A stretch of DNA of 64,000 nucleotides, from IMG/VR virus record IMGVR_UViG_3300036790_000049, positions 1 through 64,000 of that record. One strand, written 5' to 3'. Below, one piece after another: positions 1 through 64,000 of this stretch. The notes beneath the pieces are model-generated. The model was not told the DNA's origin. It searched no databases and saw only the letters and a list, made by a program, of their open reading frames with translations. The position numbers and the translations under genes are program-made. Numbering within the stretch: the first letter of the stretch is position 1; the number at the start of each line of letters is the position of its first letter. This DNA comes from a virus.

Positions 1-116
1 GTCGCGCGAGGCCCCAGCTTGGGGGTCCTATCCCACCCGTGGGCACTGCTTAGGATTGTTTTTCGAACACCAGGACGACTCGCGTATTGCGTACACCATA
101 CACAGAGAACAACCAG

Positions 117-145
117 TCGAACACCAGAACATCAATCAATACGAT
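117..145 (+). promoter_or_regulatory. Promoter-like element TCGAAC-N17-TACGAT
   Basis: A TCGAAC box is followed after 17 bases by TACGAT. The same box recurs at 63 (16 bases before TATTGC) and at 557 (17 bases before TAAAAT). The repeated box with near-fixed spacing suggests a family of promoters for the rightward operon. The -35 box is far from the TTGACA consensus, so the call is tentative. Confidence 0.35.
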
Positions 146-157
146 ACTGCTAGTTTC

Positions 158-184
158 GGTTCTGGAGGTTCCGTTGGTTCCGTG
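158..184 (+). repeat. 9-bp tandem repeat, three units, non-coding
   Basis: Three consecutive 9-base units (GGTTCTGGA, GGTTCCGTT, GGTTCCGTG) lie in the leader region. They belong to the genome-wide RGTTCCGGA family. Confidence 0.75.
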
Positions 185-556
185 ACCGGTCGCTACATCG
201 CATAACCTACCTAACTGGTAGACCACTACAAAGTGTGACTGCCAATGCAGCGCTGCAAAACGAGTCGTGCAGTTTCGTTTCCGAACAAATACGAAACGAC
301 TGGTTTCGTATTTGGCACTCCGACCGGTCGGCAGTCACACACGGCCATGATCATCGGTTGGCACTCCGACCGAGGTCAGCGAGCGTGCATACGTCCGAAC
401 ACGGCACATGGCTCTGTACGGCTGTGAGAGCAACGCTGCGGCGTCGTGGTGTCTTTTGGTACCTCACACATGCACCGTCGCCTGTTCGCTGTCATGCTGG
501 TCATAGCGGCTTTATCGAACACAATCGAACAAACACCAGAAGTTGATCAAGAGCGA

Positions 557-585
557 TCGAACAAAAGGTAATGAACTGGTAAAAT
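557..585 (+). promoter_or_regulatory. Promoter-like element TCGAAC-N17-TAAAAT
   Basis: TCGAAC at 557-562 is separated by 17 bases from TAAAAT at 580-585, the best -10-like box of the three copies in the leader. It lies about 310 bases before the first rightward gene and is the strongest candidate to drive it. Confidence 0.4.
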
Positions 586-898
586 GATCATGCTTAACGT
601 AATGTTTTGGCAAAGTCTTGGCAAAGTCATCGTCAAGTCGCTTCCCGAAAATCCCTGCAAGAGGGAGATTGAGAACGTGCACGGATGACAACCCGAAATC
701 GGGCAGGCGAACTTGGTCCGTCGCACTCGCAGCCGAACTCAACTCAACAGAGACCCCTACCTACTTCCGGCGCATGCGTGCGGGAAGCGGTCGCATGCGT
801 ACATCAATCAATGCCTCTGCGATCGTTGGCCCGCTGCGCTCAAAGCGGCGCATGCGCTCACTGCCAAATCGGCAGAGCACAAAATCACGGAGGTAGAA

Positions 899-1135
899 AT
901 GCAGCTTCATGAATTCGTTGACGACGGTTCCGATCCCGGTAATTGCGCGAAATGCCACTTCTTTCACGCCAACCCGGAATACAAAACCGAATACGCAAAG
1001 GCATACGCAAATCTTGTTGCGGCCAAATCCGCGTATGACGAAAATCCCAACGTCAAGAATAAGGAAACTCTGCGCCTAGCGGATTACGCGCTAGGCGAAG
1101 TTGAGGAGTATTTCGCTAGCGATAGCGATTTGTAG
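899..1135 (+). CDS. Small putative zinc-binding protein
   Basis: This 78-residue protein opens the rightward operon. The ATG follows the leader ATCACGGAGGTAGAA, a copy of the ribosome-binding leader used throughout this block. Residues about 16-22 carry a CAKCHFFH cluster (Cys-x2-Cys plus His) that could bind a metal with the upstream HEF segment. The rest is helical and charged. No family is recognised. The start is chosen because the long in-frame extension upstream lacks a ribosome-binding site and covers the palindromic leader. Confidence 0.7.
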   Translation: MQLHEFVDDGSDPGNCAKCHFFHANPEYKTEYAKAYANLVAAKSAYDENPNVKNKETLRLADYALGEVEEYFASDSDL

Positions 1136-1141
1136 AAAAAA

Positions 1142-1193
1142 GCGCGCGGCGTCTTGGACGTACGCAGCAAAGCAACCGCGCGCACAATGCCAA
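1142..1193 (+). terminator. Inter-gene hairpin
   Basis: An 8-bp stem GCGCGCGG/CCGCGCGC encloses about 36 bases between the first two rightward genes. The leader of the next gene begins at its 3' edge. There is no T run, so it may attenuate or stabilise RNA rather than stop transcription. Confidence 0.4.
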
Positions 1194-1224
1194 ATCGGCA
1201 GAACAAAAAAATCGGAGGTAGGAA

Positions 1225-1530
1225 ATGCAATACCCAATCGCACCAAGTCACGGAATTGGATGGCACGTGAATTCCGACCACATGATTTCACCGCCAAGTG
1301 ATATCGACGGATTCGATGTGTGCGTATTCATCGCGGACAATCCGGAAGAGAATTCCTCCGGATTCGCAGTCACTTTCGTTCCGGATGCACCCGAGCAATT
1401 CCACATATGGGGTTGCCGCTTGGATTCCGAAGAGTGTTGGACGGCAAGTCACGAAAGCCGATCCGCAACTTACCTCGCGGCAATCGTCGCGATCGCTTCC
1501 TACGTTTCGGAAGTCAAGGTGTCACGATGA
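1225..1530 (+). CDS. Hypothetical early protein, 101 residues
   Basis: The ATG follows the leader AATCGGAGGTAGGAA, and about 20 bases of upstream sequence (TGCCAAATCGGCAGA) repeat those ahead of the preceding gene. The protein is mixed alpha/beta with aromatic residues and two Cys near the middle (WGCRLDSEECW). No family is recognised. It overlaps the next gene by an ATGA-type junction, so the two are probably translationally coupled. Confidence 0.75.
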   Translation: MQYPIAPSHGIGWHVNSDHMISPPSDIDGFDVCVFIADNPEENSSGFAVTFVPDAPEQFHIWGCRLDSEECWTASHESRSATYLAAIVAIASYVSEVKVSR

Positions 1531-1904
1531 ATGCGGAGAACGACCAAGACAGAACGTGGCGCATGCGGAACGAGCAAGCGGAACGCGTTTCCGCCGTCTC
1601 TGCGAAATACGGTCTCTATGGATTGCCGGAAGTCGTGAACGGGAAACCGGTCATAGCGGCAATTCGCCTGCCCGACAGAGAAGGATTGATAAAAGGGCAG
1701 CACGTAGTTATCTGCCGGGAAGTGCAGAGCGTTCCGCGAGTCGATACGGACTGCGGGGCCAATCACGCATACATCGTGTGGTACGTGTGGCCGAACACGA
1801 ATCCCGAGCTATCCGCAGAATGGATAGCTCACCAAGGGAATTACGACATGACGCTTGACCGTGCGCTTGATGAGTTCAAGCGGCGCTGTTTCGTAGACAG
1901 CTAG
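1527..1904 (+). CDS. Hypothetical early protein, 125 residues
   Basis: The ATG at 1527 overlaps the stop of the preceding gene (ATGA), which fixes the start and implies coupled translation. The sequence is a soluble, likely cytoplasmic protein with a short charged N-terminal helix, a beta-rich centre (VIAAIRLPDREGL) and a C-terminal helix (DRALDEFKRR). I do not recognise a family. Confidence 0.75.
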   Translation: MNAENDQDRTWRMRNEQAERVSAVSAKYGLYGLPEVVNGKPVIAAIRLPDREGLIKGQHVVICREVQSVPRVDTDCGANHAYIVWYVWPNTNPELSAEWIAHQGNYDMTLDRALDEFKRRCFVDS

Positions 1905-1919
1905 ACGGATAGGTAGCGT

Positions 1920-1968
1920 CGAATTCCGGAACTGCCGGAACTTACAGAATCTGGTGTTTCGGAATTCG
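1920..1968 (+). repeat. 9-bp repeats inside a hairpin loop
   Basis: GGAAC units at 1928 and 1937, with a degenerate one at 1946, are spaced by 9 bases. They sit in the loop of a 9-bp hairpin, CGAATTCCG (1920-1928) with CGGAATTCG (1960-1968), just after the preceding gene's stop. Confidence 0.6.
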
Positions 1969-2019
1969 GCGCGGTTTACCCGTCGGGTAGCCAAGATCAA
2001 CAATCGGAGGTTAGGGAAA

Positions 2020-2205
2020 ATGCCAAGATCCAACAACCGCGCGCCTCACAACGTCCGCACGACGCGGAAGCACTCCACGTATGAGCGCACACAGCTTGCA
2101 CGGGCAAAGACCGTCAGCGAAGCTCTCAAGGCTGCGCTCGAACGGCCGACGATGTTCATTGACGAGCCGGACATGATTTTCGGCATGACCAAGACCGGCT
2201 CGTAA
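2020..2205 (+). CDS. Small protein carrying a copied Walker B segment
   Basis: This 61-residue protein starts after the leader AATCGGAGGTTAGGGAAA. Its N-terminal half is basic. Its last 20 residues (LERPTMFIDEPDMIF core) match the Walker B region of the ATPase encoded at 3559-4938 (LEQPTMFIDETDTIF). At the DNA level 2134-2185 and 4042-4093 agree at 48 of 52 bases, so this is a recent partial duplication. It lacks a P-loop and cannot hydrolyse ATP alone. It could be a gene remnant, a recombination scar or an inhibitor of the full ATPase; the sequence does not decide. Confidence 0.65.
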   Translation: MPRSNNRAPHNVRTTRKHSTYERTQLARAKTVSEALKAALERPTMFIDEPDMIFGMTKTGS

Positions 2206-2363
2206 TGGGACCGTTCTGCTCATGCACCCCGAAACGGCTTTGCGACGCGTGCAAGCAACGCGGTTACAAGAATTCGCTTGCCGGGTATGCGGAACGCATT
2301 TATCCGCAGCAGGTGACCGAAGCGGAAATACAGGAATACGAGAAGAGAATGGCAAATGTCTAA
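2205..2363 (+). CDS. 52-residue putative zinc-finger protein
   Basis: The ATG shares its A with the TAA of the preceding gene. The product begins MGPFCSCTPKRLCDACKQRG: four Cys in a Cys-x-Cys-x5-Cys-x2-Cys arrangement at residues 5-16, followed by a charged helix (TEAEIQEYEKR). Such mini zinc proteins are common among phage early genes and often bind nucleic acid or a host protein, but no target can be named. It overlaps the next small gene by 8 bases. Confidence 0.6.
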   Translation: MGPFCSCTPKRLCDACKQRGYKNSLAGYAERIYPQQVTEAEIQEYEKRMANV

Positions 2364-2460
2364 GCAGCAAAAGCAGCAAAAGCGTTGGCAGGTGCGTTGG
2401 GTCGCAATAGCGATCGCAACGCTCATAACGATCATCGCGACCGCTCGCTACGGAGGATAG
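2356..2460 (+). CDS. 34-residue membrane microprotein
   Basis: The frame begins MSKQQKQQKRWQVRW and continues with one hydrophobic segment of about 15 residues (VAIAIATLITIIATA) before a short polar tail. The positive N-terminus and single span predict a small inner-membrane peptide. It overlaps the preceding gene by 8 bases and its own end carries the GGAGG of the next gene, so it is embedded in tight translational coupling. Its size, charge and span resemble small phage membrane effectors or type I toxin-like peptides, but no function is shown. Confidence 0.55.
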   Translation: MSKQQKQQKRWQVRWVAIAIATLITIIATARYGG

Positions 2461-2718
2461 ATGAATCGCAAGATGACAAAGGGAATCGCGCATTACATCC
2501 GCGATCGGCGGATGTGCACGCGGAACAATGCGCTTCGCGAGACAGAGCGATTCGCGGTAATGCTCGCAGATCGTTTCAAGCAGGAGAACCGGTATTTCGA
2601 TACAGACCGGTTCTATTCGGAATGCGGAATTCCGCAGGACACGATTAACGAGCTAGCGCACGAGTTCTATTCCCGGGGTTATTTCGATCCCAAGGAAGAT
2701 TGGCAGTCACTCATCTAG
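2461..2718 (+). CDS. Hypothetical helical protein, 85 residues
   Basis: The ATG directly abuts the preceding stop, and GGAGG within the preceding gene provides the ribosome-binding site. The protein is mostly helical, with basic N-terminal residues and the segment FYSECGIPQDTINELAHEFY that resembles a small helix-turn-helix. A DNA-binding role is possible but unproven. A strong hairpin follows 15 bases after the stop. Confidence 0.7.
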   Translation: MNRKMTKGIAHYIRDRRMCTRNNALRETERFAVMLADRFKQENRYFDTDRFYSECGIPQDTINELAHEFYSRGYFDPKEDWQSLI

Positions 2719-2733
2719 GGAAACGGCACAACT

Positions 2734-2769
2734 GTGAGCGTCCGTGAAAATGAATTCACGGACGTTCAC
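2734..2769 (+). terminator. Rho-independent-like hairpin
   Basis: A 15-bp stem with one G-T pair (734-748 with 755-769) and a six-base loop follows the preceding gene. The stem sequence is GTGAGCGTCCGTGAA. No T run follows, but stem strength and position fit a terminator or processing site. Confidence 0.6.
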
Positions 2770-2824
2770 GGAGGATTCCGTTTCAATGATCGATTCGGAG
2801 ACTCACAATCGGAGGTAGGGAAAA

Positions 2825-3232
2825 ATGAAGGCAAGAAAACTGACGCTCGCGGAATTCACGAGCGCAGTCATTACCGTGAGCGAAGCTCGCTATTCGGGAA
2901 ACGTCATCGTTCACCCTGACAGCCACGACACAACGGGCGGCAATTCGGCCGTCCGTTTGGCGGTTACCGACTCGCACGGTTCCGGCAGTCGCACGAGTGC
3001 GAGTTACCGTCACGGGCCTTATGCGTGTTGGCACGCACACCGCGACGTTTACCGCGAGGTATTCCGGCGATTCCCGGACGCGGTATTCACGGGCGGCCGG
3101 TATTGGAAGGTCACCTACGATGCCGCGACTTTCGAGAACGTGTTTCCCGAAACCCGTTACAAGAACATCGGCAGCGAAGTTTTCCACGTGATAATGCCGG
3201 AACTCTGCGAGTGTTTCGATTCGGAGATTTAA
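2825..3232 (+). CDS. Hypothetical early protein, 135 residues
   Basis: The ATG follows the leader ACAATCGGAGGTAGGGAAAA. The protein has a Ser/Thr/His-rich middle and a C-terminal alpha/beta half with RYWKVTYDAATFENVFPET. No domain is recognised. The next gene starts immediately after its TAA, indicating co-translation. Confidence 0.75.
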   Translation: MKARKLTLAEFTSAVITVSEARYSGNVIVHPDSHDTTGGNSAVRLAVTDSHGSGSRTSASYRHGPYACWHAHRDVYREVFRRFPDAVFTGGRYWKVTYDAATFENVFPETRYKNIGSEVFHVIMPELCECFDSEI

Positions 3233-3466
3233 ATGACCGATATTACGCAGTGTTCGTGCGGAATTCCCAACAGTGCCAATTGGCACACGCACGTGATACT
3301 CACCCGAATGGGCGAAACGACGTATTCCGATATCTACACGTGCGACGATCATTTCCCCGGATATCCCGACGGGTCAATGAGCATGCCGGAATTGCTTGGC
3401 ATGTTCCAATTCGACAATCCGGGAATGTGGTATGTGCTCGAATTCGAGAGCACACATTTGCGGTAG
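3233..3466 (+). CDS. Hypothetical small protein, 77 residues
   Basis: The gene begins directly after the preceding stop (TAAATG), with GGAG 8 bases upstream. The N-terminus has a CSCG pair and WHTH, and a third Cys lies at CDDHF, so a metal site built from Cys and His is possible. The remainder is acidic and aromatic. A terminator hairpin follows within ten bases of the stop. Confidence 0.7.
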   Translation: MTDITQCSCGIPNSANWHTHVILTRMGETTYSDIYTCDDHFPGYPDGSMSMPELLGMFQFDNPGMWYVLEFESTHLR

Positions 3467-3475
3467 CCTGAAAAT

Positions 3476-3506
3476 GAGCGCCAATCACTCACCACAATTG
3501 GCGCTC
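3476..3506 (+). terminator. Rho-independent terminator
   Basis: GAGCGCCAAT (3476-3485) pairs with ATTGGCGCTC (3497-3506) around an 11-base loop and is followed by GTTT. It ends the small-gene group before the ATPase. A weaker CCTAGC/GCTAGG hairpin follows at about 3511-3533. Confidence 0.75.
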
Positions 3507-3558
3507 GTTTCCTAGCTATGGGCAATTGCTAGGACCCAACACAACGGAGGTAGGGAAC

Positions 3559-4938
3559 ATGACGAGCACCACAACTACAGGCACCAAGCCACGCGCGGCT
3601 GTGACGTCCCCTAGGACGTCCAAGACCACATCCCCTAACACGGGTAAGGGTCGGGCCGCGAGCACGCGGCAGCGTGGACCTGACAGCCGTACGGAAGCAG
3701 GCAAGCCAACTGCGGCCAAGACTGCCAAGACAGCCGAGACAGCCGAGCCGGTCGAGAAGGCAAACGCCAACTCAGATAACTTCGGCGCGACGGTTCTAGA
3801 CGAGACACTCGCATTCCTTGAGCGTTTCGTGCTTTTCCCGTCAAAGGAAAGTGCAGTGATCGCCGCTATATGGTGTGCGCTTTCTCACGGTCTCGCGGCG
3901 TCAACGATTGCGCCACGGCTTTATGCGCAGTCCGGCGAACCGGGATCGGGTAAGACTCACCTGCTCGAAATGCTGTCACTTCTCTGCGCGAATTCGCGCT
4001 TGGAACTAGACCCGACCGGCCCGACCGTTGCAACGGTGATCGCGCTCGAACAGCCAACGATGTTCATTGACGAGACGGACACGATTTTCGGCAAGTCGGG
4101 AAGCAACGCCGCGAAAGTGCAGCTTCGGTCGATTCTCAATTCCGGCTACAAGCGCGGCGCAATGCTTACCCGGAAGTCGGGTAAGTCGTACGAGTCGATT
4201 CCGGTATTCGCGATGATCGCCTTTGGCGGTCTTGGGCAGTTGCCGGATACGCTCATGTCCCGTTCATTTGTCATCCGCATGCGGAAGCGCCGCGAAACCG
4301 ACCGGAAGATAGATGCTTTCCGGCCGCGCATGCATGAGGCGATCGGGAAAGCGACCGGTGCGGCACTCGGAGAATGGATCAAGACGCAGCTTGTTGTCTT
4401 GGTCAACGCGTGGCCCGATATTCCCGAAGGGATCACCAACCGCGCGGAAGAGATCGCAATGCCGATGCTCGCTATTGCCGATGCGGCAGGCGGTCATTGG
4501 CCGGCCGATGCACGCGCGGCAGTCCGGAAGCTCTTGCTTGACGAGCAGGACGTTGCCGGGCCGACTCCGGTAGAGACATTGCTCGCGGACATCCGCGCAA
4601 TGTGGCCCGAAGATGGGCGCACGCGGCTTAGCACGCAGGAACTCACGTTCCTGCTGTTCCAAGTCGAGTCATCGCCGTGGCGCATGATCTGGGACCCCGT
4701 GAGCGCGTCTCGCGAGCTTTCCAACCTGCTAGCCGGAAAGCACATCGCGCCGCGAAAGGTCGATCTCGGTGGAGGCAAGAAATTGCAGGGATACCGCAAG
4801 GAAGACTTCGCTCTTGCTTGGGCATCAATGGATGCGAAAGCGGAAGCCGATAGTTCCGGAGGTTCCGGCAGTTCCGAGCAAAACGAAGATGGGTCGTACA
4901 CAACGGAGCCGGACATCATGCCGGACGATGACGAGTAA
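3559..4938 (+). CDS. DUF3631-type P-loop ATPase
   Basis: This 459-residue protein starts after the leader CAACGGAGGTAGGGAAC. Residues 1-75 are a low-complexity Thr/Ala/Lys tail. A Walker A motif GEPGSGKT sits at about 126-133 and a Walker B motif MFIDETD at about 168-174, followed by a sensor-like stretch (AFGGLGQLPDTLMSRSFVI). The C-terminal half matches the DUF3631 pattern seen in helicase-like ATPases of actinobacterial plasmids and phages. It probably remodels nucleic acid early in infection. The last residues include an SSGGSGSS linker encoded by the 9-bp repeat. It overlaps nothing and has its own leader and downstream hairpin. Confidence 0.85.
   Translation: MTSTTTTGTKPRAAVTSPRTSKTTSPNTGKGRAASTRQRGPDSRTEAGKPTAAKTAKTAETAEPVEKANANSDNFGATVLDETLAFLERFVLFPSKESAVIAAIWCALSHGLAASTIAPRLYAQSGEPGSGKTHLLEMLSLLCANSRLELDPTGPTVATVIALEQPTMFIDETDTIFGKSGSNAAKVQLRSILNSGYKRGAMLTRKSGKSYESIPVFAMIAFGGLGQLPDTLMSRSFVIRMRKRRETDRKIDAFRPRMHEAIGKATGAALGEWIKTQLVVLVNAWPDIPEGITNRAEEIAMPMLAIADAAGGHWPADARAAVRKLLLDEQDVAGPTPVETLLADIRAMWPEDGRTRLSTQELTFLLFQVESSPWRMIWDPVSASRELSNLLAGKHIAPRKVDLGGGKKLQGYRKEDFALAWASMDAKAEADSSGGSGSSEQNEDGSYTTEPDIMPDDDE
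4852..4878 (+). repeat. 9-bp tandem repeat in the ATPase 3' end
   Basis: AGTTCCGGA, GGTTCCGGC and AGTTCCGAG run head to tail. They are translated as SSGGSGSS near the C-terminus, 90 bases before a strong hairpin. Confidence 0.8.
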
Positions 4939-4969
4939 CAGCGGCAGCACCTAGGCAACCGTCAAGCCT

Positions 4970-5014
4970 AGCCGCGTACGTCTCTCACCAAGCCTGTGAG
5001 AGACGTACACGGCT
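4970..5014 (+). terminator. Long intergenic hairpin
   Basis: GTACGTCTCTCAC (4976-4988) pairs perfectly with GTGAGAGACGTAC (4996-5008) around a seven-base loop. One mismatch later AGCCG pairs with CGGCT. It lies between the ATPase gene and the next leader and should strongly terminate or stabilise RNA. Confidence 0.65.
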
Positions 5015-5066
5015 AAGTGTGACGGAACCAACCGCACACGAAACCGATCAACCGGAGGTAGGGGAA

Positions 5067-5522
5067 ATGACGGCACGTCAAATGATCGCCAACTGGATTG
5101 TGTGGACTTCCGCAGCGCTGACCGTGATCGCGGTTGCTTTCGCTTGCGGCTACCTCGCACACAAGTGCCCGCGCAGCGATGAGAGCAACGCTAACAAGAT
5201 CGTTGCGGCAAGCCACACAACCACCCGGACGAACCTCTGTTCGTGCGCTAGGCGCAAGCTCGGCGCGCTCGCGGCGGTCGCTGTCGAAACCGGGCTAGGC
5301 ACTGTGAGCGCAAGCGGCGATCTGTCGCTGAACGATCACGCACACATCGCGGTGCTGCCGGACGGCAACCCGCACGTGTGGGCGAGGCAGTTGCGCAGAG
5401 GTCACCTCACAGAGCTAGCCCGTGCTGCGGCAGCGATTCACAACCGGGCAAGTGATCATGACTTTGCCCAAGCACTGTACGCAACGGGCATGGCGCTAGC
5501 TCGCGGCAACTGCCGCGCGTAA
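5067..5522 (+). CDS. Membrane-anchored hypothetical protein
   Basis: This 151-residue protein begins after ACCGGAGGTAGGGGAA. Residues about 6-31 form one transmembrane segment (NWIVWTSAALTVIAVAFACG), followed by a soluble, Ala-rich helical domain with several Cys (CPRS, LCSCARR). The topology is either N-in with an external domain or an uncleaved signal anchor. No family is recognised. It is the last rightward gene before the gene-free zone. Confidence 0.7.
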   Translation: MTARQMIANWIVWTSAALTVIAVAFACGYLAHKCPRSDESNANKIVAASHTTTRTNLCSCARRKLGALAAVAVETGLGTVSASGDLSLNDHAHIAVLPDGNPHVWARQLRRGHLTELARAAAAIHNRASDHDFAQALYATGMALARGNCRA

Positions 5523-5842
5523 ACGGAACGGGCAGTTTCTATATCCCGACTGGTGACGGTGCGTGACCAAGGCGCGCGAGCGCTCTGGTCACAATCCGTG
5601 AACAGCCGGTATACCAGACCGGGTAGGTAGGGAATCCGCGAGACCAGAGTCGATACTTCCGACCGGATCAGTAGGAAATGGGAATGTCCAGTATGTCCGT
5701 TTCGTCCGGTTTGTCGGTTTTGCCCCGGTTCGTCCCAGCCCCCGACCCAGCCCAGCCCGGCCCCAGCCCGGCCGTTTAAGACAATAGGCCAGAAGCCAGC
5801 GCTAGCGCTAGCCAACCCGAGCTATCTTAGCCCAAGCCCGAG

Positions 5843-6006
5843 CCATAGTCTATGATCCCACTCATCGTCTATAACCTGGATCATCGGCTATATCCTGAAT
5901 CATCGGCTATGACTTGGGTCAATACAGAGCCTCATCGGCTATACAGAGTCTCATCGGCTATAGCCCTAATAGAGTCTCATCGGCTATGACTTGGCTCATC
6001 GGCTAT
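5843..6006. repeat. Iteron array, unit TCATCGGCTAT
   Basis: Exact TCATCGGCTAT copies start at 5881, 5900, 5932, 5951, 5977 and 5996, a one-mismatch copy at 5862 (TCATCGTCTAT) and a degenerate one at 5843. Start-to-start spacings are 19, 19, 19, 32, 19, 26 and 19. Repeated same-strand sites at fixed phase are the hallmark of iterons bound by an initiator or repressor. The array lies in a gene-free zone. Confidence 0.85.
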
Positions 6007-6020
6007 AATCTGGGCTCCGT

Positions 6021-6062
6021 AAGCGCTAAGCGCTAGCGCTAGCGCTTATGTGAGACCCAGTT
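6021..6062. repeat. AGCGCT palindrome array with direct repeat arm
   Basis: AAGCGCTAAGCGCTAGCGCT continues as a self-complementary array up to 6047. The following ATGTGAGACCCAGTT recurs at 6133-6147 after another CGCTAGCGCT. A shorter AGCGCTAGCGCTAGC lies at 5798-5812, on the other side of the iterons. The arrangement flanks the iteron array on both sides. Confidence 0.7.
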
Positions 6063-6186
6063 CAGTAGGACCCCAGGGCAATCGAAACAAGACCCCCTGA
6101 AAAAGCATGCTTACCAGTATAACGCTAGCGCTATGTGAGACCCAGTTTGAGCATATCTAAGATTGCTTCGGTAAACACAAACAGAA

Positions 6187-6207
6187 CCAGGAGGGTTACC
6201 CTCCGGT
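6187..6207 (-). terminator. Terminator of the leftward operon
   Basis: On the minus strand ACCGGAGGGTAACCCTCCTGGT forms a six-bp stem (extended past a bulge) containing the TAA of the last leftward gene. It is followed by TCTGTTTGTGTTT. The T-rich tail marks a Rho-independent terminator. Confidence 0.75.
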
Positions 6208-6396
6208 ATCAGGTGGCGGCGTTGCACCGCGATTGCGCATGAGCCGGTCACCGACCCACTCACCGCGCACGAGCCCGTGCACCGCACCGCAGCAGGTACA
6301 GGTGATCCATCCGCAGTGTGGTGAGTTGCAATGTATATCCAGAGCCTTCTCGCCGCAGCGGAAGCACTCCACAGGAGCCGCGTTCCGTATGTCCAC
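6196..6396 (-). CDS. Small zinc-ribbon protein
   Basis: The product has Cys pairs ECFRCG, HCNSPHCG and CTCCG, enough for one or two treble-clef zinc sites, then a basic tail. The GTG at 6396 is preceded by GGGAGG. The frame stays open to a GTG at 6504, but that extension would translate a hairpin and a 9-bp repeat, so the shorter start is preferred. It is the last leftward gene before the terminator. Function is unknown; such ribbons usually bind nucleic acid or protein. Confidence 0.55.
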   Translation of the reverse strand: MDIRNAAPVECFRCGEKALDIHCNSPHCGWITCTCCGAVHGLVRGEWVGDRLMRNRGATPPPDTGG

Positions 6397-6421
6397 GCAA
6401 GAATCATCCTCCCACCAGGCA

Positions 6422-6448
6422 GGTTCCGCAAGTTCCGTTAGTTCCGGG
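6422..6448 (+). repeat. 9-bp tandem repeat beside a hairpin
   Basis: GGTTCCGCA, AGTTCCGTT and AGTTCCGGG lie between the preceding gene's hairpin (6457-6487) and the GTG of the zinc-ribbon gene. Confidence 0.75.
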
Positions 6449-6456
6449 CATAGCGA

Positions 6457-6487
6457 GAGCCCTGCACTCCCCAAGAATGCAGGGCTC
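6457..6487 (-). terminator. Hairpin after the 114-residue virion-type gene
   Basis: GAGCCCTGCA (6457-6466) pairs with TGCAGGGCTC (6478-6487) around an 11-base loop, 40 bases after the stop of the upstream leftward gene. Confidence 0.65.
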
Positions 6488-6527
6488 GCACCAGGCAACG
6501 CCACGGTTGCCGTAGGGATCGGCTCGG

Positions 6528-6872
6528 CTAGCCGCCGTACCTGACCACTCCCAGCTTGGCCGTGAACGTCCCGCCCGACAGCGATGCGAGAACACCCTTG
6601 ATATACCGCACCGGTCCTGTGGTCGAGAACGAGATCTTGGTGGTTCCGGTCGCCACTAGCGCTGACCCCAGGGACGCATATCCTGAGTTGTCGTCCGAGC
6701 CGGTAAGCGTGAGTGAGAACGTCGGTGATCCCGTCGTTTCGATCTCGATCGACACGTCGTCTTCTGGCTTCCCGAGATCTACCACGACCGTGCCGTTAGC
6801 CGCAGCAGCGCTGAACATCGGATAGACACCAGTGTTGTTGACGAAATCCGGATCGGTTGGCGTGTTCGGCAT
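6528..6872 (-). CDS. Small beta-rich virion-type protein
   Basis: This 114-residue protein is almost entirely short beta strands rich in Thr, Ser and Gly (SPTFSLTLTGSDDNSG, TTKISFSTTGPVRYIKG) with no Cys, the composition of phage decoration or fibre domains. It lies directly after the endolysin gene and near three other proteins of similar size and character (8682, 9099, 9513). Capsid decoration is a plausible role, inferred only from composition and neighbours. Confidence 0.65.
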   Translation of the reverse strand: MPNTPTDPDFVNNTGVYPMFSAAAANGTVVVDLGKPEDDVSIEIETTGSPTFSLTLTGSDDNSGYASLGSALVATGTTKISFSTTGPVRYIKGVLASLSGGTFTAKLGVVRYGG

Positions 6873-6886
6873 GAGATCCCTTTCTG

Positions 6887-7843
6887 TCAGACCAGCGTGT
6901 AGCCGACCGCGACGTCCGCACCTTGCGCGTAACGCGAGATCGACAGAGCTTCCGCGTCTGTCGCGGTGAACTTGAGCGTGGTCACGACGGACGCGCCGAG
7001 CACGTACGACTCGGCGCCAGTCGCTTCCTTGCCGACGATCTGGTTCCAGCCGCCCGCAGCCGACCGGACGGCGATGCGCAGCGCGGGCGCGTTCGCTGCC
7101 GCGCCGCAGTCGTTGACGAACATCACCGACTTGTGCGAGCCTGGCGCGAAAGCGATCTCGGTCTGCACGTTCACGCCGTTGTTGAGTTGCCCCATCGTGT
7201 CCTCCTCGTCAGAAGTGGCAACTGGAGTCGCCACCGTAGTTGCGCCAGGGAATTTCCACTGGCCGTAATCGGCAGCGAGCGCCGAGTCGAGATCCCACTG
7301 CACTCCGAGCGTGGTTCCCGATGAAACGAACTGGTCCATCTCGGCACCGGCATCCCACCGGCCACCAGACCACGCTGCCGTCTGCCACTGGTACTTGCAG
7401 ACAGCCGCGACCTCTTCCACGGACGCGAGACCGCCGTACACTCCAGTTGCGCCTTTGCCGAGCACCTGCACCGCGCCAGCGATGTACGCCTTGACGGTGG
7501 CAAGCTGTGAACCAGTGGCGTCAAAGTCAACCGCGAAGTAGACCGGTGCGCCAGCGCCAGCAGGCGCATGCAGCCCACGGAGGTACGACCGTGCGTACGT
7601 CGCGTCGAGCACGCCTGCCGAGCCACCGGCCAGCGCTCGCTGAGCCGCGTCCTCGAACACGGTCACGATGCCGAGACCCACCTTGCGGTACGCGGCGATC
7701 TCAGCAGCCGTGATGTTCTTGGAGCCGTCGTGCGAGATGTACCGCACCACGAACCTGAACCCGGAAGCAGCGAGAGCTTTCGCTAGCGTGAGCGCATCCG
7801 GTCCAGACGGTCGCCACGCGAAGTCACATCCCTTGAGTGCCAT
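6887..7843 (-). CDS. Endolysin-like DUF1906 glycoside hydrolase
   Basis: This 318-residue protein begins MALKGCDFAWRPSGPDALTL and shows the DUF1906 (Rv2525c-like) TIM-barrel pattern: VVRYIS, IVTVFED, VYFAVDFDA, GVYGG, WQTAAWSGG and QWDLDSALAADYG. The acidic residues in FAVDFD and QWDLD fit the catalytic or substrate pocket of glycosidase-like barrels acting on peptidoglycan or arabinogalactan. After a TVATPVAT linker the last ~100 residues form a beta-rich domain, probably for cell-wall or virion binding. It lies far from the holin-like genes at 46-47 kb, which is unusual for a lysis module. Confidence 0.8.
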   Translation of the reverse strand: MALKGCDFAWRPSGPDALTLAKALAASGFRFVVRYISHDGSKNITAAEIAAYRKVGLGIVTVFEDAAQRALAGGSAGVLDATYARSYLRGLHAPAGAGAPVYFAVDFDATGSQLATVKAYIAGAVQVLGKGATGVYGGLASVEEVAAVCKYQWQTAAWSGGRWDAGAEMDQFVSSGTTLGVQWDLDSALAADYGQWKFPGATTVATPVATSDEEDTMGQLNNGVNVQTEIAFAPGSHKSVMFVNDCGAAANAPALRIAVRSAAGGWNQIVGKEATGAESYVLGASVVTTLKFTATDAEALSISRYAQGADVAVGYTLV

Positions 7844-7855
7844 AACCCTGTTTCC

Positions 7856-8314
7856 TCACTTTCCCTCAGTCATTCTCTCGGTGCCTGCCGATGCCGACAG
7901 AGCTACCCTTAGCCGCTCCTGGTGTTCACGGTGCTTCCGGAGAATGTGGCCCTTCTGCGGCTTTCCCTCCGGGTGATGATGGAAGCACGAGAGCGTTCCC
8001 TTGTCGTCTACGTGCACCCGGCCGATCCTCCAGCATCCTGGCTCGTGACAGTTGTGCCGCCGTGCAGTAACCGCAAGAACGCCTGCGACCCCACTCAGAC
8101 CCAGAAACGACCACGGCCATACCGACCCGAATCCGCTCCAGTATCCGTAGTACGGCCCGGTCCCCGAATTGCACGATCCTTCTACCGGGCAGGTTCCGGT
8201 ATGTATTGCGAGCCAATGCTGCCCTCCGAGATACCACCAGTAGGAAACCCCGAAACACAGAAGCGGGAATGCAGTAAACAGGATGCGCCATCGCCACTTA
8301 TTACGCCTAGTCAT
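7856..8314 (-). CDS. Membrane protein with a zinc-binding tail
   Basis: The chosen start is MTRRNKWRWR, a basic N-terminus before a span at about residues 12-30. A second span (WSFLGLSGVAGVLAVTA) follows an extracytoplasmic loop with two Cys. The C-terminal part holds CHEPGCW and LSCFHHHP, a Cys/His cluster typical of membrane proteins found near lysis genes in actinobacteriophages. The role is unknown; assisting lysis is possible given its position directly upstream of the endolysin. The zinc tail should face the cytoplasm. Confidence 0.7.
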   Translation of the reverse strand: MTRRNKWRWRILFTAFPLLCFGVSYWWYLGGQHWLAIHTGTCPVEGSCNSGTGPYYGYWSGFGSVWPWSFLGLSGVAGVLAVTARRHNCHEPGCWRIGRVHVDDKGTLSCFHHHPEGKPQKGHILRKHREHQERLRVALSASAGTERMTEGK

Positions 8315-8675
8315 CGGGGTAAGCATTCCTTTGCGAAGCCGGTACGTATCCAGAAGGGATTCCCGGGTGACCTTCCGGTTTCCGCTTCCGCTGCGCCGCC
8401 ATTCTACGCCGGATCTCGCCTTCGGCCGCGCCGCCCTCGCCCGAGCTTTTTACCTTGTGGTGACCATGACACAGAGACTGGAGATTCCATAGCTCGTCCG
8501 GTCCCCGACGGTCGCAATGGTCTACATCTCGCGCCTCTAGCCCGCAGTACCCGACGCCGGGCACCGGCCAGACACAACGGTGCCCGTCCAGTTCCAGGCG
8601 TTCCCTCCGCAGTTCCGGCCAGTTGGCAGGTAGCGGACGAACCCTCCAGGAACCCGGACGGGCACCGTAGCTCAC
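8307..8675 (-). CDS. HNH endonuclease
   Basis: The 122-residue product has the HNH pattern: CVWP with a second Cys at GYCGLEA, then VDHCDRRGPDELWNLQSLCHGHHKVKS (DH, N and H-x-x-H positions). Such nucleases cut DNA with a divalent metal and in tailed phages often assist packaging with the terminase, though they normally lie beside it and this one does not. The start is GTG and the stop overlaps the next gene by a few bases. It could also be a homing-type nuclease. Confidence 0.85.
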   Translation of the reverse strand: MSYGARPGSWRVRPLPANWPELRRERLELDGHRCVWPVPGVGYCGLEARDVDHCDRRGPDELWNLQSLCHGHHKVKSSGEGGAAEGEIRRRMAAQRKRKPEGHPGIPSGYVPASQRNAYPDD

Positions 8676-8681
8676 AGCGGT

Positions 8682-9041
8682 TTAGGCGTCGGCGTGGATC
8701 GCACCGCAGACCGTCACCGTCACGTGACCACCGGAAGCGCCGAGCGCTGACAGGATGTCCCCCGCGTTGAGCAGGAAACCTCCCTGCGGGCACACCTCCA
8801 GAACTCCGGTGGCCGGAACGTTGGTCGCGTTGCCGATCACCAGAGCCAGGGTCAGCGCGTTGGCGGCGGCAGCCGCAGCGGCGGCCTTTCGGATGTGCAC
8901 GGTGATCGCGCCGCCGGTTGCGTCACCGGCTAGCCGGATCGACGTGATCTTGGTCGGAACGGTTGGGGAGACCAGAGCCGTCTCAGAGGCGACAGGCGCG
9001 GACTGAGCCAGAACCTCCGACGCAATGTCACTGTTAGCCAT
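8682..9041 (-). CDS. Small beta-rich virion-type protein with poly-Ala
   Basis: The protein (119 residues) starts MANSDIASEVLAQS and contains a run of alanines in KAAAAAAAANAL, then Gly/Val-rich strands ending HVTVTVCGAIHADA. Its size and strand pattern match the two proteins immediately upstream. I suspect head or tail decoration. No enzymatic motif is visible. Confidence 0.65.
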   Translation of the reverse strand: MANSDIASEVLAQSAPVASETALVSPTVPTKITSIRLAGDATGGAITVHIRKAAAAAAAANALTLALVIGNATNVPATGVLEVCPQGGFLLNAGDILSALGASGGHVTVTVCGAIHADA

Positions 9042-9098
9042 GTATTTCCTTTCCAGAACGGTTATTACGAAACTGCATGCACTTGCGGATGTTCCGGG

Positions 9099-9455
9099 TC
9101 AGGAACCCATGAGGTAGTACGTCAGGCCGGAAGAGGCCGACGCGGTGACCTGGACCTCGTCGCCGGAAAGAAGCTCGATTTCCGGGTCGCGGTGGTCCAT
9201 CAGGAAACCGAGACCGCCAGCCGGAACCGAGAACAGCAGATCTCCGACCGTTTCCTCGCCGGTACCCGTCAGCGAGTTGGTGTTGGCCTTGCGGGTGACC
9301 TGCACCGAGCAGGTAATCGCAGCGCCAGACGAGTTGTACAGGATCACGCCAGTCAGGACGGTACCCACGTCCGACGCGGTGAACTCGGCCGCGGCCGAGC
9401 TTGGAGCGGTCCCGGTTGCCAGCAGTGCGCTGGTGCGATCGGTTCCGGAAGTCAT
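9099..9455 (-). CDS. Small beta-rich virion-type protein
   Basis: A 118-residue Ser/Thr/Ala-rich protein with strands such as VILYNSSGAAITCSVQVTRK and GDEVQVTASASSGLTYYLMGS, resembling receptor or decoration domains of actinobacteriophages. It forms a row of three similar genes. No known catalytic residues are visible. Confidence 0.65.
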   Translation of the reverse strand: MTSGTDRTSALLATGTAPSSAAAEFTASDVGTVLTGVILYNSSGAAITCSVQVTRKANTNSLTGTGEETVGDLLFSVPAGGLGFLMDHRDPEIELLSGDEVQVTASASSGLTYYLMGS

Positions 9456-9512
9456 TTTGCCTCTTCTCTTTGTGGTTAAACGAAAACGGCCGCAGCCGCC
9501 AGAGCTAGCGGC

Positions 9513-9851
9513 TTACGGCTCGAAGATCGTGCACTTGAGGGTGGTCGCGCTGGTCTTGAACGACGCCACCCTGCCGAACGTGGCCACGTCCCGGCGCCCT
9601 ATCCACTTGATCGCGGACGCTGCCAGAGAGAATGTCTCGCCGGTCACGGCGAGGTTCTCGGGGCCGACAGTCGTGTCCTCCGGGAAGAACTCGACCGTCG
9701 CGGTCGATCCGCCAGTGTTGTTGAACCGGAAGAACGTCACACCGGAGTTGGTGAACGAGTTTCCGTTGGTCGCGTCGGTAACGGCGTCGGTCGGGTCAGT
9801 GAGCGGGGTGTCGCTCAACTGGTTCGACGCCATAGGCGTCGGTGCAGTCAT
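9513..9851 (-). CDS. Small beta-rich virion-type protein
   Basis: The 112-residue product has repeated short strands (VTFFRFNNTGGSTATVEF, ALNLAVTGETFSLAAS-like pattern) and a conserved-looking RRDVATFGRVASF segment. ATG codons occur at residues 1 and 7 (MASNQLSDTP); either may be used. Together with its two downstream neighbours it looks like a capsid-decoration or fibre set. This is inference from composition. Confidence 0.65.
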   Translation of the reverse strand: MTAPTPMASNQLSDTPLTDPTDAVTDATNGNSFTNSGVTFFRFNNTGGSTATVEFFPEDTTVGPENLAVTGETFSLAASAIKWIGRRDVATFGRVASFKTSATTLKCTIFEP

Positions 9852-9908
9852 AGGCGTTTGCCTCCAGATTGAGGGGCAGATTCGCCCCGTGACGTTGCGC
9901 TCGCGATC

Positions 9909-10865
9909 CTACCGCACGTCGGCTGCGGTGACTACCTGCGCGAGGTAATCCCAATCTGCCTCTGGATGAACTGGACGCCCTTCCGCGTCCCGTTCCCACG
10001 GGTCTATTACTGCCCTCTCCCCGGCAAGTACGTCGTACATCTCCCTAGCCATCTCGTCTAGGGCAGAGTAGGTGCGATCCAAGCGCTCGTCACGCGCGAT
10101 GGCCACCGACGAATCCTCGCCTAGCAGGTCGTACAGCGCCATGAGATCCGTATCCGTGAAATACGTGTGATCGCCAGAACTGGCTTCCGCTTCAGCCTCC
10201 GCAGTGACCTCGTACGGGTCCGGGGTCTGCATGTCGATGAGATCCTCAGAGATCACCGGGTAAGTCAGCGACTTGCGCGCATGTTCCGCGTGATCGGCCA
10301 TTACCCTGGTCATTGTGTCTTCCAGAGAATGGTTTCCGTCCGTTCCGGCATATTCGGTGATCGCGGCGAATGTTCCAGTATCGGCACCGCCGTCATCTAT
10401 CTCGTCCGCGTACGCGTCGAACTCTTCGGTACCGTAACCTACTGGTACATCTATCACAGTCCCGAAGTTGTCCCGAACGCGATACGGCGGGATCGGTTGT
10501 AGCGCATCAGAGACTGGTTCGAGCGCCGTCTCCTCGGAACGTAGTGCTCGATGTGATCCATCGGCGGACGGCTGCGCCGGATCGCGACTATCGCTGACTC
10601 TTCTGCCCAGCGCGGCGATCCTGGCTTTAGCGCTCGCGCTCCCCGTGTCGCCGCGATGCCGTCCATGAACCCTCCCTAGCTCGTTCACTCCATTTTCCAG
10701 AACCGCGTCGAACCCTGCGGTTATTTCTGCCTCGCCCATTCCAGTAAAGGCTGTATCGCCCCACTTCTCGTTATGCCGCATCCTCCAGAATCCGTATACG
10801 GAGAGGACTGCTAGCGCCAGCAGCAGAACGCCGCCGATAACCATTAGCTTGCCTGCGAGGTCCAT
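9909..10865 (-). CDS. Membrane-anchored acidic protein
   Basis: The start chosen is MDLAGKLMVIGG, giving 318 residues. Residues about 4-26 form one transmembrane helix (LMVIGGVLLLALAVLSVYGFW) followed by a basic stop (RMRHNEK), so the long acidic remainder is predicted cytoplasmic. That part is rich in Asp and Glu with helices (DLMALYDLLGED, LDEMAREMYDVL). No family is recognised. It is the first gene after an AT-rich promoter region. Confidence 0.65.
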   Translation of the reverse strand: MDLAGKLMVIGGVLLLALAVLSVYGFWRMRHNEKWGDTAFTGMGEAEITAGFDAVLENGVNELGRVHGRHRGDTGSASAKARIAALGRRVSDSRDPAQPSADGSHRALRSEETALEPVSDALQPIPPYRVRDNFGTVIDVPVGYGTEEFDAYADEIDDGGADTGTFAAITEYAGTDGNHSLEDTMTRVMADHAEHARKSLTYPVISEDLIDMQTPDPYEVTAEAEAEASSGDHTYFTDTDLMALYDLLGEDSSVAIARDERLDRTYSALDEMAREMYDVLAGERAVIDPWERDAEGRPVHPEADWDYLAQVVTAADVR

Positions 10866-11092
10866 CAGTGCCCATCCCTTCAGTTTCTCGCTTACGTAAC
10901 CTAATCGTAACACGCCGACGACGTGACTACGTGAATACGGATAAACGCAAATTAGCGGCTCGGTACGTATAGCTCTTACGTAATCACCCCTTTTACTGGC
11001 ACATAAGACTGGTGTATTGTATGTGTATCTCGCACATACGTAATATATATAATGTATCCGTATTCACGTATTCAAATATATATATTCGCAGG
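10866..11092. promoter_or_regulatory. AT-rich intergenic control region
   Basis: The stretch between the primase-helicase stop and the next leftward gene is the most AT-rich part of the window. It carries a perfect 15-bp inverted repeat, TACGTGAATACGGAT at 10928-10942 and ATCCGTATTCACGTA at 11056-11070, and TACGTAA words near 10893, 10977 and 11037. Two leftward promoter-like pairs lie inside it. It could be an operator region or a replication origin. Confidence 0.6.
11046..11075 (-). promoter_or_regulatory. Leftward promoter candidate
   Basis: TTGAAT (11070-11075) is followed after 17-18 bases by TTATAT or TATATA (11046-11052) on the minus strand. The spacer is filled by one arm of the 15-bp inverted repeat, so a protein bound there would block RNA polymerase. 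A weaker TTACGT-N16-TACAAT lies at 11016-11043. Confidence 0.5.
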
Positions 11093-13651
11093 TCAGAGGC
11101 CATTTCCTGGTGAATACACATCTAGTTTTATGCCGTAACGCATCCGTATTGTCGTTCTGCCCGATTTTGTCGACTGGTCTGGACTATCAATAGATTTGGG
11201 CTTTGTGCTGGTCTCGGTGCGCTCGTTGACTTCACGTCCAAATACAACAGCGTTCTGCGGATCACCGTGCTTTCCAGCCTCATCCCACCAGTTACGATAC
11301 TCCCGGTATAGCTCTGCAACCTCAACCGAGAAGCCTTCCCCGAGTGTGCACATCTCCTGAATAAACTGGTCTACTGGCGACATTGAGTCGTGGATTTCGG
11401 CTGTTATATTGCGCACGTCGTACGGTGCACCCTCTAGTCCGAGCTTCGCGTATAGTTCCCACCCGTGCACGAGCCACGCGAGCACCGCACGGTAGTAATC
11501 GGGTGTGATCTTGCGCACGAGGTAGATATCGTCAGCCGCGCGTTCTATCTGCGTCACGAACGGAATTCCGGTGACACGGCGCTTTACCGCACGGTCAGCA
11601 TGCTTGATCTCGGGCCACTCATTGGTGCACAGCACGGGAGTAAATGCTGGTATGCGTTCTGCGTACTCATTGCTGCGCATCCCGCGCGCCTCAATACGTC
11701 CTCCCGACGTCATAGCCTTGATCACGTCGGCGTGCAGATTCCACTCGGAACTGCCCTCTTCGGCTACTATGAGCCGCCTAGGCATGGCCTTGAGGATGTC
11801 GGGGCGCGGCGCGTCATCGCGCTTGGTGCGGAACATCGAAAGCTGGAATGGCCCGGACAGTTCGGCACCAAGCGCATTCATGATGATGTTGGTAAACGTG
11901 GTCTTGCCGGTGGACGTCGGCCCGGTGATAAAGAACAGCATCCGGTCGGGATTTCCGCCGAGCATGCAGTATCCCATCACACGCTGGAGATATTCCCGGT
12001 TCTCGCGCTTCGGCATCACGTCCTCTAGAAAGATATCCCAGTTAACATTCGTAGCGTCCGGATCGTAGTCGTGCGGTACCGCCAGCCTGCACATATCGCT
12101 ACTGCGGTGCTCGCGGAACACTGCACCCCGGTCGCCCATCACGAGCGTGCCGTTCTTGAACGTCAGAACATCAGGATTGGCATCCATCTTCCCGATAGAC
12201 ACGGACATGCCCGTGATCTTGGCCGCGAGCCCGAGCGTTTCCCGGATCTTGGACGCGTTGAGCCCGTTCACCGCGAACGAGTGCATGGCCTGCTGTGCTT
12301 TTTCATCAGTAATGCAGTCTGCCGACTTATGGAACTCCGCCGCCAGTTGGCGAAGCGCCCGCAGTGCCGCATCCTCATCGGCCGACCAGACTCCCCGCTT
12401 AGCGTCCCAGTGTATCCACTGCTGCGTTTCCCGGACGTACAGCAGGCGTCCTTTGTTCAGCGCCGAGAACACGCGTGCGCGGGTATCATCAGCGCGATCT
12501 AGCTCATGCAGTGCTACGACGTACTCTGGACCCACCTTAAGTTTCGCCAGCACACCCTTTAGCCACGGTATCCGGTCGGCACCGCGCCCGGTAGTCGGGT
12601 CACACGTGCATGTGAGCAGGATTCCCCCGGATTTCCCCTCGGTAATCGAGAAGCTGGGGTTGTTGTCCTCGTGCGTGCCGAGCGGACACGAAATGTGCAC
12701 CTTCCCGGAAACGATCTCCGCCGTAGCGTCTGGCCGCACGGCCCTGACCGCCCGCACGAGCGCCGCCACCCTTGGTGAGACCCCTTCGGCACCCGTGGTG
12801 TCCGTCGCCTCCCACGCAGCGCGTGAGCGCGTTCCGGACCCTCCCACTCCCACTCCTGCCTCAGAGCCCGAACCCGGCACGACATCGGGAAACGCTGCGT
12901 CGGTGTCGGGAAGCTGGGACTTGAGATCCTCGTACTCGACTGTCTCACACTGGCGCAGAGAACCGCCTTGCGCGAACAGGTCGCTCAAGTCGTTGACCCC
13001 GAACCACGGGGAGTCTGCCTCGTCCTCGGTTTGCAGCCATTCACCGGGGAGAGCCCGGATGACGATCCTGGATACCCCTAGGTTCTCCAGTTCGTCATAC
13101 CGGGCAAGGACGTTGCGGATGCCGGTCAGATCCCGGTCGTAGTAGAGGCGGAACTCGCATTCTGCTCCTACCAGCAACAGTCGTTGACCTTCCGTCAGGG
13201 TTGAGGTGCGAGCCTCTCCCTGATGCACGGTGGTCGCGACGACATTGCCCCCGAGCTTGTCTGCATACCGCTGCGCGCAGTCTGCGTCCTTCTCCCCAGC
13301 GCACCAGAGTACGAGCCCGTGTGGATCACCTAGGACGGGCACGAGGTCTGGCATGTTCCACATGAGGTTGTCGGCAGCGGCGGGAATCTTGTGGCACCAC
13401 CCTCCAGCAGCTAGCTTAGACCCTTCATGCTCCGGACAGAATGGCGTTGTCCGGTCTTCCTTCGGCACCTTGTGGCGATATGCCCACCGGTTCTCCGCGA
13501 ACTTGGCGTGCACGAAAACCAGGTGGCCTTCTGCATCCGTCCACTTGTGTTCGCGCGGCTTGAACCCAGAACGTACGGAACCTCCGGAACTAACCGGAGA
13601 TTGCCCCCGATCGGTTGCGTGAGCCGAGCTTTCCGGTGTACTATCGTTCAC
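11093..13651 (-). CDS. Primase-helicase (toprim plus D5-type ATPase)
   Basis: This 852-residue protein primes and unwinds phage DNA. A zinc-like CPEH...WCHK sits near 72-87, toprim-like features CAGEKDAD (about 117-124) and LYYDRDLTG (about 169-177) follow, then a CHC2-like finger (SCPLGTHEDNNPSF near 321-334, with CTC at 348-350). A superfamily 3/D5 helicase with Walker A GPTSTGKT (about 577-584) and a late LIVAEEG acidic motif completes it. Having a CHC2-like finger after the toprim segment is unusual. The start is GTG after the leader AATCGGAGGTAGATAAC. The 9-bp repeat encodes an SSGGSVRSG linker near residue 21. Confidence 0.85.
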   Translation of the reverse strand: MNDSTPESSAHATDRGQSPVSSGGSVRSGFKPREHKWTDAEGHLVFVHAKFAENRWAYRHKVPKEDRTTPFCPEHEGSKLAAGGWCHKIPAAADNLMWNMPDLVPVLGDPHGLVLWCAGEKDADCAQRYADKLGGNVVATTVHQGEARTSTLTEGQRLLLVGAECEFRLYYDRDLTGIRNVLARYDELENLGVSRIVIRALPGEWLQTEDEADSPWFGVNDLSDLFAQGGSLRQCETVEYEDLKSQLPDTDAAFPDVVPGSGSEAGVGVGGSGTRSRAAWEATDTTGAEGVSPRVAALVRAVRAVRPDATAEIVSGKVHISCPLGTHEDNNPSFSITEGKSGGILLTCTCDPTTGRGADRIPWLKGVLAKLKVGPEYVVALHELDRADDTRARVFSALNKGRLLYVRETQQWIHWDAKRGVWSADEDAALRALRQLAAEFHKSADCITDEKAQQAMHSFAVNGLNASKIRETLGLAAKITGMSVSIGKMDANPDVLTFKNGTLVMGDRGAVFREHRSSDMCRLAVPHDYDPDATNVNWDIFLEDVMPKRENREYLQRVMGYCMLGGNPDRMLFFITGPTSTGKTTFTNIIMNALGAELSGPFQLSMFRTKRDDAPRPDILKAMPRRLIVAEEGSSEWNLHADVIKAMTSGGRIEARGMRSNEYAERIPAFTPVLCTNEWPEIKHADRAVKRRVTGIPFVTQIERAADDIYLVRKITPDYYRAVLAWLVHGWELYAKLGLEGAPYDVRNITAEIHDSMSPVDQFIQEMCTLGEGFSVEVAELYREYRNWWDEAGKHGDPQNAVVFGREVNERTETSTKPKSIDSPDQSTKSGRTTIRMRYGIKLDVYSPGNGL
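13568..13594 (-). repeat. 9-bp tandem repeat in the primase N-terminus
   Basis: AGAACGTAC, GGAACCTCC and GGAACTAAC (minus orientation of the family) are translated as SSGGSVRSG. Confidence 0.7.
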
Positions 13652-13679
13652 GTTATCTACCTCCGATTGATGACGCCGG

Positions 13680-13720
13680 AAGGCCCGCGATAAACTGGTT
13701 GCCCAGCCAGCGCGGGCCTT
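13680..13720 (-). terminator. Hairpin between resolvase and primase genes
   Basis: AAGGCCCGCG (13680-13689) pairs with CGCGGGCCTT (13711-13720) around a 21-base loop. It follows the resolvase stop and precedes the primase leader. Confidence 0.65.
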
Positions 13721-13753
13721 TCGTGTCTCTCGGCCTAATCCGTACTGTTTCCC

Positions 13754-14341
13754 TCATCGCGCGGGTTCGCCCCACGCGAGGTCTCGCATGCTTTCCTTCT
13801 CTGAGCATCTCCGCAGCAGGGTCACGGCGTGGCGGAGCGCATCCCTCGCGTGCTCCGAGCCGGGCACGTACAGTCCCCACCGGTCTAGTCTCTGATCTGT
13901 CACAATGCGCTTGGCGGTCGCTGGCTGCTGAAAAAACAACTGGTGCAGTCCCGAATCGGCATCCCACGCACGCAGGTCGGATTTGATCTTCTCAATCATG
14001 CGTACTGGGCTGAGCAGGGAAGCGTCCATAGAGAATTTGCGCAGCACGAATGACTCGACCACAACAGGTATTTTCCAGTGGGACGTATCCGCGAACGCAG
14101 CGACAAGGCCGGATATCGACGCGGCCTGAGCCTCTTCTGGACCGGTGAACTGCTCGTAGCGGTGCACCTTTATTCCCGCGTACGGATCGCCGTCGTACAT
14201 CGTCCCCCACGGCACAGAGACAACCACGAGCCCTGTCGTGCCGCCGGGGTCTACCCCGATGACGGGCAGGTCTATCGGGCTGTACGGTGGCAGTGCGAGC
14301 CGTGAGGCTGCCGTACCGCGTGTGCTGCCCCGCCTAGCCAC
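13754..14341 (-). CDS. RuvC-like Holliday-junction resolvase
   Basis: The 195-residue protein has the RNase H-fold acidic residues expected of RuvC: D31 in IGVDPGGTTGL, E96 in VVVESFVLR and the HARDALRHA motif with D167 at about 164-172. It should cleave branched DNA before packaging. A short basic tail (MARRGSTRGTAASR) precedes the fold. It overlaps the next gene's stop by eight bases, suggesting coupling. Confidence 0.85.
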   Translation of the reverse strand: MARRGSTRGTAASRLALPPYSPIDLPVIGVDPGGTTGLVVVSVPWGTMYDGDPYAGIKVHRYEQFTGPEEAQAASISGLVAAFADTSHWKIPVVVESFVLRKFSMDASLLSPVRMIEKIKSDLRAWDADSGLHQLFFQQPATAKRIVTDQRLDRWGLYVPGSEHARDALRHAVTLLRRCSEKESMRDLAWGEPAR

Positions 14342-14531
14342 AGTTGGCCGCGACAGAGCGCGCGATCAGGTCCACGTGCATGGCCATCGCGTAGAAGTAC
14401 ATCTTGATATAGAGAACCAGCCACGGCGCAAACCACAGCCGCATTATCCGTGCGATCGATTCCCACCCCGCGCCGATTGCGATAAGTGCAATCCTGAACT
14501 CTTGCAGTCCAATTCCCGTTCCCGTTCCCAT
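14334..14531 (-). CDS. Small membrane protein, 65 residues
   Basis: The start is the ATG after GGGGAGGCTGGTATTA, giving MGTGTGIGLQEF. Two hydrophobic stretches are visible (RIALIAIGAG and APWLVLYIKMYFYAMAM), so one or two membrane passes are likely. The frame continues upstream but would read through a terminator hairpin. No function is recognised. Confidence 0.55.
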   Translation of the reverse strand: MGTGTGIGLQEFRIALIAIGAGWESIARIMRLWFAPWLVLYIKMYFYAMAMHVDLIARSVAANCG

Positions 14532-14581
14532 TAATACCAGCCTCCCCTTTACGGATGCGGCGGATGAAGATGAAGATGACA

Positions 14582-14615
14582 GAGGACGCCCGCGTTGCAG
14601 GCCACGGGCGTCCTC
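14582..14615 (-). terminator. Intergenic terminator hairpin
   Basis: GAGGACGCCCG (14582-14592) pairs with CGGGCGTCCTC (14605-14615) around 12 bases. On the minus strand it is followed by TGTCATCTTCATCTTC. Confidence 0.7.
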
Positions 14616-14644
14616 GCCTTGCGATACTAGCACGTCAAGCGCGG

Positions 14645-15205
14645 TTACATTCCGCTCGGGTCCGGCCGTCCGAAACCGTTCTGCGAGGGAGGGTAGGTAC
14701 CGGCAATGCGCCGTTCGCGACCAAGAGTAAACTGGTCCTCCGGACGGCGAGGATCACGGCGCGGCAGCACTTGCCGGGGCGCGACGATGCGTTCCGGAAG
14801 TTCCGGAGGTACCGAGTACGGACGCGGACGCTGTGGACGCTGCCGTGGCGGACGGGCACCGTTCACCGTAACAGTTCGCGGCTGGGCAAGCTCGGTAGGA
14901 ATGATCATGCAGCTTTCGGTGTGCGCGTGTCCCGGCTCGTCGGCCGACAGGCAGGTCATGCCATCGCCGGGGTCAGCGATCTGTGCTGGAGCGTAGAGCG
15001 CCGGAACATTCTCGGGCCGTCCCCGGATCTGCCCGAGTGTCCACGAGCCACGTACCGTCTGGTCTCTGACCGCACGGCACTTTCCGCAGAACCACAGCAC
15101 GGTCGTGATGATCACCGTGTCTTGTGTCCTCTGATCGGTGAGCACGCCGGGCTGAACTCCCACGGCGATCCGGAACTTGTCGCGGCATCCGCACAAAGGC
15201 TGCAT
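14645..15205 (-). CDS. Putative zinc protein with basic Pro/Arg tail
   Basis: The 186-residue product has Cys pairs LCGC and FCGKC near residues 5-43, a possible zinc ribbon, and later single Cys residues at MTCLSADE and ESCMII. The C-terminal 80 residues are Pro/Arg-rich and probably disordered; they include a PPELPER stretch encoded by the 9-bp repeat. A role in binding nucleic acid is possible. No family is recognised. Confidence 0.65.
   Translation of the reverse strand: MQPLCGCRDKFRIAVGVQPGVLTDQRTQDTVIITTVLWFCGKCRAVRDQTVRGSWTLGQIRGRPENVPALYAPAQIADPGDGMTCLSADEPGHAHTESCMIIPTELAQPRTVTVNGARPPRQRPQRPRPYSVPPELPERIVAPRQVLPRRDPRRPEDQFTLGRERRIAGTYPPSQNGFGRPDPSGM
14791..14817 (+). repeat. 9-bp tandem repeat inside a coding tail
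   Basis: GTTCCGGAA, GTTCCGGAG and GTACCGAGT are read on the minus strand as SVPPELPER. Confidence 0.75.
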
Positions 15206-15208
15206 ATC

Positions 15209-15931
15209 CTAGTCCTCCCTTTCCTGCTCGTCCAAATCTGAACCTTCTGGAATATCGTCACCCTCGGCCATCCATTCCATCCATTCCTGGAGCTTTACGC
15301 CTTTCTCGCCCTCGTACGGGCCACCGAACCCGAATAGCGCGCGGATCTGCTCGGTATTCAGGAATTGCGCCTCGTCAAACGTGAGGGTGACGGATGCTGG
15401 AACTTCACCGAATCCGGCTTTGCGCACGTGCTCGGTCAAGGCCGGGGCCGACATCTCGTGTGCCTGGAATATAATTCCCCACTTATGCGGGCTGGCTAGT
15501 GCCTCGTCTATCTGCTCACGGGTCCACGTCTGTCCCGGACGGCCACCGCCGAGTATCGCGTAGCACCACTCCTCTATTTCCCACTCCCGGTCTTCTGCCG
15601 TCGCGTAACTGGCTTCCGGACGGTATATAGCATGACCGCAGGGACTGGTCTCCTGCGTGAGCACGTAGTAATCGCTATTGTCCGATAGGGAACTAGGAAA
15701 TCTATGGTCAGCGAGCGCCGAAAACGGGTTGGCAACCCTAATGGGAACGAGCAGGTTGTCAGGCCATCCCCCACCCTTCCGGGGGAATTCCACGCGGTTG
15801 AGTATCTGGAGATGACATTTGCCGCCGAGACACACCGCGTTAGCGGGTGCCCCAACGGCAAAGGGGTCATCCCCGCCAAACATCGCTGTCATATCGAGAG
15901 CGGGGTTTTCGTCGTTCTCTGGGTCAATCAC
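15209..15931 (-). CDS. Hypothetical protein, 240 residues
   Basis: The product is a soluble acidic protein with Cys pairs (VCLGGKC near residue 34 and SPCGHAIY near 98), aromatic clusters, and a helical C-terminus ending in acidic residues. The upstream gene ends 12 bases before its start and the downstream gene starts three bases after it, so it belongs to an operon. I do not recognise a domain. Confidence 0.7.
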   Translation of the reverse strand: MIDPENDENPALDMTAMFGGDDPFAVGAPANAVCLGGKCHLQILNRVEFPRKGGGWPDNLLVPIRVANPFSALADHRFPSSLSDNSDYYVLTQETSPCGHAIYRPEASYATAEDREWEIEEWCYAILGGGRPGQTWTREQIDEALASPHKWGIIFQAHEMSAPALTEHVRKAGFGEVPASVTLTFDEAQFLNTEQIRALFGFGGPYEGEKGVKLQEWMEWMAEGDDIPEGSDLDEQERED

Positions 15932-15943
15932 AGTGTCGTTACC

Positions 15944-16617
15944 CTACTCCCCGACGCCGCAATACTGCGCGAGCGCGTGTGATGTTTCTGCCTGGTACGT
16001 CTTGACCATCGAGTTCATGTCGTGCACGTCCCCGGCCTGCGCCGCGAGATCCGCGTTGGCGAATTCGATCTTGAGCACGGCAACCTCGCTAGCGAAGTTG
16101 GCACCCGGAGCCTCATCGCCAACCGCCGAGAGCTTACGCGCGAGCACGGGACCGTCTGCCTGCACCGCACGCTGTGACACCACGGTCTCATCGGTGATCT
16201 CGGCAGCGTTCTGGAGTCCGTTGCACGCGCGGACATGAGCGGGCGAGCCGGTGTTTTCTGTGGCTGCCTTCGCCACCTTTGGCGATGCCCCGGTTGCCGT
16301 AGGGGTGCCGAACGCGTTGTTCGCCGCACCGCAGCCGGACAGTGCGAGCGCGACCAGGAACACGCAGAGGCCGACGATAAGCAGCAGCAACGCCAAGCTG
16401 CCGCGAGGGGTCCGGTGCTGCACGCTGACATTCAGGGTGCTGTGGGATGGCCGCCACGCGAGCGCAGTCTCTACCGGCAGGTCCCGCCGCTCCCGGTGCA
16501 GTCTCCTGAGAGCCGCATCAACCTCCGCTTGCGGAGGGATCGGGAACTCACGGGCGAGCATCTCATCGGTGATACGGGGGATATTCCTGGTCGTGTACGG
16601 GTCGTCGTTCTGCATGT
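15944..16617 (-). CDS. Membrane or lipoprotein-like protein
   Basis: The ATG (MQNDDPYTTRN) follows GAACAGGGAGGTAGTGAC. After about 70 cytoplasmic residues a hydrophobic span (LALLLLIVGLCVFLVALAL) ends in LSGC, which matches a lipobox, though it lies far from the N-terminus. The outer part is Ala-rich and helical with two Cys (ACNGLQN and QYCGVGE). It is probably exported as a type II membrane protein. A lipoprotein is an alternative if an internal start is used. Confidence 0.65.
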
Positions 16618-16657
16618 CACTACCTCCCTGTTCAATTACGTGCCCAGTTAATCGGTA

Positions 16658-16700
16658 CGCCGGGCCGGTGTTCCACAGCTTCCGCTTCACCGGCCCGGCG
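16658..16700 (-). terminator. 13-bp intergenic hairpin
   Basis: CGCCGGGCCGGTG (16658-16670) pairs perfectly with CACCGGCCCGGCG (16688-16700) around 17 bases. It lies between the 9-bp repeat at the previous stop and the GAACAGGGAGG leader of the next gene. Confidence 0.75.
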
Positions 16701-16740
16701 CGTCCGATCCTACACGCTCCGTTTACCCTTGCGGAAGAGG

Positions 16741-16767
16741 GTTCCGGAGGTTCTGGATGTTCTGGTC
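16741..16767 (+). repeat. 9-bp tandem repeat abutting a stop codon
   Basis: GTTCCGGAG, GTTCTGGAT and GTTCTGGTC end exactly at the TAG (minus strand) of the secreted-protein gene. Confidence 0.8.
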
Positions 16768-17714
16768 TAGACGCACGCCTTCACGCCGGACGCGAAGTAG
16801 CTGTACAGCCACTTGCCGGTCGTTCCGTTCGAGTACCCCAGTCGCAGTCCCTTCGGGAACGAGCCGCCGCGATGCGTGACGAACGACACGGAGCCGTTTG
16901 CCCCAACTGTCAGCGAATGGCCGATGCCGAGATACTTGCCGCTGTTGAGCCGGGTTGACGCGTAGAAGGTCACGTTGCGGTCACCCGCAGTGTCGGTGAC
17001 AGTCCAGTGACGATTGGCGTAGTTGCCGCACACGTCCACGGCCGAGAGCTTGTTCGTCACCGGAGCCGGGGCACACTGGCTAACTCCGGTGATATCGCCG
17101 CTCGTGGCCTGCGAGCCGTTGTAGGCGTCAGTCCACTGCTGGCAGTCGGCCGCGTCACTGTAGTGCCACGCCCATGTGGTGAGGTCCGGACCCGCGCCGA
17201 AAGTGACGTCGGAGCCAAAGAACTGCTCAACCCAGTCTGTCGTGCTTACGCCGCCGCCACCGGTCCACTTCGCGGGCATGTCGGCCGCATCGGGGGTGTT
17301 TGAACTGGCATCGAACGTCACGGAAGCGGTACCCGAGATCGCAGCTTGCGGACTGCCCGTAATCGGGATGGCCTGCGCCCCCGGGGAGATGGCCCCGGTC
17401 ACGGCATATGCGGTTCCGGTGTCCGAGATCGTGCCCGTGTAGCTGTAGCACGACGTTGCCGTAGCGCCGCAGTCGGTCAGGGTGGCGTCAGCTTCCACGA
17501 GAGTAACGGCAGCCGTGCGCGTCATCGAGTCGTTAGCCCAGTTATCTCCGCTGTAGCCGGAATCCGGCCGGGCATGCAGTGCGGTTGACGCGCTGACGGT
17601 GGTAGCTGCGTTTGCGGCCCCGGCGACTGCCAGAGAGACAGCCCCGAAACCAGAGATCGCCGTAACGGCAGACAGCACCGCAACGACGACCTTCCTGCTG
17701 ATGAAACCGTGCAT
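16767..17714 (-). CDS. Secreted protein with signal peptide
   Basis: The 315-residue protein has a classical Sec signal: a basic start (MHGFISRKVV), a hydrophobic core to about residue 33 and an AANA-ATT cleavage site. The mature part is Ser/Thr/Gly-rich, with paired Cys residues and a C-terminal beta domain (SGKYLGIGHSL, GSFPKGLRLGYSN, GKWLYSYFASG). Such export is unusual for a phage gene and suggests an accessory protein acting outside the infected cell or in its wall. No catalytic motif is recognised. Confidence 0.75.
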   Translation of the reverse strand: MHGFISRKVVVAVLSAVTAISGFGAVSLAVAGAANAATTVSASTALHARPDSGYSGDNWANDSMTRTAAVTLVEADATLTDCGATATSCYSYTGTISDTGTAYAVTGAISPGAQAIPITGSPQAAISGTASVTFDASSNTPDAADMPAKWTGGGGVSTTDWVEQFFGSDVTFGAGPDLTTWAWHYSDAADCQQWTDAYNGSQATSGDITGVSQCAPAPVTNKLSAVDVCGNYANRHWTVTDTAGDRNVTFYASTRLNSGKYLGIGHSLTVGANGSVSFVTHRGGSFPKGLRLGYSNGTTGKWLYSYFASGVKACV

Positions 17715-17751
17715 GTTCCCTCTTCCTGTTCCTAGACGATAGACACAAAAG

Positions 17752-17886
17752 CCTCGCAGGCCCGGACCCGTTGCTATCCGCCGACTGCTACGCGATCCTG
17801 GGTTTTAGACCTGTCCGGGAAGACAAGGTACCAGCCCGACTCACAAGAGCGGCGGCCTCGGTCACGCGATATCCGGGCCTGCGAGG
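17752..17886 (-). terminator. Long-loop hairpin between secreted-protein genes
   Basis: CCTCGCAGGCCCGGA (17752-17766) pairs perfectly over 15 bp with TCCGGGCCTGCGAGG (17872-17886). The 105-base loop is itself GC-rich. On the minus strand the structure is followed by CTTTTGTGTCT, so it can act as a terminator. The loop could hold a small RNA. Confidence 0.65.
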
Positions 17887-17935
17887 TGTTCCGAAGGTAC
17901 TCCCCTATCTCCCTTCACACAACCCTTTCGGGAAA

Positions 17936-17962
17936 GGTTCCGGAAGTTCTGGGAGTTCCGGT
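17936..17962 (+). repeat. 9-bp tandem repeat after a stop codon
   Basis: GGTTCCGGA, AGTTCTGGG and AGTTCCGGT lie 9 bases beyond the stop of the second secreted-protein gene. A CCTTTC/GAAAGG mini-hairpin adjoins them. Confidence 0.8.
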
Positions 17963-17970
17963 TAGTGCTG

Positions 17971-18540
17971 TTAGCCGTTCATCGTCCACTTGCCGTCGGT
18001 GGGGTAGTTGACCCCCGGACTTGAGACGACTTCCAGGAACTTGTTGGACGAGTCCCAGACGATGCCCCACGCCTTCCCGTTGCTCTCGGTTGTGGTAGCA
18101 CCCTTGCTGATGATCACACCGAACGTGCCGTTGGTCGGCGCGTTGCTGAAATCCTCGTCCGTGTTGCCGTCGCCGCCGGTACAGGTCAGTTCGATCACGA
18201 ACCCGGAACCCGGCTCCTCCGGAGATGCCCAGTCCAGGCACAGCTTGGAGAAGTTGTCCTGAATGTGCCAGCAGGTACCGCCGTTGCAGTTGTTGTCACC
18301 CTCGTTGATCAGGGTGTACGTCTGCGGCGTGCCGGTGGTGAATGCTGTCACGCAGCGGGCGTCTCCGCCACCAGTGCAGGAGTTGGACGTGCCCTGAACG
18401 CTCTCGGCTGCCAGCCCGACAATCGTGTAGCTGGTGGAAGCCGATGCGGGTCCGGCGACTGCCACCGCAGCACCGATACCGGCAAGCGGCACGATGAACG
18501 CGGCGGCAATGACGGCCAGCCTTCGCCTAATTCTCAGCAT
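17971..18540 (-). CDS. Secreted protein with signal peptide
   Basis: This 189-residue protein starts MLRIRRRLAVIAAAF with a long hydrophobic signal ending at PASA-STS. The mature domain has three pairs of Cys (SCTGGGDARC, NCNGGTC, LCLDW...LTC), indicating disulphides, and QW-like carbohydrate-binding flavour (TCWHIQDNFSKLCLDW, FLEVVSS). It may be a small beta-trefoil or lectin-like protein. It forms a pair with the next secreted gene. Confidence 0.75.
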   Translation of the reverse strand: MLRIRRRLAVIAAAFIVPLAGIGAAVAVAGPASASTSYTIVGLAAESVQGTSNSCTGGGDARCVTAFTTGTPQTYTLINEGDNNCNGGTCWHIQDNFSKLCLDWASPEEPGSGFVIELTCTGGDGNTDEDFSNAPTNGTFGVIISKGATTTESNGKAWGIVWDSSNKFLEVVSSPGVNYPTDGKWTMNG

Positions 18541-18558
18541 GTAATTCCTTTCTGTTTG

Positions 18559-18575
18559 CCGGTCCTCGTGACCGG
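18559..18575 (-). terminator. Short terminator-like hairpin
   Basis: CCGGTC and GACCGG flank a five-base loop between the sponge-like gene and the secreted-protein gene. Confidence 0.45.
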
Positions 18576-18603
18576 ACGCTTGGCGATCCGACCCTAGATC
18601 CTA

Positions 18604-18927
18604 TTACTCCGGAGTGCTGCTTGCTGCCGGATGCGAAACAGGCGAGGTGGAGACGGGTGGCGAGGAAATCGGCGCACCGGCCACCGCACCGGCAGCCGCG
18701 TTGACTTCCGCGAGCTTGGCACGCACGAGCGCATCCTTGGCCTCCAGGAGCCTGTGCAGGCCGGTGGTGAGCATCGGCGAGTCCTTGATCTCGATGATCA
18801 TGTGCTCGGCCAGGTCGTGCATGTCGGTGGCGATCTCGCGCAGCGGAGACGGCAGGTGCGCCGACTCAAAGAACTGGGCGACGTGCACGACGGCCGGGTT
18901 ACGGCCCTCAAGAGTTGACTTTTGCAT
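18604..18927 (-). CDS. Acb2/Tad1-hairpin-domain-like protein (cyclic-nucleotide sponge)
   Basis: The 107-residue product has the compact helical hairpin pattern of phage Acb2-type proteins: HLPSPLREIATDMHDLAEHM, then SPMLTTGLHRLLEAKDALVRAKL at about residues 51-73. The LLEAKDA-VRA signature is the feature I recognise. Acb2 proteins bind cyclic di- and trinucleotides and block CBASS, and relatives block Thoeris. A disordered Pro/Ser tail follows. Its place beside secreted proteins fits an accessory gene. The identification is by pattern only; it could be a structural relative without ligand binding. Confidence 0.7.
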   Translation of the reverse strand: MQKSTLEGRNPAVVHVAQFFESAHLPSPLREIATDMHDLAEHMIIEIKDSPMLTTGLHRLLEAKDALVRAKLAEVNAAAGAVAGAPISSPPVSTSPVSHPAASSTPE

Positions 18928-18944
18928 AACTGGTTCTCTCTTTC

Positions 18945-19211
18945 CTAATCCAGTATTCCGGATGCCCGGAGATCTTTTTCGTCACTTCCCGTGAAAGTTG
19001 CGTAACCCCCATCCTCTTCGTCGGCAATGGTATCTCCTGGATTGGGATCTTTTGCGGCATCCCGGTTGAGGACTTCGGCCACAAACTCCGCATCCTCTTT
19101 CTGCATTATCTGGCAGAGAAATCTTTCGTTCGGCCGGTCGTTCTTGACAAATACTGACCAGTCGTTCCCTCCCAAATCGTTGCCTGTTCTGGCCGCACGG
19201 TAATAAATCAT
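18945..19211 (-). CDS. Hypothetical protein, 88 residues
   Basis: The start is MIYYRAARTG after AAAGAGGAGTCAA. The product has an N-terminal alpha/beta half (DWSVFVKNDRPNERFLCQIM) and an acidic C-terminal tail. It lies directly downstream of the polymerase gene, with a 16-base gap. No family is recognised. Confidence 0.65.
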   Translation of the reverse strand: MIYYRAARTGNDLGGNDWSVFVKNDRPNERFLCQIMQKEDAEFVAEVLNRDAAKDPNPGDTIADEEDGGYATFTGSDEKDLRASGILD

Positions 19212-19227
19212 TTGACTCCTCTTTCTC

Positions 19228-22200
19228 CTAGTCTGGTTCGATAACCCAGAGATGGTCAACGGCTATTGCGGCTCCGAATCCCTTGCTCTCGCGGCCGACC
19301 ACGACTACCGCGTCCTCGCCAACCGTGATTGCGTCGATCTGTGCCTTGAATCTGGGGAAATGGAACCTGTTAAACCGTAGGTAAACGTCCTCCTCTCCAG
19401 TGTCATAGCATCGGAGCGTGGCGAACTTGGCGAGATCCGGGCGTTTGATGTCCCTGCGGATCTCATCGACTTCGCGGCCGGAACGCGCACGCTGGTCCTC
19501 GATAATGTCCTTGTAGTCTCTGCCGCGCACTAGACCGCAGTAGACGACCTTCCGGCCTCTGCCCATTGGAGTCTCCCACGTCTGGCTCTGCATGTCCGTG
19601 GAGACGACCGTGGGCATCGGCAGCTTAAGCTCGCCCGCGAGGATCGCCCGCTTGACCTGCCCGATTACATTCGCGGCCCTGAACACTCCGAACGGGTCTG
19701 GAGTCTCGGCCCAATCCCGGATCTTGCCGAGCGTCACCGGGCCGATGCCTTTGACCTTGAGCAGGTCTTTCCACTCCCCGCCCCAAGTATCCGGTGCAAG
19801 CTCCTCTGCGCGCTGCTGCACGATCGCACGGGCGGTCACGTCACCGATTCCGGGTACCTGCATGAATCCGGCCTGAATGGATTTCCGGTCCTCACCGAGC
19901 GTCCACGTAACGCTGGAGTTATTCGGATGTGGCGGCAGGAAGCTAATCCCGTGCTCGGCAGCGTCCTTGAGCAGGCGCACTGTGACGTTCTCGTTGTCCG
20001 CTTTCATCAGCGACGCGGTATAGAACTCCGCTGGGAAGTAGACTTTGAGCCACATGCACCACCAGGCCAAGACCGCATACGACACCGAATGCGCAGTGTT
20101 AAAGGCATAAGTTCCCGCAGTGACGAGCCGTTTCCAGATCCGTAGAGCGAGATCTTCATCGATATCGTGAAGCCTTTTCGCTCCGTCTGCGAACTGGCGG
20201 AAGTTGACATTGAATGCCGCCTCTCCGAGTTTCTTGGCGATGATGCGACGTACCGAGTTTGCGTCTGTCCAGTCGAATCCGCCGATCTCACGGACTACCG
20301 CAATGATCTGCTCCTGGTAGATTATCTGCCCGCGTGTTCCGGCAGTGATCTTATCCATTGCCGGGTGCAGTGCTTCCGGCTTCTCTCTGCCCCACCGGAT
20401 AGCCGTGTAGATCGTGGTCGTTCCGGAGAACAGAGGACCAGGACGCGACAATGCGTTGATGTCGGCAAGGTCCATGAACCGCTCCGGCTTCACGTTCCGG
20501 TTCACAATCCGGGTAGCTCGTCCCTCGAACTGGAATATGCCGATGACGTCATTCCGCGAGAATGCGGCCATGACTTCCTCGTCCTTGTCCGAGATCGAGT
20601 AGAGGTTCTCAAGGTCCAGCCCGGCTAGTTCTAGCGCATGCGAGATCATGCCCATTGTGGTGAGACCTAGGAAGTCCATTTTAAGGAAGTCCAGGTACTC
20701 GGCATCGTACTTGTCGCATGCCAGAACGCGCAGCTCTCTGCGCCTCTCTCCGGTCCCGGAATTGCGGGTGTACAGCGCAGTCACGTCGGTGATTGGCCGC
20801 GTCCCCACGACGAGCCCGGCCGCGTGCACGCTCATCCCGCGCATGTTCCCCTCTAGCCGGAATGCCGCCTTGAGATCCGGGTACTTGTCGAACACGGCTT
20901 GCGCGGCAGGGAAACTGTCCACCGTGTCACTAAGCGACGAATCCAGTCGCATGTCTCCGTCCGACCGGTGCGCAACGAGGTCGTTGACCGCCGCTATCTC
21001 GAACCGTGGCACCCGGTAAACCCGGGCGGCATCTACCAGGCTGTTCTTTCCCCGGTACCGGATGAAGTTCCCGATGTTGCCGACGTTATCCTCGCCGTAC
21101 TTCCGCATGAGATACTGGCGTATCTCCTCGCGGCGTTCGTCGTCAAAGTCGAGATCGATGTCAGGCGGGTCGGGCCTAGCCGGGTCTATGAACCGTTCCA
21201 GCATCATCATCGGGTAGCGCATCGGGTTGATCTCGGTTATCCGCAGCAGGTAGCAGACGAGCGATGCTGCCGCCGAGCCGCGAGCCGGGCCGACCGAGAT
21301 GCCGGAATTCTTTGTCCACTGGATGACGTCGGCAGTCGCGATAAAGAAATCCGCGAAGTCCTTGTCGGTGATCATCCCTAGCTCGCGGTCGATCCGTTCC
21401 CGGAATCGCTTTTGCTTGCCCGGCTTAAGCTGGTCGAATCCCCTGTACCGCCATCCCTGCATGACCATGTGAAACAAGTAGTCGTACGCGGAATCGAATC
21501 CCTCTGGCAGCGGGAAGCGCAGCCGTTCGGCTCTAGGCAGCCTCACCCGTGCCCGCTCCGCCAAGCTTGCGGCGTTGCCGATAGCGCCACGGGCTGCCGA
21601 AGGGGACAGCCCAGTGCCGATTAGTTTCTTGTAGAGTGCCTTGTCTGATTTCGGGTAGGTGAGCCGGACGTCGTATTCCCACGACTGCGCCTGGACGTCG
21701 AATTGCTGATTACCGCGCCCTGCGGCGTGCAAGATGACCTGCATTTCGTTGTCGTCCGGGAAAGGATAGTGAACGTCGCATGTCGCCACGAGCGGAATTC
21801 CCAGTTTTTTACCCAAGCGCTCGTAAGCGGGATTGATCGCGCATGTCTTACCGAGCTTAGGGAAAGCCTGTACCTCCAGAAAATACCGGTCTCCAAGTAG
21901 CTCTCGGAAACGTGCGGCCACCTCCCCCGCCGCACGAATATCGGGGGCATGGTCGTCTGTCCCCTTCCCTCCGACAAGAGTGCACGCCAGGAGCGAACCC
22001 GTACACCCTGAAAGGACAGCGAGACCCTCTCCGTACTGGGCGAGCGATTCGCCCGAAACTGTAGGTTCATAGTAGAACCCCTCTCCCCACGACTCGGTTA
22101 CGATCTTCATAAGGTTCTGGTACCCCGGCACGTCTAGCGCGATGACCCCGAGATGCCATTTCATCTTGCGCCGCGTCTCCACGGCGGTTGGCCCGGTGTA

Positions 22201-22401
22201 CAGTTCTGCGCCGTAGATCGGCTTGATACCAGCCTTGTCACATGCCTTCTGGTGCCGGACGTGCGAGCTAACATTGCCGTGCTCGGTCAGGGCAAGGCTT
22301 GACATGCCTAGGTCTGCCACCCGGTTGACGTGTGTGACAGGCTGGCCAAATCCGTCCATGTAGGAATAGGTCGAGTGAGTATGCAGACTAACCCAGTCCA
22401 C
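19228..22401 (-). CDS. C-family DNA polymerase (DnaE-like alpha subunit)
   Basis: The 1057-residue replicative polymerase begins with a PHP domain (HTHSTYS at 7-13 and LTEHGN at 38-43) that keeps its metal-binding histidines and may proofread. The palm carries GPARGSAAAS (371-380), the catalytic PDIDLDF (413-419) and a third Asp in FLKMDFLG (about 576). Fingers and a YQEQ motif follow. Two helix-hairpin-helix segments (VPGIGDVTARAI and VKGIGPVTLGKI) lie near 840-890, then an OB-like end. It is slightly shorter than cellular DnaE and no sliding clamp is encoded in the window, so it probably uses the host clamp. Confidence 0.93.
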   Translation of the reverse strand: MDWVSLHTHSTYSYMDGFGQPVTHVNRVADLGMSSLALTEHGNVSSHVRHQKACDKAGIKPIYGAELYTGPTAVETRRKMKWHLGVIALDVPGYQNLMKIVTESWGEGFYYEPTVSGESLAQYGEGLAVLSGCTGSLLACTLVGGKGTDDHAPDIRAAGEVAARFRELLGDRYFLEVQAFPKLGKTCAINPAYERLGKKLGIPLVATCDVHYPFPDDNEMQVILHAAGRGNQQFDVQAQSWEYDVRLTYPKSDKALYKKLIGTGLSPSAARGAIGNAASLAERARVRLPRAERLRFPLPEGFDSAYDYLFHMVMQGWRYRGFDQLKPGKQKRFRERIDRELGMITDKDFADFFIATADVIQWTKNSGISVGPARGSAAASLVCYLLRITEINPMRYPMMMLERFIDPARPDPPDIDLDFDDERREEIRQYLMRKYGEDNVGNIGNFIRYRGKNSLVDAARVYRVPRFEIAAVNDLVAHRSDGDMRLDSSLSDTVDSFPAAQAVFDKYPDLKAAFRLEGNMRGMSVHAAGLVVGTRPITDVTALYTRNSGTGERRRELRVLACDKYDAEYLDFLKMDFLGLTTMGMISHALELAGLDLENLYSISDKDEEVMAAFSRNDVIGIFQFEGRATRIVNRNVKPERFMDLADINALSRPGPLFSGTTTIYTAIRWGREKPEALHPAMDKITAGTRGQIIYQEQIIAVVREIGGFDWTDANSVRRIIAKKLGEAAFNVNFRQFADGAKRLHDIDEDLALRIWKRLVTAGTYAFNTAHSVSYAVLAWWCMWLKVYFPAEFYTASLMKADNENVTVRLLKDAAEHGISFLPPHPNNSSVTWTLGEDRKSIQAGFMQVPGIGDVTARAIVQQRAEELAPDTWGGEWKDLLKVKGIGPVTLGKIRDWAETPDPFGVFRAANVIGQVKRAILAGELKLPMPTVVSTDMQSQTWETPMGRGRKVVYCGLVRGRDYKDIIEDQRARSGREVDEIRRDIKRPDLAKFATLRCYDTGEEDVYLRFNRFHFPRFKAQIDAITVGEDAVVVVGRESKGFGAAIAVDHLWVIEPD

Positions 22402-22662
22402 CTAGACTCCCTGAATTCTCGTACGTTCCCTGTTTTCGCGGATCTGCCACACGCAGCGGGCCATGTAGTCACCTCGCGAGAATCCCTCGTAGACGTCATC
22501 CATAACCATTTGCGACCACGACAGAACTGGTTCGCCTTCCGGTGTGTAGCCTGCCGAAGTGACAGCTTCCCGGCCGCCGTCTTTGGCAATCTGGTCAATG
22601 TCTAGTTCGGTGTCCTCTTTCATGTCTTTGTAATATGGCTGTGTGGTGACATACCGGCCCAC
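22402..22662 (-). CDS. Hypothetical protein, 86 residues
   Basis: The GTG start (MGRYVTTQPYYKD) follows GAACAGGGAGGCACGCA. The protein is acidic with YEGFSRGDYMARCVWQIRENR near the C-terminus. It ends one base before the polymerase gene starts, so it is translationally linked to it. No domain is recognised. Confidence 0.7.
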   Translation of the reverse strand: MGRYVTTQPYYKDMKEDTELDIDQIAKDGGREAVTSAGYTPEGEPVLSWSQMVMDDVYEGFSRGDYMARCVWQIRENRERTRIQGV

Positions 22663-22679
22663 TGCGTGCCTCCCTGTTC

Positions 22680-23303
22680 CTATCCGTTCGCGCCGGTCAG
22701 GCCGACTGACGCCGTTGCGATCCGCTCAATGAGCGCGTCAATGAGCACCGATGCCCGGCCGCTCTCGAATACGCCTTGCGGCGTCTCGCTCCAGCACATC
22801 GATGCCGCCCCGAGAGCTAGGCCGAGAGCTTCCCTGACACTCTCCGCACCTAGGATAGCGTGCGCAGCCTCGCCCGCGACTTCCTCTGTCGGGATCATGA
22901 GCCCGGCGCGCTGCTGTGTGGCCATCGCCTTGAACATGCCGATAGTGCCGAGAGCCTGGTCCCAGGAGTAGAACCGGATTCCCCGGTCGTCAAGGTAGAA
23001 CTCGGCCGCGAACTTCCGGCTCGTGCACATAATCAGGTTCCGGGTTTTCCAGAACATCGGCCGCTGACCGTCGTCGGCCACGGCCGGAATGCCCTGGTCG
23101 ATGAGCCACTCAGCTACCCTTACTGGATTCCGCGACGTGTGCACGAATATCGCGTAATGCCGCATGAGCGTCTTGAGCCCGTCAAGCGCGCCGGGATTGG
23201 GCGGGTCGTAGATCTGTCCGTCCTGCCATCCCTTGCTGTACCGGTGGATCACCCCGTCGAAATCCACTCCGCCAGCAGCGACGTAATCCTCAGTGAGCGC
23301 CAA
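22680..23303 (-). CDS. HAD-family phosphatase-like protein
   Basis: The 207-residue product has GVDFDGVIHRY (D14, D16), matching the DxDG nucleophile motif of HAD hydrolases. VHTSRN supplies the motif II Ser/Thr, and EFYLDDRGIRF fits the motif IV acidic pair. Phage HAD phosphatases usually act on nucleotides or polynucleotide ends. A helical C-terminal extension of about 80 residues follows. The start overlaps the previous gene by 14 bases. Confidence 0.75.
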   Translation of the reverse strand: MALTEDYVAAGGVDFDGVIHRYSKGWQDGQIYDPPNPGALDGLKTLMRHYAIFVHTSRNPVRVAEWLIDQGIPAVADDGQRPMFWKTRNLIMCTSRKFAAEFYLDDRGIRFYSWDQALGTIGMFKAMATQQRAGLMIPTEEVAGEAAHAILGAESVREALGLALGAASMCWSETPQGVFESGRASVLIDALIERIATASVGLTGANG

Positions 23304-23529
23304 TTTCCTTGTCCTTGTCTTCTAGATACCGGATCGCCTCCTGCGCAACGCGCATGTACTCTGGAGACGGGTCTTTCCGGATTTCCTGCCCGGGAATGTA
23401 ATTGTCCCAGATCGCATCGCGCATGCGCTTAGGCAGTCTTCTCCAGTCTGCCTTGCACATGAACATGTGCGGGGGAACCTTGACCATGCAGCCGGTACGG
23501 TGACAGGTATGCGGAATGATCTTAGTCAT
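23290..23529 (-). CDS. Small putative zinc protein, 79 residues
   Basis: The ATG (MTKIIPHTCHRTGCMVKV) overlaps the TAA of the upstream gene. HTCHRTGC and a later FMCKADWRRLP give three Cys and several His, and the pattern C-x4-C ... MCKADWRRLP is widespread among small actinobacteriophage proteins. The C-terminal half is helical. Function is unknown. Confidence 0.7.
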   Translation of the reverse strand: MTKIIPHTCHRTGCMVKVPPHMFMCKADWRRLPKRMRDAIWDNYIPGQEIRKDPSPEYMRVAQEAIRYLEDKDKEIGAH

Positions 23530-24283
23530 GTGAGGCTGGTTCCACCCCGTTGCGTGCCCAGTCGTCGGCCGACATGACGGCCTGCTTCTGGAACTCGGCA
23601 TACTGCGCGACCGGAATCCACCCGGAGCGGACTGCCTTGCTTCGGTGCATTTCGCCGTGCTCGTTGAAATGCGCGAGTAGTTCTAGAATCACGATTTGCA
23701 GGTGCACGCGGTATTGCATTTCCTTGTCGGCCCGGAGCCGTTCCGCGTCGATCTTCTCGCGCAGCCCGGACGGCCCCTCGCCGGGAGGAACTCCGTGCCA
23801 GTCGTCCCGAGCCCGTACGGTGTCGCCCCATGCCTCAGTGACCATCGCGAGGAACGAGCCGAGAACGAAGTCTGGTGTATTGCTGTAGTTCTCGATCGAG
23901 TACCGGTTGATCACCTCGGCCAGTGCGTCGTGCAATGGCATCTTCGGTTCTGTGCGCAGCATCGGCTCGGACGGTGACATGGCCATATAGGCGTCCGCCG
24001 TCTCCGCGTGCACGTCCTTTCCGGCCTGCACGGCTTCGGCATCGGTTCCGTTAGTTCCGGAAGTTCTGGGGTTCTTCATTGCTTCCTCCTCGTTTATGTA
24101 CCGAATCCACTCACGGTCACCCGATGTGAGCTTCTCGGATACCTGGATCATCGCGCCTTGCGGTGAGTAAGCGCGCTCCCTGATGCTCATCCGGTGATCG
24201 CCGCACTCGTCCCGGATTGTGACCGTGAACAACTGGAGCTTAGGCTTCACCATGGTTACTCCTATGTTCGGCTCGTTAGACAT
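23522..24283 (-). CDS. Hypothetical protein with a linker from the 9-bp repeat
   Basis: The start MSNEPNIGVTMV overlaps the stop of the glycosylase gene. Residues 11-75 form a small beta domain, then RTSGTNGTD is encoded by the repeat, and the C-terminal 130 residues are helical (LHDALAEVINRYSIEN, SGLREKIDAERLRADKEM). The two halves may once have been separate genes. No enzymatic motif is visible. Confidence 0.65.
   Translation of the reverse strand: MSNEPNIGVTMVKPKLQLFTVTIRDECGDHRMSIRERAYSPQGAMIQVSEKLTSGDREWIRYINEEEAMKNPRTSGTNGTDAEAVQAGKDVHAETADAYMAMSPSEPMLRTEPKMPLHDALAEVINRYSIENYSNTPDFVLGSFLAMVTEAWGDTVRARDDWHGVPPGEGPSGLREKIDAERLRADKEMQYRVHLQIVILELLAHFNEHGEMHRSKAVRSGWIPVAQYAEFQKQAVMSADDWARNGVEPASHD
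24044..24070 (+). repeat. 9-bp tandem repeat translated as GT-GT
   Basis: GGTTCCGTT, AGTTCCGGA and AGTTCTGGG are read on the minus strand as PRTSGTNGT, joining two halves of a hypothetical protein. Confidence 0.8.
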
Positions 24284-24974
24284 GCTTGCCACGCCGGTAC
24301 CGCCCTTCTTTCTTGCGTTCCTGAACGAGTGCACCGATCATAGACCAGTCGGCATCCCATAGTTCGCGCATTTCGGTGCTGCGCAAAGCCGACGGGTGCA
24401 CGGTCGGGAAGACATCCCACGTCGTGCCGCTGCCGGTGAGATGCCGTGGCAGTTCCACCCTTATCAGAACGCCGTGCATGCGCAATAGCGTCTGTTTCCG
24501 GTAGAGATCCCCGGTGATCGCGGTCAGTGCCGACCTTCCGAGCGTGACAAGCAGCGGAGCGGCCTCTCCTGGCATCCGGTTTCCGCCGTGCGCGATGATC
24601 CCTAGCTCGCGGAACAGGTAGTCGCGGGACGCGTCGATCTCGTGCTTGTCTGGTGTCCGCGTCTTGCCGTCCGGATCGCGTGGCCATATCTTCACGGCGT
24701 TGGTGATCCAGCATTTCGCCGGGTCTATGCCGTGCTCCTCCATCGCATAGCGCAGCTTGCGCCCGGTATAGCCCACGAACGGGCGTCTAGCCGCGTTCTC
24801 CGACCTTCCGGGAGCTTCCCCGAGCAGGACGGCCAGCGGGTTGTGCGAGCCCTCCCCGGGCACTACAGCGCCGTCTAGGTCGGATAGCTCGTCCTTACGG
24901 TCCCGGTAATCCAGATACAGCGCGGAGATCGCCGCCGTCGTCTCCGGGTCCGGATCGTGCCTGTTCGCTCCCAT
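24276..24974 (-). CDS. Uracil-DNA glycosylase-like protein (family 4/5 type)
   Basis: The start MGANRHDPDP follows GGCGGAGGCAGAGA. The product (about 232 residues) has VLLGEAPGRSEN at 49-60 (motif A GEAPG) with PFVGYTGRKL, ITNAVKIWP and TVHPSAL (motif B-like, about 191-197). It should remove uracil or deaminated bases from DNA. Family 4 enzymes carry four iron-sulphur Cys, but only one Cys is visible here, so the cluster is missing. The upstream frame extends 15 residues in a Glu/Arg-rich stretch that I exclude. Confidence 0.8.
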   Translation of the reverse strand: MGANRHDPDPETTAAISALYLDYRDRKDELSDLDGAVVPGEGSHNPLAVLLGEAPGRSENAARRPFVGYTGRKLRYAMEEHGIDPAKCWITNAVKIWPRDPDGKTRTPDKHEIDASRDYLFRELGIIAHGGNRMPGEAAPLLVTLGRSALTAITGDLYRKQTLLRMHGVLIRVELPRHLTGSGTTWDVFPTVHPSALRSTEMRELWDADWSMIGALVQERKKEGRYRRGKHV

Positions 24975-25326
24975 TCTCTGCCTCCGCCTCCCTCTCCCTC
25001 TCCCTTTCTCCCTGTTCACTTTGCCGGAACTGGAAATAACCGGTTCGCTTGCAATTGCCGCAAGTTACCCTGTCCAGTTCGGTCGTAGTGAAGTGCGGCG
25101 GTGAGCCGCACGACGCCCGGCCGTTTCCCGGTCCCTGCTGTAGGTGCCACTGGTAGTTGGATGTCTCGGCTCGCGGACGCCGGTAGACCGGAGGAGACGA
25201 GAAAGTACCTGTCCAGACTCGTGCGTTACGCGCTGCCCGGTCGGCACCCTCCCGGTTCCCTTCCCGTCTCCGAATCCGCGCGACCTGCCGCCATAGCTCG
25301 GCAGCGCTCGTCTCGGGATATGGCAT
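24895..25326 (-). CDS. Hypothetical zinc-type protein overlapping the glycosylase gene
   Basis: The product starts MPYPETSAAELWRQV. It contains ASCGSPPHFTTTELDRVTCGNCKRTG, a Cys-x2-Cys pair typical of small actinobacteriophage zinc proteins that describe tryptophan-rich WH-LxP zinc ribbons. Its final 40 residues are Glu/Arg-rich and overlap the next gene by 80 bases, so either the overlap is real or the frame is degrading. No catalytic function is seen. Confidence 0.5.
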   Translation of the reverse strand: MPYPETSAAELWRQVARIRRREGNREGADRAARNARVWTGTFSSPPVYRRPRAETSNYQWHLQQGPGNGRASCGSPPHFTTTELDRVTCGNCKRTGYFQFRQSEQGEREREREAEAENGSEQARSGPGDDGGDLRAVSGLPGP

Positions 25327-25341
25327 GTCGTCTGTCTGGTA

Positions 25342-25812
25342 TCAGTCTTGCGGGTCCGGGTCGAAATCGTACGGGGCACCCCACTTGCCCCACGGCCTGA
25401 GCCCGGCCGACCGCATCGCCATGCCGCCGTAGTTGATCAAGTCAACCGTGGAGTCCGACAGCCACGGCGATTCACCACGACGCCAGCACCGGAACCACAG
25501 CCGCATGACCTTTTTCCGCAGTTCTATCAGGATCGGCATGTAGCCGCCCTCTTTCCACGTACCGCCTTTCGGGTCGTAGCCGCGCTCACACATGATCCGC
25601 AGTGCGGGCACGAACGCGTCACACAGTTGCGCTATCGCGTCCTCAGTAGGCGCGAGCCCGGCCACCCGCATGAAGACATCGGCTGCCTTCATCAGTTCCC
25701 CGGTATCGACGTCCTGGACCATGAAGGACTGCGCATCCGGAAACATGCGCTCGGTCTTATCGGTCCTTTCGGTCTTCTCGGTCTTCTCGGTCTTCGCGTG
25801 TTCCTTCGGCAT
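25342..25812 (-). CDS. Hypothetical protein with a TEK repeat start
   Basis: The N-terminus is a short repeat (TEKTEKTERTDKTER), encoded by five 9-base units, followed by a helical domain with KAADVFMRVAGLAPTEDAI and a Trp-rich LWFRCWRRGESPW stretch. It lies one base after the upstream gene. I do not recognise the family. The repeat suggests a flexible tail of variable length. Confidence 0.65.
   Translation of the reverse strand: MPKEHAKTEKTEKTERTDKTERMFPDAQSFMVQDVDTGELMKAADVFMRVAGLAPTEDAIAQLCDAFVPALRIMCERGYDPKGGTWKEGGYMPILIELRKKVMRLWFRCWRRGESPWLSDSTVDLINYGGMAMRSAGLRPWGKWGAPYDFDPDPQD
25751..25795 (-). repeat. Five tandem 9-bp units encoding TEK/TDK
   Basis: TCGGTCTTA, TCGGTCCTT and three TCGGTCTTC copies run head to tail. 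They encode TEKTEKTERTDKTER on the minus strand and differ from the RGTTCCGGA family. Confidence 0.8.
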
Positions 25813-26150
25813 TAGCTGCCAAGCCCCTCTTCCTTTACCAGGTACCCGGCGAAGAATCCGGCCACGACCGATGCGGCAGCCGCGATCTCGCCGGACGTCT
25901 CGATTGACAGGTGCAGTCCCGAGCGGGTGATCACGTAGGTGACCACGAGCCCGAGCACATGACCGAGGTTCTGGGAAATCACCTTTTTGGCGATCGGCTT
26001 GCCACCGGTCACCTTGAGAATGAGCTTGCCGATTCCCTTCGGCGCGGTCACTGTAGGGAGCTTTTGCCCCGCCACTCCGGGTCCGTTGTCCGTGCCGACC
26101 CCGGCATTGCTAGCCACTCCACCGGCTGGATTCGGAACTGGTGTCCCCAT
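25812..26150 (-). CDS. Putative two-span membrane protein
   Basis: The 112-residue frame has a Gly/Pro/Val-rich start, then hydrophobic segments (GHVLGLVVTYVIT and AAAASVVAGFFAGYLV) with KEEG at the end, a holin-like layout. Its ATG lies within the last 103 bases of the ThyX gene; internal GTG starts could shorten the overlap. The overlap and lack of a clear ribosome-binding site make the exact start uncertain. Confidence 0.55.
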   Translation of the reverse strand: MGTPVPNPAGGVASNAGVGTDNGPGVAGQKLPTVTAPKGIGKLILKVTGGKPIAKKVISQNLGHVLGLVVTYVITRSGLHLSIETSGEIAAAASVVAGFFAGYLVKEEGLGS

Positions 26151-27019
26151 TTCTCACTGCTCCATTCACTTGAGGGAACGCCGGACTTCGCAAAGTTCTG
26201 CACGCGTTCCCTTATCTGGCAGAACCGGTCGGTTGCTGCCATGAATTCACACTTGCCGGTGAGGTAGCAGATTGGGCGGAACATATCCGCGATGGCGTCG
26301 AACTCCCAGTTCGTAGCTCCCCGGTAATCCCGGATAGCATTGACCATCGCGGTCCACACGAGCCGCCATTCAAACTGGGCTTGTGTGCAAAGCCGGTTCC
26401 CCGCGTGTTCCGCGAGGTTCCGGAGGTTCGTCTTGTAATGCACCTTGGTCAGGATATTGGTCGGCAGCATACCGCGTGCATCCTCGGCCGGAATGCCCTG
26501 ATCAATGAGCCAGTTGTACGTCACCCCGGCCTCGTACATATGCTGGTGCCACGTCTCGCGGATAGGATCTTCCGGCGATAGCTCCGCTATGCCCGGCGGC
26601 ATGGCAACTTCCCACGACGCGTTGCGCTTGACCGCAAACCGCTGTGACTCCTGCACATAGACCGCCGTGCGCTGCCGTACAAGCTGGTGAGTGAATGCGC
26701 GAGTCACGTTCTCGATGAGGAAGTGCAGGTCGATGAATTCGAGCGGTGCCTGCAATCTAGTCCTGGTCATGTCCTGCCACCACGAAAGCGCACGTTCCTT
26801 GCTCACGTCGGCCGGGTTGCGCACCACCTCACCCCGGTATAGCTCGGCAGCCGCAGCCATCGTGCGCAGCGGGTACGGCGTCATTTGCACCAGCGTGACG
26901 ACGGGATGAATAGTCTGGTCCTCGTCACCGGGATGCAGCGGTCCTCCTGCCTCGTTGACCGGCGCAGCATCGTACATTGCCACGTCCGCCCACCGTGCGA
27001 CTTCCTTACCACTCTCCAT
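26048..27019 (-). CDS. ThyX-like flavin-dependent thymidylate synthase
   Basis: The 323-residue protein begins after GAACAGGGAGGGCTCA. RAFTHQLVRQRTAVYVQESQRFA at about 108-129 is the ThyX signature, which is R-H-R-x7-S in cellular enzymes. Here the His is replaced by Gln (R115-Q-R117 ... S125), a substitution at a flavin/dUMP-proximal position. Length exceeds the usual 220-260, with extra residues at both ends. It should make dTMP from dUMP with folate and NADPH, or a variant of this reaction. Confidence 0.85.
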   Translation of the reverse strand: MESGKEVARWADVAMYDAAPVNEAGGPLHPGDEDQTIHPVVTLVQMTPYPLRTMAAAAELYRGEVVRNPADVSKERALSWWQDMTRTRLQAPLEFIDLHFLIENVTRAFTHQLVRQRTAVYVQESQRFAVKRNASWEVAMPPGIAELSPEDPIRETWHQHMYEAGVTYNWLIDQGIPAEDARGMLPTNILTKVHYKTNLRNLAEHAGNRLCTQAQFEWRLVWTAMVNAIRDYRGATNWEFDAIADMFRPICYLTGKCEFMAATDRFCQIRERVQNFAKSGVPSSEWSSEKWGHQFRIQPVEWLAMPGSARTTDPEWRGKSSLQ

Positions 27020-27055
27020 TGAGCCCTCCCTGTTCTGGAATTCACGAGCCCCGCG

Positions 27056-27610
27056 CTACTGCCGGATAAGCTGTGTCACGAGCATGAGGTTGCGCTCGTT
27101 TAGGCCGATCATCAGGTTAATCCCGATCTCGAATTCCCACCCCGAGCGCATCCCGGCCTTGTCCGAGTACGGATTGTGGAAGAGGTTGCGCCACGTCTCT
27201 TCGCACCAGAATGTCTTGTGGTCGAGATCGTGATAGGCACCCTGCGAAAGCCGGTGCGGCACTACCACGTTGAGCGCACCACGGGAAACTAGCACCCTCT
27301 GGCACTCACGCAGCGTCCGGATAACACCTTCCGGGGTGAGGTGCTCGAACAGGTGCAGTGCGTATATCACGGATACTTTTGAATCGCCCCACGGAAGATC
27401 CATAGTTTCCGCATCCCATTCCGGATAGTCAAGCTCGTACGAGCGGCCGACCGACTTGCGGCCCGCGCCGATATTGAGCGATACAGCTTCCGGCCCGATG
27501 TCCATTGCTGGAGTACGGAACGGCCACACTTTCCTGTTGGCACCTGCCTGGAATAGCTCGATCACATCTCTCGGCGCGGGCCAGTGCATGCCGGGATCGT
27601 TCTCGTTCAT
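27056..27610 (-). CDS. SAM-dependent methyltransferase-like protein
   Basis: The start MNENDPGMHWP follows GAACGGGAGGGAAGT, giving 184 residues. SLNIGAGRKSVG at about 44-55 is the glycine-rich motif I, with an acidic ELDYPEWDA after strand 2, and ALHLFEHLTPEGV matches the class I type-11 methyltransferase pattern. No DNA-methyltransferase NPPY motif is visible, so the target may be a small molecule or nucleotide. The gene is coupled to the flavoprotein-like gene upstream. Confidence 0.75.
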   Translation of the reverse strand: MNENDPGMHWPAPRDVIELFQAGANRKVWPFRTPAMDIGPEAVSLNIGAGRKSVGRSYELDYPEWDAETMDLPWGDSKVSVIYALHLFEHLTPEGVIRTLRECQRVLVSRGALNVVVPHRLSQGAYHDLDHKTFWCEETWRNLFHNPYSDKAGMRSGWEFEIGINLMIGLNERNLMLVTQLIRQ

Positions 27611-28521
27611 ACTTCCCTCCCGTTCTTGATGCCCGTGAGCACTCGTGACCACGCGTCGTGTCTCTGGTCACTTATGAGTGCGCTGCGAGTGTCATAGTAA
27701 GCCGTGTCAACCCATGTCTCGTTACGCCACGCACCGAACCTGCCAGTGCGCAGCACATAAGGATGGCAATTACAGTTGGTTGATATCGGTTTCCTGATGA
27801 TTCGGATCGATGACCCGAATCCCATTCCCTCAATATTCGCGTGATCCAGTGCTCTCGAAACTGGCCACTCGGTCACCTCTATCCCGAAGATCCTAGAGCT
27901 ACGAGACCATTCAACCGAGGGGTCCGCGTTAAAGATGATCGTGTCGTCTGGCTGTCCGGGGAAAATGGCTTCCGGGGTGACAGCTACCTGCACCGTCTCG
28001 AATGAATGACGCCGGTCACACAAGCTCCGTGCCGGTGCAGTGCAGACAACGAGCACGGCTGGGTCTCCAGCAATCGCATTCATCTCATACGAGGTGACCC
28101 ACTTGTTCTCGATAGTATCCGAGTACAATTCCCAGAGCCGATCGTACGCTTCCGGGAATCGCCATGCGTGGTATCCAGGAGAGAGGATATCTCCGTTGAT
28201 GTTGATGTTGATGTCGCCGTACATCTTGGTCCGGTAGTCCAGTATCGAACCACCGATGACTATCTGACGGATATAACCGTACGGGTGATCTACGGTGATC
28301 CCCGGAATTGCCCGTTGCAGGAGCAGAGGCCCCCGCTGCGGGGTCTTCACCTTCGGGGCTATGACCCGTACCGGATACCCGAGCCCGTACGCAGCATGCG
28401 CCGCAGCGAGCCCGGCAGGACCGCAGCCGATCACCACGACCGACTGAATCCGGCCGCGCACCGTCACCCCGGACCCTTCGGCAGTCGTGGCGTCCGCGCT
28501 CTCGTCGCTCACTCTGGCCAC
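27607..28521 (-). CDS. FAD/NAD(P)-binding oxidoreductase-like protein
   Basis: VVVIGCGPAGLAAAHAAYGLG at about 28-48 is a Rossmann dinucleotide-binding GxGxxG motif. The rest is a divergent flavoprotein-like fold (VRVIAPKVKTPQRG, VLVVCTAPARS, IIFNADPS). It ends within the start of the methyltransferase gene and the upstream gene overlaps its start, so all three form one operon. Substrate is unknown. In phage, such enzymes occur with nucleotide-modification genes, but nothing here proves that. Confidence 0.7.
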   Translation of the reverse strand: MARVSDESADATTAEGSGVTVRGRIQSVVVIGCGPAGLAAAHAAYGLGYPVRVIAPKVKTPQRGPLLLQRAIPGITVDHPYGYIRQIVIGGSILDYRTKMYGDINININGDILSPGYHAWRFPEAYDRLWELYSDTIENKWVTSYEMNAIAGDPAVLVVCTAPARSLCDRRHSFETVQVAVTPEAIFPGQPDDTIIFNADPSVEWSRSSRIFGIEVTEWPVSRALDHANIEGMGFGSSIRIIRKPISTNCNCHPYVLRTGRFGAWRNETWVDTAYYDTRSALISDQRHDAWSRVLTGIKNGREV

Positions 28522-28958
28522 GTCTCCATCTTGGAGATAGCACGGGTCCGCGAAGTAAGCGTGACGTGATGACCGCCTCCTGGAGTCCAGCTATGCAGGA
28601 GTTCATGCTCGTGCGGTTCCGGCAGGAAAAACGAGACCGAGTGACCGTCTCCGTACGTGGCGGTTACCTCCACTGACGCCACGGCTGCCGACAGGGCTCG
28701 AAGTTCCGAAGGTTCTGGAGGTACCGGCTCATTCGGCGGTACCGGCTCATTCGGCGGAACGTCGGGTACGCGGCCCCGAGCTTGCGTACGCGGGCCTGGC
28801 TTGCCCGGTGGTGGCCCGGGTACCGGCTGCATCGGTGCGCCTCTCTGCCGCTGCTGCCGTAGCCGCTGAATCTCGTCTCCGAACGCACCGTCAACCGGAG
28901 CCGGACCCGTCACCACTTCCCCCGGCTCGTTCCCCGTCCCGGGTGACTGCTTGCTCAT
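28509..28958 (-). CDS. Pro-rich hypothetical protein
   Basis: The start MSKQSPGTGNE follows GGAGCAGGAGCAAA. A basic helix (EIQRLRQQRQRG) leads into a Pro-rich region in which VPPNEP is repeated and VPPEPSEL is read from a 9-bp repeat. A beta-rich C-terminus (VEVTATYGDGHSVSFFL) follows. It overlaps the upstream gene by 68 bases. No family is recognised. Confidence 0.65.
   Translation of the reverse strand: MSKQSPGTGNEPGEVVTGPAPVDGAFGDEIQRLRQQRQRGAPMQPVPGPPPGKPGPRTQARGRVPDVPPNEPVPPNEPVPPEPSELRALSAAVASVEVTATYGDGHSVSFFLPEPHEHELLHSWTPGGGHHVTLTSRTRAISKMETWPE
28702..28755 (+). repeat. 9-bp and 18-bp tandem repeats in a Pro-rich linker
   Basis: AGTTCCGAA, GGTTCTGGA and GGTACCGGC are followed by TCATTCGGC, and the 18-base GGTACCGGCTCATTCGGC occurs twice (28720-28737, 28738-28755). 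They encode the repeated VPPNEP segment. Confidence 0.75.
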
Positions 28959-29112
28959 TTTGCTCCTGCTCCCGGAGTACATATCCGTTAAAGAATGCGC
29001 CGATCATCAGTCCGCGCAGGAATTTAACTGCTCTGGAGTATTCGTCGGGAATGCCGCGCAGCTTACGGTCTGCATAAGCATGCGCGGCATCCTCTAGTTG
29101 TTTCTGGTTCAC
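28891..29112 (-). CDS. Hypothetical protein, 73 residues
   Basis: The frame starts MNQKQLEDAAHAYADRKLRG, overlapping the upstream stop (ATGA). It is amphipathic and helical with a hydrophobic stretch FLRGLMIGAFFNGYVLREQEQ that could touch membrane, then a Gly/Ser tail that overlaps the next gene. No function is recognised. Confidence 0.6.
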   Translation of the reverse strand: MNQKQLEDAAHAYADRKLRGIPDEYSRAVKFLRGLMIGAFFNGYVLREQEQNEQAVTRDGERAGGSGDGSGSG

Positions 29113-29630
29113 TCCGCGTCGGGATCTTCCGGTTCTGACTCCGCGTGCGCGTGCTTTTCCTCCATGATCCCGGAGTTGTGCACCCGCATGTGCAGACCAC
29201 GGTACGGACGCAACGCAGCACCGGCCTTGAGCTTGGTCTGGCCCTTGAGGATATCCGAGTGCCGTCCCGCGAGGTGCTTGATGAACGTCGCGTCGTCCAT
29301 GTCCTCGTGCGCCGCTACTACAGGGATCTGGTCGGCCGCGTCTTCGCCGTACGGGTCGCCCTCGTCTGTCTCCGGGTCCGGCTCGTCCTCGTCCCCTTCG
29401 GTGATCTCGCCATCGTCCGCGTCCGCCTCGTCCGCCTCGTCCGCGTCGTCTGGCTCGATCTCGTCAGGGTCGATCTCGTCATCGCCTTCGGCTTCCGCAG
29501 CCGCAGCTTCCGCAGCCGCCGCAGCCTTAGCCAGTTTCTTAGCTTTCTTTTCTTTCTTGGCCTTTTTGCGGGCCTTGCGTACGGCCTTCTCTTCCGCCGT
29601 CTCTTCGCGCTCGTCTTCGCCGTTAGTCAC
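29109..29630 (-). CDS. Highly charged protein, basic then acidic
   Basis: The GTG start (VTNGEDEREET) overlaps the TAA of the zinc gene upstream, with AAGGAGGG just before. Residues 14-40 are Lys/Ala/Arg-rich, then a long Asp/Glu-rich run follows (DDEIDPDEIEPDD), and a helical end (DMDDATFIKHLAGRH). The basic and acidic halves suggest binding to nucleic acid with an autoinhibitory tail, or a scaffold-like role. No family is recognised. Confidence 0.65.
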   Translation of the reverse strand: MTNGEDEREETAEEKAVRKARKKAKKEKKAKKLAKAAAAAEAAAAEAEGDDEIDPDEIEPDDADEADEADADDGEITEGDEDEPDPETDEGDPYGEDAADQIPVVAAHEDMDDATFIKHLAGRHSDILKGQTKLKAGAALRPYRGLHMRVHNSGIMEEKHAHAESEPEDPDAE

Positions 29631-29874
29631 GATGATTTCCCTCCTTGTCTGGTCCCTGCTTGTGATCGCAGGAACGGTATCCGGTGCGCGTCGTGCGGAT
29701 TCCGATTCCGCCGCACAACTGGCAGGTATGCCTAGGCTCGTCACAGTCTTTGAGTTTCTTTCCTGGACAGCGCGGGCACACCCTCGGGTCACGCACGAGC
29801 GCACGCCGCTCCCGGAAATGGCGGAGTGGCGTGCGCTCGGAAATGCTGGTCTGCGATGCGTAATGCCTAGCCAC
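29623..29874 (-). CDS. Zinc-ribbon protein, 83 residues
   Basis: VCPRCPGKKLKDC with HTCQLCGGIGIR gives two Cys pairs, a DnaJ-like or treble-clef zinc ribbon, and RSCDHKQG adds a fifth Cys. A basic N-terminus (RHFRERRAL) could contact nucleic acid. The start is GTG after TGACGAG. It overlaps the next gene by eight bases. Confidence 0.7.
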   Translation of the reverse strand: MARHYASQTSISERTPLRHFRERRALVRDPRVCPRCPGKKLKDCDEPRHTCQLCGGIGIRTTRTGYRSCDHKQGPDKEGNHRD

Positions 29875-29878
29875 CTCG

Positions 29879-30418
29879 TCAGTCCTCCAGGTAGACTAGG
29901 CACTTGTTCCGGATCGTGGCCTCAAGTGAGCTGCCTGCGTCGTGGGCACGCAGGTCGTCCTCGGAGAGTGAATGCGCGAACACGTCACGCAGGTACTTAA
30001 GCTCGGCGCGGTTGAACTTCTGGTCGGGCGGGCAGGCCACGCGGTTCTTGAGAGCCTGATATACCGGCAGCGACTTGATTACTTCTCGTGGAGACGACAC
30101 GATGCCGAGCCCGAACATCATCTTCGGATCGGTTCGGTTGACCCGCTTCCGGACTTCCTTGGCGTGCCGTCGCAGCCACCGGAGAGCATTCTTGGCATGC
30201 TCGCGATCCATGTCCCGGATCTCTATATTCCGGAACTTCCTCGCCTCGCCGTCCCACGAATTCCAGTACACGTCCTGCATGAGGATCTTGACGAATTCCT
30301 GCACGGCTAGCTCGGCCTGCACGTAGCGGCGTCCCGGACTTACCTCTCTCCGGTTGCGTCCCCACTCGCCCCACTCGTCCGCGAATAGCGGGCCATCCCC
30401 GATGTCCTCTGTGTCCAT
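29879..30418 (-). CDS. Hypothetical helical protein, 179 residues
   Basis: The start MDTEDIGDGPLF follows GAACAGGGAGGTAGATATCACC; the longer frame would read a hairpin and is excluded. The protein is mostly basic and helical (HAKNALRWLRRHAKEVRKRVNR) with no Cys pair. It lies between the SSB-like and zinc genes, so a replication role is possible. No domain is recognised. Confidence 0.7.
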   Translation of the reverse strand: MDTEDIGDGPLFADEWGEWGRNRREVSPGRRYVQAELAVQEFVKILMQDVYWNSWDGEARKFRNIEIRDMDREHAKNALRWLRRHAKEVRKRVNRTDPKMMFGLGIVSSPREVIKSLPVYQALKNRVACPPDQKFNRAELKYLRDVFAHSLSEDDLRAHDAGSSLEATIRNKCLVYLED

Positions 30419-30446
30419 GGTGATATCTACCTCCCTGTTCTCGCCG

Positions 30447-30527
30447 TGTGAGCGCGGCCGTCCCGGTTTTCCATGATCCCGGGATCGCAAGGATGTCCCG
30501 GAACGGCCGCGCTCTCACAAGCTAGCG
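30447..30527 (-). terminator. Large hairpin with palindromic loop
   Basis: GTGTGAGCGCGGCCGT (30447-30462 region) pairs with ACGGCCGCGCTCTCAC near 30512-30527, with one mismatch. The loop includes the palindrome GATCCCGGGATC and CCGG arms. It lies between the SSB-like gene and its leader-led neighbour. Bases 30457-30486 resemble the P-loop code of the Sak4-like gene. Confidence 0.65.
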
Positions 30528-30551
30528 GGCCTGGACCCCTAATTACAAGGG

Positions 30552-30578
30552 GGTTCCACAGGTTCCGCTAGTTCCGCT
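30552..30578 (+). repeat. 9-bp tandem repeat after a stop codon
   Basis: GGTTCCACA, GGTTCCGCT and AGTTCCGCT end seven bases before the TAG of the SSB-like gene and are followed by the large hairpin. Confidence 0.8.
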
Positions 30579-30584
30579 CGCTGC

Positions 30585-31181
30585 CTAGAAGGGATTGTCG
30601 TCCTTGCCCTTCTTGCCCTTCTTGCTCTTGGCCTTCTTGCTGGACTTGGCACCCGACACCTCGCCGGTCTTCTCGTCCCAGTCGTGCCCGGAATCCAGCG
30701 GCATATACTTGCGGACGCGGGCGGTGTACTCGCCCTCGTACTTCTCGCGCTTGATGACCATCCGGCAGCGAGCCGACTTGGTTCCGGGAACCCAGTTCTT
30801 GACCTTCTCGACCGGCTGGCCGACGTTGTCCTCGTCCCCGACGATCGTGCGTCCCTTGACGTCAGCGATCGTGAGGCCGAAGAGAGCGAGGAAAGGCTGG
30901 TACCGGAACGCGGCCTTGGGGGTGAACGTCACGTTGTCCCAGACTCCGAGACCGTTGTACACCGCCTCGTCCCCGGTGTTGCCCTGCGCCTCGACCAGAA
31001 CCCTGAACATCGGGTTGTCGTTCTGCGAGATCGAGAACCAGAGGCGCTTGATCACGCCCGACAGGATCGTGCCGGACGAGGGGATATCGCCGTCGTACTC
31101 GTTGAAATCTCCCCGGTCCTCGTACTCGACGTCCAGTTCCTTCTCGTTGAAAACGTCGTCGGAGAGCTTGAGCTTTGGCAT
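30585..31181 (-). CDS. SSB-like single-strand DNA-binding protein
   Basis: The 198-residue protein has an OB-compatible beta-rich core (SGVIKRLWFSISQNDNPMFRVLVEAQ, VWDNVTFTPKAAFRYQPF) and a basic linker (KSSKKAKSKKGKKGK). The last residues DDNPF resemble the acidic SSB tip that recruits partners. It sits beside the Sak4-like recombinase, the usual partner of a phage SSB. The OB fold is inferred from pattern, not proven. Confidence 0.7.
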   Translation of the reverse strand: MPKLKLSDDVFNEKELDVEYEDRGDFNEYDGDIPSSGTILSGVIKRLWFSISQNDNPMFRVLVEAQGNTGDEAVYNGLGVWDNVTFTPKAAFRYQPFLALFGLTIADVKGRTIVGDEDNVGQPVEKVKNWVPGTKSARCRMVIKREKYEGEYTARVRKYMPLDSGHDWDEKTGEVSGAKSSKKAKSKKGKKGKDDNPF

Positions 31182-31223
31182 GTGCGTGTTTCCTTGTCTC
31201 TCGTACCTCTGGATGGTTCCCTG

Positions 31224-32114
31224 TCAATTGCCCTTATCGGCCTTGGACTTCCGGGCCTTTGACCGTACTGCTGTCTTCTCTTCACTCCTCTCTATGCTGG
31301 CTATAATCCGGGGCATCACCGACACATCGCCTTCCCGGATGTCGATGTACCGTGGCAGGCACATGAACCGGTCTTTGCACCACTGGTACGGTCCCCATGC
31401 CTCGGTCAGGATTCGGTGCACGGCCTTCTCGGAACGGTCTTTCTCGTTCTTGGCCGGTGCTATCCCGATGAACAGAACGACGTCCATCTGCGCGGTGACG
31501 TACCCGGAGATCGCGTAGTCCTTGCCTTGCAGATCTGGAATGTTGAGGTCTTCGCCTTCGGAGTCCTCGCGGTGCATCATCGTGGCCACAAAGATCGTGT
31601 TGATCTTCATGTCGATAATCCGGTCCACGAACCGCTTGAACATGTTCTGCCACTTCTGGTGATCCTGGATGGCAGGGATATCGAGATCGCGTGCCTCGTT
31701 ATCCTCATTGGCCATCTGGAGAATCCACCGGATGAGCAGAACTTGCATCTTGGTGAGCGAGTCGATAATGAGCCAGTCAAACTCACCTTGGTGTTCGTCG
31801 ATCCAGTTTAGCCCGGCCTCGACATGATTCCAGTCCGGGCACCGGAGCACCTTGGCTGTGGACCCGAGCCGCTTGGCCGAGATGACACCCTTCTCGGTTG
31901 ACAGGAACACGGCACGCGGGGCCATCCCTGCCGTGCCGGTCTTCCACGACCCCGGATCACCGAAGATCATGATGTTGACCGACTCATTGAAACCTGTCAG
32001 TTCTTCCGGCGAGATGCGCGGCAGCTTGCGATCCGAGTTGCGGTCGATCGGTGCGCCCCGCTGCCGCGTGGGACGTTTCCGCAGCGTGACCGTCCCGCCG
32101 TCCTTAGCTGCCAT
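31224..32114 (-). CDS. Sak4-like RecA-fold ATPase with altered P-loop
   Basis: This 296-residue protein has the layout of Sak4 single-strand annealing ATPases: a P-loop at about 52-59, Walker B DWLIID at about 113-118, and a C-terminal basic tail. The P-loop reads GDPGSWKT, with Trp in place of the Gly before the invariant Lys. That position normally holds Gly because of the tight loop, so ATP binding may be altered. It should help recombination or replication restart with the SSB-like and Cas4-like proteins next door. Confidence 0.8.
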   Translation of the reverse strand: MAAKDGGTVTLRKRPTRQRGAPIDRNSDRKLPRISPEELTGFNESVNIMIFGDPGSWKTGTAGMAPRAVFLSTEKGVISAKRLGSTAKVLRCPDWNHVEAGLNWIDEHQGEFDWLIIDSLTKMQVLLIRWILQMANEDNEARDLDIPAIQDHQKWQNMFKRFVDRIIDMKINTIFVATMMHREDSEGEDLNIPDLQGKDYAISGYVTAQMDVVLFIGIAPAKNEKDRSEKAVHRILTEAWGPYQWCKDRFMCLPRYIDIREGDVSVMPRIIASIERSEEKTAVRSKARKSKADKGN

Positions 32115-32481
32115 TGCTCTCTCCTGTAATCCTGGCGGCGGTATCGAAAGACGACTTGTAGCCGAATACCTGCAAGGCGTCCTTCTGGAAGTACAGCGTT
32201 CCGGCCTCTTCGCCGTTGGCCGGATCTGCCAGGATCACCTCTAGCGTGCCGTCGATGACCCGGCCGAACGATCCGAACACGATCGTATCCTGGCCACCGT
32301 CGTTGATCGCACCGCGCGGGCGCAGCCTAATCCAGTCGATCCTCCCTCCGCCGATCCCGGACGGGCGCGTACTCGTGCCCTCAACAGCGTCGGCTTCGGC
32401 CCGGTTTCCTTCCCGTGCGAGCCGTGCTGCCACGTCCCGCTCGGCTTGCAGCTGGTCCCATTTGCCTTTCGGTTTAGGCAT
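32104..32481 (-). CDS. Hypothetical protein, 125 residues
   Basis: The start MPKPKGKWDQLQ overlaps the stop of the upstream basic gene. A helical Arg-rich first third (AERDVAARLAREGNRAEAD) precedes a beta-rich domain (IDWIRLRPRGAINDGG, TIVFGSFGRVIDGTLEV). It overlaps the Sak4-like gene by 11 bases, indicating translational coupling. I do not recognise it. Confidence 0.7.
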   Translation of the reverse strand: MPKPKGKWDQLQAERDVAARLAREGNRAEADAVEGTSTRPSGIGGGRIDWIRLRPRGAINDGGQDTIVFGSFGRVIDGTLEVILADPANGEEAGTLYFQKDALQVFGYKSSFDTAARITGESNGS

Positions 32482-32695
32482 CCTTGCTCCCTCCGCGTAG
32501 CAGTGCGCCGAGCATACTCCGCCGCACCGACAGTTCGGTTGCCGGAATGCCACGAACCTGCGTTTCCGTGTATGCCCGCTCCCGGCTCTCACCGGCCGCG
32601 TACCGGGTAGCCTGCGCGTTGGTGGTCTTCCGCGCGAGCTTGGCCCGGCGTCTTGGGTTGCGCAGCGTACGCTTAAGAGTCTGGTGTCTGCTCAT
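32474..32695 (-). CDS. Small basic protein, 73 residues
   Basis: The product begins MSRHQTLKRTLRNPRRRAKLARK and is rich in Arg and Lys, with a helical C-terminus (VRRSMLGALLRGG). Charge suggests nucleic-acid binding. It overlaps both neighbours by a few bases, so it belongs to the recombination operon. No family is recognised. Confidence 0.65.
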   Translation of the reverse strand: MSRHQTLKRTLRNPRRRAKLARKTTNAQATRYAAGESRERAYTETQVRGIPATELSVRRSMLGALLRGGSKDA

Positions 32696-33693
32696 GCACC
32701 CTCCGATGCCGATTTTCTGTGATCACTGTACGGGTCGCGGCGCGTGTACATCGCGTCCCGGTACGTCTCCCATCCCTTGTCGCCGTGCTCATGAAGCTGG
32801 CACATCTCAAAGAACGGGCATTGCCAATAGCAGGTCCAGTCCACGTTCTTGATGATTGGCAGCCTGCCCTTGCGGATCTCCCGCATCCAAATTGCCTCGT
32901 CCTGGATCTTCTGCAATTGATGCCCGCGCTCACGCGGGCCGCGCTCGATGTCAAGCCGGACGAACAACGGGCTAGGCTGGACTTTAGAGATCGTGCCGTT
33001 CTTGTTGAGATACCGGCCGCGTGAGTCCTGCTCGCGCTCGTCCGGCATTCCCTTACGCAGGTAGTTGTACCGGATGCCTGCGATCTGCTGGTTCTTTTTG
33101 AGAATGCCCTCGTCTTGCAGAACCGATGATGCGACCATCCAGTAAGTGCCTGCCTGGTCGTCCATTTCGAGATGCGCGGTCGAGATCTGCTTGGCGGTCT
33201 TGTGCTCCATGAGCCAGACCTCACCCGTGTCAGCATCGTAGAACACGCCGTCGAATGTGCCCGCGAGCACCACGAGCACCTTGCCTGGCTTGTCCGGGTC
33301 GGGGATCTCGACCTGGAACGTCTGCTCGGTCTGGATAACATCCCACTTCTCGTCATAGTCGTACTTTTTGTAGTAGCCCATGAGCATTGCATCGCCGAGT
33401 GCCTTGGCATCCACGAATACGTCTTCCTGGAAATCGTCCGAGATCGCCGTTCGGATGTCCCGGATGTCATCCTGTACCCACTGATCCCACGCCACGTCTA
33501 GCCGCAGTCCCCGGCGCTTACCGGGCCGGTACCACTGCGCGAGCGCTACGTGCACGCCGGTCCCGAACCACAGCGCGTTGGCCTGCTCATACCGGCCTAC
33601 CAGACCCTCGCGGTACGACCACCACCATTTCTGGGGGCAGCGCCGGAACGTGGTGCGCTCGGAGTTTCGCAGTATCGGCGGTTCTTTGCTCAT
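32692..33693 (-). CDS. Cas4/RecB-like PD-(D/E)XK nuclease
   Basis: The 333-residue protein has AGTFDGVFYD (D148) with VWLMEHKTAK (E163, K165), the PD-(D/E)XK core, and QAGTYWM (Q180). Four Cys (C19 in FRRCPQKWW and C288, C292, C298 in CYWQCPFFEMC) match the Cas4/AddB iron-sulphur ligands. It probably resects DNA ends to single strands for the Sak4-like ATPase. The start overlaps the upstream stop by four bases. Confidence 0.88.
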   Translation of the reverse strand: MSKEPPILRNSERTTFRRCPQKWWWSYREGLVGRYEQANALWFGTGVHVALAQWYRPGKRRGLRLDVAWDQWVQDDIRDIRTAISDDFQEDVFVDAKALGDAMLMGYYKKYDYDEKWDVIQTEQTFQVEIPDPDKPGKVLVVLAGTFDGVFYDADTGEVWLMEHKTAKQISTAHLEMDDQAGTYWMVASSVLQDEGILKKNQQIAGIRYNYLRKGMPDEREQDSRGRYLNKNGTISKVQPSPLFVRLDIERGPRERGHQLQKIQDEAIWMREIRKGRLPIIKNVDWTCYWQCPFFEMCQLHEHGDKGWETYRDAMYTRRDPYSDHRKSASEGA

Positions 33694-33878
33694 ACCGTGT
33701 CCTCTACCTGTAGCTCTATCTCAGACGCAAGAGGATATCCCCGCTCGCCCGAGCCTTCGCAAGGCTTCATAGCCTTGATCGCCTTGCTGTACCTGCGGTG
33801 GAATACCAGAAAAGACTTTTCGGTACGGCGGGTCTTCCGGCATACCGGGCACCGCTGCCACGTATTCCACGAACCCAT
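33690..33878 (-). CDS. Small zinc protein, 62 residues
   Basis: MGSWNTWQRCPVCRKTRR gives a Cys-x2-Cys pair, and MKPCEGSGERG a third Cys, with basic helices between. The ATG overlaps the upstream TGA. Its place directly upstream of the nuclease implies a shared function, but none is shown. Confidence 0.65.
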   Translation of the reverse strand: MGSWNTWQRCPVCRKTRRTEKSFLVFHRRYSKAIKAMKPCEGSGERGYPLASEIELQVEDTV

Positions 33879-34300
33879 CAGTCTCTACCCTCCCCCGCAT
33901 CGTCCGGAACTGGTGGAACCTCCGGAACTTCTGGGACTTGGGCAACGACTAGCTCGCCGTCGTCGTCAAGGTCAAGCGTGTACACGCCGTGTGGATGACT
34001 ATCCCACGACCAGCGGGAACGATGCGCTGCCGCGTTGACCGGGCAGTCAAAGAGGTGGCCGTCCCTTCGGCAGCGTGGCGGGTGCTGGATTGTCCACCCG
34101 TCGTCATCGAACTTGATGAGGTGGCCCTCGTCCGGGTCGGCCGGAATGATCCATCCCTGGTCTACGAGCGTACTCATCGCACCGAGGAATGACTGATGCC
34201 GCCGCTTGGATATGTTCGCCCACGGGTAGCGCGTGCCGAAGATGTCTTGCTGGTACTCGTGGAACAACTCCGCAAGTCGCTCCGCATCTGGCGTTGCCAA
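33878..34300 (-). CDS. Hypothetical protein, TTG start
   Basis: GAACAGGGAGGAGCCTTTAC precedes a TTG codon (reading LATPDAERLAELFHEY) and no ATG or GTG is available nearby, so a TTG start is inferred. The product is about 140 residues, with a helical N-terminal third, a CRRDGHLFDCPVNAAAH segment containing a Cys/His pair, and a Pro/Val tail (VPEVPEVPPVP) read from the 9-bp repeat. It overlaps the next gene by one base. Confidence 0.6.
   Translation of the reverse strand: MATPDAERLAELFHEYQQDIFGTRYPWANISKRRHQSFLGAMSTLVDQGWIIPADPDEGHLIKFDDDGWTIQHPPRCRRDGHLFDCPVNAAAHRSRWSWDSHPHGVYTLDLDDDGELVVAQVPEVPEVPPVPDDAGEGRD
33906..33946 (-). repeat. 9-bp tandem repeat in a coding tail, five units
   Basis: GGAAC or near-GGAAC occurs at 33906, 33915, 33924, 33933 (GGGAC) and 33942 (GCAAC). 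They encode VAQVPEVPEVPPV in the last residues of the preceding gene. Confidence 0.75.
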
Positions 34301-34338
34301 AGTAAAGGCTCCTCCCTGTTCTGCCCGTACATGCGGAA

Positions 34339-34380
34339 GCCGCCGCACGCGGGGTTCGAACTCTACCCCGGTACGGCGGC
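34339..34380 (-). terminator. Two-stem intergenic hairpin
   Basis: GCCGCCG (34339-34345) pairs with CGGCGGC (34374-34380), and inside it CGGGGT (34350-34355) pairs with ACCCCG (34365-34370). It lies between the H1-like gene and the leader of the TTG-start gene. It contains a TTCGAAC word but has no tRNA cloverleaf. Confidence 0.6.
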
Positions 34381-34412
34381 TTTCGCTACGAGGATCGCGT
34401 ATTGATCTTGGG

Positions 34413-35108
34413 TTAGTAGGGAGCGGGAGCGCTCGCCCTAGCGGAACCCTTGGAACCTCCAGAACCCTTGCCGACCTTCGCAGCCTTGGCCGCAGCCTTG
34501 GCCTTGCTTCCGGCAGGCGCGGGCGCGGGTGTGGCGGCAGACTTGGCCGCAGCCGGGGCAGACTTGGCCGCAGCGGTACGCGTACGGCGCGCGGGTGCCG
34601 GGGCCGGGGTGGTGTCCTTCGGAGCCGCAGCGGCAGGCTTACGGCTCCGTGCGGCGGTTCCGGCAGTTCCGGAAGTTCCGGCCGCAGCCTTGGCAGCGCC
34701 ACGAGTGGCGGAGCGGGTCGCCGTCCCCTTGGCTGCCGCTGCTGGCTTCGCAGCCTTGGCCGCAGCCTTCGCGGCCTCTGCCTTGGCCGCCGCCGCTTCC
34801 TCGCGTTCGGCGCGCTTGGCCTCGCGGTCGTTGGCCCGGTCGATCTTGGCCTGCTCGCGCTCCTGCGCCGCCGCCTGCCGCGCCGCGAGATCGGTCTGGT
34901 TGACGGACGACTTCTGGAAGAGCATCCGCATCGTGCCGCCCATCGCGACACCCTTCCGGAACGCGTCGATCGCGGGGTTGCTCATGCCGTTGGTGACGCC
35001 GGTCTGGTCCTCGATCCAGTCGGCGAACCGGACCATCACGTGAGTGGCGTCCTTCTCGGCATACGCTGACAGCGGGTACTCGATGACTTCGGCCTGCTTT
35101 TTGGCCAT
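34413..35108 (-). CDS. Histone H1-like Ala/Lys-rich protein
   Basis: The first 80 residues form a small domain (VIEYPLSAYAEKDATHVMVRF, FRKGVAMGGTMRMLF). From about 75 on the protein is Ala/Lys/Pro-rich, with repeats such as KAAAKAAKPAAAAKG and RTRTAAAKSAPAAAK, the composition of H1-like nucleoid proteins that coat DNA. Two 9-bp repeats fall within it (GTSGTAGTA and GSGGSKGSA). It may condense phage or host DNA. Confidence 0.7.
   Translation of the reverse strand: MAKKQAEVIEYPLSAYAEKDATHVMVRFADWIEDQTGVTNGMSNPAIDAFRKGVAMGGTMRMLFQKSSVNQTDLAARQAAAQEREQAKIDRANDREAKRAEREEAAAAKAEAAKAAAKAAKPAAAAKGTATRSATRGAAKAAAGTSGTAGTAARSRKPAAAAPKDTTPAPAPARRTRTAAAKSAPAAAKSAATPAPAPAGSKAKAAAKAAKVGKGSGGSKGSARASAPAPY
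34443..34469 (-). repeat. 9-bp tandem repeat in the H1-like gene 3' end
   Basis: GGAAC at 34443 and 34452 and AGAAC at 34461 are nine bases apart and encode KGSGGSKGS. Confidence 0.75.
34656..34682 (+). repeat. 9-bp tandem repeat in the H1-like gene
   Basis: GGTTCCGGC, AGTTCCGGA and AGTTCCGGC are read on the minus strand as AGTSGTAGT. Confidence 0.8.
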
Positions 35109-35180
35109 GTTCCCTTGTCCTCCTCTGGTAGATGCTGGTCTCTGCTCCAGTGGAAACCGAGCCTACCCTGTCTGGGGGAG

Positions 35181-37103
35181 CTACGCAAGCTGATGAGAAG
35201 CGGCGTGGCGGATTATTTCAACTCCCCGGCTCCCGTCTAGGACTTCCTTGCACGCTCCCTCCCTAGCTCCGCAGCGTACGGCTATGTCGGCCTCAATCGA
35301 TTCGAGCGAGCGGAGGTAGTACACCGTGACCGGAACCCGTCCGGCCTCCCTCGAAACCCGGTGCGCGCGGTCCTCAACCTGTAGCTGCTCGTCTGGAATC
35401 GACGTCTCGTCAATGATGATCACGACGTCGGCAGCGTCAAGCGTGATCGACTCGCCACCGGCTTTCGTGTTGATCATCACGACCCGGTGCTCGTCATCTG
35501 GATTGCTGAATTCCCGGACGATATCCTCTCGCGTGCGCTGCTTTGTCTCGCCGGTGATTACGTAATTCGGGAAACCAGCATGCGCGATTGCCCCGGAGAA
35601 CAGGTTGATGACCTGCGTAAACTGCGACGCAATGATCACCTTTCCCTCGTTACCGGTAAGGGATGGCAGATTGTCAAGAATCCAGTTTAGCTTGTTCGAT
35701 GGTTCCCGTGGCGCAAAGCGCACGCCTGCATTGTCCGAGATCATCACGCCGTAGGTAGTGGATAGCTGCTTGAGCCGGGTCAGTTCCGCGAGCACGCCGT
35801 TGGCCATGAGAATGCCGTCACCGACTTGTGCCCGTGCGTCCTCTGCCATATCCTGGTAAGCGCGGGCCTGCTGCGATTCCATCGGCAGCCATATCCCGAG
35901 CGGGGAATCCGGGACGTCCGGATATAGCGGCGTGCCTGCGTACAGCTTCGGTGGCAGATCCTTGGCCACCTCCGCCTTGGTGCGGCGCAGCACGTACGGA
36001 GCCAGCATCCTGTCGAATGCCGCGCGAGCATCCGGCCGCACATCCTCGCCGGACACTACTAGCCCGTAGTCGCCCTCTTCTACCTCGAAATACATCTTGG
36101 CGTAACGCCAGTAAGACGTAAACACATCGGGACGCAGCCAGTTAAGCGTTCCCCACATGTTTATCACCTTGCCGCGAAATGGCGTCCCGGAAAGTGCGAG
36201 CTTGAGACCGCCCTCTTTCACCGGCAGCCGCATAGCTCCCAATCTAGTCTGGCTTATCTTGGCAGACTTGGAACCGTCCTCGTGATGCATGACCGAGAGA
36301 TGCGACTTGCCGATGAGCGCGTTATGGCTCTCGTCAAAGACAACCGCATCCCAGTCGCTCTCAAACAGGTACCTGAATTCCGGCGACTCGTAGCGCTGGT
36401 TTTCTACGTAGTCCGTTCGCATCCGGACCATCTCCACATTGCATATCAGTATGCACATCTTGTCCGGGAACTCTTGGCATGCTATGTAATACTCCGACAT
36501 GGTAAAGTCCCGCTGCGCCCGCGTGCCGTCGCACACAAACGTCTGGACGTTACCCCCGAGCCATCGGTGCGCCTCACGTTCCCAAACGGCCCTGAGCGCC
36601 GTTTTGCGGCAGAACACGAGCACCCGGTGGGCGTGGGCTAGGGTGAGTGCCCCGAGCGTCTCTAGGGTCTTCCCAAGGCCCGGCTCGTCGGCATTGAGCG
36701 TTGACCCGCCGTCAAGCGCGAACTTGGCCCCTACTGCCTGAAACGGGCGGTTGCTATAGGCCATGTCCAGAAGTGGCGCTAGTTCCGCTAGTTCCGGAAG
36801 TTCCGCCGAGCCTGCCATGCGAAGCGTGGTCTGGTTATTCTCCCTGATCACCTCTGCCTTTGCCCACGCGGATAGCTCGGGTCCGATCTCCAGCATGTCC
36901 CCGAACACGAGCCGCAGTTGCCTGCACACCTCAAGGTCAAGCGGGTAGGTCCAGCCTAGGAACTTGTCCCGGTAGCCGGTCTTGTCCCATAGCGCAGAGA
37001 CACCGGGTACCTGCTTAGCCATGTCCTTACCGGCTCCGCCGAGCCATGGCACCTTAGCAAGTATCCGGTTGTCTCCGTGCCGTTCGATATGAACGGTCGG
37101 CAT
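35181..37103 (-). CDS. SNF2-like superfamily 2 helicase
   Basis: The 640-residue ATPase has Walker A ADEPGLGKT at about 138-146, DESH at 257-260, SGTPFR at 305-310 and motif VI VEDRAHR at about 577-583. These are the helicase motifs of the SNF2/HARP-like group that remodels replication forks and anneals DNA. A small N-terminal domain (about 1-95) resembles HARP-type beta modules. The segment SAELPELAEL near 99-108 is encoded by a 9-bp repeat between the two domains. Confidence 0.88.
   Translation of the reverse strand: MPTVHIERHGDNRILAKVPWLGGAGKDMAKQVPGVSALWDKTGYRDKFLGWTYPLDLEVCRQLRLVFGDMLEIGPELSAWAKAEVIRENNQTTLRMAGSAELPELAELAPLLDMAYSNRPFQAVGAKFALDGGSTLNADEPGLGKTLETLGALTLAHAHRVLVFCRKTALRAVWEREAHRWLGGNVQTFVCDGTRAQRDFTMSEYYIACQEFPDKMCILICNVEMVRMRTDYVENQRYESPEFRYLFESDWDAVVFDESHNALIGKSHLSVMHHEDGSKSAKISQTRLGAMRLPVKEGGLKLALSGTPFRGKVINMWGTLNWLRPDVFTSYWRYAKMYFEVEEGDYGLVVSGEDVRPDARAAFDRMLAPYVLRRTKAEVAKDLPPKLYAGTPLYPDVPDSPLGIWLPMESQQARAYQDMAEDARAQVGDGILMANGVLAELTRLKQLSTTYGVMISDNAGVRFAPREPSNKLNWILDNLPSLTGNEGKVIIASQFTQVINLFSGAIAHAGFPNYVITGETKQRTREDIVREFSNPDDEHRVVMINTKAGGESITLDAADVVIIIDETSIPDEQLQVEDRAHRVSREAGRVPVTVYYLRSLESIEADIAVRCGAREGACKEVLDGSRGVEIIRHAASHQLA
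36772..36807 (+). repeat. 9-bp tandem repeat inside the helicase gene
   Basis: AGTGGCGCT, AGTTCCGCT, AGTTCCGGA and AGTTCCGCC (four units) encode SAELPELAEL between the N-terminal and helicase domains. Confidence 0.8.
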
Positions 37104-37112
37104 GTGCTCTCC

Positions 37113-37382
37113 CTAGCGGCTGAACGGTCGTCTGGCCATCCACCGGCCGATGATCTCGCCGGGCCACGTCCACGGCGGTTGCGTGCGCGTCTCACGCGGC
37201 GTGTAGAGCTTCGGGATGGCGAACCGGTGCCCGCATGCCCGGCATCGCGGCGGGAAACTCTCCGTGCAACTCGCGCCGCAGCACGGGGTATGCCGCAGCG
37301 TGGCCACGGCTACCGCGAGATCCCACTTGACATCTTCGGCCGTTCGGTTGATCTCGTCTAGGAAATCCGACTCTGGACTCAC
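37113..37382 (-). CDS. Zinc-ribbon-like protein, 89 residues
   Basis: The GTG (VSPESDFLDE) overlaps the preceding TGA. TPCCGASC and PPRCRACGHRF supply five Cys, likely a zinc ribbon, and the end is basic (IIGRWMARRPFSR). It lies just upstream of the helicase gene, so a partner role is possible. No family is recognised. Confidence 0.65.
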   Translation of the reverse strand: MSPESDFLDEINRTAEDVKWDLAVAVATLRHTPCCGASCTESFPPRCRACGHRFAIPKLYTPRETRTQPPWTWPGEIIGRWMARRPFSR

Positions 37383-37801
37383 AGCGTCTCCCACGTAATC
37401 TCGGGGTTGTCCTGCCACTCGCCGCTGACTTCCTTCGCGGCGGTCTTGGCAAACCGGATCTCGGTCGTCCCTGCGTTGCCACGGCCGAAGTCGTCAAGCG
37501 GCTCGAACCCGTCAAGTTCCTCTACCTTTTTCGGTGGCAGCGCCGCGAGGTACCCACGGTAGTAGGGGATCTGGTCATCGTCCCGGATCTCGAAATAGCT
37601 GCCGTTCCTGAGCGCGTAGAGAATCGCCTCCGAGGTGATTCCGGACGGCCCCGCTATCCCGATCTCGTCGCGGTGACCCTCTTCTGGCATGTCCACGCGC
37701 GGCTCTAGGCAGTCCTCGGTTATGACCCACACGTATTCCGGCCGGGAATCACGCGGGACATCCTTGTCGTAGAAACTGGCGAACTCGTCCTCAACTGACA
37801 T
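37379..37801 (-). CDS. Hypothetical protein, 140 residues
   Basis: The start MSVEDEFASFY follows GAACAGGGAGGAAGCA. The protein is acidic, with DMPEEGHRDEIGIAGPSGITSEAIL and SYFEIRDDDQIPYYRGYLAAL. It has no Cys pair or enzyme motif. It is coupled to the next gene by a GTGA junction. Confidence 0.7.
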   Translation of the reverse strand: MSVEDEFASFYDKDVPRDSRPEYVWVITEDCLEPRVDMPEEGHRDEIGIAGPSGITSEAILYALRNGSYFEIRDDDQIPYYRGYLAALPPKKVEELDGFEPLDDFGRGNAGTTEIRFAKTAAKEVSGEWQDNPEITWETL

Positions 37802-37815
37802 TGCTTCCTCCCTGT

Positions 37816-38730
37816 TCATGACGGGAGCGCCGTCCTTGACCCGGAGACTCCCCCGCGCCCGCCCGTGAGGTCGGCCTCGCGAGCCTTGGCCCTGCCCGCC
37901 TCCGCCGCGTCCCAGTTGGTACGGTGGTGGCCCGAGAGCCTGACCGTCTTGGTCTCGGGAAACTGGTCCTGCATCCACTCGTCAAGACCTTCGGAGCGCA
38001 GCACGAGCGCGGTTGAATGCGTGTGCGCGCCCTGCAATGCCCACAGCCGCTCCTGGATCTCGGACACGTAGAACTGCGCGAAGCTCTTGATCCACTGAAT
38101 CCGGTTGCCGGTCGCAACGGGGGTTTCATCGTTCGCCTTGCACCACTTGAAATAGGCGGCCTTGATCCGGCTGCCGGTCTGCGAAGCGGTTGACTGGTTT
38201 CCGTCCCACATGACATCCGGCTTGATCCGGCCGATGTCGAGCCAGTTTAGGCCCATGTGGTGCAGTCGCACGATGTTTTCCTGCTCACTCTCGTACTCGT
38301 CCCACTTCGGCGCGAGCGCGTTTCCGAGATGCAGGAAAACCGTGGTGAACAAGATCTCGAAAAACGACAGGTCGGACTGGAACCCGAAGATACCGGCCTG
38401 CACGGTCTTGCCGTAACCGTAGCCGTAGAGCATCGTCCGGCACCGGCAGTAGCGCGCGACCGAATCGGCAAGCTGCACGAGGAACGGACGCGCGGGATTC
38501 TTCTGGTCACAGAGCTTGATCATCAACCGCGCAGGCTTGCGCTGTTCCGCTACCGGCTTGGCCTGCTCCAGTTCCGCGTCCTCAATCGCGTACTTGTGCA
38601 TGAGCGCGTCGGCCTTCGCGTGGTACGCCTTGGCCTCGGTCGTGTTGTACGCACTGGACTTTGGGTCTTCGCAGTCCATCGCCTTGTCGATAAGAGCGCG
38701 GACCCTGCGAAGTACGTCATTGAGTTCCAT
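37816..38730 (-). CDS. DUF2786-like protein
   Basis: The start MELNDVLRRVRALIDKAMD follows GAACGGGAGGTAGGTAC, giving 304 residues. The N-terminal VRALIDKA...EAKAYHAKADALMHKYAIEDAEL pattern is that of DUF2786 proteins, common in actinobacteriophages. The C-terminal part has a WIKSFAQFYVSEIQERLWAL helix pair. Function is unknown. DUF2786 partners often accompany DNA metabolism genes. Confidence 0.7.
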   Translation of the reverse strand: MELNDVLRRVRALIDKAMDCEDPKSSAYNTTEAKAYHAKADALMHKYAIEDAELEQAKPVAEQRKPARLMIKLCDQKNPARPFLVQLADSVARYCRCRTMLYGYGYGKTVQAGIFGFQSDLSFFEILFTTVFLHLGNALAPKWDEYESEQENIVRLHHMGLNWLDIGRIKPDVMWDGNQSTASQTGSRIKAAYFKWCKANDETPVATGNRIQWIKSFAQFYVSEIQERLWALQGAHTHSTALVLRSEGLDEWMQDQFPETKTVRLSGHHRTNWDAAEAGRAKAREADLTGGRGGVSGSRTALPS

Positions 38731-38775
38731 GTACCTACCTCCCGTTCTAGCCTTCCCTTGCCCGACAACACGAAG

Positions 38776-38800
38776 CCTACCCCTCACCTGGAGGGGTAGG
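38776..38800 (-). terminator. 10-bp intergenic hairpin
   Basis: CCTACCCCTC (38776-38785) pairs perfectly with GAGGGGTAGG (38791-38800) around five bases. It follows the 9-bp repeat of the 61-residue gene and precedes the leader of the next gene. Confidence 0.75.
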
Positions 38801-38806
38801 CAACGT

Positions 38807-38833
38807 GGTTCCGGAAGTTCTGGAGGTTCCGGC
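38807..38833 (+). repeat. 9-bp tandem repeat abutting a stop codon
   Basis: GGTTCCGGA, AGTTCTGGA and GGTTCCGGC end on the first base of the stop codon of the 61-residue gene. Confidence 0.8.
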
Positions 38834-39018
38834 TACTCGGGATCGGTGTACGCGTTGATCCCGATCGTGACGTCGGTGCCGGGGATGACCTGGTTGCCGC
38901 CCGTGGTTCCGACCATCATTTTCTTGCCGGACGCGGACGGCCCGAGCCGCTTGGTCAGGTCGATAGTGATGGTCGCCGTCTTCTTGTCTGACGACACGGA
39001 GATCTTGACATTCTTCAT
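38833..39018 (-). CDS. Small hypothetical protein, 61 residues
   Basis: The ATG (MKNVKISVSSDKK) follows GAACAGGGAGGCACCA. The product is a beta-hairpin-rich soluble domain (KTATITIDLTKRLG, DVTIGINAYT) with no Cys. No family is recognised. Confidence 0.65.
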   Translation of the reverse strand: MKNVKISVSSDKKTATITIDLTKRLGPSASGKKMMVGTTGGNQVIPGTDVTIGINAYTDPE

Positions 39019-39084
39019 TGGTGCCTCCCTGTTCTCGTTGGTTGAGCGTCACACGTTATCACTCCGGTTGGGAACTGTCCCGCC

Positions 39085-39264
39085 CTATCCGAAGTCCCTT
39101 CGCAGGATAGTCTCTATCCGGCCTGCCTCTTCCCGTTCCTCATCGGTGAGCCCGTTCCCGGCTAGATGGCTCCGTAGCTCGTCCATCCTGAGACGCAACG
39201 CGTCGCGTACGACATTGGCCTCCGCAAGCTGCCACTTGACCGAGAAGTTAGCTTTTGCTGGCAC
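39085..39264 (-). CDS. Small helical protein, 59 residues
   Basis: The GTG start lies 9 bases after GGGAGG (AAGCGAAGGGAGGTGATAACCA). The frame begins MPAKANFSVKWQLAEANVV and is a helical hairpin with many charged residues (RMDELRSHLAGNGLTDEEREE). It is too short for the usual size cutoff, but the ribosome-binding site and coding composition support it. Confidence 0.6.
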   Translation of the reverse strand: MPAKANFSVKWQLAEANVVRDALRLRMDELRSHLAGNGLTDEEREEAGRIETILRRDFG

Positions 39265-39284
39265 TGGTTATCACCTCCCTTCGC

Positions 39285-40052
39285 TTAGGCTGCGTTGCCG
39301 CTCATCTTGCCGTAGCAGGTCTTGCCCATGGCGCGCTCTATCGACTCCTCAAGGGTGAGGGTCGCGCCGCAGCGCACACAGCATCCGTAGATCTGGCCGA
39401 ACTCGATAGCCTCATCAAGCGTCATCTTCCGGTGCCCGCGCAGGAACCGGACGGCAAGACCGAGGTATTCCCACTCGATCGTTGCGGGCGCAGTGACCTT
39501 GCCGTCCTCGTCCCGCTCTGGTTCAACGGCGACGTGCAAGCGCTTGGCGCACATCTTCCCGGAGCCGTGCACCGCCTTGTAGACCTTGAGCACGTCTTGC
39601 CGCCCGCTTTCCACCTTGACGTACATTCCGTCCGCTGGTTCCGGCTCGTCTTCCCTGGCCGTGGCCTTTGCCCTGCGTCCCCTTGGCGGGACTTCGCTTA
39701 CCCACTCGGAACGGCGGAGCCTGGTGATAGCTCCCGGTGTGTGCTCGAATTTCCCGTCAACCAGGATCGACGCGTACGGAAGCTGCGTGCGCCCAGATAT
39801 CTTCACCTGGAATGTCTGCGCGTCGTGCACGTAGATCCCCGGAGGCATCTCCTCCGCAGTGACCGGCGTGTGGCCCGCTCCGCTACGGCTTGGCGGAGGG
39901 GCCTCATTGAGGTAGGGACGCCGGGGTGGCTCGGGGAAGTACCCGCGCGGCGCGTCCTCGTTCACAACCGGGACGTTTGCCCCGCCGTAGCATTCCCGTA
40001 CCTGCTGGGTTGTCGCGTGCGTCTTGCTGCAATGTCCGCAGATCATTGGCAT
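39285..40052 (-). CDS. DUF6011-like zinc protein
   Basis: The start is MPMICGHCSKTHATTQQVREC after GAGAAGGGAGCTAGGC, giving 255 residues. An N-terminal CGHC-type zinc motif is followed by a Pro-rich linker, a beta domain (VYVKVESGRQDVLKVYK), and a C-terminal CVRCGATLTLEESIERAMGKTC motif typical of DUF6011. It is the first gene after the strong leftward promoter and may be an early regulator. Function unknown. Confidence 0.75.
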   Translation of the reverse strand: MPMICGHCSKTHATTQQVRECYGGANVPVVNEDAPRGYFPEPPRRPYLNEAPPPSRSGAGHTPVTAEEMPPGIYVHDAQTFQVKISGRTQLPYASILVDGKFEHTPGAITRLRRSEWVSEVPPRGRRAKATAREDEPEPADGMYVKVESGRQDVLKVYKAVHGSGKMCAKRLHVAVEPERDEDGKVTAPATIEWEYLGLAVRFLRGHRKMTLDEAIEFGQIYGCCVRCGATLTLEESIERAMGKTCYGKMSGNAA

Positions 40053-40091
40053 GCCTAGCTCCCTTCTCTCGGGGTCTAGCCTACCCGTCCC

Positions 40092-40118
40092 AGTTCCGTT
40101 AGTTCCGGTGGTACGGAG
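40092..40118 (+). repeat. 9-bp tandem repeat in the early leader
   Basis: AGTTCCGTT, AGTTCCGGT and GGTACGGAG lie in the leader between the early promoter and the first leftward early gene. Confidence 0.7.
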
Positions 40119-40162
40119 TCCAGACACGCCCGGTGCTCGGTCTCTTTGTCCCTCTATGCGGT

Positions 40163-40192
40163 ACTATATCCCGTTTCGTCCGAGTTTAGCAA
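40163..40192 (-). promoter_or_regulatory. Early leftward sigma-70-type promoter
   Basis: On the minus strand TTGCTA (40187-40192) is followed after 18 bases by TATAGT (40163-40168). This is the best promoter match in the window and heads the long leftward early block from the DUF6011-like gene onward. Confidence 0.65.
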
Positions 40193-40313
40193 GCGAGACT
40201 CGCCGGATAGCTCGACTCACGTAAGTTGCTACCGTAAGATGCTTGCGTGCGGTTGCGGTCCTCGTGCCCCGCCTCCGCGCCAGGCTGGTTCCCTCAGTCC
40301 TGCTCCTATAGGC

Positions 40314-40352
40314 CGGTGGGCGGTTCTTGACTCCCTGTTCTCCCGCCCACCG
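40314..40352 (-). terminator. 10-bp hairpin with leader word in loop
   Basis: CGGTGGGCGG (40314-40323) pairs with CCGCCCACCG (40343-40352). The 19-base loop holds GAACAGGGAG (minus strand, 40331-40340) with no gene start behind it. Confidence 0.6.
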
Positions 40353-40420
40353 TCCTGGGATTGCGAACCCGTATCGGATCGTGTAGTCTCGCCGCTGCGT
40401 TCCCTTACCGGTGTCGCCAG

Positions 40421-40478
40421 ACAGCCCGGCTTTCCGCCGCTCCCTTGCTCGGTCGCGGTATCAGGAGAGCCGGGCTGT
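40421..40478 (-). terminator. Hairpin after the fibre gene
   Basis: ACAGCCCGGCT (40421-40431) pairs with AGCCGGGCTGT (40468-40478) around a long loop; on the plus strand TTATGTC follows. It separates late and early blocks. Confidence 0.6.
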
Positions 40479-40490
40479 TTATGTCTGCCT

Positions 40491-40517
40491 AGTTCCGGTA
40501 GTTCCGGATGTTCCGGG
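40491..40517 (+). repeat. 9-bp tandem repeat abutting a stop codon
   Basis: AGTTCCGGT, AGTTCCGGA and TGTTCCGGG end directly at the TAA of the beta-helix fibre gene. Confidence 0.8.
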
Positions 40518-42212
40518 TTAGACCGCCCTGACATTCATCAAGATCGGGCCACCCTCGGTGCTGGCCGTCAGGGTCGTGGAAGTAAACGCCTGGGACTTGA
40601 TAGTCAAAGAGTTGGTCGTGGACGCGAATAGCAAATCGAGATTGTAGCTCGTGCCGGGCGTCACGGGCACCAGGAACTTCACAGTCTGAATATCGTCGGT
40701 CGTAGCGTTGGCCATTGTGCGCTGCCACGCATCACCAAGGATCGGGGTGGCAGTGCCGTGCGCTGCCAGTGCAAAGCCGATCACCGTGGAAGCAGTAGCC
40801 TCGGTGACCACGAACGTCGCTTCAACCCAGACAAAGCCGGACGGCGGCGCGACGAAACTGCCGGTGTTGACGTTGGCGCTCGACACCGCTTCGTAGGTGG
40901 TGCTGGTTGTACTGAAAGTATTCGTCGTGTCGTACTTGGTCGGCGCGCACAAGAACTCGCCGGGTGCTGCGCTGCCGATGAATGAGGTGTTGCCGCCACC
41001 GTTGTGATAGGGCGATGTCGCACCGTTGATGTTCCCGGCCCGCAAGTCCACCGAGTTGCTGTCGGTCATTGACACGCCGTAGATCGGGGCACCGCTGGCC
41101 ACGCGGTTGATAAATCCGGGTGCCTTGACTGTGCCCGAGAAGCTGGTGACATTCATCGCCGACGACACGCCGTCAATTCCGGACCCGTCGTCCGAGCAGC
41201 CACTAAGATGATAAATGCCAGTTCCTGCACCGGTAAACTTCCAGCCTTCCTGGTAGTTGCTCTGTGACGTGCAGTTCGAGAGGTGGACAATGCCGGTGAA
41301 CCCGGAGTTGGCGGTGAATAGCCATCCGGGTCCAGCAGTACTGGTCTCTCCCTTTGCGCAGTCGAACCGGGTGTTATTGCAGTTGATGACATTCCATGCG
41401 TAGTTCTTGTTGCCGGTTGACTCGGTCATGTAGATATAGGAGTCGGCCACGCCGCTCATGGTGACTCCGCCGGTACCGCCGACAAAGTGGCAGTGATCCA
41501 GAGTGATCAGATCTGGCGGGGAAAACTCGGCAGCCACAGCATGCAGGCAATCTCCGCCTAGCTGGGCATCGCCACCACCGTAGACGATGACACCTTTCAG
41601 GGTCACGCAAGCGGTATTGTCCTGAATCAGAATGCCATGCAGGTTGTTCCCGTCCGGCGTATTAGACAGGTCCAGCGATATGCCCTGCAACCGCTGAGCA
41701 CCACCCTGTACGTCCTCCGCGGAAACCATGACGATAGTCCCGGTTGCCGCGTCCGCGTCGGCAAATGTGTCTGTGGCCTTGAGGATAGCGCCAGCCAGCG
41801 CTAGTCCTCCGACACCGTAGTCTGCACTGGGATCACCGAATGATTCCGAAGACAGCGGACAGGTCAGGCCCCCGGCTACAGGAACTGTCAGCGGTGCCGA
41901 GTAGTTGAAAGTGCCAACTTGCAATGGTGCTACGCCGCCGAGGTTTAGCAGGTTCTGGATGTTCGTCGTGTCGTCGCCGTCGCCGCCGATCGGTGGCAGT
42001 CCCGGACCCATGAACGTGCCGGTGATCATTGCTTGCAGTGCAGCTACATTGATTGCGTTGTCGCCCGGGATGGAAGTATTGCCCGGCGCTCCGGCCATCC
42101 CAGCAAGAACAGCGGCCAGGAGTGCTTCCATATCAGACAGGTCAAGGGAACTCTGAGACGGAGTACCCGGCACAGTTCTGTTTTCCAGAGGGATAACGGA
42201 TACAGCCGTCAT
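40518..42212 (-). CDS. Right-handed beta-helix tail fibre
   Basis: The 564-residue protein has a Ser/Gly-rich N-terminal coupling segment, then a repetitive parallel beta-helix pattern (TLKGVIVYGGGDAQLGG, LDHCHFVGGTGGVTMSG, GIVHLSNCTSQSN, IYHLSGCSDDGSG) typical of pectate-lyase-fold fibres that bind or cut polysaccharide, and a C-terminal jelly-roll-like domain (FVWVEATFVV, FLVPVTPGTSYNLDLLF). It lies last in the tail block and is likely the receptor-binding fibre. The catalytic residues cannot be assigned. Confidence 0.7.
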   Translation of the reverse strand: MTAVSVIPLENRTVPGTPSQSSLDLSDMEALLAAVLAGMAGAPGNTSIPGDNAINVAALQAMITGTFMGPGLPPIGGDGDDTTNIQNLLNLGGVAPLQVGTFNYSAPLTVPVAGGLTCPLSSESFGDPSADYGVGGLALAGAILKATDTFADADAATGTIVMVSAEDVQGGAQRLQGISLDLSNTPDGNNLHGILIQDNTACVTLKGVIVYGGGDAQLGGDCLHAVAAEFSPPDLITLDHCHFVGGTGGVTMSGVADSYIYMTESTGNKNYAWNVINCNNTRFDCAKGETSTAGPGWLFTANSGFTGIVHLSNCTSQSNYQEGWKFTGAGTGIYHLSGCSDDGSGIDGVSSAMNVTSFSGTVKAPGFINRVASGAPIYGVSMTDSNSVDLRAGNINGATSPYHNGGGNTSFIGSAAPGEFLCAPTKYDTTNTFSTTSTTYEAVSSANVNTGSFVAPPSGFVWVEATFVVTEATASTVIGFALAAHGTATPILGDAWQRTMANATTDDIQTVKFLVPVTPGTSYNLDLLFASTTNSLTIKSQAFTSTTLTASTEGGPILMNVRAV

Positions 42213-42227
42213 TTCAGATCATCTCCA

Positions 42228-43952
42228 TTATGCGTCGTAACCCACTACGAGCACGTTGTCAAAGTTAACCGTGGCGTTGGCGTCTGCCGTACGCACGGTA
42301 GACAGCCGGTATTTAACGGCGGTGAGTGTCGGCAGGCCCGACGAGATCGTATGACGGCTCGTCCACGTCTCGCCGTCCGGCGAAGTGTAGAACGTGAGTG
42401 TTCCGGACACCAGGGTCATCTTCCACCACTTGTGGTTGGTATTGTCATAAGCGATGGTTGTGTCGGTGTTGGTGCCGCCCGTCCGCGAGCGCATGAGCAG
42501 GTTGGTGCCGCTCTGGCCCATGCCGATGTAGTCGTTGGCGTCCACGTACATCTGCATGAGAGTCAGGCCCGACGCGAGCGCGGGCATCGTGACCGCCTCT
42601 ACTTCTGCCCGCAGTCCTGAGAATGCAACTGTGTCCGTAGACACCAGGTTGTCATTTCCCGTGGTTGTACAGGTCAACTGCACCTGCGCGCCCTCAATGG
42701 TGGCAGTAGATCCACCCGGCACGGTCCAGGCCGACGAGAAGAGTCCCCCGTCAAAGTTCTCGAATCCGTCCTCCAGGAACGGTGCCCAAGGCGTGACCGG
42801 GTACACGGCTGTAATCTGCTCTACCATGTTGGTCCAGTATGCAGCACCAACCGCCGCGTACTTGCCGCCGCCACTCGCGCCCGGAAGCGTGTCGTACGGG
42901 TTGGCCAGCGTGTCATCGGTAATGAACACATACCCGGCCCGGTTAGCTCGCGTAAGCGATAGTGCCTCATCCCTCATCTGTTCCGAGTAGCAGGCGAACA
43001 CGACATGCATAAACCGGTTGCTGGGATAGTTGATCGCCCACGATGGATTGGTGAATGCGCGGTACTGTCCTATATCGCCCTCGAAAATCGAGACGATATC
43101 GCAGGCATCCATATACGACTCGTCCGGCGTGATACCCGGATTGATCACGACGATGCGCAGACCGGTAGTCTTGGCCTTCACATAGTTGTACAGGTTCAGG
43201 TAGAACGGCTGGTCTCCCGTGTCGATAGACACCTCGTCAAAGAGAATGCCGTCCACGTTGTAGAACGTGTACCAGTCGTCAATCTGTCCCTCGATCGTGG
43301 GCACGTCGCCCGCGCCGTAATTGGTCGCCACATACCCAAGGCAGGTCACCCCGGCTGCGCGCAACTGGGAAAGCTGCGCGGTGAAGTCAGCATTGGGGGA
43401 ACCACCGGGGCCGCTGTCCACGTTCACGAACGTGAGCGCGAAGTAGGGACTGGCAGCTTGCAGGGTTGCCCACGTCCCGCCGCCGTCGTCAAAGTACGTC
43501 GGGTAGATGTAGAACGGGCCGCCGATCCGCTGTACCGCATCCCCCATGCGCCATGGCGTGATTTCCTGTCCAGGGAGAGTGCTCCCGCCTGGACCGAGTG
43601 CGCCGCCGAGCAGTCCCGTGACGTTGGCCTCTATTGTGTCGATCTCGGCCGACAAGTCCGTTGCGAAGATCCAGTACCTAGGACCAGCCCCGGCACTCGC
43701 GTCGGCCGCCATCATCCGGGTGTCCGGCGTGGTAGAAGGACCAGAGAACTCCGGAAGGAACCCGTTGCTGTCCGTGGTGATCGACGTTACGGGCGTACCG
43801 GTGTTGTCCAGAAGATCGGTAATTACCGATCCTCCAGTTATATCGGTAAAGAACAGGATCGCGGTAGACGCAACCGGCTCGGCATCGCTCGTAGTGCCGT
43901 CGATCTGCAGAACCCAGTCAGTCGCGCCGCCACCGAAAGCATGCCGTGGCAT
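42228..43952 (-). CDS. Tail fibre with Spherulin-4-like hydrolase domain
   Basis: The 574-residue protein starts with a small beta domain. The middle (about 125-400) matches the spherulation-specific family 4 pattern: IYPTYFDDGGGTW, CLGYVATNYGAGD, DGILFDEVSIDTGD, RIVVINPGITPDESYMD and DIVSIFEGD. This glycosidase-like barrel probably cuts host capsule or teichoic acid. A C-terminal LamG-like domain (FENFDGGLFSSAWTVPGG onward) should bind the polymer. Confidence 0.75.
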   Translation of the reverse strand: MPRHAFGGGATDWVLQIDGTTSDAEPVASTAILFFTDITGGSVITDLLDNTGTPVTSITTDSNGFLPEFSGPSTTPDTRMMAADASAGAGPRYWIFATDLSAEIDTIEANVTGLLGGALGPGGSTLPGQEITPWRMGDAVQRIGGPFYIYPTYFDDGGGTWATLQAASPYFALTFVNVDSGPGGSPNADFTAQLSQLRAAGVTCLGYVATNYGAGDVPTIEGQIDDWYTFYNVDGILFDEVSIDTGDQPFYLNLYNYVKAKTTGLRIVVINPGITPDESYMDACDIVSIFEGDIGQYRAFTNPSWAINYPSNRFMHVVFACYSEQMRDEALSLTRANRAGYVFITDDTLANPYDTLPGASGGGKYAAVGAAYWTNMVEQITAVYPVTPWAPFLEDGFENFDGGLFSSAWTVPGGSTATIEGAQVQLTCTTTGNDNLVSTDTVAFSGLRAEVEAVTMPALASGLTLMQMYVDANDYIGMGQSGTNLLMRSRTGGTNTDTTIAYDNTNHKWWKMTLVSGTLTFYTSPDGETWTSRHTISSGLPTLTAVKYRLSTVRTADANATVNFDNVLVVGYDA

Positions 43953-43960
43953 AGTTCCTC

Positions 43961-44284
43961 CTAAACAGGATTAATAATGAATGGTCCCTGAGCCAGTGTC
44001 GTCTCGTAGTCGCCTATCGTTGTCAGCGCATCCACGCGATACCACATCGTACCCGGCGTGAGAATCTCGGTACCAGGAATCTCGACCGACAGAATGCCGT
44101 TAGCCGCGTCCACGACCGTGCCGTCTAGCTGCACTCCGCTCTCGTCGTCGGAAGTATCCGATGCCTTGAGAGTCATCTGGATATTGTAATCCGACAAATC
44201 GAATGCCGACGTTCCCTGAAACGCAGTCCACGTCCGCGTGACCGTATTTCCCTGCGGCACCTGCACGATAATGGTGCTGGACAT
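43961..44284 (-). CDS. BppU-like baseplate protein, 107 residues
   Basis: The beta-sandwich pattern (TVTRTWTAFQGTSAFDLSDYNIQMTLKA, NGILSVEIPGTEIL, MWYRVDALTT) matches the N-terminal domain of baseplate upper proteins (BppU/DUF2479-like). It overlaps the next gene's ATG by one base and probably links fibre to baseplate. Confidence 0.65.
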   Translation of the reverse strand: MSSTIIVQVPQGNTVTRTWTAFQGTSAFDLSDYNIQMTLKASDTSDDESGVQLDGTVVDAANGILSVEIPGTEILTPGTMWYRVDALTTIGDYETTLAQGPFIINPV

Positions 44285-45552
44285 TAGGAACCTCTCACTG
44301 CCTCGATCGCGGGTGTTTCATCAGTCATTGTCAGGTAGTCATCGGCTCGCCACAGTACCGCCGTGACGTCGGTATTGTGCCACAGAACCGCAGTGACCGG
44401 AGAGTCCTCCTCGACAGCCCGGTAATACGTGCCAAATATCTGCATCTTCGGCAGGATGACCCCGCCACTGAGAATTGGCTGTGTGGAGACAACCGCGCCC
44501 TCTGCGGCGATCCGCATTTTCGGGAACGCCACGGCTGCCGAAAGGGTGACGATCGGCTCCAGCGTCCCCGATACACGCATCTTCGGCAGGATAGCTCCGC
44601 CGCTCAGCGGGTCCACTTCGGCTGCGCTCGCAGACAGCTGCATCTTCGGGAGGGTAACGCTGCCGCTTATATCCAGTACTTCGGATGCTTGCGCAGACAG
44701 CCGCATCTTGGGAAGAGTGACACCGCAACTAACCGTCAGAACTTCCCTGACCGAAGCCGACAAGCGCATCTTCGGGAGGATTACTCCGCCGCTAAGTGCC
44801 AGCAGTTCGGTTGCCGCGGCCGAGAGCTTCATCTTCGGGAGCGTGACGGAGCCCGAGCCGATGATCTGCGCCGGTCCCAGATAACCGGTGTCGGAAGCTC
44901 CCAGATCGTCTAGGTAGATAGTGAACGAAGCGACCGATGACGGGTCACCGAATCGTATCTGCGTGATTGCAGATGACGTGTTGAGGGTGGCTGCTGTGGC
45001 CTGCGTCTCGGTCGCCGTTACCGAGTCCATCGAGTTGAATATCGATACCGAAACCTGGCCTACTGTCGCTGACCCGGTTATGAATCCCTCGATCCGGGAC
45101 CAGGAGCCTACGTTTATTGCATTCGTGGTTGACGTGATGCCGTTGCCGGGGAATGTCTGCGAAGTTCCAGCCGCGTTAAGTGCGCTCAGCTTCCCGGTGG
45201 TGTTTAGCTGCACACCGCCGATGAAGGTAGAGCCGTTCAGAATCGAGAAAAGGCGAACTCCAGCAGTAGGCAGTGCCGATAGCCATACGTAAGCCCGGAA
45301 GTAAACAGTCGGGATACTGGTAGCAGTAAGTGAAGTTGACCAGGCAAGACTTACGTTTACAACGGACGCAGGCTCAACAAGTTTGGCAGACAGGAAACCG
45401 TGGGCCGCCTCGGTACTGCTGAACGTCAGGGTGCCCCCGGACCCGATAGTAACCACGTTGAACGCAGTGTTTCCGGTACCTCCAGAGTTAGCGGTAGATA
45501 CCGTGGTTCCGTTAGTGCCGTTCTCAAGGTTGTTACGCAGGTAGACAGCCAC
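44284..45552 (-). CDS. Tail protein with seven LPKM repeats
   Basis: The first ~225 residues form a LamG/jelly-roll-like domain (FRAYVWLSALPTAGVRLFSI, DSVTATETQ). Then seven copies of a 21-residue repeat, each built around VTLPKMRLSA, form a tandem array before a closing segment with two TAVLW copies. The array suggests a repetitive beta shaft or solenoid. It is probably a minor tail or fibre component. The DNA repeats every 63 bases, once with a 9-base insertion. Confidence 0.7.
   Translation of the reverse strand: MAVYLRNNLENGTNGTTVSTANSGGTGNTAFNVVTIGSGGTLTFSSTEAAHGFLSAKLVEPASVVNVSLAWSTSLTATSIPTVYFRAYVWLSALPTAGVRLFSILNGSTFIGGVQLNTTGKLSALNAAGTSQTFPGNGITSTTNAINVGSWSRIEGFITGSATVGQVSVSIFNSMDSVTATETQATAATLNTSSAITQIRFGDPSSVASFTIYLDDLGASDTGYLGPAQIIGSGSVTLPKMKLSAAATELLALSGGVILPKMRLSASVREVLTVSCGVTLPKMRLSAQASEVLDISGSVTLPKMQLSASAAEVDPLSGGAILPKMRVSGTLEPIVTLSAAVAFPKMRIAAEGAVVSTQPILSGGVILPKMQIFGTYYRAVEEDSPVTAVLWHNTDVTAVLWRADDYLTMTDETPAIEAVRGS
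44437..44870 (-). repeat. 63-bp tandem coding repeat (LPKM)
   Basis: CATCTTCGG-type words start at 44443, 44515, 44578, 44641, 44704, 44767 and 44830 (spacing 72, then 63). They encode the seven LPKM repeats. Confidence 0.85.
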
Positions 45553-45579
45553 GGCTCACCTCCCTCCGGGGCAGGGAGA

Positions 45580-46017
45580 TTATTCCGGCTGCACGATCGT
45601 GAACGCCGACGCCTGCACGATGTCGCCAGCGACGATCGACGTGGTTGGAATGGTCAGGTCGAACGAGCCTCCCGTGGCGCCCACGGAGCCGTCCATGACC
45701 ACGGTCGTGCCGTCGCTCTTGTACGCCCGGAACCACGCGGCGGTGCCGGTAGCTGCCGCGTCACTGTCCTGCGTGATCGCATTGGCCGTAGCGGTGACGA
45801 TCTTGGAACCTGCCGAGCCGGTCGCCACTGGCGGGGTTGCGAACGCGGGGTTGCCGAACGTCAGCGTGGAAAGCAGGGTCTGGGCACCGATCGCCGTGTT
45901 GGCGTCGGTCGGCTGCGATCCCGAGAAGATCTCGATCTTGCCCGAGTTGAGCAATGCCATCGCGGCTTCCAGAGTCACGATGCATGTGTTGTCCGCGAAG
46001 AACGGGTTATTGGTCAT
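45580..46017 (-). CDS. Minor virion protein, 145 residues
   Basis: MTNNPFFADNTCIVTLEAAM leads into a beta-rich domain with ALLNSGKIEIFSGSQPTDANTAIG and LLSTLTFGNPAF, a pattern common to small minor tail proteins of actinobacteriophages. It lies between the LPKM tail gene and the holin-like genes. No catalytic residues are visible. Confidence 0.65.
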   Translation of the reverse strand: MTNNPFFADNTCIVTLEAAMALLNSGKIEIFSGSQPTDANTAIGAQTLLSTLTFGNPAFATPPVATGSAGSKIVTATANAITQDSDAAATGTAAWFRAYKSDGTTVVMDGSVGATGGSFDLTIPTTSIVAGDIVQASAFTIVQPE

Positions 46018-46041
46018 TGGTTCCCTCTCCTAGAGAGGCCA

Positions 46042-46062
46042 CGAACCGCGCGGAGCGGTTCG
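46042..46062 (-). terminator. Terminator after the holin-like gene
   Basis: CGAACCGC and GCGGTTCG flank a five-base loop, and GAGGC/GCCTC extend the stem past two mismatches. It lies 80 bases after the holin-like gene stop. Confidence 0.65.
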
Positions 46063-46145
46063 CAGCCTCAAGATCACGAGCAGATCCTACCGGGATGCAC
46101 CTTCCGGCGCTCGTCCCGGCAGAATCGCTCTCAGCGCTGCGCGTG

Positions 46146-46523
46146 CTACTCATCCCGCTGGGCAGGTTCCGGTAGTTCCGCTAGTTCCGGTCTCTGCTGC
46201 GAGTGCCCGTTGAGCTTGTCGTTCCGCTGCAACCGGTAGATCTGGAAAAAGAACGTAACCGACCGCACCGGTATCAGGCAAAGAACGACGATCTCAAACC
46301 AGCCGAACCAGATAGACGTGATCGGCACATTGAATAGCCGGTGGATGACGGACGGCAGCAGTGCCAGCGATGCCAGCCAGTCAAGCGTTACGAGCGCCGG
46401 GCCATACGGTGCCTTCCTCCAATCCCAGATAATGAGCAAGACTACGGGAAGCAGCGCAGTAGACCAGAAGGCAAACTCAACCGCCCACTGCGCGATATGT
46501 CCCTGTAGCACTAGCTGTCCCAT
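46146..46523 (-). CDS. Holin-like three-span membrane protein
   Basis: The 125-residue product has three hydrophobic helices (VEFAFWSTALLPVVLLIIW, LVTLDWLASLALLPSVI, FEIVVLCLIPVRSVTFFF) and a short C-terminal tail read from a 9-bp repeat (PELAELPEP). Its topology and position beside two other small genes match the membrane cassette of actinobacteriophages and suggest a holin. The endolysin is encoded far away, so this is inference. Confidence 0.6.
   Translation of the reverse strand: MGQLVLQGHIAQWAVEFAFWSTALLPVVLLIIWDWRKAPYGPALVTLDWLASLALLPSVIHRLFNVPITSIWFGWFEIVVLCLIPVRSVTFFFQIYRLQRNDKLNGHSQQRPELAELPEPAQRDE
46165..46191 (+). repeat. 9-bp tandem repeat in the holin-like gene 3' end
   Basis: GGTTCCGGT, AGTTCCGCT and AGTTCCGGT encode ELAELPEP, followed 100 bases later by the terminator hairpin. 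Confidence 0.8.
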
Positions 46524-46750
46524 GTGTCGCCGTTCCTCCCCATGCCTGGACCGCGCCGGATCTCACGGGCCAGGGCTGTCACATTATTGCGGTCACGCAT
46601 CTCACGGAGCCCCCGGCGTAGCGGTTCCTCTTTGCTGGCAAGGTGCTCCGATATCGCAAGCTCCTCCTGAGCACGAGCCACGCCCACGGGGTCTCCGCGC
46701 TGCTGTGTCTGTGCTTTCATTTTCTTAGCCTTCCGCCAGCGGAATAGCAT
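46511..46750 (-). CDS. Small basic helical protein, 79 residues
   Basis: MLFRWRKAKKMKAQTQQRG starts a basic helix, then VARAQEELAISEHLASKEEPLRRGLREMRDRNNVTALAREI forms a long charged helix. The pattern is that of small proteins next to holins in actinobacteriophages (DUF7620-like). It shares one base with the upstream stop. Function is unknown. Confidence 0.6.
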   Translation of the reverse strand: MLFRWRKAKKMKAQTQQRGDPVGVARAQEELAISEHLASKEEPLRRGLREMRDRNNVTALAREIRRGPGMGRNGDTWDS

Positions 46751-47034
46751 TAGTGACGCTCGACCTCCTGGTGCAAGGCTCTCAGTACCGTAGTCGCGGT
46801 CTGTGCCGCTAGCACGCCCGCCTCGTTGCGGTCACGTTCCCGGTCTAGAGCCCTTGTCAGTAGATCAATCTGCTTGTTCTTATCGGTGATGATGACATCT
46901 TTGTCATCCATTGCCTTGTCATGAACACTCTCTGGAAGTATCTTCCCAGAAACGAACAAATACAATCCGAAGATCAGGACGAATAGCGCTCCGCCTGCTC
47001 CGGTTACGAATGGCAGGATATCGGTGGGTTCCAT
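46750..47034 (-). CDS. Single-span membrane protein with coiled coil
   Basis: Residues about 8-30 form a transmembrane helix (VTGAGGALFVLIFGLYLFVSG) and the remainder is a charged coiled coil (DKNKQIDLLTRALDRERDRN). Such proteins precede holin genes in several actinobacteriophages and may help lysis or superinfection control. No catalytic motif is visible. Confidence 0.6.
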   Translation of the reverse strand: MEPTDILPFVTGAGGALFVLIFGLYLFVSGKILPESVHDKAMDDKDVIITDKNKQIDLLTRALDRERDRNEAGVLAAQTATTVLRALHQEVERH

Positions 47035-47058
47035 AATCCCCTCGTGACAAGGTCCAGA

Positions 47059-48072
47059 TCAGAGGGTAGTGACGGTGAGCTTTCCTCCGGGTTCTGTCTG
47101 GAATCCTAGTGGTGTTCCGCTTGTGGCCCCGGAAACAACCAGGTTTCCCGAAGCCGAGAATGTCGCGGTGCCCTCAATGAGCGCGCCGCCCTCGGTTCCG
47201 TTCCCGCATCCCGAGTTCTGCATTCCCGTGTTGGAGCCGATAGCAGTCTGGCTCCTAGACACGATCGGGGAGTTGTTCTGGAGGTACGTGATCTTTGCCC
47301 GGAACGCCGCAGTTGCGGGACCGCTCATGGTCAGGTACGCGTCCTGAGTGCTCTTGCCCACATACGGCACGAACGCCCGGAACTCTACCGACTGCCCCGC
47401 AGCTACCGCAATGGAAAGTCCGGTTATGGCATTCTGAGATGTACCGGTTATGTTCTGGCTTCCGGTCGTGGTCGCCACCTGCACAACCGGAATGTAGTTC
47501 CAGGCCGAGCCATTCCAGATCATGATCGAGTTGCTTGACGTCTCGACACCGATAGCAGGCTTGGCGGGGGTGGGCCGCGAAGTCGCGGTGAATATGTACA
47601 CCGGAGTCCCGGCGAACTGCCGCGCGTCGATAAGCGCGGTGAGCGAGCTATCGGAGTTGGACTGCCACTGCGCTAGAAGGATGTCCTGGTACCGTGTCGT
47701 TGACAGGATCGCCGGGGACGCCGGGGTTGCCGAAGGGGTGCCGGTTATCACCACTGGCTGAACGACCGTCGCGGCGGTCGTGGCCTGCCGGTCTAGCCGC
47801 AGCACTAGCTTGTCTATCCGGTTGCTCCCGGACGCGGCAGGGATGGCCGTGGAAACGCTTGCGTCCGCTCCCCACAACTGCCCGCGTATGACCGCGTACC
47901 CGGCCGCAGCGACCGCCGTGCGCGCTCCCGAGTTGAGCGTTACCTTGAGGTCGCCCGCGCTCGGCTGCGATGCCACGCCGTCAGCGATGCCCATAGTGAG
48001 CATCAGTTCTTCCCACTGCGCGATGGTCGTGAGTTGCTGGTACGAGTTGGGCATCGCGTTCTGGACAGTCAT
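47059..48072 (-). CDS. Minor tail protein
   Basis: The 337-residue protein begins MTVQNAMPNSYQQLTTIAQWEE and has LMLTMGIADGVASQPSAGDLKVTLNSG, then KPAIGVETSSNSIMIWNGSAWNYIP and a beta-rich C-terminus. The segment order matches minor tail or appendage proteins of actinobacteriophages. No enzymatic site is seen. Confidence 0.7.
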   Translation of the reverse strand: MTVQNAMPNSYQQLTTIAQWEELMLTMGIADGVASQPSAGDLKVTLNSGARTAVAAAGYAVIRGQLWGADASVSTAIPAASGSNRIDKLVLRLDRQATTAATVVQPVVITGTPSATPASPAILSTTRYQDILLAQWQSNSDSSLTALIDARQFAGTPVYIFTATSRPTPAKPAIGVETSSNSIMIWNGSAWNYIPVVQVATTTGSQNITGTSQNAITGLSIAVAAGQSVEFRAFVPYVGKSTQDAYLTMSGPATAAFRAKITYLQNNSPIVSRSQTAIGSNTGMQNSGCGNGTEGGALIEGTATFSASGNLVVSGATSGTPLGFQTEPGGKLTVTTL

Positions 48073-48075
48073 CGG

Positions 48076-49311
48076 TTATCCAATCCTCGCATTCAGAAGC
48101 CGTTCCAGTCTCCGGACGCGCTTGGCTAGCTGTGTTGTCACAGAGGTTGAGGTATTTCCCGCGTCCGAGGATACGCCTATCGTCGGTGTTACGGTCACGG
48201 GCGGGTCTTGTGTGCCGTCCATCATGAAATCTACCTGACTCACGATGTCTGAATACCGGTCACCCGATGCAATCTCCACCGTTACCTGGTCACCAAGGTA
48301 ATAGTCGGTGCCGAACTGGAGCTTAGGGATGTCCTGCGCACTCATTGAGAGCGTTGGTGTTAGTACGCCCTGCTGGATTTCCTGTGTACCGGCCTGTGTA
48401 TTCTGCGTGGCGTCCGTAGAACTGGTCTGATCGACTAGCGTCTCGATTTTTGTCCACGGGTTGGCCGTTCCGTCGCCCGTAACCAGGATCGGAGTGGCTG
48501 TGCCGAGCACGCAGGCATCGGTAACGGTCGGGTCGGCTATCGAGAGCCCAACCGAGGTCAGGTTTCCCAGTTCTTTCGAGAAAAACGCGAGCTTGGACAG
48601 GTCTTGCGGCTCGTAAACGTCGAAAGTGATCCCGCCGCCGCCAGAATTAAGCGTAACCTCGGCTCCCATCGGCCCTCCGGTCGCCACGAGGTTCCGGATG
48701 ATGTCGAACAGTGCCAGATCGACGCCTGCCGCGAACTTCACGTTGTAGGAGACGACTGCGGAGCCGCGTGCGAGATCGGTGGCGACGGTCAGCAGCGGGA
48801 AACGCCGGTCGGTGGCTGCGGAAGATCCGAGATTGTTATTCACGTAGTGCTTGATCGCCGTCTCGCACGCTACAGCGGCAACCGCGTCGGCTGCCGCGTA
48901 CGTTTGCGATCCCCAGTCGTCGGCAGGGATCGGGAATGCGATCCGGTTGGCGATGATCGCCTCTAGCGTGGCACCTCCGAGCACGATCTGGGTTCCCACC
49001 GTGAACACAGCGGCCGAGTTGACACCGGGTACCGAGTCCTGATACCCGGGCGTCTCGCACTTGCCGCCGAAGCTGACTTGTCCGCCCCAGTTGAACCAGA
49101 CCACGAACCCCTCGTCGGCCATGCAGTCTTTCATGATCTGCCAGATATAATCGCTGTACTTGAATCCGCACGCCCACGAGCCGACCTGGTTGTAATAGAT
49201 CGTCGCGCTCATCGTTTCGAGCGGCAGCACGCACTGAGCGGTGAGCGTCTCGCAGTCGTACAGTGTCGCGGTGATGTCACCGGCTAGACCCGAACCGATC
49301 GGGGATATCAT
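48076..49311 (-). CDS. ReqiPepy6 Gp37-like tail (Tal-like) protein
   Basis: The 411-residue protein has the Gp37-like pattern: KYSDYIWQIMKDCMADEG, HYVNNNLGSSAATDRRFP, DLARGSAVVSYNVKFA, VDLALFDIIRNLV and LTVGLSIADP-type strands. It is expected to form part of the tail tip that follows the Dit-like protein. The ATG overlaps the upstream TGA. Terminal GNTSTSVTTQLAKRVRRLERLL is a short coiled coil. Confidence 0.8.
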   Translation of the reverse strand: MISPIGSGLAGDITATLYDCETLTAQCVLPLETMSATIYYNQVGSWACGFKYSDYIWQIMKDCMADEGFVVWFNWGGQVSFGGKCETPGYQDSVPGVNSAAVFTVGTQIVLGGATLEAIIANRIAFPIPADDWGSQTYAAADAVAAVACETAIKHYVNNNLGSSAATDRRFPLLTVATDLARGSAVVSYNVKFAAGVDLALFDIIRNLVATGGPMGAEVTLNSGGGGITFDVYEPQDLSKLAFFSKELGNLTSVGLSIADPTVTDACVLGTATPILVTGDGTANPWTKIETLVDQTSSTDATQNTQAGTQEIQQGVLTPTLSMSAQDIPKLQFGTDYYLGDQVTVEIASGDRYSDIVSQVDFMMDGTQDPPVTVTPTIGVSSDAGNTSTSVTTQLAKRVRRLERLLNARIG

Positions 49312-50753
49312 GCTCTCCCCCAGCGACGCGTCATGAGCAGTTCAACCTCTGTCCCGGTACCGCCGCTGCTGACTGCCACGTCCACGTCGTTGTCGCCGGG
49401 AACCAGAGCCCATAGGTCGGCCGGGGTGGTAGCCGTTATCTTGTCCCACCAGTTGGTTCCGTCTCCGAGCGTGGCGCTTTGCTGCCCCGGAAGTGTCACC
49501 ACGGTAAGCACGTCGGTGTCTCCGAGCGCATCGGAGAGCCCCCACGACTTTCCAGTCGTGTTGTTGGTCATCACAGGCGTTCCGGGTCCGGTGATTACCC
49601 AGGTCGGGTACGAATCCTCGGTCCCAGAGTTGGTTACCGTGACGTCGCCTAGATCGGTGGCTCCCTGCAATGCGATCGGCAGGATAGGCAGGATGCCTAC
49701 CTGGTTAGAGAACACGATGTTGTCCGCGTAGAGCTTGAGCGACGATGCTGGAGTCGTGAACATTCCGTAAAAGAACGACACAAAACCGACCGAGCCATCG
49801 GCAGGCACGTCGTAGGTGTAGGTCTTGGTCGTCTTGGTGGTCGCCGCGAGGGTGAACGTGGCAGCGTCCCCGGCCGTCACGAACGTAACGCCGTCCGGTG
49901 CGTACGCGTTGAATCCGTAACCGGTGTCTGGGCATGAGGCCGACGCGTCAAAGTCCACCGAGACGGAGATGTGCTGACCCGGAGCTACCGCCATGAGCGG
50001 GCCGAAGGCTTGCGGGTCCGCGTGCGTGCCGTCTCCGGTGAGCTTGAGCGAATGCGTGCCTGTGCTCGCGAAGTCGGTTGACTGCGCGACCGCCGCGCCT
50101 GTTCCGCCCGCCTGGTATCCGTCTACGCCGTCCTCGAAATCAATAGTTTCCAGAACGACAGTTGTCGCCGCACTTTCAAAAAGGAAGTTCTCGGATACCA
50201 GGTCGTAAAAAAACGGGTCCATGGCTTGCAGGGTGATCACGTACGTCGTGAACAGCAGTCCGGAAATATCGGTCGAGTCGTTAGGCTGGTCTACCCCGGC
50301 TGTCACATACGCGGTTACCTGCCGCTGCGAGCCGTCCGGTCGCTGCACGATGAGCGTTCCCGGACTAGGCTGGAGATCCCGGATCGTGGTGAACGCCCGC
50401 GTGAACGCGTCAAGGAAATTCAGGTAATCTGTCTGGCCTACCGCGCCGTCAACCGACATCACGAACACGGTGAGGATGATCTGCCGTAGCTGGTAGTTGA
50501 GAATCTGCGCGATAGCACCGCCTTGCACGAGCGGAACCGACGTCATCTGTACCGGGATACCCGAGAGTCCCGTGATGTCCTCGCAGATAAACCCCTCGGC
50601 CATGTCGAGATCCGAAAGGAACCAGCTATTGCCGTCCGGGTCGATCCACGTCATTTGCAGCCGTTGCGCGGCCGGGACAACGGCAATCGGAGTTGGCGTT
50701 ATTACCGGTGGAGGCGTCGGAGATATTGACCCGCGTTGCTTGAGAAGTGGCAT
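49308..50753 (-). CDS. Dit-like tail protein with inserted binding domain
   Basis: The 481-residue protein starts with a Pro-rich tail, then a distal-tail (Dit) N-domain (LQMTWIDPDGNSWFLSDLDMAEGFICEDITGLSG). Residues about 205-345 form a jelly-roll, carbohydrate-binding-like insertion (FEDGVDGYQAGGTGAAV, HSLKLTGDGTHADP, VSVDFDASASCPDTG). The Dit C-domain follows. The insertion could bind host wall sugars. It lies between tape measure and Tal-like genes. Confidence 0.75.
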   Translation of the reverse strand: MPLLKQRGSISPTPPPVITPTPIAVVPAAQRLQMTWIDPDGNSWFLSDLDMAEGFICEDITGLSGIPVQMTSVPLVQGGAIAQILNYQLRQIILTVFVMSVDGAVGQTDYLNFLDAFTRAFTTIRDLQPSPGTLIVQRPDGSQRQVTAYVTAGVDQPNDSTDISGLLFTTYVITLQAMDPFFYDLVSENFLFESAATTVVLETIDFEDGVDGYQAGGTGAAVAQSTDFASTGTHSLKLTGDGTHADPQAFGPLMAVAPGQHISVSVDFDASASCPDTGYGFNAYAPDGVTFVTAGDAATFTLAATTKTTKTYTYDVPADGSVGFVSFFYGMFTTPASSLKLYADNIVFSNQVGILPILPIALQGATDLGDVTVTNSGTEDSYPTWVITGPGTPVMTNNTTGKSWGLSDALGDTDVLTVVTLPGQQSATLGDGTNWWDKITATTPADLWALVPGDNDVDVAVSSGGTGTEVELLMTRRWGRA

Positions 50754-53700
50754 CTACTGTCGCCTCCCTACCCTGTTCCTGGCAGCATTCGCCATGTCCA
50801 TAGCGCGGAATGCATTCTGTATCCTCGCCTCGAATACTGAATCTGGCATTGTGAAGTAAGCGTTGTAAGTTGAACTCGCTCCCCCGCCGCCAATGGCGCG
50901 TTCGAGCGAGTTCCACTGTGATCCCGAGAATACCGGTTCCGGCGCTCCGGTGCCATTGAGAAGCAGGCTCGCGCCCGGAGGTGCCCACCCGCCCGCGTCG
51001 TACCATCCTGCGGACACCTCATGCGCCCACGCACCGGCCGGTGAGCCGTACCGGCCACGGATGTACCCGAGTCCCCACCGCTCCTGCGTAACCGGGTCAG
51101 TGAGCCAGTCAGCACCGGCAGAGGCCATCTTGTCGGCAGGAAGACTTTGCGGGATTCCGTACGCGCCCGAGGACGGGTTACGGGCGAACTGGTTCCACCC
51201 GCTCTCCCGGTTCCACAGCGCGGTCAGGTAGGGCATCTGGGATGCGACCGACCACCCGAACAGCGGCAGCAGTGCACGGGCAACGGCCTGGTTGGCGGCT
51301 GCGCTTCCGCCGTGCGCCGAGAGATCCCCGCCTGGCAGCGAGATCGCGGTTCCAGCAGTGATCGCATTCGCGAGCGCTTCCGAGTCGATCGTGACGTTGG
51401 CCGGGTAGTTGGTGGAAACGGAACTGGAAACCCCGGAAACTGCATTGCCCGAATAGCTCACGAGTCCGCCAGCAGCGAATCCGGGAATGCTGCCGCGCAA
51501 GTGATCAACTGCTCCCGCGTTCACCATGGCTGTCGGCACGACAACCTCGCCAGGCATCGCGCGCAGCAATACCGAATCCTGGCCCGGTATCCCTCCGGTC
51601 ACGTACCGTCCGGCAGCGGACGGAAGCTCACCGAACGGGAGCTTGGTCCCGAGCGGTCCCGAGATCCCCGGACCCGTAACAGACCAGGTACCGTGACCCG
51701 ACACGGAGACGGCTACCTTCTCGGTCGGCGGGATCTTTTTGATGATGTCGATCAGGTCATCGATCTCACCACGGAGGTTCTTGTTCTTGGATGCCAGTTG
51801 CTCCAGGAAAGGAATTGACTGGTTAAGGACTTGCAGGTCGTGCTTCCGCTGCGCGCCCGTCGCGTTGATCGTGTCAGAGGCTAGCGTGTTGACGTCCCCG
51901 ATATAGGTCTTGAATGAGGAGAACGAATCCCGCTGTGCCTGCGTCACGTCGCCAATGCGCCCGTGCGAATTGACAAGCTGTGTGTTCAGCGATACCAGGT
52001 CGTTTTTCATGTTGACGACCGCATCCTCAGCATTGAGGTTAGGTGCGATCATCCGGTTGAACGCGTCGGTTAGCGCGTTGACCTGGTTTGTGGCGCCGAG
52101 TGCCGTGTTCTCGATCGCCTGGAGATCCTTGGCGAACAGGTTCGTCGGCTCGTGCGCCTGCTGTTGTTCCTGGACGAATGCGGCGATCTTGGTCTGCATT
52201 CCCTGCGCCGCGTCTCCGCCCTCTTTGAACGCGTCGGCCGCGCCCTTCTGAGTGGACGCTAGCTGGATCGCCTGCGTTGAGGTCAGCCCGTACTTGACCT
52301 GTAGCGTGGTCAGGTTAGCCTGGAGATTGTTGCCCTGCGTGAGCACCTTCTGCTCGGCGGCTGTCAGGTCGTTTAGCGTCCCGGTGTAATACTGGGTGAC
52401 ACGCGCCTGCGCGAGCGGAGCCGATGCGATCTCGCCGGTACCGGCTACCTCCTGGCTCTTGTTGAGCGCGGCCTGCTTCTGCCTAGCCTGGTCCAAAGCG
52501 TACGCCAGAGCCCAGTAACCTTGCACGTTAAATCCGGTTGCCTGGTACTGCTTGGAAAGCGCGCTAACCGTGTCGTTGACGGTCGTGTCGGCGTAGTGGC
52601 CCTGGAAGATAATGAGTCCCGCTATGGCGGCGGTGAGGCCGACTACCCACCCGATAGGCGAGATGGCCTCTAGCACGCCCGTAGCGATAGCGAGAGCGCG
52701 CTCCGAGACCGTGAGGCCATCCACTGCCACCGCCGCGCCTGCGGCGCTCACAGCGAATCCTGCGGCTGCGGCGCTGCCCTGGCCCTCCGCCACGGCTGCC
52801 GCAAGGGTGGTCACCGTGAACGTCCGCAATCCAGTGATCGCACCGCCGATCCACGAGAACGCACTGAGTATCTGGAGATCCTTGAGCGCGGACAGCGGTT
52901 TGTACAGCGCGATCGTCAAGACCAGAATGTCGTCAAGCCACGGCGCATTCTTGGACACCACGGCGAGCAGGTTGGCGAACCACGCAACCGCATGCAGCAA
53001 CTGGAGCGATAGCGGCTGCATTGCCTCGGTGAGCGAAAAGAACGTGTGGATCAGGGAAACGACTACTTCCCCGATCTCGTGAATGTCCGGCCCTAGGTTC
53101 TGTGCGACAAACTGGAAGAATTGCTGTGCTTGCGAATCGGACAGTCCCGCGCCGATCTGTGAGAGCAGTCCCGCGATAGCTCCGCCCGCTGCCTTGGCTA
53201 GCGGGATCACTTCTGGGAGGATCTCGTCAATGTCGGTGAGCGCCGCACCGAACACCTGCAATAGCTCCGGCTGGAGCGAAAGGGAGAGGGTTTTGAATTC
53301 CTTCTCCAGATCGATGATCTCCGTCGCCATGAGTTTCTGGTCCTGCGTGAGCGCATTCCATGCCTGTCCAGCCTTGGCAGATCCGGTAGACATGTCTTGC
53401 AGGTACTTCACGACTCCGGACAGAGCCGGTGCCGCGAGCGCCGAGAACGCACCGACGCCAATGCCCGCCACCGCGAACGCCGGGGCAATTGCCACAGCGC
53501 CCGCGATGAGCGAGACTAGCCACGAGCGAACGGTACTGGCGTTGTGAACGTCAACGTCCACGTCCACCTTTTTGCCGTTTAGCTCGTCTGCCTTCCGCTT
53601 GGTGTCATCCAGAGCGAAGTCGGCAGCCGCGTTATCTACCCCGACGCGCAGCCTTACATCGTTGAGTTTCTCGTTGATCCGTGCGGCGAGAATATCACCA

Positions 53701-53819
53701 GTCTCGGAACCGATCGTGTCGGCATCTTTGAGCAGGGAATCCCGGAGCTTGTCGGCAAAGGTCTCTGCCGATGGCACGACAGAGACCGCTACCGAGCCGA
53801 TCAGGATGCGATCAGCCAT
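50754..53819 (-). CDS. Tape measure protein with transglycosylase domain
   Basis: The start chosen is MADRILIGSVAVSVV, giving 1021 residues, which implies a tail of roughly 150 nm on the usual 0.15 nm per residue rule. Residues about 90-135 and the centre contain hydrophobic segments and long helices with few Cys. The last ~150 residues form a lytic-transglycosylase-like domain (WNRESGWNQFARNPSSGAYGIPQS, GLGYIRGRYGSPAGAWAHE) with catalytic Glu in RESGW. It should open peptidoglycan during DNA entry. Confidence 0.85.
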   Translation of the reverse strand: MADRILIGSVAVSVVPSAETFADKLRDSLLKDADTIGSETGDILAARINEKLNDVRLRVGVDNAAADFALDDTKRKADELNGKKVDVDVDVHNASTVRSWLVSLIAGAVAIAPAFAVAGIGVGAFSALAAPALSGVVKYLQDMSTGSAKAGQAWNALTQDQKLMATEIIDLEKEFKTLSLSLQPELLQVFGAALTDIDEILPEVIPLAKAAGGAIAGLLSQIGAGLSDSQAQQFFQFVAQNLGPDIHEIGEVVVSLIHTFFSLTEAMQPLSLQLLHAVAWFANLLAVVSKNAPWLDDILVLTIALYKPLSALKDLQILSAFSWIGGAITGLRTFTVTTLAAAVAEGQGSAAAAGFAVSAAGAAVAVDGLTVSERALAIATGVLEAISPIGWVVGLTAAIAGLIIFQGHYADTTVNDTVSALSKQYQATGFNVQGYWALAYALDQARQKQAALNKSQEVAGTGEIASAPLAQARVTQYYTGTLNDLTAAEQKVLTQGNNLQANLTTLQVKYGLTSTQAIQLASTQKGAADAFKEGGDAAQGMQTKIAAFVQEQQQAHEPTNLFAKDLQAIENTALGATNQVNALTDAFNRMIAPNLNAEDAVVNMKNDLVSLNTQLVNSHGRIGDVTQAQRDSFSSFKTYIGDVNTLASDTINATGAQRKHDLQVLNQSIPFLEQLASKNKNLRGEIDDLIDIIKKIPPTEKVAVSVSGHGTWSVTGPGISGPLGTKLPFGELPSAAGRYVTGGIPGQDSVLLRAMPGEVVVPTAMVNAGAVDHLRGSIPGFAAGGLVSYSGNAVSGVSSSVSTNYPANVTIDSEALANAITAGTAISLPGGDLSAHGGSAAANQAVARALLPLFGWSVASQMPYLTALWNRESGWNQFARNPSSGAYGIPQSLPADKMASAGADWLTDPVTQERWGLGYIRGRYGSPAGAWAHEVSAGWYDAGGWAPPGASLLLNGTGAPEPVFSGSQWNSLERAIGGGGASSTYNAYFTMPDSVFEARIQNAFRAMDMANAARNRVGRRQ

Positions 53820-54731
53820 CGTCGCCCCTCGCTCTCCGCTCCATGCGCTGTCGCGCTTGATCCACACGGCGTGACGCCAGGTCTGTAGCTGCCTGGCGCC
53901 GCATTCTCGGGTCTAGCATCATTCTTTGCTGCATCGTGAGCTTCGGCTGCCGCTTCCGCAGTCCCGGCCGCCGTATCCGGTCAGGAGGTGAGTGCCGCGT
54001 TCCCTTCGGCGAGTGCGACATGAGGTACATGTGCTGCATGCTCCTCATCTCGTCAACTAGCAACGCGATTAGCATCTCCAGTTGTGACCACGGACCCTCC
54101 GCCGGATCGCCCGTCGCCGTGCTCTCCTCAACATCTCCGCGCTCCACTGCGCGCTGCCGCTTGACCCGGAGTCCAGTCATCGTTGCTGACTCCGGTGGCA
54201 GGTATTCCAGAAGGTTGGCGAACTTCCGCCAGGTCAGCTTGCTATCCGGCCGGTACAGGTCGTCTAGGTCAAGCTGGTAGTACCTCTGAAAGTCTGCGCT
54301 TAGCGCTTTCGCCTGCGTTGAGAGGATCGAGACGAGCGACTGGATTTTCCCAATCCGCCCGCCAGCCCAGCATGCAGGGTGATGCTCTGCACTACCTTTT
54401 GGATCTGGTAGTTCTTGATGTCGGATGAGGCCCAGTGCCGGAAGTCGTCTTCCGACAATACTCCCTTTGCCCAGCCGGTGAAGTCTCCCATGGACATCAT
54501 CCGGGAATAGATGTACTCCCAGCTATCCATGTGCGGGAAGACGAGCACCTTGCCGTTGATCTTCATCCGGAGGGGTCGGCCGATGTCAGCCCTGAGAGCC
54601 GCGTCCTGCTCGTCAAGATCAACATCGACCTCTTCCTCGTCCTCGTCCTCTTCTACCTCTTCGGCCTGACGATCTTTCGTCTCGGCCTGAATCCGCGCTC
54701 TTTCGGCGGACTGCTTTTCTGCATCTGCCAT
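53812..54731 (-). CDS. Frameshifted tail assembly chaperone (G-T product)
   Basis: The downstream half of the chaperone pair is reached by -1 frameshifting at GGGAAAA (54345-54351). The upstream gene reads TTG-GGA-AAA, a canonical slippery layout. After the shift the protein continues as IQSLVSILSTQAKALS, YYQLDLDDLYRPDSKLTW and LLEYLPPESATMTGLRVK, which is the classic C-terminal pattern of actinobacteriophage G-T chaperones. An isolated ATG at 54180 is not the true start. Confidence 0.8.
54300..54731 (-). CDS. Tail assembly chaperone (G product)
   Basis: The 143-residue zero-frame product has an acidic N-terminus (EEVEEDEDEEEVDVDLDEQD), then a folded domain with RMKINGKVLVFPHMDSWEYIYSRM and KGVLSEDDFRHWASSD. 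It is the short chaperone that coats the tape measure. A slippery heptamer in its last quarter produces the longer G-T form. Confidence 0.85.
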   Translation of the reverse strand: MADAEKQSAERARIQAETKDRQAEEVEEDEDEEEVDVDLDEQDAALRADIGRPLRMKINGKVLVFPHMDSWEYIYSRMMSMGDFTGWAKGVLSEDDFRHWASSDIKNYQIQKVVQSITLHAGLAGGLGKSSRSSRSSQRRRKR

Positions 54732-54811
54732 TTCGGCCTCCTCGCCAGTCCCGTTACGGGACCATTTACAGCGCTATTGCAGCGCTTTCCTTAGACCGCT
54801 ACGGCCGCCTG

Positions 54812-55402
54812 TCAGCTAAAGAAAGCGGACAGGTCCAGCGAGCCGTAGTTGATGTACCGCTGCAACGCGGTACGCCCGGAACCGACGGTTGCCGGGTAGA
54901 ACTGGAGGGTCATCTGGAGTGACGTCGCGTCCGCCTGCTGCACCTGGTCATTGCCACGGTCGGTGACCTTGCCGTTGGGCGCGAAGAGGCGGATGAGCTT
55001 GTCGTTGTCAACTCCGTCGAACACGAAGCAGTACCGGTTGTCCGAGGGGACCTCCGGCATCTGGTAGATCGCGATCTCGTCGGTCGGCTCCAGCAGGGAG
55101 ATGTCCACGTCGTCATACAGCGCGCGGACGGCCGGGTTCATGTCCTCCAGATAGGTTGCCTGGAGGGTCTTCGGCGCTCCGGTAGTAATGGTACGGATCG
55201 GGTCGAGTGTCCCGGCCGCGTTGATGTCCTTGAGCGCTTCGGCCAGCTTGTAGATATAGCCGGACGTGTCCAGCCATCCCAGGCAGACCCACGGCGTTTC
55301 CAGGGTCTCGAATCCGGTTGGCGCGTCGGTGCCGAGTGCGGCGTAGTAGCCCACAACATCTCCGCCAGCAAAGACGTTATCGGCGTTCCTTGTGTCTGTC
55401 AT
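54812..55402 (-). CDS. Major tail tube protein
   Basis: The 196-residue protein starts MTDTRNADNVFAGGDVVGYYA and has a tube-like beta pattern (FVFDGVDNDKLIRLFAPNGKV, LQMTLQFYPATVG). Its position between tail terminator and chaperones is canonical for the tube subunit of siphoviruses. Size and strands fit. Confidence 0.85.
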   Translation of the reverse strand: MTDTRNADNVFAGGDVVGYYAALGTDAPTGFETLETPWVCLGWLDTSGYIYKLAEALKDINAAGTLDPIRTITTGAPKTLQATYLEDMNPAVRALYDDVDISLLEPTDEIAIYQMPEVPSDNRYCFVFDGVDNDKLIRLFAPNGKVTDRGNDQVQQADATSLQMTLQFYPATVGSGRTALQRYINYGSLDLSAFFS

Positions 55403-55416
55403 CGTCCTCTCCGTTT

Positions 55417-55854
55417 TCAGAGATGCGTGTGCAACTCGTAAGTCGCGCTGTATCTAACTAGATCCTGGTTTATGTCCGGAAGCCATGACGGCCCCTTGAC
55501 ACAGGAAGCCATTTGAACGACTCCCTGATCCGTAACCAGGTTTCGGATTCCCGCCATCATTCCCTGAATGAACGTAGAGCACGAAGACGACTCCGCGTAG
55601 GACGGTGCCAGTACATCGATGTCCACGATCGGACGGTCAGTGAACCTGTTTCGGTTCGCGCCCGACGCCCGCGTTACGCGAACGGTCGTTACCGGAAACG
55701 TCTCCGGGAAATCCTGGCACACCCGGTAGCCGTCTCCCTCGCCCATACCCTCTACGGGGCGCAGCGCGGGAAGCTGTGTGTCTAGCCACCCGATGAGGAG
55801 TAGCTCTACATCCGGGAATCCCTTGAGACCGGGAGACGGCGCAGGGTTAGTCAC
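55417..55854 (-). CDS. Tail terminator-like protein
   Basis: I use the GTG (VTNPAPSPGLKGFPDVELLLIGWL) at 55854, which overlaps the upstream TAA by eight bases; an ATG 18 bases upstream is the alternative. The 145-residue product has the short alpha/beta pattern of tail completion proteins (FPVTTVRVTRASG, DRPIVDIDVLA, YSATYELHTHL). It caps the tail tube and joins it to the head. Confidence 0.65.
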   Translation of the reverse strand: MTNPAPSPGLKGFPDVELLLIGWLDTQLPALRPVEGMGEGDGYRVCQDFPETFPVTTVRVTRASGANRNRFTDRPIVDIDVLAPSYAESSSCSTFIQGMMAGIRNLVTDQGVVQMASCVKGPSWLPDINQDLVRYSATYELHTHL

Positions 55855-56188
55855 GGGTAGCCTCCACCGCATTCATCAGCGTATGGTGCCCCCGCTGCCT
55901 GCTCGTGCCTTTCTCCACGATGAGCGCTTCTGGGGCATCGTTGTACACGAGACCCTCCGCGCGATCGTGCTTGAATCCGCCCTTATCCGTTGCACTGGTA
56001 CCGAACGACCGGGCGTAGCGTCCGGAATGCGGGTCACGCCGGGGGTTGCCGACAGGGGCCGCTGCCTCTGCCGCTTCCTTGATCAGATCCACGCGCCGCT
56101 TCATCTCTTCAACCATGAATGGAGAGCGCAGCATTTCGCCTATGCCCTCGTAAGAGAAGCTCACCCGTGAGCGGAATGCCCCGGCCAT
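55847..56188 (-). CDS. HK97 gp10-like head-tail protein
   Basis: The start MAGAFRSRVSFSYEGIGEML gives 113 residues; the longer frame includes an upstream tail without a ribosome-binding site. VDLIKEAAEAAAPVGNPRRDPHSGRYARSFG is the classic minor head-tail connector pattern (gp10-like), with GLVYNDAPEALIVEKGTSRQRGHHTL at the end. It connects head to tail. Confidence 0.8.
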   Translation of the reverse strand: MAGAFRSRVSFSYEGIGEMLRSPFMVEEMKRRVDLIKEAAEAAAPVGNPRRDPHSGRYARSFGTSATDKGGFKHDRAEGLVYNDAPEALIVEKGTSRQRGHHTLMNAVEATRD

Positions 56189-56189
56189 A

Positions 56190-56567
56190 TCAGTCTCCGT
56201 CCGATCCGCTTGAGGTATGAGCCGAGCCGCCCGTAACCTCACGCAGATTGAGCATAACCGGTGTCGTGAGGCTCGTGAACGGTGAGGTCCACTGTGACGG
56301 GTCACCGGTTACCTGGTAAGTGTGCCCGGAATACAGAATCCGGTCTAGCGGAGTAGGCGTTACGCCGTCTGGAGGAACGAGGTAGAGCTTGGCATTCCCG
56401 ATGATCTCCTCTGCACCTTGCGTGCTTTCCGAAGTCTGCTCGGGAACCCATACACAGTTGTTCACCGTGTAATTCACAGCCTCATAGGTGTCATTGCCGC
56501 GATCGTCCGGCTTACCGACCGTTACGGCCTGGTAAGTTACGGTTACCCCGCCTGCGAACGACACCAT
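56190..56567 (-). CDS. Head-tail connector (stopper-like) protein
   Basis: The 125-residue product shows the beta-rich pattern of head closure proteins (VTVTYQAVTVGKPDDRGNDTYEAVNYTV, PLDRILYSGHTYQVTGDP). It sits between the adaptor and the gp10-like gene, the usual place of the stopper. Confidence 0.75.
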   Translation of the reverse strand: MVSFAGGVTVTYQAVTVGKPDDRGNDTYEAVNYTVNNCVWVPEQTSESTQGAEEIIGNAKLYLVPPDGVTPTPLDRILYSGHTYQVTGDPSQWTSPFTSLTTPVMLNLREVTGGSAHTSSGSDGD

Positions 56568-56573
56568 TGCGGC

Positions 56574-57212
56574 TTACCTCAGTTCCACAAATGACGTTGC
56601 CTGGCTTTCCCGGAAGTCCCGGAGAATTTCCTTGTCCGACTGAGTGATCGCCACGAGCACACCGCCGCCACCGCGTTCCAGCCGGTAGCTGTACGGGCCG
56701 ATCGTCTCACCGATGAGACCGGAAGCCATTGTCGGAGCCTGCAATACTGCCAGAGCCGCGTTGGCCACTACCATGACTACTTCATCCGGTACATCGTGGA
56801 ATCCGTGGTTGTAGGTAACCTGGAAAGTCCGGTACAGGTCGGTGTACTCCCACCAGGCTTCCGGAAGGTTGAGGATCGAGTGGGAGCCGGGATCGATCCG
56901 GACAGAATCTATCTGGTCGAATACGAACCACGGCAGGTTGATGTCGGGCAGTCCCTCTCCGCTGCTGCCCTTGGCCACGACGGCGGTAACCGCGTCGATC
57001 GGCTTGCCCGGCAGCTTGATCTCGGAGTCGTGCATATGCACGTTGACGACATCACCAGTGTGGTAAAGGAAGTCCTTTTTGCAGTAGCGCCGGACCTGCA
57101 CCGACGCATCACGCAAAAGAGACTCGGCCCGCACCGCCTGGGAAGCGGAGAGCGGCGCACCGAGCCTTGCAACGATGTCGTCGGTGGATGCCAATGGTGG
57201 CAGCGGAGCCAT
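56574..57212 (-). CDS. Head-tail adaptor protein
   Basis: The 212-residue protein has an N-terminal helical segment (LPPLASTDDIVARLGAPLSASQAVRAESLLRDASVQVRRYC) that is typical of gp6-like portal adaptors, followed by a beta domain (DVVNVHMHDSEIKLPGKPIDAVTAVV). It binds the portal and starts the connector. It is preceded by the capsid gene and a terminator. Confidence 0.8.
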   Translation of the reverse strand: MAPLPPLASTDDIVARLGAPLSASQAVRAESLLRDASVQVRRYCKKDFLYHTGDVVNVHMHDSEIKLPGKPIDAVTAVVAKGSSGEGLPDINLPWFVFDQIDSVRIDPGSHSILNLPEAWWEYTDLYRTFQVTYNHGFHDVPDEVVMVVANAALAVLQAPTMASGLIGETIGPYSYRLERGGGGVLVAITQSDKEILRDFRESQATSFVELR

Positions 57213-57239
57213 TCGCCCTCCTCCCCTGCTCTAGGCTGC

Positions 57240-57276
57240 GGCCCCGCTCCCCCGGCGAAGTGAAGGGAGCGGGGCC
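57240..57276 (-). terminator. Terminator after the major capsid gene
   Basis: GGCCCCGCTCCC (57240-57251) pairs perfectly over 12 bp with GGGAGCGGGGCC (57265-57276). It lies 16 bases after the capsid stop and should tune capsid against connector expression. Confidence 0.8.
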
Positions 57277-57291
57277 TGCCGTGGGGAGGGG

Positions 57292-58308
57292 TTAGCTGGC
57301 GGTCGCGTAACCGGAGGTCGCGATAGCGCCGAACGGCCAGCGCATCGTGGTGTCCCCGGCACCGTCGATCGAGTCGGACGGCTGCATGATCGTGACCGGG
57401 TTCGCAGTCGCGTACGCGAGACGCATGACCAGCCGCATCGCAACCGCGTCCTGCTGCATCAGGTTCATGACCACGTTGCCCGAGTCGTCGGAGATGACGG
57501 CCTGGTCGAACAGCTTGAAAGACATGTCCTGGCGCATGCCGATGATGGCCTTGGAGAAGTCCCCGGCCAGAAGCTGCGCCTTGCCCGCGTCCCACGAGCC
57601 GTTGTCCACCATGGACAGCTTGAAGCCGTACAGCGCGCCGTTCGGCCCCTCGTTCATGTTCATCTGGAAGATCGGGATGCCCTGCTCCGACCGGATACCG
57701 GCCAGCTTCCAGTTGAGACCCGGACGCGCGACGAACCCGTTGACCGTGTAGCCGGTCTGAGACAGGTAGTCCCCGAGCGCAGTCACGGACTGGCCGAAGT
57801 CGGTCGCGACCTCGGTCGTGCCGCCACCGTCGTCCAGGTAGCCGTCGGTCACGATGTTGCCGGATGCCTCGACGCCCGAGAAGATGTCCGTGCCCCACGT
57901 GCTGGGCTTGTTCTGACCCCAGAACACGGCCTTGTCGATCATCTGGCCCGCAGCCTCAGCCATCCTCGGCCGGATCTCGTCCCACAGCGGAACGTCGGCG
58001 TCGTCCAGGTAAGCCTCGGGGATCGGGATGATGGTCGCCAGTTCCTCGACCACCATGAAAACGTTCTTCCACGCGGCCTGCGAGGTCTGCTTGAGGCCGG
58101 TGTCGCCGTTCACCCAGTACGAGACGGGCAGAACGTCCAGGACCGGCATGCGCCAGGTCTTGGACGACAGCGGGACCGACTTGAGCATGGTGAGTGCCGC
58201 GCTGTACTTCGGCATCTCCTGGATGATCTCGGCGCTCAGCGGCTCCGGGACCAGTGAGTCAGATCCGCCCGATGTACGGGAGACCTGCTGATTGTAAACG
58301 CCAGCCAT
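57292..58308 (-). CDS. Major capsid protein (HK97 fold)
   Basis: The 338-residue protein starts MAGVYNQQVSRTSGG and has the HK97-like order: an N-arm, a helix-rich E-loop/P-domain (RPRMAEAAGQMIDKAVFWGQ, MRLVMRLAYATANPVTIMQP) and an A-domain (NGFVARPGLNWKLAGIRS). It is followed by a strong terminator. Its first residues resemble those of the small gene at 60287-60472. Confidence 0.85.
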   Translation of the reverse strand: MAGVYNQQVSRTSGGSDSLVPEPLSAEIIQEMPKYSAALTMLKSVPLSSKTWRMPVLDVLPVSYWVNGDTGLKQTSQAAWKNVFMVVEELATIIPIPEAYLDDADVPLWDEIRPRMAEAAGQMIDKAVFWGQNKPSTWGTDIFSGVEASGNIVTDGYLDDGGGTTEVATDFGQSVTALGDYLSQTGYTVNGFVARPGLNWKLAGIRSEQGIPIFQMNMNEGPNGALYGFKLSMVDNGSWDAGKAQLLAGDFSKAIIGMRQDMSFKLFDQAVISDDSGNVVMNLMQQDAVAMRLVMRLAYATANPVTIMQPSDSIDGAGDTTMRWPFGAIATSGYATAS

Positions 58309-58356
58309 TACTGGCTACCCCTTTCCGTAGGCAGTCGGCAAGACCGGCTGCGCTGG

Positions 58357-59106
58357 TTACCTACGACCGATCATGTCCCGGAACGCGTCGTTGCCGGAGA
58401 ACGTCCCAGTTTGACCGGTCGGTGTCCCGCCCGGCCGAAGAGATTCGATCGGCCTGTTCCCTCTCGGGAAGCCGTTGCCCCGGATACCAGGGAGCCCGTT
58501 ACTGCCCGTCATCTCCTGCACCTTGGCGTTGACCGCCTCAGTGATCGCATTCGACAGAGTTTCGGCGCGAGCACCGATCTCATCTTCGGTCCCGGAACCC
58601 AGGAAGTCGATGAACTCGGGTCCGAGGTTGTGCCCTGCCGCCGCCAGTAGCCGGTGCGACTGCGCCTGCGCCTCGCGAGCGTCCATCTGTGCCCGCGTAG
58701 CCGCTTCCTGCGCCCGCTGCAATTCGGACTTCTGAGCGTCCTCCATGTCCTGGAGCTTTTTGACCGCAGCGTTACCGGCCTTAGCGCGCTTTTCCTGCTC
58801 TCGCGCGGCTAGCTGTAGCTGCCGTGACCGGGCACGCTCGTTCTCCAGCTGCTGCTCGATCGAAAGACCCGCGTTCGGGTCGGCTGTACCAGTGCCGTTG
58901 TCGTTCCCGGACTGGTTGTCCGAACCGGAGTTGTCGCCAAGCAGCGCGCCAAGTGCCGCGTTGCCGTCGAATGCATCTCCGCCACCGTCGCCGGTACCTG
59001 CGGAACTTCCGGAACCTCCGTTAGTTCCGCCCTGGTTACCTTGCGGGTCTTGCGCTCCTGCGCCAACGCCAGGGTTACCCTGGTCACCGGCTCCTGTGTG
59101 AGACAT
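58357..59106 (-). CDS. Scaffold protein
   Basis: The 249-residue protein has a Gly/Ser/Asp-rich N-terminal half, then a long charged coiled coil (QQLENERARSRQLQLAAREQEKRAKAGN, KSELQRAQEAATRAQMDA), the pattern of phage head scaffolds (DUF4355-like). The 9-bp repeat encodes GGSGSSAG near residue 30. It lies directly upstream of the capsid gene. Confidence 0.75.
   Translation of the reverse strand: MSHTGAGDQGNPGVGAGAQDPQGNQGGTNGGSGSSAGTGDGGGDAFDGNAALGALLGDNSGSDNQSGNDNGTGTADPNAGLSIEQQLENERARSRQLQLAAREQEKRAKAGNAAVKKLQDMEDAQKSELQRAQEAATRAQMDAREAQAQSHRLLAAAGHNLGPEFIDFLGSGTEDEIGARAETLSNAITEAVNAKVQEMTGSNGLPGIRGNGFPRGNRPIESLRPGGTPTGQTGTFSGNDAFRDMIGRR
58993..59028 (-). repeat. 9-bp tandem repeat in the scaffold N-terminus
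   Basis: GGTAC at 58993 and GGAAC at 59002 and 59011 are nine bases apart; a plus-orientation GTTCC lies at 59024. The segment encodes GGSGSSAG. Confidence 0.65.
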
Positions 59107-59193
59107 CTTTGCCTGCCTTCTGCATTACGCTTATTGGCTGGAGGACACTATAGCGCACGCTAGCCCGTTCCGGGCACCGTGCCTGCGGAAAAG

Positions 59194-59469
59194 CTACTTT
59201 GAGCCGCTCGCGGTAACCGTTTTCGTGGAACCGTCGGAACTCCAGTTGTCTGGAATCATCGACGTGAACCCGAGCCGCTTCGCTTCCTTCATGATGAACT
59301 TGCGGATCGTGTTGTGATTACCGCTGCCCCTGCCCACTGCCAAGATGGCATTGTGCAAGTCCTGCCGGTTGCGGATGTAGTAGCGGGGATTTCCCCCGGG
59401 CTGAGCCGGTGCCATCGCATGGCCCTGACTCTTGAGGGTACGCAACTGATCCGCAGTTGGATTGGCCAT
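59194..59469 (-). CDS. DUF6582-like head-associated protein
   Basis: The 91-residue product has the pattern RYYIRNRQDLHNAILAVGRG...TIRKFIMKEAKRLGFTSMIPDNW, a DUF6582-type domain found at the end of phage prohead proteases or in small head proteins. It lies between the MuF-like and scaffold genes. GGAAC units at 59227 and 59236 mark a two-unit 9-bp repeat in its C-terminus. Confidence 0.75.
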   Translation of the reverse strand: MANPTADQLRTLKSQGHAMAPAQPGGNPRYYIRNRQDLHNAILAVGRGSGNHNTIRKFIMKEAKRLGFTSMIPDNWSSDGSTKTVTASGSK

Positions 59470-59480
59470 GTCTCACCTCC

Positions 59481-60290
59481 CTATTGGCCTAGTTGGAGAC
59501 TTCCCTTATTGTCCCAGTACTTCCGCCATGCCTTAATGGCGGCTTTGCCCGAGAGACCGCGCGTTGCGCGCTGCCATTCCTGGGCCAAGTCCTTGCTGGT
59601 TAGGGATTTTACATCCTGCTTGCGGAAAACGGGAGCCGCAGTGCACGCGCAGTGATTATGCGCCTCGAAACCAGCCGACTGAGCAGTTTTGTAGACCGCT
59701 CCACGAGATGCCAGCATCGCGCAGAAGTAGCACGGGTTACCGGAGGTGATCCGGGCCCACGCAATGGCCTTCGGATCGGCCTTAACCGTGTCCAGGACAA
59801 CGCCACGGCCTGCCGACAGGGCCATCCGGCTCATCGCGCCTGCCAGATTGACTCCTCCGCGCTGGAATGCCTGCTGTAGCGGCTGACCCTGCTTGATGTC
59901 GTGCAGTAGCCGCCCCGGACCCGTCATGTCGAGTACCTGACTAGCTACCGGGAGGTTTAGCGCGGGGGAAGTATTGTCAAATCGTGGCAGATCCTGGGTA
60001 ATTCCGGCAAGCTCGCGCGACATTGTGTAGAAATCCTGCGCCGACAGTGCCGACTGGCGGAAAGCTGACTGCAATTCGGCCATCATCGCGGCGCGAACGG
60101 CAGGCCAGGACGATTTGATCTTGGAAAGATCGAGATGACCCCAAAGTCCGAGCACGTCACGCACGAGGATGGCAGCCAAAACGGCCTCAGCGAGCCGGTG
60201 AGACGTCGCGGCTTGGGAGGCTATACCCGTGGTAGCCCCGGCCGAGATCGCCCCGCTGTGAGGATTTGAGAGCCTTACAGGGACAGTCAC
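59481..60290 (-). CDS. MuF-like head morphogenesis protein
   Basis: The 269-residue protein is helical at the N-terminus and has a MuF-like C-terminal motif PCYFCAMLASRGAVY (C187, C190) with HNHCACTAAPVF (H211, H213, C214, C216), a metal-binding pattern of minor capsid proteins injected or incorporated in the head. It is coupled to the portal gene via the 61-residue gene. Confidence 0.8.
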   Translation of the reverse strand: MTVPVRLSNPHSGAISAGATTGIASQAATSHRLAEAVLAAILVRDVLGLWGHLDLSKIKSSWPAVRAAMMAELQSAFRQSALSAQDFYTMSRELAGITQDLPRFDNTSPALNLPVASQVLDMTGPGRLLHDIKQGQPLQQAFQRGGVNLAGAMSRMALSAGRGVVLDTVKADPKAIAWARITSGNPCYFCAMLASRGAVYKTAQSAGFEAHNHCACTAAPVFRKQDVKSLTSKDLAQEWQRATRGLSGKAAIKAWRKYWDNKGSLQLGQ

Positions 60291-60472
60291 CTCCGACCTG
60301 CACCTTTACCCCGGCCCAGACGCGATACGCGGATAAGCGTGTACTTATCTGCTTTACCGCCCGGACGCGGCGTCTTGACCTGCGAGCTTCCAGGTCCGGG
60401 TTCCGGGATGAGCGGATCGGTGTCTTCCGATCTCTTGACGTACTGGTCGTACACGCCGCCTGCCATCGTCAC
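60287..60472 (-). CDS. Small head-block protein, capsid N-arm-like
   Basis: The 61-residue product begins MTMAGGVYDQYVKRSED (GTG start, overlapping the portal stop). MAGGVYDQYVKR...DPLIPEP aligns with MAGVYNQQVSR...DSLVPEP at the start of the capsid protein. The rest is basic and Gly-rich (LGRGKGAGRR). It may mimic the capsid N-arm to bind scaffold or portal. It could also be a truncated copy. Confidence 0.6.
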   Translation of the reverse strand: MTMAGGVYDQYVKRSEDTDPLIPEPGPGSSQVKTPRPGGKADKYTLIRVSRLGRGKGAGRR

Positions 60473-62250
60473 ACTCCCTGCTCGCGCGCCTCGTACTGCT
60501 GGTATGAACCGGACGCCGGGGTCTGCTGCGGAGTCGTGCTTTGCAGTCCCTTGCTCTGTGCCTTCTCGATGAGGTCGGCCAGTTCCTCAAGCACGCCGGG
60601 CTGAGCGAGCGAAGCCTTCCAGCGTGCCACATCCTGAGCGGAGACGCCGGGAATGCGGGACCAAAGCTCGGGGGCGGGAACGCCTAGCATCTGGCTCATC
60701 TTGCTGAGCGCATCCACCGTCGCGGCGAACGCGCGTGCGGAGGTGTCGCGCCATATCGGCTGAGCGCCGTTGTCCTTCGCGCTCTTGTCGTCACCTGCCG
60801 CGTGTGAGGCCAACTGGAAAGACTGCTTCCACGGCTCGTCTAGCGTGCCCTGTAGCTCCTGCACCTTGCGGTCCAGTCCGTCACGCGCTGCCGCGAGCGC
60901 TTCCGCCGACAGGTTGGCTACAAGTCCCAGGAGGTGGTACGGGGGAACTTGCCCGATAGTGGACATGTGCCGGATCGAGGCTTCTATCGAGTTGAGGTAG
61001 TCGCCTAGCTCGGTCTGCGAGAACTCACCGAACTTGGTTCCCGGGTCTTCCGCCATCCAGAGCCGGTCGATACCTGCGCGGAACGGCTCTTTGGCACGGC
61101 CGGTTTCGTCGGTCGGGTCGAATCCGGAAACCCACCGCTGCCGGAACGCGCCGAACTGCTCCGCGATGAGCAGGTCGAACGTGGTCATGTTGATCTGATC
61201 CTGCAACGGCATGAGCGGCTCTACCTCGCCCATCACGTCTAGCTCGCCGTCTAGGTCGATCTCGTGCTGGAACCTGACGATCGGGCAGACCCCGAGACCG
61301 TGCTCGTCCACCCGGCTCGCGCCGTACGGCAGGATGTCATCGGAGTTCGGCCACCGTGGCGCGCGTCCCTGGTCTTCTGCGATCATCGTGTACCGGTTGG
61401 TGTCGTCGTAAAGCTGGATCACCCGGAACTTTCCCTTGGTCGTGTTCATCGGGAACTCTTCCAGAGCGTAAATCGGCCACTCGTCGTCCGACTCGTCCGC
61501 ATAGAAAGCGGTGAGCCGCTTGGGACTGACTGGCTTCATGACCGCTGACAACTGTTCCGCGTCCGGCTGTGACCCGGCCGTCTCCTCGTTGAACATCTCG
61601 GCTGGCAGGATCTTCATATAGCTCAGCCCGTACTTCATGACCGACCGGTACAGGCCGTGCTGCCGCGACATCATCCGGTTGGCCAGGAAGATCTTCCAGG
61701 GTGCCGAAGTCGTCTCCTCGGTCGTGTCGTCAAACAGGAGGTCGGTGGGGATCACCACGGTTGCACCGGGCGTTCCCTGCTGAGCCGGAACCTGCGGAAC
61801 CTGCGGAACCGAGGTCTGGTCTAGTGACACGCCGGGGTGATTCGCGAGTGCTTGCGCTCCGGGGTCGGTGGGCGCCACGGCTGGCGGAGCGGGCATTCCC
61901 GGAGTCGGCGCATTCGGGGGTTGTCCTGGTGGCGGCGGTGCGGTTCCGGGAGTTCCGGGGGTTCCGTCCACGTTGACACGGATGTTCTTGGGCATCGGCC
62001 CCGGACTCATCCGGTAGCCGTCAAGGTGCAGGTTCTCGGCAATGACCGAGACTACCAGCGGCAGGAAGTTGACCTTTGCCCTGTCGCGAATCCAGTTGTA
62101 CTCGGTCTTCGCACCTCGCGGCGTGTACACCGAGTCGTGGTGTCCCTTGTAGTACCGGTTGATCTTGTTCATCCGGTGAAGCTCGCGTTGCCGGTAACGC
62201 AGGATACTCGCCGCAACCTGGGGCACTTGATCCTGGGGTAGCGTTGCCAT
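60469..62250 (-). CDS. Portal protein
   Basis: The 593-residue protein has the SPP1 gp6-like start (ASILRYRQRELHRMNKINRYYKGHH) and the clip and stem pattern (GVCPIVRFQHEIDLDGELDVMGEVEPLMPLQDQINMTTFDLLIAEQFGAFRQRW). A Pro-rich insertion at about 94-165 is unusual and contains two 9-bp repeats (GTPGTPGT and VPQVPQVPA). It forms the dodecameric portal through which terminase packs DNA. Confidence 0.85.
   Translation of the reverse strand: MATLPQDQVPQVAASILRYRQRELHRMNKINRYYKGHHDSVYTPRGAKTEYNWIRDRAKVNFLPLVVSVIAENLHLDGYRMSPGPMPKNIRVNVDGTPGTPGTAPPPPGQPPNAPTPGMPAPPAVAPTDPGAQALANHPGVSLDQTSVPQVPQVPAQQGTPGATVVIPTDLLFDDTTEETTSAPWKIFLANRMMSRQHGLYRSVMKYGLSYMKILPAEMFNEETAGSQPDAEQLSAVMKPVSPKRLTAFYADESDDEWPIYALEEFPMNTTKGKFRVIQLYDDTNRYTMIAEDQGRAPRWPNSDDILPYGASRVDEHGLGVCPIVRFQHEIDLDGELDVMGEVEPLMPLQDQINMTTFDLLIAEQFGAFRQRWVSGFDPTDETGRAKEPFRAGIDRLWMAEDPGTKFGEFSQTELGDYLNSIEASIRHMSTIGQVPPYHLLGLVANLSAEALAAARDGLDRKVQELQGTLDEPWKQSFQLASHAAGDDKSAKDNGAQPIWRDTSARAFAATVDALSKMSQMLGVPAPELWSRIPGVSAQDVARWKASLAQPGVLEELADLIEKAQSKGLQSTTPQQTPASGSYQQYEAREQGV
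61787..61813 (-). repeat. 9-bp tandem repeat in the portal insertion
   Basis: GGAAC occurs at 61787, 61796 and 61805 (GGAACCTGC units) and encodes VPQVPQVPA. Confidence 0.8.
61942..61968 (+). repeat. 9-bp tandem repeat in the portal insertion
   Basis: GGTTCCGGG, AGTTCCGGG and GGTTCCGTC encode DGTPGTPGT on the minus strand. Confidence 0.8.
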
Positions 62251-62258
62251 TCCCTCTC

Positions 62259-63941
62259 CTACTCAAAGCTCCAGAGTCGGCGTCCGACTTTTTCCTTTTG
62301 CTGTCCTGGCAGTTCTAGGTCACCAGCGAGGTACAGACGCCGGACGAGCCGGGCGCCGATCATGGCCACGCAAGCGTCAATCTTTTTCGGTGAGTCTGGC
62401 GACTCTTTGCTAATGCTCACTCCCCACCGGTTCGGAGAACGCCGCGAATTGATCACATGCCGTGCCAGTCGCGAGTCGCCGTCGTGCTGGAATGACTTGT
62501 CCTCCACGATCTCATTGAGCGTTAGCTCGGTAGCCATCGTGAAGTCGTAAACGTGTGTCCGCATATCCCAGGCGATCGGGAGTTTTTCCTTTCCTCCCGG
62601 TACTGCCCAGATCTTTAGCCGTTCGGCATATCGCTGCGGCCAGGTTGTCCGCGCGAACGACTCCCATTCCCTGACGTCCGCAAAGAACCCGACCGGTGTC
62701 CACTTGTTGAACGCGAACTCTACCGCAGCGTCAATCTCATTGACCGGTACCGGCACTACTTCCTTGGTTCCGTCGCGAAGTTTCTGCGGAGCCCAGATGT
62801 CAATGGTGAAGACGAACCCGGAATCGATGTGACACCCGATGAGAGCGGTGTTGTCCTGGGTTCGTGAGCCGTCAAAGAACAGGGCGATCTCGTCGCCGTC
62901 CGGAATCTTGAAATCTGGACAGGCAAGCTGTGACCATTCCTGCGGCTGTACCCACGCGCGGGCAGAACTGCGCGGCTGATTGAGGTAGAAGCGCCGTGAC
63001 ACCTCTGGCTTGGTGCGTGCGCTGAGAATTTTGCCTTTGGTGTTCCGCTGGTCTACCCAGAAGCAATCGTCATAGACGAATGCGAGTGCCTTCTCGATAC
63101 TTAGCTCGCTAGTCAGGTCTGTTTCCGGCGGTGCAATGCGAGCATCGTACAGAATCTGCAACTCAGAGAGCGTCTGGCCCTCTTCCTGCGCTACCCAGGC
63201 GTCGTAGGTTAGCTCCGCGACCGATTCCGCACCAGGTTCCCATGCGTTGCACGTCTCGACCGCCCGGCTTGCCGTCTTGCCGAGGTTACGGTCCATGACT
63301 TCTGCCAGATCGTGCCCTCCGTTGACCCGGTTCCAGTGCTCGGTCTCGTCCATCACCGCGAAAGTGGTCAGCGCGCCCTCTTCGGCAGAGGCCGACGAGG
63401 TGATGACGCGCAATTCACCACCAGAATCGTCATACATCACCGTTTTGCCGACGTCGATGTTGTATTTCTGGACCATGCGGCTCTTTTTAGTCGCGAGCGC
63501 GCGTACCATCCGCATTGTGTTGGCGGTCTGGGACTCTGCTGTGGCCGCAATCTCGATCAATGGCATATCGACGCGTTTACCGACGCATCCGCCTGGTACT
63601 TTCTTGTCGAAATCCTTGAGTCGTACCGGCGCGCAGAATTCTATCCAGCAATGCGCGCCCGCATTCGGGGATTTGCCCGCGCCTTTTGCCAGTCTCCGCA
63701 CGCCGTGGTCGAATATGAAGCGGCCATCCGGGTACACGGAGTACCACCAGAGGTACCAGCGCACCTGCGACTCCACGAACTGCCACCGCTGACCCGCTCG
63801 CGGGCCGTTCGGGTGCTTGAGCCACGAGCTTGCCCACCGGATCGCTTCCCACCCTAGGGTTAGTTCTGGAATTCCAGACGGAAGCGTGACAAGCCGGTCC
63901 ATAGGTGCGACTGGCGGCCGGGTATGAACCGTGTTGCTCAC
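62259..63941 (-). CDS. Large terminase subunit
   Basis: The 560-residue protein has a Walker A-like RRLAKGAGKS at about 82-91, Walker B FAVMDETE at 194-201, and the nuclease aspartates D357 (FFDGSRTQDN), D422 (FFADVREW) and D522 (KKIDACVAM). These are the ATPase and RNase H-fold nuclease of headful or site-specific packaging motors. The GTG start overlaps the upstream TGA. Confidence 0.9.
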   Translation of the reverse strand: MSNTVHTRPPVAPMDRLVTLPSGIPELTLGWEAIRWASSWLKHPNGPRAGQRWQFVESQVRWYLWWYSVYPDGRFIFDHGVRRLAKGAGKSPNAGAHCWIEFCAPVRLKDFDKKVPGGCVGKRVDMPLIEIAATAESQTANTMRMVRALATKKSRMVQKYNIDVGKTVMYDDSGGELRVITSSASAEEGALTTFAVMDETEHWNRVNGGHDLAEVMDRNLGKTASRAVETCNAWEPGAESVAELTYDAWVAQEEGQTLSELQILYDARIAPPETDLTSELSIEKALAFVYDDCFWVDQRNTKGKILSARTKPEVSRRFYLNQPRSSARAWVQPQEWSQLACPDFKIPDGDEIALFFDGSRTQDNTALIGCHIDSGFVFTIDIWAPQKLRDGTKEVVPVPVNEIDAAVEFAFNKWTPVGFFADVREWESFARTTWPQRYAERLKIWAVPGGKEKLPIAWDMRTHVYDFTMATELTLNEIVEDKSFQHDGDSRLARHVINSRRSPNRWGVSISKESPDSPKKIDACVAMIGARLVRRLYLAGDLELPGQQKEKVGRRLWSFE

Positions 63942-64000
63942 GGAACGGCCTTAAGCTTGGTGTACCAGTTATCGGCTTCCTCGTCACCGGCCGATTCGTC
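63938..64000 (-). CDS. Partial gene upstream of terminase, truncated by the window
   Basis: Only the last 20 residues (ending NWYTKLKAVP) are visible. The acidic end (DESAGDEEADNWY) and coupling to the large terminase fit a small terminase subunit, but the fragment is too short to be sure. Confidence 0.5.
   Translation of the reverse strand, partial: DESAGDEEADNWYTKLKAVP

Follow-up and report, generated by a model that had tools for sequence, protein, structure and literature searches.

The window analysed here comprises 64,000 nucleotides of a virus record of 65,151 bases in total. The source virus is a tailed phage. Among portal proteins, its own is nearest to those of actinobacterial phages, and the phage genes in the window include those for capsid, portal, a Sipho_Gp37-like protein, a DnaE-type polymerase, ThyX and an SNF2 helicase; no tRNA genes were found in it. 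The open reading frame at 18604-18927 (minus strand) encodes a 107-amino-acid protein of a family that we call HLP/EAKD after its conserved motifs. As the preliminary description had stated, the product contains both HLPSPLREIATDMHDLAE and LLEAKDALVRA. A Shine-Dalgarno-like sequence, AGGAAAGAGAG (18936-18946, minus strand, recognised by eye), precedes the ATG at a distance of 8 nt. The frame is a real gene and not a chance occurrence, because relatives were retrieved by tblastn and PHROG profiles were matched with E-values of 4e-19 and 4e-17.

The gene lies among small genes of unknown function and adjoins replication genes (DnaE-type polymerase and ThyX). Its placement in an accessory group is fair in view of these surroundings and of a neighbourhood that varies across relatives, and the secreted neighbours that had been reported were also found: the products of the minus-strand frames 17971-18540 and 16767-17714 both open with signal-peptide-like segments, as judged by eye. 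Both genes lie in the middle region of the phage. The 17971-18540 protein gave a weak, sub-threshold match to a CofB beta-repeat (0.0045). On the other side, a full-length DnaE-type DNA polymerase III alpha subunit with a PHP domain, here carried by a phage, is encoded at 19228-22401 (minus strand). The 22680-23303 product (minus strand) contains a HAD-like motif, DFDGVIH, seen by eye, and matches phrog_1238 (1.1e-12); a homologue of it is encoded directly upstream of the HLP/EAKD gene in three other loci.

The window protein matched phrog_5120 (E=3.9e-19) and phrog_1761 (E=3.7e-17) over its domain. Both profiles, whose function is annotated as unknown, were matched by 56/56 aligned relatives. 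By tblastn, relatives were retrieved from 280 phage records at E<=0.01, a number that rose to 316 when the threshold was relaxed to E<=0.1; the hosts of these phages include Vibrio, Mycobacterium, Erwinia, Acinetobacter, Gordonia and Brevibacterium. At least 574 related loci were recovered from IMG/VR by a scan with the family motif, and the scan of GTDB genomes added 190, whose carriers include Actinomycetota, Pseudomonadota, Chloroflexota and cyanobacteria. The shared domain of about 60 residues reads F-x-Y-x-HLP-x-x-L-Q-x-V-S ... LA-x-x-M ... LPDGPELTxGLRKLLEAKDCfVRAaL, the T after PDGPEL being optional. Residues H24, L25, L60, E62, A63, K64, D65 and R69 vary little or not at all, and V68 is also listed as invariant; conservation of LLEAKD is partly imposed by the search pattern in the IMG/VR and GTDB scans, while the tblastn-derived set is free of that bias. 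Within the family the window protein is an outlier, with Ser22 at a position that normally holds Tyr or Phe, Met52 in place of the Glu found in 98% of members and His58 in place of the Arg found in 97%, so that the family-typical E52 and R58 are both missing. When the window protein and its relatives were scanned against Pfam, NCBIfam and PADLOC, no informative match was returned. Nearly all annotations seen for family genes were hypothetical or unknown, and no paper in the literature library searched mentioned the family's PHROG numbers or the accession PF24729. HLP/EAKD is a widespread unnamed phage family, represented by phrog_5120 and phrog_1761.

The AlphaFold2 model of the window protein, built from 56 sequences, has a pLDDT of 90.5 and consists of three helices and a loose tail, all encoded on the minus strand. 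A short N-terminal helix (residues 11-20, 18868-18897, pLDDT ~97) is followed by a loop with S22-A-H-L-P26 (18850-18864), in which family and profile alignments place residue 22 in the column of T4 Acb2 Tyr8. The hairpin is then formed by helix 1 (residues 29-46, 18790-18843) and helix 2 (residues 51-83, 18679-18777); according to the alignments, the latter carries the invariant L60, E62-A63-K64-D65, V68 and R69 as well as H58, which aligns with Thr68 of T4 Acb2. Judging from the hairpin, the two helices probably pack in antiparallel fashion. The Ala/Pro/Ser/Thr-rich C-terminal tail (residues 84-107, 18607-18678) is predicted to be loose (pLDDT ~70) and is absent from relatives. The order of short helix, loop and two-helix hairpin is common to this model, to the model of the phrog_1454 clade of PF24729 considered below (helices 2-8, 18-39 and 44-67) and to Acb2, which has been described with a short helix, a loop and two long helices (PMC12043709).

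When the model was compared with the viral library BFVD using Foldseek, the six top-ranked matches were structurally close (prob 1.00), as would be expected of family members. One family structural match, A0A6G6XYP8 from Ochrobactrum phage vB_OspP_OH, is named 'Anti-TRAP domain-containing protein' and is perhaps a fusion to a zinc-binding domain. The first match outside the family was a protein of a Providencia phage that is annotated as 'Acb2/Tad1 hairpin domain-containing protein', with prob 0.99, E 0.21 and a TM, by target, of 0.71. Against the PDB, Foldseek retrieved no Acb2 with the window model; this result carries no weight, since a genuine PF24729-clade control model did not find Acb2 either.

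The preliminary description had likened the protein to phage sponges of the Acb2/Tad1 type, proteins that sequester bacterial alarm molecules, and had named an HMM search against the hairpin family as a test. This search was negative: PF24729 (Acb2_Tad1_hairpin) did not match the window protein at E<=1. It matched none of 10 family members at E<=10, and two further members were also without a match; the members tried stayed below the curated cut-off of 27 bits that defines membership. The positive controls were readily detected (T4 Vs.4, that is Acb2, 7e-20 and 71 bits; PaMx33-type Acb2, 3e-18). Profile-profile comparison of the family with 80 Acb2 proteins remained at noise level (P 0.06-0.07, a score reached by 18/200 shuffles), the best local alignment placing LLEAKD-x-x-VRA in register with DIQTGMMAIIRA. 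PF13876 (Acb4) was likewise unmatched by the window protein, for which the Pfam scan gave no hit whatever, and phmmer and hmmsearch of the protein and its family against the PDB returned only chance-level matches, including P1 sheath Gp22 (E 0.09) and designed helical bundles.

A link to the superfamily was found through an intermediate. When each relative was scanned against the PHROGs, 20 of the 56 also matched phrog_1454 (best 2.9e-5). The phrog_1454 group proper is a common phage protein, FTYHAPKGDQPERYE...CPDSREKSLALTKLEEAVMWANASIARNE, with the clade signature SREKSLALTKLEEAVMWANASIARNE, and 16/16 of its records tried score 1e-20 to 1e-27 on PF24729. The phrog_1454 consensus used as a query served as a lead; all conclusions rest on the database sequences that it retrieved. 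By hhalign, the HLP/EAKD family aligned to the clade with a score of 27.3 (P 4e-5, probability 70-75%), a value reached by 0/200 shuffled-column controls (mean 10.3, sd 2.35, maximum 18.1) and above the reversed profile (10.7) and the best of 34 unrelated small phage protein clusters (17.8). A single register is kept throughout the alignment, from the first helix over the turn to the second, with the common pattern P-[DS]-x-x-E-[KL]-[ST]-x-x-L-x-K-L-x-E-A. An HMM of the clade detected 40/91 family members at E<=10, six of them below 0.01, and only one of ~10,000 decoys, which comprised ORFs and reversed sequences. A merged HMM of Acb2 and phrog_1454 found the family less well than the phrog_1454 HMM alone and was set aside. 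The clade itself is tied to Acb2 by hhalign (P 6e-6), by a weak match of T4 Vs.4 to phrog_1454 (7e-4) and by its solved relatives, namely 'Acb2 homolog 43' (9ptq, 2.5e-7) and, weakly, Tad1 (0.02) and Vs.4. We also noted a divergent hairpin protein in phage record G024 (L185:1465-1698, minus strand; phrog_1454 6e-9, PF24729 2.4e-5, below the cut-off), whose phage carries an HLP/EAKD member as well and which might link the two groups.

The PHROG matches, the hhalign scores with their controls, the clade HMM and the solved relatives of the clade thus support a chain from the family over phrog_1454 to Acb2, whose first link is moderately strong. At the level of the superfamily, homology to accepted PF24729 members is present, remotely, through phrog_1454. 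Within the Acb2/Tad1 hairpin superfamily, the window protein probably represents a remote branch that lies outside PF24729 as currently defined and is not a classical Acb2 or Tad1. The likeness originally proposed holds in part, as distant kinship via the phrog_1454 clade, as helix architecture and as a Foldseek match; direct membership is not borne out by PF24729 or by the comparison with Acb2, and the contact positions of T4 Acb2 are changed. Standard HMMs do not detect this link, and the family is consequently overlooked when genomes are surveyed for anti-defence genes.

Of two substitutions described for T4 Acb2, Y8A makes the protein deficient in binding and T68M reduces its affinity (PMC12657230). 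By profile alignment, Tyr8 falls in column 22, which holds Tyr in 55/91 members, Phe in 13 and Trp in 4 and is Ser in the window protein, the alignment being of low confidence at that end. Thr68 falls in column 58, which is Arg in nearly all members and His58 in the window protein. The contact pair of Tyr and Thr is thus replaced by Ser22 and His58. Where the phrog_1454 clade has 'VMWAN' in helix 2, the family has 'KDCFV' in the alignment. With the Acb2 contact positions replaced and H24, E62, K64, D65 and R69 invariant, a ligand is probably not bound as Acb2 binds cGAMP. If the family is a sponge, its pocket would not be that of Acb2.

No neighbour or upstream partner gene is conserved across the lineages compared, so no fixed partner is indicated. 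The family gene adjoins terminase and portal genes in some lineages and lysis genes in others, and it is distributed as mobile cargo among phages of many hosts. The interval between topoisomerase and RNA ligase genes in T4-like Acinetobacter phages is variable: phages 133 and W16 carry the family there, Ac42 carries a true Acb2, and others neither. This pattern, seen in only three phages, is suggestive of interchangeable cargo. A repeated small gene, 'NATIYNNLVKVFNDAA', was seen beside the variable cargo in the topoisomerase-rnlB interval (loci L281, L006 and L362-L369), which perhaps represents a small hotspot of counter-defence genes. Co-occurrence with Acb2 was uninformative at base rates below 1%: 0/42 hairpin phages carry the family, and 0/40 family phages have a PF24729 match over the cut-off. 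The comparison of neighbour classes with Acb2 loci is biased, its references having been taken from the family's own loci. In the jumbo Erwinia phage pEa_SNUABM_34 (L010:3755-4183), a fusion protein carries a P-loop domain (GPVGSGKS) N-terminal to the family domain, and an N-terminal part of this kind seems to belong to phrog_1761 as a whole; a general P-loop association of the family was not retained, only one fusion having been found.

Starting from the family, its remote homology, the predicted monomer fold and the residue changes described above, we favour, with a probability of roughly 45%, a divergent branch of the Acb2/Tad1 hairpin proteins that would counter abortive infection. In this model, a small cytosolic protein would assemble into an oligomer driven by its two-helix hairpin, the oligomer would sequester a host nucleotide signal, and this sequestration would spare the phage from abortive-infection defence. 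A nucleotide sponge is thus, tentatively, the most likely single reading, and its main rival is a protein-interaction role on the same fold. A protein of the same ancestry could indeed bind no small nucleotide and act instead as a helper or inhibitor of another protein, for example a host enzyme or a virion or lysis component, with the face formed by E62, K64, D65 and R69 as its interface. We consider this quite possible: the loss of the Acb2 contact residues, the change from 'VMWAN' to 'KDCFV', the proximity to terminase, portal or lysis genes that recurs in some lineages and the P-loop fusion in Erwinia jumbo phages would all fit. However, no single neighbour is conserved across lineages and, to our knowledge, all characterised members of the superfamily are nucleotide sponges.

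The two remaining explanations take opposite views of the kinship. Acb2 is a homohexamer that binds three cyclic dinucleotides and two cyclic trinucleotides, and a classical Acb2 that blocks CBASS in this way would agree with the remote homology and the architecture; the silence of PF24729, the noise-level profile comparison and the loss of the Tyr8 and Thr68 equivalents make it improbable here. It is also improbable that the window protein is an unrelated helical protein whose likeness reflects convergence of short-turn two-helix hairpins. Short amphipathic helices are easily matched, the hhalign probability is 70-75% and not >95%, and the direct comparison with Acb2 fails, but shuffled, reversed and real-family controls all scored below the family-clade match, which follows a shared pattern through helices and turn without any shift of register. 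Returning to the sponge reading, HLP/EAKD might even constitute a large new group with its own pocket (H24, E62, K64, D65, R69), directed against an immune signal other than those of Acb2 and Tad1 and used alike in actinobacterial and proteobacterial phages, a broader proposal that we regard as rather unlikely. Hundreds of phages carry the gene, and its kinship to Acb2/Tad1 offers a concrete and cheap test of function: either a large sponge group would be added to the counter-defence catalogue, or the hairpin fold would have been reused for another task.

Among named systems, Acb4 (PF13876) resembles the window protein as a small, widely distributed phage sponge, but it has a beta-sheet core and forms a tetramer (PMC11722364), and its profile does not match the window protein. 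The C-terminal hairpin of Tad1 (Thoeris anti-defence 1) is weakly matched by the phrog_1454 clade (E 0.02). In Tad1 this hairpin is preceded by an N-terminal four-stranded antiparallel beta-sheet; the window-protein model contains no beta-strand and hence no counterpart of that sheet. Acb2 (T4 Vs.4, PaMx33 p26; PF24729) differs in lacking a direct sequence match, in the changed Tyr8 and Thr68 positions and in its motifs 'GYRDLS' and 'GFMALVRA', which are absent from the family; it is similar in size, helix order and distribution as mobile cargo, and is tied to the family via the phrog_1454 clade. The clade, for its part, scores on PF24729 and is distinguished by the lack of HLP and KD, by a Tyr in the loop, by a Thr before KLEEA and by the presence of W-A-N, whereas it shares with the family the short N-terminal helix, the aromatic-rich loop, the two-helix hairpin and the pattern of the turn and second helix.
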